A stretch of 26,447 nt of DNA from a virus: the IMG/VR virus record IMGVR_UViG_3300029309_000299, positions 1 to 26,447 of that record. One strand, written 5' to 3'. The notes beneath the pieces were generated by a model. The model worked only from the letters and a program-made list of their open reading frames with translations. It did no database searches and had not been told where the DNA came from. Made by a program: the position numbers and the translations under genes. This document shows positions 1 to 26,447 of this stretch, piece by piece; within the stretch, counting starts at the first letter, position 1, and every line of letters begins with the position of its first letter.

Positions 1-98
1 GAGAGACAGGTATAGTGTTTCATTCATCTAGTTTAAAGCCCTCGAAACGTCGGGGGCTTTTTTCTTGCCTACAACCCGCGTGAACACTAGGCACACAA
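1..98. repeat. Left copy of terminal direct repeat (contig closure)
   Basis: Bases 1-98 are identical to 26348-26445; the next base differs (G at 99, A at 26446). A repeat of this size at both contig ends is what an assembler leaves on a circular or terminally redundant phage genome. The right copy follows directly on the last gene's end and the left copy leads into the early promoter, so joining them gives a sensible terminator-to-promoter junction. A true short terminal repeat on the packaged molecule cannot be told from an assembly overlap here. Confidence 0.9.
35..63 (+). terminator. Rho-independent terminator of the late operon
   Basis: A 10-bp stem (35-44 with 51-60, one T-G wobble) closes a six-base loop and runs straight into a T tract at 58-63. 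In the circular genome it lies just after the last gene, which ends at 26362 in the right-hand copy, and before the first early promoter. It separates late from early transcription. Confidence 0.85.
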
Positions 99-127
99 GA
101 AAAATGAAACTTTTTTTGTAGAAATGC

Positions 128-161
128 TTGACAAATGAAACCTTTGTTATATCTTTGGGAC
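128..161 (+). promoter_or_regulatory. Early promoter P1 (Bacteroidota type), apparently leaderless
   Basis: The -33 element TTG (128-130) and the -7 box TATCTTTG (150-157) are 19 bp apart, matching the known TTG / TAnnTTTG architecture of Bacteroides and Flavobacterium promoters. Upstream is an A-tract (100-104) and a T-tract (111-117), also present at P2 and P3. Only four bases separate the -7 box from the ATG at 162, so the expected start of transcription is at or next to the start codon. This is the only consensus promoter seen ahead of the early genes. Confidence 0.85.
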
Positions 162-338
162 ATGAACGAAACACAAACACACAACACGATGCAAAAGACA
201 AGCACCAAAGGCAAAGACCTCGCGTGGGACATTGCCACCCGCCTCCGGGCAAACCAGTTTAAGGATATGACCCTTGGAGAGATTGACGACTTCCGGGCTG
301 AGATGGCCAAGTTCCTCGACCTTAAAAAAGAATGGTGA
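162..338 (+). CDS. Small early protein with MNxTQTH leader, unknown function
   Basis: A 58-aa charged soluble protein and the first gene behind early promoter P1. An upstream in-frame ATG at 135 lies inside the promoter between the -33 and -7 boxes, so the ATG at 162 is chosen; a second in-frame ATG is at 189. The opening residues MNETQTH match those of the two other proteins that follow this promoter type (5507 and 6993), while the rest (residues 10-58, ending DLKKEW) is unrelated to them. The stop overlaps the next start as TGATG. No family was recognised. First-expressed small phage proteins often act on host takeover or defence, but nothing in the sequence proves that here. Confidence 0.75.
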   Translation: MNETQTHNTMQKTSTKGKDLAWDIATRLRANQFKDMTLGEIDDFRAEMAKFLDLKKEW

Positions 339-511
339 TGCTTAAGCCCAACGGAATCTCCCACACGGTCTATCCTGACCAACCAGCCGAGGACTTCAAC
401 GAGTGGACGGCCAACTTCACCCGCCAAGAGGTGGCACGCGATGCTGACGAGTTCAAGCGTAAGTTTGATTCCCTCTGGTCTGACTTCAAGAAAACAATTC
501 AAACCCCGTAA
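338..511 (+). CDS. Small early protein, unknown function
   Basis: A 57-aa ORF filling the space between its neighbours exactly: its ATG overlaps the preceding stop by one base, and its TAA is followed two bases later by the next ATG. The product is polar and acidic-aromatic, with a likely amphipathic helix over residues 24-53 (aromatics in EFKRKFDSLWSDFKK). No signal peptide, membrane segment or known motif was seen. Tight packing and codon choice (GAC, AAC, TTC, AAG) like the neighbours support it as real. Function unknown. Confidence 0.7.
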   Translation: MLKPNGISHTVYPDQPAEDFNEWTANFTRQEVARDADEFKRKFDSLWSDFKKTIQTP

Positions 512-513
512 CA

Positions 514-738
514 ATGGCAAAGCCAACACACAAGACACGCCTCCTCGATTACCTTGAGGAGTTTGGAAACATCACAAGTCTCGAAGCGATACGAGACCTT
601 GGCAACACACGACTGAGTGCGACTATCTTCCAGCTCCGCAAAGAGGGGCACGAGATTGTCAGCGCAGACACAAAAGTCCCAACTCGGTGGGGGACAAAGA
701 CCACCGTTACCAAATACATTTATTCAAAATCCTTGTAA
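514..738 (+). CDS. Winged-helix HTH protein (phage HTH domain family)
   Basis: A 74-aa protein made almost entirely of a helix-turn-helix or winged-helix fold. Residues 8-45 run through LLDYLEEFGNITSLEAIRDL to TRLSATIFQLRKEGHEI, the pattern of the short HTH domain common in phages (probably PF14090), where the TRLSA..F.LRK helix is the recognition helix. Residues 50-72 would form the wing. It likely binds DNA as a regulator of early phage genes. It is separated from its neighbours by two bases on each side, using the same TAACAATG junction twice. Targets are unknown; the conserved blocks around P1-P3 are plausible operators. Confidence 0.8.
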   Translation: MAKPTHKTRLLDYLEEFGNITSLEAIRDLGNTRLSATIFQLRKEGHEIVSADTKVPTRWGTKTTVTKYIYSKSL

Positions 739-740
739 CA

Positions 741-1172
741 ATGGAACAAACTAAAATTCAAAACCTGACTCCTCAGGGCACTTGGCAAGGCCAAGACGGA
801 AAGACGTTCTATAAATTCGACTGCATTCTAGAGAATGGACTAGTGGGTGAAGTGAACGCGATGAGTGCTGACAAGTGGCACATCGGAGACGACGTAGTTG
901 TCAAAGACCACACCCAAGGCAAGTACGGCCCGCGTCTCAAGCTCGACCGTCCACGTTCAGCGTATGGCACAGATGCCGACCGCTACAAGTTTTCCGATAA
1001 TAAGAAAGGCAACGACGACACCACTAAGGGCATCGTGGCGAGTTGGGCCGTTGGTTGCGCTATGCAAGCGGCTGGAGACCCAGCACAAGAGAACTACGAC
1101 TCAATCTTGATGCAACTTGCACGGCTTGCCCTGAAAGCTCGTGGCATCATCAAGGACGAAGTAGAAATCTAA
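741..1172 (+). CDS. OB-fold-like putative single-stranded DNA-binding protein
   Basis: A 143-aa protein. The ATG at 741 follows the previous stop by two bases; a longer reading from 687 would overlap the HTH gene and is not used. Residues 8-65 (TPQGTWQGQDGKTFYKFDC, then alternating beta-like strands ending YGPRLKLDRP) look like the small OB-fold domains seen in phage proteins beside replication genes. Residues 95-143 form a helical tail. A role in binding single-stranded DNA during replication or recombination is an inference from fold pattern and position ahead of the replication genes; classic SSB features such as an acidic phenylalanine-ended tip are absent. Confidence 0.5.
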   Translation: MEQTKIQNLTPQGTWQGQDGKTFYKFDCILENGLVGEVNAMSADKWHIGDDVVVKDHTQGKYGPRLKLDRPRSAYGTDADRYKFSDNKKGNDDTTKGIVASWAVGCAMQAAGDPAQENYDSILMQLARLALKARGIIKDEVEI

Positions 1173-1375
1173 TGTGGGAGAAAGGTAAACCTAGAGAGCG
1201 GGGGTGGTATCTCTGCGCTTGGCAGATGGGCGACGGCTTCATCTACGAAGTAGCCAAGTGGACAGGCACGGACTGGCTGACAGGAATGGAGGCCACCCCC
1301 GACACTTGGAAAGACATAGACCCTCCCACGGCTCAGGACATCATGTTGGATGAGCTTTACAAATACGCACAATGA
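1172..1375 (+). CDS. Small tryptophan-rich protein, unknown function
   Basis: A 67-aa protein starting at the ATG that overlaps the previous stop (TAATG); the frame is open further upstream but that part shadows the preceding gene. It has a G-W-Y-L opening, repeated W/G pairs and a W-K-D-I-D-P-P motif near residue 47. This vaguely recalls short phage DUF551-type proteins (…W..ip..PP), but the match is not firm. Its stop overlaps the next gene by ATGA, so it is translated with the downstream HTH protein. Confidence 0.6.
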   Translation: MWEKGKPRERGWYLCAWQMGDGFIYEVAKWTGTDWLTGMEATPDTWKDIDPPTAQDIMLDELYKYAQ

Positions 1376-1599
1376 GAGATTTTATCAAAAAGCACTACGG
1401 CTCGCAGAAGCAATGCGCGGCAGAGCTTGGAGTAACAGAACAGACAGTTGGCAATTGGATGAAGCGTAACCCGCGCGGGTTTCTTAAATATGCCAAAGAG
1501 ATAGTCAACACAAAAAACACAACCTACCTTCTACTCAACGGAGAGGTGGAGTTTAGAGAGCACGAGCTTGAGGTGTTGGAACCAACAAGAGAGACGTGA
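1372..1599 (+). CDS. Cro/CI-like HTH regulator
   Basis: A 75-aa protein with an N-terminal helix-turn-helix: GSQKQCAAELGVTEQTVGNW at residues 10-29 has the spacing of a lambda-repressor-type HTH (helix 2 QKQCAAEL, turn G, recognition helix TEQTVGNWMK). The C-terminal part (residues 45-75) is acidic and may mediate dimerisation. Such a protein directly upstream of the initiator gene could repress early transcription or its own operon. No divergent repressor/Cro pair or integrase is present, so a lysogenic switch is not supported. It overlaps the preceding gene by four bases. Confidence 0.75.
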   Translation: MRDFIKKHYGSQKQCAAELGVTEQTVGNWMKRNPRGFLKYAKEIVNTKNTTYLLLNGEVEFREHELEVLEPTRET

Positions 1600-1607
1600 G
1601 CTGAAAA

Positions 1608-2294
1608 ATGGAACGAACATTTAAAGGTGTTTGGATACCCGCAGAGATATGGCTGGACAAGCGGTTGACCATTTGTGAGAAGGCATTTCTTGCTGAAGTG
1701 GACTCATTCACAGGCAACGGGAAGACCTTCCACAAGAGCAATCAAACGATAGAAGAAGAGTACGGCATCGCACCGAGGACTGTCCAACGGATGGTGAAAA
1801 AGTTGGTGGAGCTGGGGATGTTAGAGACCCAGTTCAACGGACGAGTGCGACATTTGAGCACAATCAGACTCGCCAAAATGACGGGGCAGGGTCGCCAAAA
1901 TGACGAGTCTGCATCGCCAAAATGGCGACATACTAATACAATAGATAATACAATAGACAATACATCTAAAAGAGAGGTAGTGGTGTTGCCTTTTGATTCA
2001 AGAGAATTTGCAGAGGCGTGGGAGATATGGAAGCAAGAGCGCAGAGAACGACGAACCAAGAAATACACACAGCGCGGAGAACAAGCCGCCCTCCATAAAT
2101 TGCACAACGATTCACAACAGGACGAAGCCACGGCCCTCGCAATAATACACCAAAGCATTGCGAACGGATGGCAGGGGCTTTTTCCACTTAAACACCAAAA
2201 GAATGAAACAAAAAGAACTGGCATTGCAGACGGCTCACTCCTTAGAGAACATATCCAACGCCTCGCGGCTGACTCCGGAGAGAGCTTGGAGTGA
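1608..2294 (+). CDS. Replication initiator, lambda O-like, with origin inside the gene
   Basis: A 228-aa protein in three parts. Residues 1-85 are a winged-helix DNA-binding domain of the phage replisome-organiser type (IEEEYGIAPRTVQRMVKKL is the HTH). Residues 86-128 are a low-complexity linker whose coding DNA holds three 22-bp-spaced iterons and an AT-rich repeat block. Residues 130-195 match the C-terminal pattern of phage initiators (F-x-W-x-x-W-K, RRTKKYTQRGEQAALHKL, IANGWQGLF). This is the layout of lambda gpO: the N-terminal domain binds iterons within its own gene and the C-terminal domain recruits the loader and helicase. The last 92 bases overlap the next gene. Confidence 0.8.
   Translation: MERTFKGVWIPAEIWLDKRLTICEKAFLAEVDSFTGNGKTFHKSNQTIEEEYGIAPRTVQRMVKKLVELGMLETQFNGRVRHLSTIRLAKMTGQGRQNDESASPKWRHTNTIDNTIDNTSKREVVVLPFDSREFAEAWEIWKQERRERRTKKYTQRGEQAALHKLHNDSQQDEATALAIIHQSIANGWQGLFPLKHQKNETKRTGIADGSLLREHIQRLAADSGESLE
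1870..1927 (+). repeat. Replication origin: three iterons at exact 22-bp period
   Basis: TCGCCAAAATGACG occurs at 1870-1883 and 1892-1905, and TCGCCAAAATGGCG at 1914-1927, each starting 22 bp after the last. The eight-base gaps between them differ in sequence. The core CGCCA-AAA-TGGCG of the third copy is a perfect inverted repeat and the first two copies have one mismatch in it, as expected for a dimer-binding site. Their place inside the initiator gene, in the linker between its domains, matches lambda-type origins. Confidence 0.85.
1930..1970 (+). repeat. AT-rich 12-bp repeats beside iterons (putative DNA unwinding element)
   Basis: AATACAATAGAT (1935-1946) and AATACAATAGAC (1947-1958) are followed by a partial third unit, AATACATCTAAA (1959-1970). 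The block is much more AT-rich than its surroundings and begins three bases after the last iteron. In lambda-type origins an AT-rich stretch beside the iterons is where strands first open, so this is inferred to be the unwinding element. It encodes the NTIDNTIDNT linker of the initiator. Confidence 0.7.
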
Positions 2295-2844
2295 AGGCAC
2301 GAACGTAATCGTAGCATATCGAGAATCCCCAGCCAAGACCGAGGCGGCTTTGATTATCATGCTCAAAGAGACCCTCAGCTACCTCGACTACAACAAAAGT
2401 ATCACGGCAGACAGGGACGTACTAGATGCCGTCCACCATCTACGGGACACCTTTCCCGCGATGAAGCTGGAGGAATGGGCGATTATTATGCACCGCCTCA
2501 AGACAGGTGAATACAGGCCCGGCTACGAGCGTTTGAAACTTCCCGAACTTGTCGATATATTTCAACAGTACGAAGGCGAGAGAGCAGCCGTCAGAGAAGG
2601 CAACTGGAATGAGCTCAAAAAGCACGCTCCAGACCGCCTCAACGACGAACAACTCGATGCCCTCTACGACAACTACAAAAAGCGTCGTGAGAAAGAAAGT
2701 CAAGACATCGAGAAAGCCAAAGACATCAAAAGAGTGCCCGTCAAAAATGGACGATGGGAGCACATACCGCACCAAAGCGACCCGAACTACCAAAGCCCGA
2801 TGGAATCGGAGCGCGATGGTAAAGAAGGTGGACACCGTGTTTAG
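2203..2844 (+). CDS. Hypothetical replication-partner protein (P position)
   Basis: A 213-aa mostly helical soluble protein without Walker motifs, signal peptide or membrane segment. The ATG at 2203 is chosen; the frame is open from 2158 but that start lies deeper in the initiator gene. Residues 70-135 (from TADRDVLDAVHHLRDTFP to LPELVDIFQQYEGERA) form the most family-like part and recall small proteins common in Bacteroidota phages; the C-terminal 50 residues are charged and probably disordered. It follows the O-like initiator with overlap, the place where lambda encodes helicase loader P, which also lacks a Walker motif. A loader role is inference from position only. Confidence 0.55.
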   Translation: MKQKELALQTAHSLENISNASRLTPERAWSEGTNVIVAYRESPAKTEAALIIMLKETLSYLDYNKSITADRDVLDAVHHLRDTFPAMKLEEWAIIMHRLKTGEYRPGYERLKLPELVDIFQQYEGERAAVREGNWNELKKHAPDRLNDEQLDALYDNYKKRREKESQDIEKAKDIKRVPVKNGRWEHIPHQSDPNYQSPMESERDGKEGGHRV

Positions 2845-3199
2845 CCAGTACGTCAGACTTCGCGCGGCAGACGATAGAGGATATGGGGAGTGCTACACCT
2901 GTGGAGCCGTGAGACATTGGACAGAGGTAGACGCAGGCCACTTCATGAGCCGGGCGTGTATGTCCACACGATGGGAGGAGAAGAACGTGCAGTTTCAATG
3001 TAAGAGGTGCAATGGATTTCGAAGCGGAGAACAGTACCTCTACTCTATACACCTCGACCAACAATACGGAGAGGGCACCGCAGAGGAACTGTTGAGGGAG
3101 TCTAAGAAGACGCGCAAGTTTTCACGTCACGAGCTGGAGGCAATGTACCAACACTACAAGAGAAAGGTAGATGAACTCAAGAGCACGAGAGGACTTTGA
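2747..3199 (+). CDS. ninG: NinG/Rap-family recombination endonuclease
   Basis: A 150-aa protein recognised as the NinG/Rap family (PF05766). It has CYTCG (C49, C52), DAGHF (62-66), CKRCN (C85, C88) and the segment EQYLYSIHLDQQYGEGTAEE that ends in a helical K-R-K-V-D-E-L tail. Lambda NinG (Rap, Orf) is a structure-specific nuclease that cuts recombination intermediates and aids Red-type exchange; the Cys pairs bind zinc. The ATG at 2747 overlaps the preceding gene by 98 bases; the ATG at 2816 (M24) would also keep the whole family core and may be the true start. It overlaps the sigma-like gene downstream by 29 bases. Confidence 0.88.
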   Translation: MDDGSTYRTKATRTTKARWNRSAMVKKVDTVFSQYVRLRAADDRGYGECYTCGAVRHWTEVDAGHFMSRACMSTRWEEKNVQFQCKRCNGFRSGEQYLYSIHLDQQYGEGTAEELLRESKKTRKFSRHELEAMYQHYKRKVDELKSTRGL

Positions 3200-3656
3200 C
3201 TTTTGGTTTACCGAGAACTACGACGACCTTTCTAACGTTGCACGGAGATTGCACCCCGACTCGTTCGACCTCTTGCACCATACATATCTCTCTTGCGTCC
3301 TCGCTTTACGACGCAACAAGAACATCTTGGACAACCTCCCCGGATATGTCCACACCTCTATGTGGAATCTATCTACTGGAACATTCAGAAAGCTCTACAA
3401 GATAACCGACGCACCCAACTACACCCACATATCGAACTACGACATACAAGAGGCGATACGAAAGGAGGAAGCGTTAATTATGGCCAACCATCTGTCTTGG
3501 TTTGACAGGAATGTCTTAGAGTTATATCTTGACGGGTGGAGTATGGCAGAGCTGAGTCGTCAGTCTGGCATCGACGTGAACGTTCTGTACAAATCTATCT
3601 CGACATCGAAAAAGAAACTCCGTAATGTTATTTGTCAACGCGCACCTAAGAGCTGA
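3171..3656 (+). CDS. Sigma-70-like transcription factor
   Basis: A 161-aa protein. Residues 15-60 resemble sigma region 2 (YDDLSNVARRL, FDLLHHTYLSCVLALRRNK), and residues 105-152 a region 4 HTH (LSWFDRNVLELYLDGWSMAELSRQSG, with a recognition helix near VNVLYKSISTSKKKL). This two-domain, linker-joined plan is that of small ECF-type sigma factors and the sigma-like proteins annotated in Bacteroidota phages. It probably directs host RNA polymerase to middle or late phage promoters, in line with the lack of host-type promoters across the late genes. Region 2 is degenerate, so an anti-host or accessory role is possible. Confidence 0.7.
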   Translation: MNSRAREDFDFWFTENYDDLSNVARRLHPDSFDLLHHTYLSCVLALRRNKNILDNLPGYVHTSMWNLSTGTFRKLYKITDAPNYTHISNYDIQEAIRKEEALIMANHLSWFDRNVLELYLDGWSMAELSRQSGIDVNVLYKSISTSKKKLRNVICQRAPKS

Positions 3657-4020
3657 ACGACTGGCCATCTGCCGAGCGTGTGAGCACTACGTTGAAAACA
3701 CGAAGAGTTGTGGTCCCCTAATTACAGAGGCATTCACAAACTCCAAGCTGTGTGGGTGCTATATGCCCGCAAAGACCAAGCTCAAAGTGGCCTCTTGCCC
3801 CCTTAGTAAATGGGGAGCCACCGTAACAGCTGACGATATAGAACAAATTAGGGAGTTTTTAAACAGAAATTACAAAGACCGCACGAAGCAAGAGCTCACG
3901 TACTTAGCTTCTAAGTTCCTTGGAGGACAACGCGCTAGCTCGTGCGGAAGGTGCAACGCCAAAATTTTACAACAACTTAAAAACATTGTAGACAATGCCG
4001 ATTCCCAAGCCCAAGCTTAA
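3625..4020 (+). CDS. Cysteine-rich zinc-binding protein, unknown function
   Basis: A 131-aa protein. Residues 16-58 hold CRAC, then single Cys at K-S-C-G, CGC and ASC, a plausible one- or two-zinc module like a short ribbon. Residues 68-92 are helical (ADDIEQIREFLNRNYK), and residues 106-118 have another pair, SCGRCNAK. A role in nucleic-acid or protein contact during replication or transcription is likely but not proved. It overlaps the sigma-like gene by 32 bases and the next small gene by 26 bases, so the three are translated from one message. Confidence 0.65.
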   Translation: MLFVNAHLRAERLAICRACEHYVENTKSCGPLITEAFTNSKLCGCYMPAKTKLKVASCPLSKWGATVTADDIEQIREFLNRNYKDRTKQELTYLASKFLGGQRASSCGRCNAKILQQLKNIVDNADSQAQA

Positions 4021-4144
4021 CGAGAAAATGACAGAGTTTCTCGGACGTTGTATGTTAGACGAAACGATGGAGACCGAGTATCCCAACAAAAACCAACGCA
4101 TTGCTATTTGTGCAAAGCAATGGTCAACGTTAAACTATGACTGA
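3995..4144 (+). CDS. 49-aa stand-alone F-x-RCM / QR-x-A-x-C motif protein
   Basis: The ATG at 3995 overlaps the previous gene and the TGA at 4142-4144 overlaps the next one. The product, M-P-I-P-K-P-K … FLGRCMLDETMETEYPNKNQ then RIAICAKQW, carries a short motif I recognise from the ends of phage head proteins (prohead proteases, portals, scaffolds): an F-x-x-RCM…E-(F/Y)-P…QR-x-A-x-C…W pattern. Here it stands alone, among replication and packaging genes rather than head genes. It probably folds with partners through the two Cys residues. Function unknown; the motif match is from memory. Confidence 0.65.
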   Translation: MPIPKPKLNEKMTEFLGRCMLDETMETEYPNKNQRIAICAKQWSTLNYD

Positions 4145-4466
4145 GAACCTGTACCTCAATGTAGGAATGCTCCACGACTACTCCCACGATAAGACCATTG
4201 TACTCCAACGGGCGCGAAGGGGAGTTAAATCGTTAGGACTAGAGTGGGGTGAACTAATAAGCCGCAACCGTCGTGGACACATCGCAGACACGCGACTTAT
4301 AGTTAGCAAGTACCTTCGAGACAACGGATTTCTTTTCCACGAGATAGCAAGCACCCTTGGCCGTATAAACCACACTACATCTTGTTATAGCGTCAAAAGA
4401 GCCAACGAACTGTTGGAGATAGATGAAGCCTTTATAAAGGACTACAATATATTTATTAACGCATGA
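4137..4466 (+). CDS. DnaA domain IV-like DNA-binding protein
   Basis: A 109-aa protein lacking any AAA+ ATPase domain. Residues 46-95 (RGHIADTRLIVSKYLRDNG, FHEIASTLGRINHTTSCYSV, KRANELL) match the C-terminal DnaA signature in which G-R-x-x-HTT begins the recognition helix contacting the DnaA box. It would bind DnaA-box-like sites without supplying ATPase activity, so it could compete with host DnaA or help recruit the replisome. The four-base overlap with the next gene and its place in the early operon fit a replication-regulation role. No clear DnaA box was seen in the window. Confidence 0.65.
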   Translation: MTENLYLNVGMLHDYSHDKTIVLQRARRGVKSLGLEWGELISRNRRGHIADTRLIVSKYLRDNGFLFHEIASTLGRINHTTSCYSVKRANELLEIDEAFIKDYNIFINA

Positions 4467-4699
4467 CCTTACGCAAAGTAAAGAGGATGCTCAATGAGAG
4501 CGACGATTTTCTCGTGTTCACACGAACGGACACGGGAGAGGACGTTGCCAACTTTGGTGTCTTTCACAAGGACAACGAGAGCTGGGAGATACTATTGAAT
4601 CTTGCCGTATCTGACTACCATGTCCGCGAAACTCTCCGAAATGTTCTTACAGCCGCAGATGCTTATCGAGACCAGCAAGCTCAGGACGAGTCCGAATAA
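4463..4699 (+). CDS. Small acidic protein, unknown function
   Basis: A 78-aa protein, N-terminal K/R-rich then acidic, with a predicted beta-rich middle (DFLVFTRTDTG, GVFHKD) and a helical C-terminus (VRETLRNVLTAADAYRDQQA). No motif was recognised. It overlaps the preceding gene by ATGA, and its last 41 bases overlap the start of the ParB-like gene. Codon use and packing make it credible; no function can be assigned. Confidence 0.65.
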   Translation: MTLRKVKRMLNESDDFLVFTRTDTGEDVANFGVFHKDNESWEILLNLAVSDYHVRETLRNVLTAADAYRDQQAQDESE

Positions 4700-5090
4700 C
4701 CCCAGAGCCATCCGGGACGACAAGATGGAGCAACTTATGCGCTCTATCCAAGAAGACCCCGAACTCGTACACGCTAGACCCCTCATCGTAAATCAAAGGT
4801 TTGAAGTTATCGCAGGAAACCAACGCCTAAGAGCTTGCATCGCCCTTGGATGGGAGAAGGTACCGATTGTTCAAGTCAATTGGGACGAGGCCAAGCAAAA
4901 GCGAGCGATGATTAAGGACAATGTGAGTGCAGGAGAATGGGACTGGGATATGCTCGCAAACGAATGGGAGGCCGAGGAACTGAATGAGTGGGGCGTACCT
5001 GTATGGCAAGCCGAGGAGGAACCACAAGAAACAATAGACGAACCCAAACAACCGAAACAATGCAAGCATTGCGAGAAGATGATACTGTGA
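4659..5090 (+). CDS. ParB/Srx-like domain protein
   Basis: A 143-aa protein from the ATG at 4659 (ATGs at 4641 and 4620 are possible but add non-family residues). Residues 1-75 are a ParB N-terminal domain: a LRTSPNNPRAIRDD opening, then P-L-I-V-N-x-R-F-E-V-I-A-GNQR, the GNxR nucleotide-binding motif, and LRACIALGWEKVP. Residues 80-115 hold the phage-type extension KDNVSAGEWDWDMLANEW. The end has a CKHC pair. ParB folds bind or hydrolyse CTP/ATP or nick DNA; in phages the gene typically sits beside terS, as here. Its role in packaging or host-DNA nicking is not settled. It ends in a GTGA overlap with terS. Confidence 0.78.
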   Translation: MLIETSKLRTSPNNPRAIRDDKMEQLMRSIQEDPELVHARPLIVNQRFEVIAGNQRLRACIALGWEKVPIVQVNWDEAKQKRAMIKDNVSAGEWDWDMLANEWEAEELNEWGVPVWQAEEEPQETIDEPKQPKQCKHCEKMIL

Positions 5091-5443
5091 CAAAGAGTGA
5101 CACGTTAGAGCCAAAAAAGGCAAACATGGTTGAAGCCCTAACCAAAGCCCTTGGCATTGTGAAGATGGCTTGTGAGTCGTGTGGCATATCAAGAAACACC
5201 CACTACCGATGGCTCAAAGAAGACCCAACGTACAAAGCCGCGTGTGACAACTTGCCCGAAGTCGTGTTGGACTTTGCAGAGCACCATCTGCACAAGCTCA
5301 TCTCGCAAGGCAACCCAGCGGCCACCATCTTCTATATGAAGACCAAAGGCAAGGGACGTGGATATGTGGAACGTCAAGAGATTGAGGTGGCAGAAAAGAA
5401 GCCGCTCAGTTGGTTTGTTGGTGAAGATTCAACGACGAGCTAA
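5087..5443 (+). CDS. Terminase small subunit
   Basis: A 118-aa protein starting at the GTG at 5087, which overlaps the preceding stop as GTGA (an ATG at 5060 is a longer alternative). Residues 13-45 are a helix-turn-helix (VEALTKALGIVKMACESCG, then ISRNTHYRWLKEDP), and residues 50-100 a helical oligomerisation part followed by a basic linker. This is the plan of small terminases, which bind the phage pac or cos site and feed DNA to TerL. The gene is separated from terL by a self-contained cassette (5444-5773). The stop codon opens directly into the A-tract upstream of promoter P2. Confidence 0.8.
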   Translation: MTKSDTLEPKKANMVEALTKALGIVKMACESCGISRNTHYRWLKEDPTYKAACDNLPEVVLDFAEHHLHKLISQGNPAATIFYMKTKGKGRGYVERQEIEVAEKKPLSWFVGEDSTTS

Positions 5444-5472
5444 AAAAAAATCAAAGTTTTTTTAAGAAATGC

Positions 5473-5506
5473 TTGGATAATTAAAATTCAGTTGTATCTT
5501 AGCACC
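5473..5506 (+). promoter_or_regulatory. Promoter P2 of the first cassette, apparently leaderless
   Basis: TTG (5473-5475), 19 bp, then TATCTTAG (5495-5502), with four bases to the ATG at 5507. From the TTG to the ATG it differs from P3 at only four of 37 positions. Upstream, a nine-A run (5442-5450) and a seven-T run (5457-5463) face each other across six bases, as at P3; this may act as an UP-like curved element or a weak hairpin. Confidence 0.85.
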
Positions 5507-5707
5507 ATGAATAACACACAAACCCACACCATGAACGAAGTTTACAAAAATCGCGCAAACTACTTCTTGAACGAGGCACGCGCCCTGTTGATTCTCGACA
5601 AAAAAGACTCAGCTCTTTGGGCCGCAAAAAATGGAGCGTACAACCTCCGGAGCGCAGGAGCAGATGATTCTGTCGCATTGGAACTCATGAAACGCGCATA
5701 CGCATAA
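5507..5707 (+). CDS. Cassette 1 small protein (MNxTQTH leader), unknown function
   Basis: A 66-aa protein with its own promoter (P2) and terminator, placed between terS and terL. The first residues MNNTQTH match those of the proteins at 162 and 6993; a second in-frame ATG is at 5531. Residues 12-64 look like two helices (RANYFLNEARALLILDKKDS and ALWAAKNGAYNLR … ALELMKRAYA), reminiscent of a helical-hairpin or TPR-like repeat. No family was recognised. Autonomous transcription and lack of a packaging role suggest a moron-type accessory gene, perhaps acting against host defence; that is inference. Confidence 0.72.
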   Translation: MNNTQTHTMNEVYKNRANYFLNEARALLILDKKDSALWAAKNGAYNLRSAGADDSVALELMKRAYA

Positions 5708-5733
5708 TCAACCCAAAAGAAGACTACCCCAAC

Positions 5734-5757
5734 AGGAGCCGATGGCTCCTTTTTTTT
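5734..5757 (+). terminator. Terminator of cassette 1
   Basis: AGGAGCC (5734-5740) and GGCTCCT (5744-5750) form a perfect 7-bp stem on a GAT loop, followed by an unbroken T run to 5757. It ends transcription from P2 just 17 bases before the GTG of terL, so terL must be read from elsewhere or by readthrough. Confidence 0.9.
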
Positions 5758-5773
5758 GTCTTAACTTTTAGGC

Positions 5774-6928
5774 GTGAGGCAACCGGCCACATACTTCCAC
5801 GTCAAAAATTCGGAGGCCAAGATTCAAGTCCACCAAGGCGGCACGCGCTCAGGCAAGACCTACTCTATCCTCACCGCTCTCATAGAACTGTGCCACCGGA
5901 ACGAGAACTCCGGAGCAGTCATCACGATTGCGAGAAAGACCTTCCCGGCCATCCGTGCCTCGTGTATGAGGGATTTTTTTGAGATACTAGAAAGGGAGGA
6001 CATCTACAATGTAGAGCTGCACAACAAAAGCGAGGCCACCTACATCCTTTTTGGCAACCTTGTCGAGTTTATCTCGGTTGACCAGCCGCAAAAGGTCAGA
6101 GGCCGCAAGAGGGACATCCTGTTTGTAAACGAGGCCAACGAACTCACCCTTGAGGACTGGCGGCAACTTATGCTTAGGACGACAGGACGGGCCATCATTG
6201 ACTACAACCCGTCCGACGAGTTCCATTGGATATACGACCACGTTCTCACCCGTGACGACCACGACTTCTTCAGGACGACCTACAAGGACAACCCTTTCTT
6301 GCCAGAGGCCACCGTCGCAGAGATTGAGAGATTAAAGGAGGCAGACCCGGACTATTGGAGGGTGTATGGTCTTGGAGAGCGAGGCGTAAGCCGTGCAACC
6401 ATCCTTACCCATTGGAAGGCCGTGCCACAAGTCCCGGACGGGTGGAAGCTAATGTCCCTTGGCCTTGACTTTGGATATACCAACGACCCTACGGCCATCG
6501 TGAAAGTGTACACCGACGGCCACGGCTTTTGCCTCGATGAAGTTTGCTACGCCACGGGACTGACTAACGCGGCCATCGCTCAGACGCTCAGAGAGGCCGA
6601 TATAGGTAAGACGATGGTGGTGGCAGACTCAGCCGAGCCAAAGTCGATTGACGAGATACACGGCCACGGATTCAACATCCACCCAGCTCGTAAGGGCAGG
6701 GACTCGGTGCGCTCAGGTATAGACTTTCTTCGTTCGCGTCCGTTGCTTATCACAGAGCGAAGCATCAACGGAATCAAAGAGCTCAGGAACTACAAGTACA
6801 AAGAGGACAAGAACGGGCGACAACTCAACGAACCTGTGGACGCATTCAATCACTTTGTCGATGCCTCACGCTATGCGGTGACGTGGAATCAGACCAACCC
6901 TAACTTTGGGCAATACGCATTGGGCTAA
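5774..6928 (+). CDS. terL: Terminase large subunit
   Basis: A 384-aa packaging motor. The ATPase half has Walker A GGTRSGKT (22-29), Walker B ILFVNE (115-120) and DYNP (143-146), the coupling-motif region. The RNase H-like nuclease half has GLDFGY (D232), VVADSAEP (D285) and VDAFNHFVDASRY (D356 and D363), the expected acidic metal ligands. The GTG at 5774 is the first usable start after an in-frame stop at 5762, and leaves a short lead before Walker A, normal for this subfamily. It translocates DNA into proheads and cuts concatemers with the TerS at 5087. It is flanked on both sides by promoter-ORF-terminator cassettes. Confidence 0.95.
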   Translation: MRQPATYFHVKNSEAKIQVHQGGTRSGKTYSILTALIELCHRNENSGAVITIARKTFPAIRASCMRDFFEILEREDIYNVELHNKSEATYILFGNLVEFISVDQPQKVRGRKRDILFVNEANELTLEDWRQLMLRTTGRAIIDYNPSDEFHWIYDHVLTRDDHDFFRTTYKDNPFLPEATVAEIERLKEADPDYWRVYGLGERGVSRATILTHWKAVPQVPDGWKLMSLGLDFGYTNDPTAIVKVYTDGHGFCLDEVCYATGLTNAAIAQTLREADIGKTMVVADSAEPKSIDEIHGHGFNIHPARKGRDSVRSGIDFLRSRPLLITERSINGIKELRNYKYKEDKNGRQLNEPVDAFNHFVDASRYAVTWNQTNPNFGQYALG

Positions 6929-6958
6929 AAAAAAATTCAACTTTTTTTTCAGTTTTGT

Positions 6959-6992
6959 TTGGAGAATTAAAATTCGGTTGTATCTTAGTGCC
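6959..6992 (+). promoter_or_regulatory. Promoter P3 of the second cassette, apparently leaderless
   Basis: TTG (6959-6961), 19 bp, TATCTTAG (6981-6988), and four bases to the ATG at 6993. The spacer contains GAATT-AA-AATTC, an inverted repeat that could be an operator. A nine-A run (6927-6935) and an eight-T run (6942-6949) precede it, starting inside the terL stop codon, exactly as P2 starts inside the terS stop codon. Confidence 0.85.
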
Positions 6993-7220
6993 ATGAATAA
7001 AACACAAACACACCCAATCGACGGCAAATTTGTCAACGCTGGAAACGGCATCTTCGGAGAAGTTCTCAATTTATGGAACGACGGAGGCGACTACGAGAGC
7101 AACGTACAGACCTTTGCAGACATCAAGACGCACACTGGCAACATCGTCAGCGTATCTCCTAAGCGTTGCAAGGTTATCACATGGCAAGACTACCTCGATT
7201 GCATCGAGTTGACAGCATAA
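6993..7220 (+). CDS. Cassette 2 small protein (MNxTQTH leader), unknown function
   Basis: A 75-aa protein with its own promoter (P3) and terminator, directly after terL. The first seven residues, MNKTQTH, match the proteins at 162 and 5507, but the rest is unrelated: a beta-rich pattern (GKFVNAGNGIFGEVLNL, TGNIVSVSPKRCKVITW) ending in a short helix (DYLDCIELT). Unlike the other two there is no second Met, so the ATG at 6993 is the only sensible start and the leader peptide is really translated. No family was recognised. It is treated as a second moron-like accessory gene. Confidence 0.72.
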   Translation: MNKTQTHPIDGKFVNAGNGIFGEVLNLWNDGGDYESNVQTFADIKTHTGNIVSVSPKRCKVITWQDYLDCIELTA

Positions 7221-7227
7221 ACCCAAC

Positions 7228-7248
7228 GGGGCTGCGGCTCCTTTTTTT
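7228..7248 (+). terminator. Terminator of cassette 2
   Basis: A 5-bp stem, GGGGC (7228-7232) with GCTCC (7237-7241, one G-T wobble), on a TGCG loop, followed by seven T (7242-7248). It is weaker than the cassette 1 terminator but sits at the same place relative to the ORF. It is followed by a matching TAACTTTT-GG stretch, showing the two terminator regions share ancestry. Confidence 0.75.
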
Positions 7249-7302
7249 ATGCCGTAACTTTTGGGAGACTTCAGGAATCCAACCCTTTCAACTTGTAACA
7301 AT

Positions 7303-7965
7303 ATGAAGCTCCGCCTTCCCGCCTCTTACCAAGACCTAACCCTCAAGCATCTCATGACGCTCGAAACGACGGACGACCCTGTTAAGCGCGTCCAAGCCGT
7401 GACGGGTTTGTCGTTTGCTGAGATTCGCAAGATGCCCCAAGTGCTCATCGTAGAGGCCAACGCCCATATCGATATGCTCCAGCGGCAAGAGGTGGCCAAG
7501 CACCAACCCATCATCGAGCTCAATGGAGTGGAGTACGGTTTCATCCCTGACTGGGAAGCGTTCAGCGCAGGGGAGTGGATTGACATGGAGACGTACACCA
7601 AAGACTTCTGGAAGACTCCTCACAAAGCTATGAGCATCCTGTACAGACCCATCGACCGCAAGTGGGGAGATAAGTACACCATCGCCCCTTATACGGCTAA
7701 GGAGGACGCGGAGGTGTTTTACGATATGCCCGCTCCTTTGGTTGCAGGCGCGTTGCTTTTTTTTTGGACTTCCGAAACCAAACAACTGAACGCTTTGAAG
7801 TCCTCTTTGACACGTATGGCGACGGAGGTGATGAGTTTAGTGCAAAATGGGGCTGGTATCCCGTCCTCTATGCCTTGGCTGGTGAGGACGTACTCAAGAT
7901 GGACGAGGTTACGAAACTACCTGTGGGGCACGCCTTCACGCATCTCGCATATCTCAAAGACCTAA
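7303..7965 (+). CDS. Tail assembly chaperone-like protein (zero frame)
   Basis: A 220-aa zero-frame product; the ATG at 7303 follows a TTGTAACA junction like those at 514 and 741, and the TTG at 7261 is rejected. Residues 1-154 read as a genuine globular protein (LRLPASYQDLTLKHLMTL, the PIIELNGVEYGFIPDWEAF block, MSILYRPIDRKWGDKY). After codon 154 the frame becomes an unconvincing S/T/R-rich tail, while the -1 frame (7764-8006) becomes convincing. This suggests a lambda G/GT-type arrangement in which -1 slippage on the T run yields a 234-aa fusion. Family assignment is by position before the tail genes and by architecture, not by a clear domain match. Confidence 0.7.
   Translation: MKLRLPASYQDLTLKHLMTLETTDDPVKRVQAVTGLSFAEIRKMPQVLIVEANAHIDMLQRQEVAKHQPIIELNGVEYGFIPDWEAFSAGEWIDMETYTKDFWKTPHKAMSILYRPIDRKWGDKYTIAPYTAKEDAEVFYDMPAPLVAGALLFFWTSETKQLNALKSSLTRMATEVMSLVQNGAGIPSSMPWLVRTYSRWTRLRNYLWGTPSRISHISKT
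7757..7765 (+). promoter_or_regulatory. Putative -1 frameshift site, run of nine T
   Basis: In the zero frame the codons are CTT TTT TTT TGG, so the run contains T-TTT-TTT, the ideal heptamer for a -1 slip of two Phe tRNAs. The -1 frame stays open to 8006 and ends in an ATGA overlap with the next gene. RNA polymerase slippage on nine T, or a one-base error in the run, would have the same effect on the reading frame. Confidence 0.7.
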
Positions 7966-8006
7966 ACTTCAAGAGAGAGCAGGAACACAGACAACGCATC
8001 GCATGA
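7764..8006 (+). CDS. Tail chaperone C-terminal part (-1 frame, T-like domain)
   Basis: An 80-aa open frame entered by the -1 slip (no ATG; TTG at 7764). It reads convincingly as protein: an N-terminal helix (TTERFEVLFDTYG), the aromatic core FSAKWGWYPVLYALAG, and VLKMDEVTKLPVGHAFTHLA with a charged end. Codons (GAC, CTC, TTC, AAG, GAG) match the neighbouring genes, unlike the competing zero frame. Its TGA overlaps the next ATG as ATGA, the coupling used all through this genome. Expected product: a 234-aa fusion with the first 154 residues of the upstream gene. The fusion is inferred to bind the tape measure or tail tube as in G-T chaperones. Confidence 0.7.
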   Translation: MDFRNQTTERFEVLFDTYGDGGDEFSAKWGWYPVLYALAGEDVLKMDEVTKLPVGHAFTHLAYLKDLNFKREQEHRQRIA

Positions 8007-8461
8007 TTACATTTAACAACATCGTAAAGAAGTTTGAGGAGTTCTGTTCTGACCACTTTTTTATCAAGACCTTCTCGTATGGCTCACCTAGCGACGTGGA
8101 CTTGGAGAAGTTCGAGCAGTACCCTCTCCTTCATTTGGTCTATACTGGAGCCGACTACAACTCACCCAAGGCCAAGACGTACAATCTTGAGGTGTACATT
8201 CTCTCTCTACCTCCCTCAGAGGCCGACAAGGTAATATACCAAAAGGAGAACATCTCAGACGCGGAACAGGTAGCCGAGGACATACTCTCAGACATACAAA
8301 ACGGAGGCAATATTTTCAATTTCGGCTTTAATTACGCACTATTAAATGCAAGCGTTACCCCATTAGAGGAACAAAATACTAATGTTTTGTGTGGGTGTTT
8401 GTTGGATATTGCTATATCTGTGACCTACCAGTACGACTCTTGCAACGCACCACTCTCTTAG
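8003..8461 (+). CDS. Putative tail terminator / neck protein
   Basis: A 152-aa protein. After an N-terminal helix (NIVKKFEEFCSDHFFIKTF) it alternates strands and helices: YPLLHLVYTGADYNS, YNLEVYILSLPP, a helix ISDAEQVAEDILSDI, and a C-terminal hairpin (ASVTPLEEQNTNVLCGCLLD, ISVTYQYDSCNAP). This recalls the small alpha/beta tail-terminator (gpU-like) proteins found after chaperone genes in Bacteroidota phages; the call is by pattern and position. It would cap the tail tube and join it to the head. Confidence 0.5.
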   Translation: MITFNNIVKKFEEFCSDHFFIKTFSYGSPSDVDLEKFEQYPLLHLVYTGADYNSPKAKTYNLEVYILSLPPSEADKVIYQKENISDAEQVAEDILSDIQNGGNIFNFGFNYALLNASVTPLEEQNTNVLCGCLLDIAISVTYQYDSCNAPLS

Positions 8462-8486
8462 ATTTCATAGTAAAATCAATTTTGAC

Positions 8487-8645
8487 ATGCAATTTTTAAT
8501 AAATAATTGGGCAGAGCTTGCCCTTATTCTGATTACGGCCGCTGGCTCTATCACGGCCCTCACTGAAAGCGAAAAGGACGACACCATAGTTGACGTTCTC
8601 AAGCGGATACTTAACGCAGTCATCCTCGGCAAGTCTAAGAAGTGA
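8487..8645 (+). CDS. 52-aa small membrane protein
   Basis: The product has a short polar start, one hydrophobic segment at residues 8-25 (WAELALILITAAGSITAL), then a charged amphipathic helix (ESEKDDTIVDVLKRILNAVI) ending in K-S-K-K. One membrane span with a basic tail resembles small holin-like or tail-associated membrane proteins. Its TGA overlaps the GTG of the next gene as GTGA. Placement in the tail block argues against a lysis role; I leave the function open. Confidence 0.6.
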   Translation: MQFLINNWAELALILITAAGSITALTESEKDDTIVDVLKRILNAVILGKSKK

Positions 8646-9211
8646 AGACGGAGGACTTCGATAAGGTACTAGCCGAGTTTGCCGACGAGGTAAACTTAGC
8701 CGCCAAGCGCACCCTTGGCTCCCGTAGGATTGGAAAGAACCGCTCCTATGGTGTCGCCTCGCGCTCTTTACAGAAGTCCCTAGATTATAAAATCTCCAGT
8801 GGGAAGGTGAGCTTTGGAAGTCCGCTTCCTTATGCCGCCTTCATCCATTGGGGAGTCAATGGCACGCGCAAGAACCGAAACGCGCCTTTTTCCTTTAAGT
8901 ACGAGAATCCCAGCCGTAAGCACGTCGACGCAATAGAGAAGTGGATGAAGGTAAAGCCCGTGCGACTGCAAGCCGTGGGAGGTGGATTTATAAAAAAGGT
9001 AGGGCCACGAGGAGGAGACCGCTTCCGTAGCGCGGCCTTTCTCATCGCTCGGTCAATCAAGCGCAAGGGCATCGCAGGACTCAGATACTACGCGGTAGCT
9101 CTGGATAGCATCGTCCCACAATACACCGAGAAACTAGGGGAGGCACTAGCTCAAGACCTAGTAAAGAGCTTGTCTTTTAAGGTTGGCTCTCTCAACATTA
9201 AATTAAAGTAA
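8642..9211 (+). CDS. HK97 gp10-like tail completion protein
   Basis: A 189-aa basic protein from the GTG at 8642. It has the pattern of head-tail or tail-completion proteins of the HK97-gp10 type: an N-terminal helix (FDKVLAEFADEVNLAAKRTL), a YKISSGKVSFGSPLPYAAFI strand region followed by HWGVNGTR, then a long R/K-rich helix and a C-terminal amphipathic helix (EALAQDLVKSLSFKV). The H-W-G at about residue 69 and the F-I-A-R-S-I-K-R-K stretch are typical. It probably sits in the neck or tail completion ring. Assignment is moderate. Confidence 0.6.
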   Translation: MKTEDFDKVLAEFADEVNLAAKRTLGSRRIGKNRSYGVASRSLQKSLDYKISSGKVSFGSPLPYAAFIHWGVNGTRKNRNAPFSFKYENPSRKHVDAIEKWMKVKPVRLQAVGGGFIKKVGPRGGDRFRSAAFLIARSIKRKGIAGLRYYAVALDSIVPQYTEKLGEALAQDLVKSLSFKVGSLNIKLK

Positions 9212-9212
9212 A

Positions 9213-10547
9213 ATGGCTTTTTCATTTGGCACCACGTTTGCTCCACCAGAGAGTCCGGTTGAAAAACGACAAACCTCGTTTTTATCTTGGTCAGATAGTG
9301 CGGTGACCATTGACACATGGGTTGTAGAAATTTACCTATTGAAAATGGATGGAACGACGATAGGCACGCCTATTGTCGAGGCTTTTGTCGCTCCGATAAT
9401 AAGTAGCAATAACGCGGCTCAAATAGACCTTAAAAACTTCGTTTTACCAACAAGTAACGAGGGCGGTTGGTACGCGAGTCTCCTTGGAGGTTCTAGAGCA
9501 TCCATAACGACCCCAGGCGTTGAAGATACCGGACTAGCCACTGGTTACCAACTACAAGTGTTCTCTAGTACCAATGGTGTCAAATCGTCTTTGCAAGGGA
9601 GTTACAATTACATCCCTTTAAACTTTGCCACAAAACAACCCTGGGACGACGGAAGCTTTGACAACATATTTGAACATTACCCCATTGACGACACGGTAAA
9701 AGGATGGCTTACGGACAGAAATGTGACGGCCGCTCCTTTACTAGAGAGAGATTATATCCGTTACGATATGGCACTACAAGACGAAGCCGTTGCCGACGTT
9801 CTGCAACTAGAGGCCTATGACTACGAATTTGAGACGGGCAAAAACACCAACGAGGCCAATTGGGATAGAGTTAAGGTCCTTGTTTACAAAGACGGAGTTT
9901 TGGAAGGGGCTCTCGACCACGAACCTACGATTGTGACTTCAAATTTTGAGGTGTACTCGGTGCCTATTGGACCAGCTAACCTTGCCGCTATCCCTTCGAG
10001 CGATAGTAGATGGGATGTTTACTACGACATTGCTTCCAACCCTTGGACATACCTTGAATACTATTTATATAAATTCAGTGCTAGCCAGGTTCAAAAGGGG
10101 CAAGCCATTCGTGTCTATCAAGACTGCCGACCTATTAAGCACAAGCCCGCCCAACTTATGTTCCAAGGGAGCAAGGGCACGGAGTTTTTACGATTTGACG
10201 GAAGAGTTAAAGATACCTTTAACACAAGCAACCGTCAGACCTTTAGTTTAACCAACACATTTACTAACGAGTTTGGTGAAATACTTGAGAATCAACAATT
10301 TTTACCCAACACCGTACTAGGATTGTCGCAAGGGATAAGGGGCTTTGTACTATCAGAGGATTTTTTTACAAATGAAGAGAGGGAGCTTTTTAAACTTGCT
10401 TTGGTATCTAGAGAAGTTGCTATCCGCTACGATGGTAAATGGTATCCGGTTCGAATGAAGACCTCGAACTACGTTCACGAACAAGCGTCTGCACGTCTGT
10501 CTCCGATAAATTGTGAATTTGAAATCGCCAAGCCGTTACTATGTTGA
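9213..10547 (+). CDS. Virion structural protein, tail tip or baseplate
   Basis: A 444-aa beta-rich protein with no signal peptide or membrane segment. Residues 1-150 look like an Ig- or jelly-roll-type domain, residues 200-330 a second one (VLVYKDGVLEGALDHEP …), and residues 310-444 hold CRPIKHKPAQLMFQGSKG with a following F-L-R-F-D-G-R-V-K-D block, a pattern shared with neck and tail-tip proteins of Bacteroidota phages. The start is one base after the previous stop. It overlaps the next, 788-aa structural gene by seven bases, so the two are made together. Receptor contact is possible. Confidence 0.55.
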   Translation: MAFSFGTTFAPPESPVEKRQTSFLSWSDSAVTIDTWVVEIYLLKMDGTTIGTPIVEAFVAPIISSNNAAQIDLKNFVLPTSNEGGWYASLLGGSRASITTPGVEDTGLATGYQLQVFSSTNGVKSSLQGSYNYIPLNFATKQPWDDGSFDNIFEHYPIDDTVKGWLTDRNVTAAPLLERDYIRYDMALQDEAVADVLQLEAYDYEFETGKNTNEANWDRVKVLVYKDGVLEGALDHEPTIVTSNFEVYSVPIGPANLAAIPSSDSRWDVYYDIASNPWTYLEYYLYKFSASQVQKGQAIRVYQDCRPIKHKPAQLMFQGSKGTEFLRFDGRVKDTFNTSNRQTFSLTNTFTNEFGEILENQQFLPNTVLGLSQGIRGFVLSEDFFTNEERELFKLALVSREVAIRYDGKWYPVRMKTSNYVHEQASARLSPINCEFEIAKPLLC

Positions 10548-12907
10548 ACCTTTTTCTTAAGAGAGAATTAGTTGCAGGAAGTGGCAACACGATTTTCGAT
10601 TTAGTTTCGGGTTATGCCAACGAGAGCATGCCCTACGCTTTGCGTTTTTCGGACTTGGAGAACATCCAAAGTCCAGTAGGGAGTTTTAGTCAGACCTTTA
10701 CTATTCCCAAGACAGATAACACGCAAACGGCATTTGGACAAATAGAGCACCCTGGATACCATCCAGCCAACGACGACCAAACAAAGCAACAGACGTTGTT
10801 TTTTAAGCAAAAGTATCCTGCGGCCTTGGGTGCTTTGGTCCCTGAAATATTTGGATATGTTCAGATTAAGAACATTATACAAGTTGAGGACAGGACAGAC
10901 TACGAGGTGGTTTTTTTTGCCGATGCCGTGGATTTGACCAAGGCTATTGGAGACAAACAACTTTCTGACCTCAACATTAGCAGCTACAACCACGACCTTA
11001 ACACTACTAATTTTGCCTCTGCCGCATTTGGCTCTCTCTTTAGTGGGGACGTTAGGTATGGACTTATCGACAAAGGTTCCAACTATTCTATCCCTGACCG
11101 ACCACCGTGGACGGAGGACGATGGTATCTACATGGGTGAGTTCACGCCTTACATTCGAGCCAAGGCACTCATCGACAAAATCTTTGCGGATGCCGGGTTG
11201 ACCTACACGAGCGATTTTTTTGAGACCGCTGACTTTGCCAATATCTATATGCCCGCGTACAATGGTGCCCCGACTCCCTTTAGCGACGACCAAGGGGATA
11301 ACAGGTGCGCGGCTGGATTGGCGGCAGACTACGGAGCGACATCTGGGATACAACGCGCCCCCATCGTTGACTCTATCAATGGAGGACTCGACCCTGGCAA
11401 CAAGTTTAATAACACAACCAACGCTTATACAGCCCCCTATACTTGCCGCGTTGACGTTCGAGTAAACGCGCATTACCGAAAGGTTGTAAGTGCCAACTCT
11501 CACGTCTTTGTCTATCTGTACAAGAACGGCTCCCTTTTCCACACCATCGTAGATGGAGGAATAAGTTCGAGCAACACAGATAGTCGATTTGAAACTGTTG
11601 AATTTGACGCGGCATATAACGGGTTCAACAACACCTCCGGACCCAAGCGTCCTGAAATTTTTTTAGAGGATGGAGACACCTTAGAATTGAGGTACGAAAT
11701 ATCAAACGGCACCAACAGACTATTTGGAACCAACCCCTACACAAGCGCCACTCCGGGCGTAGGAGAGGCGTACACAACCTCCCTTGAGGTTTACAATGTC
11801 TCGGAGCCATTGAGTGGACAAGACGTAGACATGGCCGCCAATATGCCGGAAATGAAACAAATTGACTTTCTGACCTCGCTTCAGAAAATGTTCAATTTAG
11901 TATTCATACCGTCAGGCATTGACAAGGACTTTATCATTGAGCCGTGGGACGACTACTTTGCGTCTGGCGACGAGTACGATTGGAGCAATAAAGTGTTGAC
12001 GGACAAAACGCGCAAGATGCGACCGACAACAGACCTCCAATTTAAAGATTACGAGTGGACCTTTAGAGAGGGCTTGGACTTCATCTCCGACGCAGTAGAA
12101 CTAAGTCTAGACAGGGTCTACGGAGCTTTCCAAGTGACGGACCCAGAGAACGACTTTGCAACAGGTGAAAAAAAGGTAGAGACCGCCTTGGGCAACTATA
12201 TTTTATCCTTAATTCCAGGCACCAGTATTGCCATACACAGAAGTCTTACAAGCGATGGAGGAAGGATAGAGAACCCGCTGCCGATGCTTGCCTATTGGGG
12301 TGGTATTATTGATTCTTTTGGCAATTGGTATTTGAGGCAGGACGATGGGACAACAGGCAGTCCCTCGACGGTATTCCCTTTCTTTTCTCCATACTCAGCC
12401 AACAGGCCAACACTCACAGACAACGACCTCAACTTTGGGATGGAGTCGGCCTTTGTGCCTCAAGAATGCAACCCGCTGAATACTTTATACTACAAATACT
12501 GGAGGGACTATGTGCGTGAGTTGTACTCAGAATCGTCTCGTATCCTAGAATGTGAAATTGTATTCGACAAGGTGGACTTAATTCGATGGAAATGGAACAA
12601 TAAATACTTCTACAACGGAGCGTATTGGAGAGCTCTAGAACTAGATGTAGACTTGTCAAATATGTCTTTCGCAAAAGTTAAGCTTATCAAGATTACGGAA
12701 TCCACGCGCGACTGTGAAGACTTGCCCACCTCTTTTGATTCTAATTTGCAAGCGGTCCTCTTCAACGGCAGCACTTCCCTCGAACCTGACTACGGCTCAA
12801 GAGAGTGTTGTATTCGATATGGTTACACTTGGCTACCTAGCAAGGCGGCCACTAGCAAGTGTATTCCCAGGACCCAACAAACTACCCCAAGCAATGAAAC
12901 GACCTGA
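10541..12907 (+). CDS. Large tail-associated (baseplate-type) protein
   Basis: A 788-aa protein, the longest in the genome. The start (SMPYALRFSDLENIQSPVGS … FTIPKTDNTQTAFGQIEHP) is the signature of a large tail-tip or baseplate protein family in Bacteroidota phages. The middle (400-620) holds QIDFLTSLQKMFNLVF and IIEPWDDYFASGDEYDWSNK blocks, typical of the same family. The C-terminus has a Cys-containing knob (CCIRYGYTWLP … C). It lies just before the tape measure and probably forms the tail tip with receptor-binding or cell-wall contact. No enzymatic motif was seen. Confidence 0.65.
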   Translation: MLNLFLKRELVAGSGNTIFDLVSGYANESMPYALRFSDLENIQSPVGSFSQTFTIPKTDNTQTAFGQIEHPGYHPANDDQTKQQTLFFKQKYPAALGALVPEIFGYVQIKNIIQVEDRTDYEVVFFADAVDLTKAIGDKQLSDLNISSYNHDLNTTNFASAAFGSLFSGDVRYGLIDKGSNYSIPDRPPWTEDDGIYMGEFTPYIRAKALIDKIFADAGLTYTSDFFETADFANIYMPAYNGAPTPFSDDQGDNRCAAGLAADYGATSGIQRAPIVDSINGGLDPGNKFNNTTNAYTAPYTCRVDVRVNAHYRKVVSANSHVFVYLYKNGSLFHTIVDGGISSSNTDSRFETVEFDAAYNGFNNTSGPKRPEIFLEDGDTLELRYEISNGTNRLFGTNPYTSATPGVGEAYTTSLEVYNVSEPLSGQDVDMAANMPEMKQIDFLTSLQKMFNLVFIPSGIDKDFIIEPWDDYFASGDEYDWSNKVLTDKTRKMRPTTDLQFKDYEWTFREGLDFISDAVELSLDRVYGAFQVTDPENDFATGEKKVETALGNYILSLIPGTSIAIHRSLTSDGGRIENPLPMLAYWGGIIDSFGNWYLRQDDGTTGSPSTVFPFFSPYSANRPTLTDNDLNFGMESAFVPQECNPLNTLYYKYWRDYVRELYSESSRILECEIVFDKVDLIRWKWNNKYFYNGAYWRALELDVDLSNMSFAKVKLIKITESTRDCEDLPTSFDSNLQAVLFNGSTSLEPDYGSRECCIRYGYTWLPSKAATSKCIPRTQQTTPSNETT

Positions 12908-13058
12908 GCATATTACGAGGGCAATTGACCTATTGCAAGCCAACAAGGTCAAGAAACCTCTCCCGTGGTGGCTTGTCCCCCTCGACTACTTTTTGACGCT
13001 TGTATATCTCGCGGCTTTTGGTGCGGCTTGCACCCTCATCATATATAACGTTCTCTAA
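12894..13058 (+). CDS. 54-aa single-span membrane protein before the tape measure
   Basis: The ATG at 12894 sits inside the end of the previous gene. A longer reading of this frame from 12714 runs through that gene and is not used. The product has a basic N-terminus (MKRPEHITRAIDLLQANKVK), then PWW and one strong span (residues 29-52, YFLTLVYLAAFGAACTLIIY). Its TAA overlaps the tape measure ATG as TAATG. Such a small protein next to the tape measure might be a tail-channel or injection component; this is inference. Confidence 0.6.
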   Translation: MKRPEHITRAIDLLQANKVKKPLPWWLVPLDYFLTLVYLAAFGAACTLIIYNVL

Positions 13059-14923
13059 TGGCTATAAGCAAACAGGAAGTCATCATCGAATTTAATGCCG
13101 ACACAAAGGACGTAACCAAGAGTATCGACAGTGTAGAGAAAAGCATTGAGGGCACGTCCAAGGCGACGGCTGGGCTAACGACTCAGCTCGACAAAATGAG
13201 TGGGGGAGCAATTACTGGATTTAACAACTTTAGTTCCGGTCTCAAGTCAGGAATTGCTGGCCTTAAGTCTTTCAAGGTAGCACTTGCCGCCACGGGGATT
13301 GGCTTGCTTATTACCGCCATCGCCTCGCTTGTGTCGTACTTCCGAGATACGGAGCAGGGTGCCCAACGTTTAAGAGTTATCACGGCTACCCTTGGAACAG
13401 TCTTTGAAAAGTTTCGAGACATCCTTATCGCAGTCGGTGAGCGTCTCTTTGAAACATTCTCTAACCCTCAACAGGCCTTGCAAGATTTTGGGCAAGCACT
13501 AAGGGACAACATTATCACACGCTTTGAGGGATTGTTGACCTTTATCCCCTCAATTGGAAAAGCGATAAAGCAACTTTTTGAAAGGGACTTTGCCGGAGCC
13601 GCACAGACCGCAGCGGATGCGACAGGAAAAGTTGTATTTGGTGTGGACTCCGTGACGGAGAGCCTGACGGAGGGAGCAAAGGCAGCGGCCGATTACGCCA
13701 AAGAGACGAGAGACGCGGCAGCGGCAGCGGCTGAACTGGCACGCCAAGAGAATGACTTGAAGGTAGCAGAGAGGGAGTTCCTATCTGTACGGGCACAGAC
13801 GAACAAAACCATTGCCGAAAATAGACTTTTAGTAGAAGATGAGAAACTGGCGTTTGAGGATAGGATAGGAGCACTGGACGCGGCTATTGCGGCAGAACAA
13901 AGAACGGTGGCGCAAGAGCTTGAGTTTGCCCGCCAGCGTGCCGAGATTTTGGAACGCAAAGCGGAACTGGCCAAGAGCGATGAAGCGACTATACAAGCCG
14001 TAGCTGAGGCACAGGCGCAAGTCATACAGTTGGAGACGCGCTCCCTTAGGACTCAGAAAAGACTTGAGGGTGAGAGGCAGAGTATTATTCTACAACGTGA
14101 AGCACGAGCCAAGCAAGAACAGGCTGAAGCACAAAAAGCCGTAGACGAAGCTGAGAAGGCCGCACAAGCCGAACTTGAGGCAAGGCAAAAATTGGAGGAC
14201 GAGCTTTTTGCCTTATCGCTGAGTGCAAAGGAGCGCGAGGAACTGGTTGCCCAACAAAGATACGATGCAAGAATTGCCATCGCAGGAGACGACGAGGGAT
14301 TGATTAAAGCGGCAACGGAGCAACTTAATGCAGACCTTGCCGCGATACAAGACAAATCCGACGGCCAAGCCGACCTAAAAAGGCAACAAGAACTTGACAA
14401 AGAAAAGGCCAACGCACAAGCCATCTCTCAGGCTCGTCTTAGCGTAGTCAAACAAACACTTGGAGCTTTGTCAGCTCTGAACGAGGCGTTTGCCGGAGAG
14501 ACTGAACAGGAGCAAAAAAAAGCGTTTGAAAGACAAAAAAAAATTCAGGCGGCCCAAGCCCTTGTCTCCACCTTTGAAAGTGCCGTCCAAGCGTTTAAGA
14601 GTTTGGCAGGGATTCCCGTAGTCGGCCCGGTGTTAGGTACGGCAGCGGCATCAGCGGCAACGGCAACGGGCTTGTCTAACGTCCAACGTATAAGGCAACA
14701 ATCTTTTGATGGAGGAGGCGGAGCAGCCGAGGCCACCCCAGCACCGTCTTTGACTGCGGCAGCTACACAAGCCACGGAAGTACCACAAACTCCGGAATTG
14801 GACTTGTCCTTCCTTGGAGACATCCAACAGACCCTTCCCCCGGTGCAGACATTTGTCATATCTAGCGACGTAAGCACCGCACAACAAGCGAACAAGAAAA
14901 TACAAGAACAAGCAACACTATGA
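13058..14923 (+). CDS. Tail tape measure protein
   Basis: A 621-aa protein. Residues 20-70 are a helical head, residues 74-93 a hydrophobic span (ALAATGIGLLITAIASLVSY), residues 205-460 a long A/E/K/Q-rich coiled coil, and residues 515-560 a second hydrophobic stretch (VVGPVLGTAAASAATATG). This is the usual make-up of siphovirus tape measures, which set tail length and enter the cell with DNA. At about 1.5 angstrom per residue of helix it would correspond to a tail of roughly 90 nm. The ATG overlaps the previous stop (TAATG) and its end overlaps the protease start by ATGA. No lytic domain was seen. Confidence 0.85.
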   Translation: MAISKQEVIIEFNADTKDVTKSIDSVEKSIEGTSKATAGLTTQLDKMSGGAITGFNNFSSGLKSGIAGLKSFKVALAATGIGLLITAIASLVSYFRDTEQGAQRLRVITATLGTVFEKFRDILIAVGERLFETFSNPQQALQDFGQALRDNIITRFEGLLTFIPSIGKAIKQLFERDFAGAAQTAADATGKVVFGVDSVTESLTEGAKAAADYAKETRDAAAAAAELARQENDLKVAEREFLSVRAQTNKTIAENRLLVEDEKLAFEDRIGALDAAIAAEQRTVAQELEFARQRAEILERKAELAKSDEATIQAVAEAQAQVIQLETRSLRTQKRLEGERQSIILQREARAKQEQAEAQKAVDEAEKAAQAELEARQKLEDELFALSLSAKEREELVAQQRYDARIAIAGDDEGLIKAATEQLNADLAAIQDKSDGQADLKRQQELDKEKANAQAISQARLSVVKQTLGALSALNEAFAGETEQEQKKAFERQKKIQAAQALVSTFESAVQAFKSLAGIPVVGPVLGTAAASAATATGLSNVQRIRQQSFDGGGGAAEATPAPSLTAAATQATEVPQTPELDLSFLGDIQQTLPPVQTFVISSDVSTAQQANKKIQEQATL

Positions 14924-16410
14924 GAATTGTTGAATTAGTTATTGACGAGGAAGCCGAATTGTACGGCATTGATGCTATAAGTTTAGTGGACAGGCCAGCC
15001 ATCGAGTTGGACTTTATTGCCCTGAAAGAACAGAAGGTACAGTTTGCCGAGGTAGACGCAGACAAAAAAATCCTTATCGGCCCAGCACTCGTGCCGGACA
15101 AACCTATCTATCGCAAAAACGGGGAGGACGAGTTCTACGTCTATTTCTCCAAGAGCACAGTACGCAAGGCGGCAGAGCTATACTTGAAGCACGGCAACCA
15201 AGCCAACCACACCCTCGAACACGAGCACAAAATCAACGGGCTCACCGTGGTGGAGTCGTGGATGGTGGAAGACAAGCAAAAGGATAAGAGCGCGGCCTAC
15301 GACCTTGACGTACCTGTGGGGACGTGGATGGTGGCAGTTAAGGTTGACAACGAAGCCATCTGGCAGGAGTGGGTCAAAGAGGGCAAGGTCAAAGGGTTTT
15401 CCATTGAGGGATACTTTGTGGACAAGATGAAAAAGAACGCGGAGGATGAGATGTTGGCCGAACTTGCCAAGGCCATCGTTAAGACCGACAATCGCACCAA
15501 GACAGGAACTCGCGTAGTTATGGAGTCCTACACCGACTATCCCGACGCAGTTAAGAACAACGCCAAAAGAGGCATTGAGTTAAACGAGAAAAACGGCAAC
15601 AAGTGCGCCACCCAGACGGGCAAGGTGCGGGCGCAACAACTAGCCAACGGAGAACCTGTATCTCTGGAGACCGTCAAGCGTATGGCCTCTTATCTCTCAC
15701 GGGCGGCTGAATACTACGACGAGGGCGACACCTCAGCGTGTGGAACCATCTCTTATCTCCTATGGGGAGGCAAGGCCGGACTGCGCTGGGCTGAGTCCAA
15801 ACTAAAAGAGGAACTCTTTGCAGAGATTCGAGCACTTTTTGCAGATGATACCCTGGTAATCGATAACCGGTTGGCTTACGATACAAAAGAGGCAGCAATA
15901 GAGGCAGCCAAGGACATTGGTTGCGACGGCTTCCACACGCATGAAGTCAAAGGTGTTACATGGTACATGCCTTGTAAAGAGCACAACTTAGCGGAGGTGG
16001 GTGAAAGAGGAGGAATCCGTGAGAGCAAGAAAGCACCGAAAAGCGACACGCCTAACAGAAACCCAAAAGGTAAGGGGACGGCTCGCGGCTCGGCCAAGGA
16101 CACCCGTAGCGCAAAGGTCAGCAAGAAAGACGAGGCAACATTGAAGCAAAAGTCCGACGACTTCAACGAACGCTACAAAGACAAACTCGGCTATGGGACG
16201 ACGGTGGGTATGTTGAAGGCGGTTTTTCAGCGAGGACTTGGGGCGTTCAACGTCAGCCACTCGCCAAAAATCAAGAGTCCGAGTGCTTGGGCTTTTGCTC
16301 GTGTCAACGCCTTTCTGTACCTCGTAAAAAACGGCAGACCCCAGAACAAGAAATACACGGGAGACTTTGACCTATTACCCAAGGGACACCCGAAATCGAA
16401 TAAAAAATAA
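14920..16410 (+). CDS. XkdF-like prohead protease with added C-terminal modules
   Basis: A 496-aa protein in at least four parts. Residues 1-170 are an XkdF-type prohead protease (LVDRPAIELDF, NHTLEHEHKINGLTVVESWM with candidate catalytic His near 97-103, and KGFSIEGYF with S161). Residues 200-297 are a separate domain (YTDYPDAVKNNAKRG, CATQTGKVRAQQLANGE, LLWGGKAGLRWAESKL). Residues 310-355 hold GCDGFHTHEVKGVTWYMPC, and residues 405-490 look like DUF5824 (LGYGTTVGMLKAVFQRGLG, WAFARVNAF). The family usually only cuts scaffold and capsid N-termini; the extra modules may be structural parts or separate enzymes. Exact role of each added part unknown. Confidence 0.75.
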   Translation: MRIVELVIDEEAELYGIDAISLVDRPAIELDFIALKEQKVQFAEVDADKKILIGPALVPDKPIYRKNGEDEFYVYFSKSTVRKAAELYLKHGNQANHTLEHEHKINGLTVVESWMVEDKQKDKSAAYDLDVPVGTWMVAVKVDNEAIWQEWVKEGKVKGFSIEGYFVDKMKKNAEDEMLAELAKAIVKTDNRTKTGTRVVMESYTDYPDAVKNNAKRGIELNEKNGNKCATQTGKVRAQQLANGEPVSLETVKRMASYLSRAAEYYDEGDTSACGTISYLLWGGKAGLRWAESKLKEELFAEIRALFADDTLVIDNRLAYDTKEAAIEAAKDIGCDGFHTHEVKGVTWYMPCKEHNLAEVGERGGIRESKKAPKSDTPNRNPKGKGTARGSAKDTRSAKVSKKDEATLKQKSDDFNERYKDKLGYGTTVGMLKAVFQRGLGAFNVSHSPKIKSPSAWAFARVNAFLYLVKNGRPQNKKYTGDFDLLPKGHPKSNKK

Positions 16411-16464
16411 AGGCAAACTTCAGGATTGAGGCTAGTTAAAACTTATACAAACAAACGCGACCTT

Positions 16465-17373
16465 ATGGATATTAAACAACGAGTTCAAGACGTTTTCAAT
16501 AAATTCAATGTTGCTCTCGAAGTCGAGGAAAAAATTGCCGTAGATATGGCCGAACAAACCTTAGAGAATGGCACCGTAGTCTATACAGATTCTGAAAGCT
16601 TTTTAGAGGGAGCCGAAGTGTATATTATAAACGATGAGGGCGAACGTATCCCTATGCCTCCTGGAGATTATGAGCTTGAAGATGGCTCAGTAATGTCAAT
16701 AGGAGAGGGGGGTGCCATCACTAAAATAGAAAAAACCGACGGCAAGGAGAGAGACAACGAGAAGGCCCCAAAAGGAGTAGATACCACAAAACCAACTAGG
16801 AAAAGACCCGAAGAAAACATACCTCCGGGTAGCAAACTACCAAAAGACCAAGATAACGGGGGGAAGAAAGGAAATGCAAAGAAGTTCGAAACTGAAGAGC
16901 AAAAAATGAAAACCCAATTGAACAAAGAGGACGTTTTAGCAGTCCTCAACGAGCGTTTCCCCGACTTGGGAGAGGAGCTTTCTTTAGCTATTGCCTCGGC
17001 TGTGGCTGAAGTTTACTCAGAATCTGAAGTAGAAGCCGAAAAAGAAAAGGACAAAGACAAGGAAATGACATACGAGGAAAAGGAGGAGATGAAGACCGAA
17101 GAGGTAGCCGAGGAGGTTACTGAGGAAGTCGCAGAGGAAGTAGAAGTCGAGGTAGAGGTAGAGATGAGCGAGGACAAGCCCGAAAAGACGGAGCTAGAAT
17201 CACTCAAGGAAGCCCTTGCCCAGACCAACGCTAAGTTGGAGGAGTTGCAAAAGTTCGCGGCACAGCCGGGACTCAAGCACAAAGCCCCCACACCCAAGGT
17301 AGAAAAGCTCGACCTTGCCAACATGACAATCGAGGAGCGCGTCCGCGCTCTTGCAAATCAACTTTCTAAATAA
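16465..17373 (+). CDS. Capsid scaffold-like protein
   Basis: A 302-aa acidic protein from the ATG at 16465 (an in-frame TTG at 16426 is rejected). Residues 25-85 have the pattern seen before scaffolds in Bacteroidota phages (LENGTVVYTDSESFLEGAEV and IPMPPGDYELEDGSVMSIGE). The middle is a K/E-rich disordered linker, then an E/V repeat, and the last 70 residues form helices (ELESLKEALAQTNAKLEELQ, MTIEERVRALANQL). Position between protease and capsid fits a scaffold that is cut away during head maturation. The disordered middle probably varies between relatives. Confidence 0.7.
   Translation: MDIKQRVQDVFNKFNVALEVEEKIAVDMAEQTLENGTVVYTDSESFLEGAEVYIINDEGERIPMPPGDYELEDGSVMSIGEGGAITKIEKTDGKERDNEKAPKGVDTTKPTRKRPEENIPPGSKLPKDQDNGGKKGNAKKFETEEQKMKTQLNKEDVLAVLNERFPDLGEELSLAIASAVAEVYSESEVEAEKEKDKDKEMTYEEKEEMKTEEVAEEVTEEVAEEVEVEVEVEMSEDKPEKTELESLKEALAQTNAKLEELQKFAAQPGLKHKAPTPKVEKLDLANMTIEERVRALANQLSK
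17095..17165 (+). repeat. GAGGTA/GAAGTC low-complexity repeat inside the scaffold gene
   Basis: GAG/GAA-GTA/GTC-type hexamers repeat about ten times, encoding a tract of E and V residues (TEEVAEEVTEEVAEEVEVEV …). A replication-slippage-prone tract of this type can expand or shrink by six bases without frameshift, which would vary linker length. This lies in the disordered part of the scaffold. Confidence 0.7.
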
Positions 17374-17379
17374 GCTAAA

Positions 17380-18333
17380 ATGGCTGTTGTAGATTTTACA
17401 AACACGAACTACGAAGGGACGGCCGCTGTTCCCTTTGTGGCTCCCGCAATTTTGAGCGCAGATACCATCGCGAACGGGTACTGCACAGTTCTTGACAACG
17501 TTCGCTACAAGACTAACCTCCGCAAGGTTTCAGGCGGAACCGTGGAAGGCCGCACTTGCGGATTTGCAGCGAACGGTTCTCTGTCCGTTGACGACGTGCA
17601 ACTGGTGCTTACCGAGTTGCAGGTAAACGAGGAAATCTGTAACCACGAGCTTGCCCGCACTTGGGCGGCTGAGCAGATGCGCGGCAACTACGCTGGCGTT
17701 CCCGGTGATTATGAGCAGTACCTTGCTCAGTACGTTGCTTCTCGCGTTGCTGAGGACATCGAGAAAAATATTTGGCAGGGCAAGTACGACCACACCGATG
17801 GCTCTACTTCAGGCACAGGCGTGCCTGTCTTGTTTGATTCTATCATGAGCGCATACGTCGCTGGTGCAGGTACAAACGAGACGTTGTTGGATGGTGCCTT
17901 TACTGCGGCAACCCCTGGGTCCGGTACGGATACAGGTATCGCAACTCAGTTGGCCGCTTTGGTTGCAGACTTGCCAGACGCTTTGATTGGCGACGCAAAT
18001 ACCAAGATTTACATGAGCCGGAAGTCTTTCCAATTGTACTTCCAATTCTTGGCCGCTGACCAAAACAACCCGGTTTTGGCAACTCAGATGGCTAAATTTT
18101 ACCTCGGCTACGAAATTATTTGCCCCGCTGGATTCCCTGACGACACGTTGTTGGCATCTCGCGTGGACAACTTGTACTTTGGAACCAACGTATTGACCGA
18201 CCACGTTGAAGCTCGCTTCATCGACCTCCGCAACACAACCGGAGCTGACCTCACTCGCATCCTCATGATGTTCGACGGAGGTACTCAGATTGTGGACGAG
18301 GCATCTATGGCCTGCGTCCGTCGCTCCAACTAA
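17380..18333 (+). CDS. Major capsid protein, HK97-fold type
   Basis: A 317-aa protein directly after the scaffold gene, six bases from its stop. It shows the pattern of Bacteroidota phage capsids: an N-arm (residues 1-35), LTELQVNEEICNHELARTWA, VASRVAEDIEKNIWQGKYDH, a beta-rich core and a DPD-free closing strand (LTRILMMFDGGTQIVDEASM). Codon choice shifts here to GCT, CGC, GTT and TTG, more uniform than in the neighbours, as expected for the most expressed virion protein. A stem-loop follows the gene (18351-18369). It forms the shell together with the portal at 19429. Confidence 0.8.
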   Translation: MAVVDFTNTNYEGTAAVPFVAPAILSADTIANGYCTVLDNVRYKTNLRKVSGGTVEGRTCGFAANGSLSVDDVQLVLTELQVNEEICNHELARTWAAEQMRGNYAGVPGDYEQYLAQYVASRVAEDIEKNIWQGKYDHTDGSTSGTGVPVLFDSIMSAYVAGAGTNETLLDGAFTAATPGSGTDTGIATQLAALVADLPDALIGDANTKIYMSRKSFQLYFQFLAADQNNPVLATQMAKFYLGYEIICPAGFPDDTLLASRVDNLYFGTNVLTDHVEARFIDLRNTTGADLTRILMMFDGGTQIVDEASMACVRRSN

Positions 18334-18350
18334 TATCTAACCGAGAGAAG

Positions 18351-18369
18351 GGGGGAGCTAGTCTCCCCC
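18351..18369 (+). other. GC-rich stem-loop after the capsid gene
   Basis: GGGGGAG (18351-18357) pairs with CTCCCCC (18363-18369) on a CTAGT loop. The stem is strong but has no T run after it, so a full terminator is unlikely. A stabiliser of the capsid mRNA 3' end or a partial attenuator before the tail tube gene is more likely. Confidence 0.7.
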
Positions 18370-18393
18370 TGTATCTCCCTAAACGCAAAAAAT

Positions 18394-18942
18394 ATGGCTT
18401 GTTCATCTACACTCGCAGGACGCGGGTTGAATTGTAAGGATGCCCTCGGTGGCATTCGCAAGATTTTTCTTGTAAATTTTGCGGAAGGTATGTGGGCGGA
18501 TATTTCCACAGGTGCAGTAGCGGGTTTAGCCACAGGAGTTGCGGCAACCGCTATGAAAACCTACGACATGACAAAGGCCACGGGCTCGTTGACTCAAACC
18601 GTAACCTCTGACATCGTTGCTGGCACAGTAATTTTTGACCAAGTGGTCTCTGTTCAATTCAACAAGCTTGAAGCGGCAGACATCACAGAACTCCAAAACC
18701 TTGCCAAGGGGCGCTTTGCTTGCGTCGTGCGGGACAACAACGACAACTTTTTTGTGGTCGGTCACCAATTCGGTTGCGAGGTTACTGGCGGAACAGTTAT
18801 TACAGGTCAAGCACTGGGCGACAATAGCGGGTTCACTTTGGAACTCAGCGCACAAGACATTGCGCCTGCACCGTTCTTGGATATGACAGACGTTACTACT
18901 CCGGCAGACTCCGACCTTACTTTTGATGCCGCTCCAGCGTAA
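18394..18942 (+). CDS. Major tail tube protein
   Basis: A 182-aa protein recognised by its whole-length pattern: a start AGRGLNCKDALGGIRKIFLV, TGSLTQTVTSDIVAGTVIFD, KLEAADITELQNLAKGRFAC, VVGHQFGCEVTGGTVITGQA and FTLELSAQDIAPAPFL. These are the blocks of the major tail tube protein found after capsids in Bacteroidota siphophages. It would form the tail shaft together with the tape measure. The gene is bracketed by the capsid stem-loop and a strong terminator, so its message can be regulated separately from the portal region. Confidence 0.65.
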   Translation: MACSSTLAGRGLNCKDALGGIRKIFLVNFAEGMWADISTGAVAGLATGVAATAMKTYDMTKATGSLTQTVTSDIVAGTVIFDQVVSVQFNKLEAADITELQNLAKGRFACVVRDNNDNFFVVGHQFGCEVTGGTVITGQALGDNSGFTLELSAQDIAPAPFLDMTDVTTPADSDLTFDAAPA

Positions 18943-18991
18943 GACTAACGAAATACCGGGCCAACCTTAAGGCCGTTATTGTTACAAGGGG

Positions 18992-19022
18992 GGGGAGGGC
19001 GTTTGCTCTCCCCTTTTATTTT
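18992..19022 (+). terminator. Strong rho-independent terminator inside the late region
   Basis: GGGGAGGGC (18992-19000) pairs with GCTCTCCCC (19005-19013, one G-T wobble) on a GTTT loop, followed by TTTTATTTTAT. It is well formed but placed in the middle of the structural genes, 50 bases after the tail tube gene. Readthrough must supply the downstream genes, or they need their own promoter, so their dose would be lower than capsid and tube. Confidence 0.85.
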
Positions 19023-19027
19023 ATCAA

Positions 19028-19429
19028 ATGATTCACCTCATACCAAACACCTCTGAGCAATTTGGATACATCACGCCCTTTGAGGCGCGAAAGTTCCTCT
19101 CCGCCTTTACGCACTACCTTATGGTATTTGAGAGTCAGGCGACCCACAACACGTTTGCCTGTGTGTTAGACGTTACCGTGGACAACGAGAGGTACACCAA
19201 ATTTGCCATTGGAACGCATAATAATGAACCAGGCAGCGGACAAATTCTAATTACGCAGTCCGGGTTGTACACCTACTCCGTATATGGTCAAAACTCATCA
19301 ACAAACACCGACCCACAAGACGCTACCGTGGTGGGTTTGTGCGAGGTAGGTACGGCTAAATTCAAGGATGCTCCTGCCTGGACTATACCTACGGTCGACA
19401 TCCCTGACAATGTGATATATTACCAGTAA
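19028..19429 (+). CDS. Small virion-type protein, unknown function
   Basis: A 133-aa beta-rich protein without signal peptide. Blocks recognisable from Bacteroidota phage relatives: FTHYLMVFESQATHNTFACV, VDNERYTKFAIGTHNNEPGS, LITQSGLYTYSVYGQNSSTN and WTIPTVDIPDNVIYYQ. Such beta-sandwich proteins are usually capsid decoration or neck components. It ends in a single-base overlap with the portal ATG (TAATG). Confidence 0.6.
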   Translation: MIHLIPNTSEQFGYITPFEARKFLSAFTHYLMVFESQATHNTFACVLDVTVDNERYTKFAIGTHNNEPGSGQILITQSGLYTYSVYGQNSSTNTDPQDATVVGLCEVGTAKFKDAPAWTIPTVDIPDNVIYYQ

Positions 19430-21267
19430 TGGAACTACTCAAGTTAAAAGAATATCAAGAACGCTCCTACGCAGAGCGTCCTAGCAACCAAGGATGGGTA
19501 ACTTATGGGGACGACAATCTGTTTCCTCAGTACCTCATTGACCTCTACAAGTCGAGTGCTACACACAACGCGCTCTGCACCTCTATTGCGTACATGATTT
19601 TTGGCGATGGGGTGCAAGCTGACACCCTAGAGGCAAGACTTAAGATGGAGGAGTGGGGCTTGCAAGACGAAGTTCGGAAGGCGTGCTTAGACCTGAAGAT
19701 ACAGGGCGGCTTTGCTTTGGAGGTGGTGTACTCTATTGACAGGAAGACCATCTCAAAAGTGCGGCATTGCCCCTTTGAGAATGTCCGTAGTGCTGAGGTA
19801 AACGACGACGAGCAAGTAGAGTTCTACTACTACTCGAAAGACTGGAGCGACAAGCGTGAGGACCCGCAAATTGTATCCGCTTTCAACCCTGAAACGTCGG
19901 TGGAGTTTCCTGTTCAGATTCTGTACGTGAAGCCCTTCTCACCCGGTTCGTACTACTACCCCAAGCCCGACTACATTGGGTCTATTGATTACATCGAGCT
20001 TGACAAAGAGATTGGTAAATACCATATCAACAATATCAAGAACGGTCTTGCTCCGTCCTTTACTATCCATTTCAAAAACGGGGTGCCAGCACAGGAGGAG
20101 CGCAGACGTATCCGCAACGACATCGAGAGACAGTTGGCAGGGGCTACAAATGCCGGAAAGTTCATCGTTACCTACTCCGACTCTCCCGATAGAAAGCCCG
20201 ACTTCGAGCCGTTCCCTTTGAGCGATGCAGACAAGCAATACCAATTCTTAAGCGAGGAGGTAGTGGCCAAGATTATGGTGGGACACCGCGTGACCTCTCC
20301 GATGATGTTTGGCGTTATGGTGCCGGGCAAGCTGGGAGGTGGGCTTGAACTTAAGACGGCAGAGGAAATCTTTGCTCAAGAGGTTATCGACCCTTACCAA
20401 ATGATTGTAACCGAGGCATTGGTTAGCATATTCAACGCGGCAGGGACACCCGCGTCCGTTACTCTGTACAAGCCCGAAGCGGAGGAGGCCAACGTGGACA
20501 TCTCATATACGGGGGTTCAAATCTCAAGTGCCGTGGACATCATTGCCAAGGTTGGCACGGGAGAATTGACGCGCCCACAAGCCGTTCAACTTCTCGTTGC
20601 GATGCTTGGCTTTGACAGAGACACGGCCAACCGTATGTTCGACACGTCGGCAGAGGCGACAGAACTCAGCGAGGACATCCCAACAGCCAAGGGTGAAGTA
20701 GCAGACTTTCTTATCGAAATGGGTGAGGAGATGGACGACGACTGGGAGTTGATTGACGCTCGTCGCGTTGACTACGACGAGGAGGAGAAGATGAACGCTA
20801 TGTGGAACTTTGCCAAAGTACCGAGCGGCAAACCACAAGCCAAGAGCGAGCAAGACAACGAACTAATAAAGGTAAGATATGCCTATATGCCCAAAGTAAC
20901 GGGCAAAAATGGCAACCCTTCGAGAGAGTTTTGTCAACGTATGGTCAACGCGGGCGATAGGGTATGGAGAAAGGAGGATATTGACGCGGCTTCTCAGCGT
21001 GCCGTCAACCCCGGATGGGGGCCAAACGGAGCCGACACCTACGACTTGTGGCTCTACAAGGGTGGGGGCAGTTGCCAACACTTTTGGGAGCGTCGCACCT
21101 ACCTACGCAAGAACAATAACAAGATAAGCGCAAACCGCGCTCGTAAGATTCTACGAGAGGCAGGGCTTGACCCATTGCCTAAGAACGACCCACGAGTTGC
21201 CAAGCGTCCCCGCGATATGCAGAACCGTGGATTTTTAAAACCTAAAAACTGGACAACACCTAAGTAA
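19429..21267 (+). CDS. Portal protein with C-terminal extension
   Basis: A 612-aa protein. Residues 1-480 are portal-like: an N-terminal part (DNLFPQYLIDLYKSSATHNA), a stem-like helical region (IDYIELDKEIGKYHINNIKN), LSEEVVAKIMVGHRVTSP and an acidic end. Residues 485-612 are an added domain with SREFCQRMVNAGDRVWRKED, ADTYDLWLYKGGGSCQHFWE and a helical K/R-rich tail; the Cys and His residues suggest a metal site. This extension is known from relatives in the group. The portal is the DNA gate and head-tail joint. Confidence 0.78.
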   Translation: MELLKLKEYQERSYAERPSNQGWVTYGDDNLFPQYLIDLYKSSATHNALCTSIAYMIFGDGVQADTLEARLKMEEWGLQDEVRKACLDLKIQGGFALEVVYSIDRKTISKVRHCPFENVRSAEVNDDEQVEFYYYSKDWSDKREDPQIVSAFNPETSVEFPVQILYVKPFSPGSYYYPKPDYIGSIDYIELDKEIGKYHINNIKNGLAPSFTIHFKNGVPAQEERRRIRNDIERQLAGATNAGKFIVTYSDSPDRKPDFEPFPLSDADKQYQFLSEEVVAKIMVGHRVTSPMMFGVMVPGKLGGGLELKTAEEIFAQEVIDPYQMIVTEALVSIFNAAGTPASVTLYKPEAEEANVDISYTGVQISSAVDIIAKVGTGELTRPQAVQLLVAMLGFDRDTANRMFDTSAEATELSEDIPTAKGEVADFLIEMGEEMDDDWELIDARRVDYDEEEKMNAMWNFAKVPSGKPQAKSEQDNELIKVRYAYMPKVTGKNGNPSREFCQRMVNAGDRVWRKEDIDAASQRAVNPGWGPNGADTYDLWLYKGGGSCQHFWERRTYLRKNNNKISANRARKILREAGLDPLPKNDPRVAKRPRDMQNRGFLKPKNWTTPK

Positions 21268-21833
21268 TGGCACTAAGCGCAGAAGTTCTCTTTGTCAATC
21301 CGGACTATATGAAGCGTCTGACCCAGCTCAACGGAGGGGTGGAAGATGCGGTTATGGTTCCGCCTATCATTTTGGCACAGGACAAATACATTCAACAATA
21401 CCTCGGCACCGACCTCCTTGAAAAGCTCAAGTCCGACATCGCTGGTAGTGGTGTGACAGGCGACTACGAGACCCTCTTGGACAAGTACGTCAGAAAGGCG
21501 ACGGTGTGGTGGGCTATGGTGGAGATGTTGCCCAACCTGTACGTCAAACTCGACAATGGAGGGTTGGTCATTCGCACGGCAGAGAACACCTCAGCTATAA
21601 GCGAGGCCGACCTACACCGAGAAATAGAAAACGCACGACAGAACGCACAGTTTTACACAACAAGACTCGTCGAGTATTTGTTGCAGAACTCTTCACTCTT
21701 TCCTGAGTACAAGAGCAACACGTCCAACGATATGTCTCCCGAGACTCAGGTGTATTACCAAAATGGCATGACCATATCGGGAGGTTACGACAGGGTCGAC
21801 CCTGACTTGGCTCGCAAAATCTTTTACGATTGA
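21267..21833 (+). CDS. Head-tail connector-like protein (DUF6712 type)
   Basis: A 188-aa helical protein following the portal by TAATG. The pattern VPPIILAQDKYIQQYLGTDL, LLEKLKSDIAG and YETLLDKYVRKATVWWAMVE is that of small helical head-tail adaptor proteins (DUF6712 in Bacteroidota phages). It would bind under the portal to form the connector ring. The last gene of the head block; the next two genes are host-directed. Confidence 0.65.
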   Translation: MALSAEVLFVNPDYMKRLTQLNGGVEDAVMVPPIILAQDKYIQQYLGTDLLEKLKSDIAGSGVTGDYETLLDKYVRKATVWWAMVEMLPNLYVKLDNGGLVIRTAENTSAISEADLHREIENARQNAQFYTTRLVEYLLQNSSLFPEYKSNTSNDMSPETQVYYQNGMTISGGYDRVDPDLARKIFYD

Positions 21834-21872
21834 ACCGGAAACAACATATCATCCTCCTCAAAAATTGGCTCG

Positions 21873-23753
21873 ATGCAAAAAGCCCTACTATTTCTCCTTC
21901 TCCTCCCGAAACTGGTTCTGTCGCAAGAGTGCCTTGTACACGAGGTGCAGGCGATGGGGCTACAAAAAAGCCGTAACCTAAGAACATACTTGCAACAAAC
22001 CGTCCCCGTGGTGTTTCATATCGTCCACGACGGAGGTCAATCCAACGTATCCGAAGCTCAAATCGTCTCTCAAGTTCAAGTCCTAAACGCAGAGTTCGAG
22101 GAGAGCGCGATTAGTTTCTGTTTGGCCGCAAGAGACCCCGAAGGCAACCCCACAACAGGCATCACACGCACCAATGGAGCAACCATTTGGAGCGAATACG
22201 CAACCGACGGGATAAGCAACGGAACCGATGGGAGCGTGGGAGTAAATGAGGGTTTTGTAAAACAGACGGCAGGGTGTTGGAATCCCGACGAATACTGCAA
22301 TATCTACATTGTGCCAGAGATTAACGGCAACGACGGCTTGGGTGGGGCGCAAGGATTCGCTTACCTAGGCCCAACAAACGATTGCAGAGATGGCATCGTA
22401 ACGCTTTACAATGCGACAGGGACGACGGGTGTACTGAAGCCGGGGCGCACCCTTGGACTGACTCTCGTACACGAGATGGGGCACTACCTCTCTTTGTTTC
22501 ATACGTTTCAAAATACGGTCATTTGCAACGATGAGTGGAATTGCGAGGTGCAGGGAGACAGGGTTTGCGATACTCCCGTAACGTTGGCAAATTACAACTG
22601 CACAAATGAGAGTTGTCCCGACGCTTTGTTGGACAACTTCATGGACTACACAGCAGAGGATTGTCGTGAGAGCTTTACCGAGGGTCAGTCGGCACGGATG
22701 CACCAATGCCTTGAGGAACAAAGACCAGCCCTTGCCACAAGTTTGGCGTGTGCGCCCGTAGTCGATTACGACGCGGGTATCGGTGAGGCCGTGTATTTTG
22801 AGGAGTGGTGTACACCGAGCCAAGACATTTGGGTGGACGTACTTAACCAAGGGACGCAAACCTTGGGATGGGTGGAGGTGCGCCTATTCAGCAACGGACA
22901 AGAATACCTTGAGGTGTTGTTGGATATGCCTGTGGGCACGCAGAGCGTACTCTTTGAGGACGTAAGTGTGGAGGGTGCTCAGATGTTCGAGGTTCAGGTT
23001 TTGGCTCAAGACGAGCAGTACCCCGACAACAACTACGTCTCCTTCCCTTTGGACTATGTGGTGGGCGACGTGGTGGACATCACCTTCAACGCGCACAATG
23101 GAGCGTACCTCCTGTCTTGGTCTTTGCTTAACGAAGCGGGCGAGGTCTTGATTGGAGACCAAAACTACCCTCCCACAGAACAGTTGTACGAGTACGAGGC
23201 GTGCGTAGCTGACGGGTGCTACGAGGTACAGATAGACGACCTCTTGGGGAATGGTATGTGCTGGCTCGATTGGGACGACGACGGAGAGTGTAACCTAGGG
23301 GGGGGGTCTTTTCTTGCCACCCTAAACGGAGACACCGTGGTATGGACGGGTGAGGGGACTGTCTTTGACTCTTTCTCCCAAGAGTTTTGCAATGCTCTTG
23401 GGCAGTGCCCCTTGGATTACGACGGCAATGGCACAATAGGCAACGGGGACATCTTGGTTATGATGAGCTACTACGGACAAACCAACCCTCCCATCGACCC
23501 CAACAACGACGGGGTGGTCAGCGTCCAAGACCTTTTGTATATGCTTTGGAACGTAGGGGACTGCCCCGTGGAGTTGGACTTCTCTCCCGGAACGTACATT
23601 GATTACGTTGTGGAGGCAAGTGTGTTGCCTCTGGGCAAGCCACGTATCTACGACATCTGTGGACGACAGGTAGAGCGACCCTTCGACCAGCTACCGACAG
23701 GGGTGTACATCCTCAAGTGGAAGCATATCACTCGCAAGGTCTTTGTGCAATGA
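21873..23753 (+). CDS. Secreted M43 (cytophagalysin-like) metalloprotease with T9SS type A tail
   Basis: A 626-aa protein. Residues 1-18 are a signal peptide (MQKALLFLLLLPKLVLSQ). Residues 40-290 are an M43-type protease: HEMGHYLSLFH (200-210, zinc ligands H200, H204, H210, catalytic E201), the Met-turn NFMDYTAEDC (M257) and FTEGQSARM. The usual Gly of HExxHxxGxxH is Ser207. Residues 300-395 look like a CARDB-type Ig domain and 403-506 a beta domain (ACVADGCYEVQIDDLLGNG). Residues 515-535 and 542-562 are two dockerin-like Ca motifs (DYDGNGTIGNGD; DPNNDGVVSVQD). Residues 588-626 match the type A sorting tail (RIYDICGRQV, LPTGVYILKW, KVFVQ). Export is by Sec, then T9SS. An ATGA overlap joins it to the next gene. 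Confidence 0.85.
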   Translation: MQKALLFLLLLPKLVLSQECLVHEVQAMGLQKSRNLRTYLQQTVPVVFHIVHDGGQSNVSEAQIVSQVQVLNAEFEESAISFCLAARDPEGNPTTGITRTNGATIWSEYATDGISNGTDGSVGVNEGFVKQTAGCWNPDEYCNIYIVPEINGNDGLGGAQGFAYLGPTNDCRDGIVTLYNATGTTGVLKPGRTLGLTLVHEMGHYLSLFHTFQNTVICNDEWNCEVQGDRVCDTPVTLANYNCTNESCPDALLDNFMDYTAEDCRESFTEGQSARMHQCLEEQRPALATSLACAPVVDYDAGIGEAVYFEEWCTPSQDIWVDVLNQGTQTLGWVEVRLFSNGQEYLEVLLDMPVGTQSVLFEDVSVEGAQMFEVQVLAQDEQYPDNNYVSFPLDYVVGDVVDITFNAHNGAYLLSWSLLNEAGEVLIGDQNYPPTEQLYEYEACVADGCYEVQIDDLLGNGMCWLDWDDDGECNLGGGSFLATLNGDTVVWTGEGTVFDSFSQEFCNALGQCPLDYDGNGTIGNGDILVMMSYYGQTNPPIDPNNDGVVSVQDLLYMLWNVGDCPVELDFSPGTYIDYVVEASVLPLGKPRIYDICGRQVERPFDQLPTGVYILKWKHITRKVFVQ

Positions 23754-24721
23754 GGTGGCTTTTGCTCTTTGTCCCCTTTTTGTCTTGGGGTCAATGCGAC
23801 CTTGAGATTGTAGGTTTCAATCCTATATCTACGGATATGACCCTTGCCGTAAATGGTGGGGCGTGTATGACAGATGCTGACAGTGTTGGAGAGTTCCTCT
23901 TGGGGTTGACGTTTACCCAGCCAATACCCAACATCTCTGACAACTACCCTTGCTTCTATCCTGACGGGTGGGCCAAGCTAATATTCCCTCTAGACTTCCC
24001 CGGCTTCGACATTGGAGAGGGCGACGACAACATCTTGCAGACGGGGGATACTGTCACGTTCAACTTACTCGAAACCCCGTGGGCGGGGTCTGGTACGGCT
24101 GACTGTTGGATAGAGATTTTCCAAGACGCGGCTTATTTTGAGGAGTGCGTTATCGTAGCCGTATATCAAGTCAACGATAGCCCCGACCTTGGGGACGACG
24201 ACCTCTGGAACTCGTGGATAGAGTGGAGCCTAAACGGAGCGTGCGACCCTCCACCGCCTCCATTGGTGCAGGGGTGTACAGATATGTTCGCCTTCAACTA
24301 CAACTCGGAGGCCACCGACGACGACGGGACGTGTGTATATCAAGGTTGTCTTGACCCCGACGCTCTGAACTACTGCGAGGAATGTTCTATCGAGGGAGAA
24401 TGCAACTACGCACCCGACGAAGGGGAGGAATGCTTCGACCCACAAATCTATTGCCCCAACACCTTCACCCCAAACGGGGATATGGTCAACGAGTATTGGC
24501 AACCCGTAACCCGTGAGGAGTGCTGGTGGAGGTGGGAGTGCTCTATCTACAACCGATGGGGGACGCTTGTGTGGAGGAGCTACGACCCCTCCGACAGGTG
24601 GCTTGGCAACCGCCTTGGATACTTCGTCCCCGACGGTGTTTACGTCTGGCATATTCAAGCGACAACATTTCGTTCAACAAAGGCCGTAGATATTTACGGC
24701 CATATCACTATATTCCGATGA
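23750..24721 (+). CDS. Secreted cysteine-rich protein with T9SS type B (CHU_C) tail
   Basis: A 323-aa protein from the ATG at 23750. Residues 1-15 are a signal peptide (MRWLLLFVPFLSWGQ). Residues 16-165 form a beta-rich, W/C-containing domain of unknown family. Residues 175-225 hold two GC-x-D-x-x-A-x-N-Y repeats (GCTDMFAFNYNSEATDDDGT and GCLDPDALNYCEE), common in Flavobacteriia surface proteins. Residues 234-323 are the gliding-motility-associated C-terminal (type B) domain: NTFTPNGDMVNEYWQP, YNRWGTLVW, VPDGVYVWHI and GHITIFR. Type B cargo is usually attached to the outer surface or released, and needs the host SprF/PorP-type partner. It may act with the protease upstream, which it overlaps by four bases. 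Confidence 0.85.
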   Translation: MRWLLLFVPFLSWGQCDLEIVGFNPISTDMTLAVNGGACMTDADSVGEFLLGLTFTQPIPNISDNYPCFYPDGWAKLIFPLDFPGFDIGEGDDNILQTGDTVTFNLLETPWAGSGTADCWIEIFQDAAYFEECVIVAVYQVNDSPDLGDDDLWNSWIEWSLNGACDPPPPPLVQGCTDMFAFNYNSEATDDDGTCVYQGCLDPDALNYCEECSIEGECNYAPDEGEECFDPQIYCPNTFTPNGDMVNEYWQPVTREECWWRWECSIYNRWGTLVWRSYDPSDRWLGNRLGYFVPDGVYVWHIQATTFRSTKAVDIYGHITIFR

Positions 24722-24921
24722 ATCCTGACCTACTCATGACATTGCTTCCCTCCCTTACTGCCGCAATTGGTGTATGGGTATCCCTCAATCAAGAGGTGGC
24801 AAAGCTCAAGGGGCGGGTGTTTAGGTTGGAATCTGACCAGAGCGAACTAAAGGGAATGCTTAAAGAGTGCGTCGAAGGTATCCACGAGCTTAAGGTACTA
24901 CTAGCCAAAAAGGGTTTTTAA
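24718..24921 (+). CDS. Holin-like small membrane/coiled-coil protein
   Basis: A 67-aa protein with an N-terminal hydrophobic segment (residues 5-23, LLMTLLPSLTAAIGVWVSL) and a coiled coil to the end (EVAKLKGRVFRLESDQSELK). The layout resembles XhlA-like or other small lysis-cassette proteins, and it lies directly before the endopeptidase (TAATG). A holin or pinholin role is likely from position; a spanin role is possible. The start overlaps the previous stop by ATGA. Confidence 0.6.
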   Translation: MNPDLLMTLLPSLTAAIGVWVSLNQEVAKLKGRVFRLESDQSELKGMLKECVEGIHELKVLLAKKGF

Positions 24922-25292
24922 TGTACAAGTGGTTCAAGCTGTCAGAATTCGACTCCCCCGACAGACCCGGCTCCGGTGAGCTTATGGAACACGAAGTTGT
25001 CCAACGCCTCGACATCGCGCGGGACATCTACGGCTTTCCTATGGTTATAACTTCGGGTTTTCGGACGGTGGAGTACAATCGCTCTTTGATTGAGCAGGGC
25101 GTTCCCGCCTCGCCTAAGTCCTCGCATCTCTTGGGGCTGGCGGCTGACATAGCCGTGCCCAACGCCTCACGTCGTTTTCTTATGGTTGAAGCTCTCTTGG
25201 ATGCTGGCTTTCACAGGATAGGGTTAGGGGAGGACTTCATCCACGTTGACCTTGACCCTAACAAGCCCGCAAATAGTTTGTGGGTCTATTAA
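24921..25292 (+). CDS. Endolysin: M15 family D-Ala-type peptidase
   Basis: A 123-aa protein recognised as the small M15 (VanY or Peptidase_M15_3-like) type: SSHLLGLAADI with H69 and D76, and GEDFIHVD with H108 as the third zinc ligand; catalytic acid is likely D105. It would cut the peptide cross-links of peptidoglycan. No signal peptide, so release needs a holin, consistent with the preceding small membrane protein. This is the phage endolysin in the likely lysis cassette. Confidence 0.85.
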   Translation: MYKWFKLSEFDSPDRPGSGELMEHEVVQRLDIARDIYGFPMVITSGFRTVEYNRSLIEQGVPASPKSSHLLGLAADIAVPNASRRFLMVEALLDAGFHRIGLGEDFIHVDLDPNKPANSLWVY

Positions 25293-25298
25293 ACGCTC

Positions 25299-26144
25299 AT
25301 GATTTTACAACGTAAAGCCCGCACCCTTCACACCGTCGATTGCAACGTCGGCAAGCGTGGTGGGGTTCAAGACTTCCTATTTATTTCCGACATCCACTAC
25401 GACGCGATAAAGTGCGACAGAGAACGCCTTCACCGACACCTCGCAGAGGCCCAAGAGCTCGGTGCGGGGGTGTTCATCTTTGGAGACTTGTTCGACCTTA
25501 TGCAAGGACGGTTCGACCCTCGTGGCAACTACTCCGAACTTCGACCGGAGTACAAGTCCTGCATCTATGTGGACGAGGTTATCCAAGACGTAGGCGAGAA
25601 GCTAACCAAGTACGCGAATGTCATCAAGTTTATCTCTAAGGGAAACCACGAAACCAACATTGAAAAGAGGATGATGGTCTCACCCATTGACAGGGTTGCT
25701 CAAATCATCAATGGGGCAGGGGGACACGTCGAGGTTGGGGGGTACGCTGGTTGGCTCGTCGTTCAAGCTAACAGAAATGGAGGAGCAAAACAAAGATTTA
25801 ACGTACACTATCATCACGGGTACGGAGGGGGAGCCAAGCGTTCCAAAGGTATCTTGGGAGCTGACATCGACCAAAAGGACTTTCCGGATGCAGATTTTAT
25901 CGTGCGAGGCCACGACCATCAAAAATGGCACCTACCCGTCACAGTGGACAGGATAACGCAGAGACTAAGATTAGAACAAAGAACAGTCCACCACTTGCGC
26001 CTTGGCTCATATAAGAAACTAGGAGATAGGTACGCAGGGTGGGCAGTTGAAAAGAACTTCTCTACGCCTCGCCTTGGCGGATGGTGGGCAAGACTGAGAG
26101 AACGCAAAGACCAATATATATGGGAGATAAGGGAAGCAACGTAA
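25299..26144 (+). CDS. Calcineurin-like metallophosphoesterase
   Basis: A 281-aa protein with all metallophosphoesterase blocks: SDIHYD (D31, H33), FGDLFDL (G62-D63), KGNHETN (G115-E118), HYHHG (near H170-H173) and GHDH (204-207). These bind two metal ions and hydrolyse a phosphodiester or phosphomonoester. It has no signal peptide, so it acts in the cytoplasm. In a lysis-adjacent position it might degrade nucleic acid or a cyclic nucleotide signal; the substrate is not evident. The start is seven bases after the endolysin stop. Confidence 0.8.
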   Translation: MILQRKARTLHTVDCNVGKRGGVQDFLFISDIHYDAIKCDRERLHRHLAEAQELGAGVFIFGDLFDLMQGRFDPRGNYSELRPEYKSCIYVDEVIQDVGEKLTKYANVIKFISKGNHETNIEKRMMVSPIDRVAQIINGAGGHVEVGGYAGWLVVQANRNGGAKQRFNVHYHHGYGGGAKRSKGILGADIDQKDFPDADFIVRGHDHQKWHLPVTVDRITQRLRLEQRTVHHLRLGSYKKLGDRYAGWAVEKNFSTPRLGGWWARLRERKDQYIWEIREAT

Positions 26145-26362
26145 ACCCGTGGTTGGGTCTTATCTCGGCTCTAGACATCACTCAAATCTTCAAGACCAAG
26201 GGCAACCTTCGTCGATGGTCAGCAAAGAGAAGCATTGGAGGCGCAATTGTTATCGAGGCCCTTTGGCAAATTCACGAGTTTGGCTTATCTTGGGAGGGCA
26301 TCGTACTATGTGGAGTCGGCATAGCTCCACTGTGCCTCAGTTTTTTTGAGAGACAGGTATAG
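26120..26362 (+). CDS. Small membrane protein, holin candidate
   Basis: An 80-aa protein from the ATG at 26120 (the ATG at 26081 lies inside the previous gene and is rejected). Residues 35-55 and 58-75 are hydrophobic (SIGGAIVIEALWQIHEF and WEGIVLCGVGIAPLCLSFF) with a short turn, giving one or two membrane segments. It is the last gene before the terminator at 26382 and overlaps the phosphoesterase by 25 bases. Similar small terminal proteins in Bacteroidota phages are taken as holins; that is an inference. Confidence 0.6.
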   Translation: MGDKGSNVNPWLGLISALDITQIFKTKGNLRRWSAKRSIGGAIVIEALWQIHEFGLSWEGIVLCGVGIAPLCLSFFERQV

Positions 26363-26445
26363 TGTTTCATTCATCTAGTTTAAAGCCCTCGAAACGTCGG
26401 GGGCTTTTTTCTTGCCTACAACCCGCGTGAACACTAGGCACACAA
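26348..26445. repeat. Right copy of terminal direct repeat
   Basis: Identical to bases 1-98. It includes the last 15 bases of the last gene and the late-operon terminator. The base after the match (26446, A) differs from base 99 (G). Confidence 0.9.
26382..26410 (+). terminator. Late-operon terminator, right copy
   Basis: Same 10-bp stem and T tract as at 35-63, 19 bases after the last stop codon. It ends the late message before the early promoter in the circular genome. Confidence 0.85.
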
Positions 26446-26447
26446 AA

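What the first reader, a model, noticed from the sequence alone, without database searches (positions are those of the whole stretch)
5441..7302. Two sister cassettes around terL: same promoter, leader and terminator, different cargo
After the stop of terS and again after the stop of terL the same block occurs: A-tract, T-tract, TTG-19 bp-TATCTTAG promoter, four bases, ATG with an MNxTQTH leader, then a small unrelated ORF (66 and 75 aa), then a GGxGC-type hairpin terminator and a TAACTTTT-GG motif. Between TTG and ATG only four of 37 bases differ, and the terminator flanks also match. The payloads share nothing beyond the leader. This looks like a modular slot system in which small genes are swapped within constant flanks, like moron or anti-defence cassettes.
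Basis: partly seen in the sequence, partly recalled or inferred. Interest (0 to 1): 0.85.

Follow-up and report, generated by a model that had tools for sequence, protein, structure and literature searches.

The report
Swappable small-gene slots in phage
This virus of Bacteroidota bacteria carries small unknown genes in interchangeable slots, each with the same on-switch and a stop-signal, and related viruses have different genes, or nothing, in the same slots; this is probably how these viruses trade accessory, perhaps counter-defence, genes.

Summary
The two blocks after terS and terL are real (4 of 37 bases differ; 0 expected by chance), and a third copy at 97-192 drives the first early gene. 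About 115 relatives were examined. The terL-downstream slot is a bare 30-51 nt junction in 87 loci and filled in 25 (21 non-redundant fillings). The terS-terL slot is empty in 49 and filled in 62. Fill state changed at least 12-15 and 19 times on the terL tree. Fillings share promoter, initiation region and terminator, but payloads are unrelated. Three payload families sit in different slots in different phages. Window cassette 2 is a nucleotide-level mosaic: flanks like the same slot of L008, payload like the early slot of L090, with crossovers in the leader and inside the terminator hairpin. L112 carries three such cassettes in tandem. The 'MNxTQTH leader' is best read as the A/C-rich 5' end of the mRNA, with ATG at predicted +1; relatives have ATC there. 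Best reading: moron-type cassettes with Bacteroidota sigma promoters, swapped by recombination through shared regulatory flanks, analogous to T4 PeSLs. An anti-defence role is plausible but unproven; relatives put DNA methylases and Mom proteins in the terS-terL slot.

The parts
35..60 (+). genome-end intrinsic terminator just upstream of P0; together with P0 it forms a terminator-promoter composite
   Evidence: 11-bp stem plus T-run; same arrangement in relatives
97..161 (+). third copy: A/T-tract and promoter P0 (TTG 128-130, N19, TATCTTTG 150-157)
162..188 (+). A/C-rich transcript start (MNETQTHNT); second in-frame ATG at 189
162..338 (+). pay0, 58 aa, first gene behind P0; here the P0 slot is empty (leader fused directly to pay0)
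5442..5506 (+). cassette 1 left flank: A-tract, T-tract, promoter (TTG 5473-5475, TATCTTAG 5495-5502)
5507..5530 (+). A/C-rich leader of cassette 1 (ATG at predicted +1); second in-frame ATG at 5531
5507..5707 (+). pay1, 66 aa, no sequence relative found in the collections searched; predicted three-helix bundle (pLDDT 88) with disordered leader
5734..5773 (+). cassette 1 right flank: GGAGCC/GGCTCC hairpin, T8, TAACTTTTAGG, then terL start at 5774
5774..6928 (+). terL between the two slots
   Evidence: phrog_2 terminase large subunit, E 3.7e-43
6928..6992 (+). cassette 2 left flank: A-tract, T-tract, promoter (TTG 6959-6961, TATCTTAG 6981-6988)
6993..7016 (+). A/C-rich leader of cassette 2; left crossover of the mosaic lies in or next to it (about 6985-7005)
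6993..7220 (+). pay2, 75 aa, under purifying selection; relatives at P0 (L090, 93%) and between other late genes (L091/L092, 76%)
7226..7264 (+). cassette 2 right flank: chimeric hairpin GGGGCTGCGGCTCC, T7, TAACTTTTGG; right crossover inside the hairpin

Best explanation
A set of small-gene slots in an uncultured group of Bacteroidota phages. Each cassette consists of (1) an A/T-tract and a host-type sigma promoter (TTG-N19-TATCTTTG/TATCTTAG), (2) an A/C-rich unstructured 20-27 nt transcript start that serves as the translation-initiation region, either leaderless with ATG at +1 or as a short 5' UTR, (3) one or a few small genes, and (4) a hairpin terminator. Cassettes sit at fixed addresses: behind the early promoter P0, between terS and terL, and between terL and the next gene. 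The regulatory ends act as short homology arms through which payloads are replaced between phages and moved between addresses. Cassettes can also be lost entirely or stacked in tandem. The payloads would be transcribed by host RNA polymerase independently of the late genes, probably early after infection because their promoters are copies of P0, and insulated by their own terminator. Shown from sequence: flanks, alternative fillings, empty sites, cross-address payloads, one double-crossover mosaic, purifying selection on payloads. Inferred: homologous or microhomology recombination as the exchange process, early expression, leaderless translation, and a host-takeover or counter-defence role.
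For: Three copies in the window. terL-next slot: 87 bare, 25 filled, 21 non-redundant; at least 12-15 state changes on the terL tree, nearest kin L004/L005 bare there. terS-terL slot: 49 empty, 62 filled, 19 changes. Same slot and flanks with unrelated payload: in six filled terL-next slots left flanks are 72-89% identical, apart from the divergent L049 (48-61%), while payload aa identity is 10-23%. Payload families at different addresses: pay2 at P0, terL-next and a late-gene site; family 5 in both terminase slots; family 10 at P0 and terL-next (the loose tail of family 3 was excluded by alignment). Mosaic in window cassette 2: diagnostic sites 69:8 for L008 in flanks against 6:85 for L090 in payload, Fisher 1.6e-30. 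Tandem arrays: three cassettes in L112. P0 is a slot too: promoter-leader, five different first genes, constant AACGGGGGCTTCGGCCCCC hairpin. 24 of 34 promoters have ATG exactly at predicted +1 and all 24 open frames of 41 codons or more; leader 54% A, 30% C. Purifying selection dN/dS about 0.07-0.14. The phage encodes a NinG-type protein, a family linked to recombination in lambda (the link is recalled knowledge).
Against: No expression, TSS or recombination data. Contigs are metagenomic and single assemblies could be chimeric, although structures recur in independent samples. Some flank similarity is vertical descent. pay1 has no relative, so its own mobility is not shown. The tree is of one gene in recombining phages and some branches are weak. 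A terminator inside the late operon would be expected to cut expression of terL or the next gene, and how late transcription copes is unexplained. HMM E-values for loci used as seeds are not independent. No payload has a known function.
Confidence: 0.77

Rival explanations
1. Simple duplication of one early promoter that raised expression at two places; payloads are incidental, stably inherited small ORFs and there is no exchange.
For: The three window copies share spacer and flanks far beyond the sigma consensus, so they are homologous.
Against: Relatives have other payloads or bare junctions at the same place; pay2 occurs at three addresses; mosaic with two crossovers.
Confidence: 0.06
2. 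The similarity is functional convergence on the Bacteroidota promoter, A/C-rich start regions and generic terminators, while the small genes are inserted at random by illegitimate recombination.
For: -33/-7 elements, A-rich start regions and hairpin-T terminators are expected of any host-transcribed gene (PMC6847099). L078 carries a different promoter in the same slot, and many terS-terL inserts have no promoter at all.
Against: Identity extends through the non-consensus spacer, the A/T-tract and the post-terminator TAACTTTT. The mosaic break points fall in leader and hairpin. Homologous P0 copies share the same leader.
Confidence: 0.12
3. Cassettes move by a dedicated enzyme (integron-like recombinase, transposase or homing endonuclease) that recognises the leader or hairpin.
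For: Discrete units, empty sites, arrays, leader-like repeats before successive ORFs in L027, L044 and L093.
Against: No integrase or transposase among the early-region proteins scanned with Pfam. Window boundaries run into flanking homology instead of a fixed core site. No constant target duplication is seen across the terL-next fillings.
Confidence: 0.06
4. Real cassettes, but the payloads are phage regulators or virion-assembly helpers rather than anti-defence genes.
For: No payload matches PADLOC or other known anti-defence models; two of three addresses adjoin terminase.
Against: Extreme turnover and absence in close kin argue against a core assembly role. The terS-terL slot in relatives holds DNA methylases and Mom-like proteins. 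Archaeal virus anti-defence genes are found by exactly such shared early promoters (PMC11065993).
Confidence: 0.3

Closest known systems
PeSLs (promoter early stem-loop) of T4-like phages, Arbiol et al. 2010 and Comeau et al. 2014 (cited in PMC4503421; originals not held)
   Same: Repeated composite terminator-promoter motifs between small genes that mediate shuffling; tandem L112 junctions and the genome-end/P0 junction have this layout.
   Different: Bacteroidota sigma promoter instead of the T4 early promoter; a shared A/C-rich transcript start is part of the arm; cassettes sit at defined addresses including the terminase genes of a 26 kb phage; one crossover lies inside the hairpin.
Morons (Hendrix and colleagues; definition used in PMC6469090)
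   Same: Extra gene with its own promoter and terminator between genes that are adjacent in relatives; independently transcribed.
   Different: Not shown to be expressed from a prophage (temperate life not established); many payloads share one regulatory scaffold and swap within it.
Regulatory-sequence-linked anti-defence genes of archaeal viruses (PMC11065993)
   Same: Many unrelated small early genes under one conserved strong promoter sequence.
   Different: Bacterial phage, no terminator or slot structure reported there; anti-defence function tested there and not here.
Phage and satellite defence hotspots of P2/P4 (PMC9122126)
   Same: High-turnover cargo between conserved phage genes.
   Different: Those hotspots carry whole defence systems; here the cargo is mostly 55-95 aa proteins with constant promoter and terminator.
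Integron gene cassettes
   Same: Interchangeable genes behind a constant promoter, arrays possible.
   Different: No integrase or attC site; each cassette carries its own promoter.

Membership tests
moron | gene inserted between two genes that are adjacent in relatives | tested here: met
   bare junctions in 87 (terL-next) and 49 (terS-terL) loci
moron | own promoter and terminator | tested here: met
   promoter and hairpin-T sequences; activity not measured
moron | independent transcription, classically from a repressed prophage | not testable with these tools
   no RNA data; temperate lifestyle not established
PeSL (T4-like) | repeated composite terminator-promoter motif between cargo genes | tested here: met
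   L112 junctions and genome-end/P0 junction; single cassettes in the window have the parts on either side of the cargo
PeSL (T4-like) | homology at the motif mediates exchange of cargo | tested here: met
   mosaic of window cassette 2, Fisher 1.6e-30; sequence evidence only
PeSL (T4-like) | T4-type phage with T4 early promoter consensus | tested here: not met
   26 kb phage with TTG-N19-TATCTTxG promoter; hence works like a PeSL system but is not filed as one
Bacteroidota sigma-ABfr promoter | -33 TTTG or TTG, -7 TAnnTTTG at the described spacing | tested here: met
   consensus in PMC6847099; P0 matches TAnnTTTG, window cassettes 1 and 2 have TTAG in place of TTTG
leaderless mRNA | AUG at the transcript 5' end | tested here: inconclusive
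   predicted: ATG at +1 given G at -5 in 24 of 34 promoters; TSS not mapped
anti-defence gene | protects phage from a host defence system | not testable with these tools
   no family match; only slot-mates in relatives are modification enzymes
integron or transposon | recombinase and conserved core sites | tested here: not met
   no recombinase among early-region proteins scanned, no constant target duplication at terL-next

The most novel reading that the evidence does not exclude
A phage-wide gene-exchange platform: one regulatory scaffold (promoter, A/C-rich initiation region, hairpin) placed at several addresses lets an uncultured Bacteroidota phage group pass dozens of small, probably counter-defence, genes between phages and between early and terminase-adjacent positions by recombination through the scaffold itself, so that the scaffold sequence alone can be used to discover new counter-defence genes in these phages.
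Probability: 0.45. Interest if true: 0.8.

Novelty: new variant of a known kind. Interest (0 to 1): 0.66.

Why it matters
It gives a concrete, nucleotide-level picture of how small phages in a poorly known host phylum gain, lose and swap accessory genes. It also supplies a search key: dozens of previously nameless small proteins lie behind one recognisable promoter-leader, and by precedent in archaeal viruses such sets are rich in counter-defence genes. The chimeric terminator shows the exchange point directly, which is rarely visible. The +1 ATG and A/C-rich start suggest a testable translation strategy in a phylum that does not use Shine-Dalgarno sequences.

Tried and rejected
Strict right-flank patterns in viral contigs found only L008, too strict to sample the family. 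Strict promoter-leader patterns found two and four loci. pay1 has no relative in viral contigs or phage records; its structure search gave one identical 66-aa entry (BFVD A0A516LFL3, so this or a sibling phage is already deposited) and otherwise only noise. The pay2 model is poor (pLDDT 65) and was not used. Pfam, PHROGs, PADLOC and NCBIfam gave no meaningful payload hits. PDB sequence searches: nothing. Rfam: nothing. The idea that MNxTQTH is a peptide signal was dropped after the ATC variants and in-frame second ATGs were seen. The idea that TAACTTTT is a promoter was dropped for lack of a -33 element. The loose membership of L070, L076, L100 and L106 in the pay2 family was rejected on alignment: they share only the leader. 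Host search in genome contigs gave only distant terL relatives.

Full report
WHAT IS THERE. The window is an IMG/VR virus record of 26,447 bases whose ends repeat over 98 bases, so it is probably a complete genome; the genes with recognisable functions lie on the + strand. A third copy lies at 97-192, 69% identical to block 1 over 96 bases, directly after the genome-end terminator at 35-60, and heads the early genes (MNETQTH..., 162-338). A pattern common to all three finds exactly these three sites, none expected. I call the three addresses P0, S-L (terS to terL) and L-N (terL to next gene).

HOST AND PROMOTER. The hexamers fit the Bacteroidota primary-sigma consensus TTTG / TAnnTTTG, whose last G is at -5 (PMC6847099). 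By that numbering the ATG of each window cassette is the first transcribed triplet. terL's nearest named relatives are Bacteroides, Phocaeicola and Flavobacterium phages at about 40% identity, and the phage encodes a protein with a type IX secretion sorting domain, a Bacteroidota trait. A Bacteroidota host is therefore likely, by inference.

EMPTY AND FILLED SITES. Two terL scans gave about 120 relatives. Where both neighbours are present, the L-N junction is 30-51 nt in 87 loci and 344-1779 nt in 25, which fall into 21 non-redundant fillings. The S-L junction is a 4-5 nt overlap in 49 and filled in 62. On a terL tree the L-N state needs 15 changes (12 forced by well-supported branches) and S-L 19; the window's nearest kin, L004 and L005 (about 92% terL DNA), are bare at L-N.

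SAME FLANKS, DIFFERENT PAYLOADS. L-N fillings of L008, L035, L077 and L079 share A/T-tract, promoter, A/C-rich start and usually a GGAGCC/GGCTCC hairpin with T-run, with left flanks 72-89% identical among themselves and with the window; L049 has a more divergent promoter (48-61%). Payload identities are 10-23%. At S-L, window and L008 share both flanks, including TTTTTTTTGTCTTAACTTTTAGGC, around unrelated ORFs. A profile of the promoter-leader found further cassettes not used to build it at L-N or S-L in L091/L092, L096, L098, L099, L100, L112, L123, L125, L126 and L127, and almost nowhere else except P0. L112 has three cassettes in tandem at L-N, joined by terminator-promoter composites.

PAYLOADS CHANGE ADDRESS. 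pay2 (window L-N) is the first gene at P0 in L090 (93% aa) and a stand-alone promoter-gene-terminator unit between other late genes in L091/L092 (76%). Family 10 is at P0 in L106/L110 and L-N in L100; family 5 is at L-N in L104-L107 and S-L in L096. The second and third payloads of L112 are those of L008 and L099.

A VISIBLE EXCHANGE. Compared base by base, window cassette 2 resembles the L-N flanks of L008 on both sides and the P0 payload of L090 in the middle. Diagnostic sites are 69 to 8 in the flanks and 6 to 85 in the payload (Fisher p = 1.6e-30). The switch points fall at the leader (about 6985-7005) and inside the terminator hairpin (7226-7241). The left arm continues L090's CATAAACCCAACGGGG and the right arm continues L008's GGCTCCTTTTTTTATGCCGTAACTTTT, leaving a shortened chimeric stem. 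P0 is itself a slot: L015, L072, L076, L090 and L093 have five different first genes between promoter-leader and an AACGGGG..CCCC hairpin without a terminator T-run, while in the window, L017 and L064 the leader runs straight into pay0.

THE LEADER. Among 34 non-redundant promoters, 24 have ATG exactly at predicted +1, and the frame from it is open for at least 41 codons in all 24, also where a second ATG lies downstream. Most others have ATC at +1 and start 21-30 nt later. The first 25 transcribed bases are 54% A and 30% C against 29% and 24% in the window. The first 21 bases or more are unpaired in the three window copies. In the predicted structure of pay1 (pLDDT 88) only the leader residues are disordered. 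The conserved thing is thus the 5' end of the mRNA. CA repeats after the start codon enhance translation of leaderless and leadered mRNAs in E. coli (PMC9031893; ACA motifs, PMC3879156), and adenines upstream of the start favour initiation in Flavobacterium (PMC6847099). The leader probably serves initiation, and secondarily as a homology arm.

ARE THE PAYLOADS GENES? Where relatives exist, dN/dS is about 0.07-0.14, so they are selected as proteins. None of 38 representatives has a meaningful match in Pfam, PHROGs, PADLOC or NCBIfam. The S-L slot of relatives also takes promoterless genes: N6/N4 methylases, Dam, a C5 methylase and two Mom-like proteins, all standard anti-restriction functions, besides a family of small basic proteins. 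That, and the archaeal-virus precedent of anti-defence genes sharing early promoters (PMC11065993), makes a counter-defence role plausible; it was not tested.

MECHANISM. Shown from sequence: shared scaffold, bare sites, alternative payloads, cross-address payloads, a double-crossover mosaic, arrays. Inferred: general or phage-assisted recombination through short homology. The phage encodes a NinG-type protein (E = 4.7e-17), a family I recall as promoting recombination in lambda. Also inferred are early, late-operon-independent transcription and leaderless translation. Unsolved: how late genes are expressed past cassette terminators.

COMPARISON. It works like the T4 PeSL system and its units meet the structural definition of morons, but the phage group, promoter and start region differ, so I file it as a new variant of a known kind.

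Noticed in passing
   Followed up: yes
window 1-98 and 26348-26445: Identical 98-base terminal repeats: a probably complete, circularly closing genome.
   Followed up: partly
window 21873-23753: 626-aa M43 (pappalysin-type) metallopeptidase with HExxH motif in a phage genome (Pfam E 1.2e-17).
   Followed up: partly
window 23717-24721: 334-aa phage protein ending in a type IX secretion sorting domain (CHU_C E 1.2e-12; TIGR04131 above cut-off): a phage apparently using the host's T9SS, or a virion protein that borrowed the domain.
   Followed up: partly
terS-terL slot of L011, L017, L029, L045, L051, L071-L073, L075, L080, L093, L101, L006, L091: Hotspot for DNA-modification genes: N6/N4 methylases, Dam, C5 methylase, Mom-like proteins, often overlapping the terL start (TGAGGCAACC).
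   Followed up: yes
L063 and L075, terS-terL gap: A truncated duplicate of the terL start (TGAGGCAACCCGCCACATA...) lies inside the gap, a footprint of illegitimate recombination at this slot.
   Followed up: no
L027, L044, L093 P0 region: Leader-like A/C-rich sequences (e.g. CAAACCCCCAAxACGATG) recur before successive early ORFs, as if each insertion duplicated the leader.
   Followed up: partly
window 2549-3196 and 3171-3653: NinG-type protein (E 4.7e-17) and a protein with a weak sigma-70 region 4 match (E 0.002, below cut-off) that might be a late transcription factor.
   Followed up: no
window 5507-5704 (pay1): An identical 66-aa protein exists in BFVD (A0A516LFL3), so this phage or a sibling is already deposited.
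   Followed up: no
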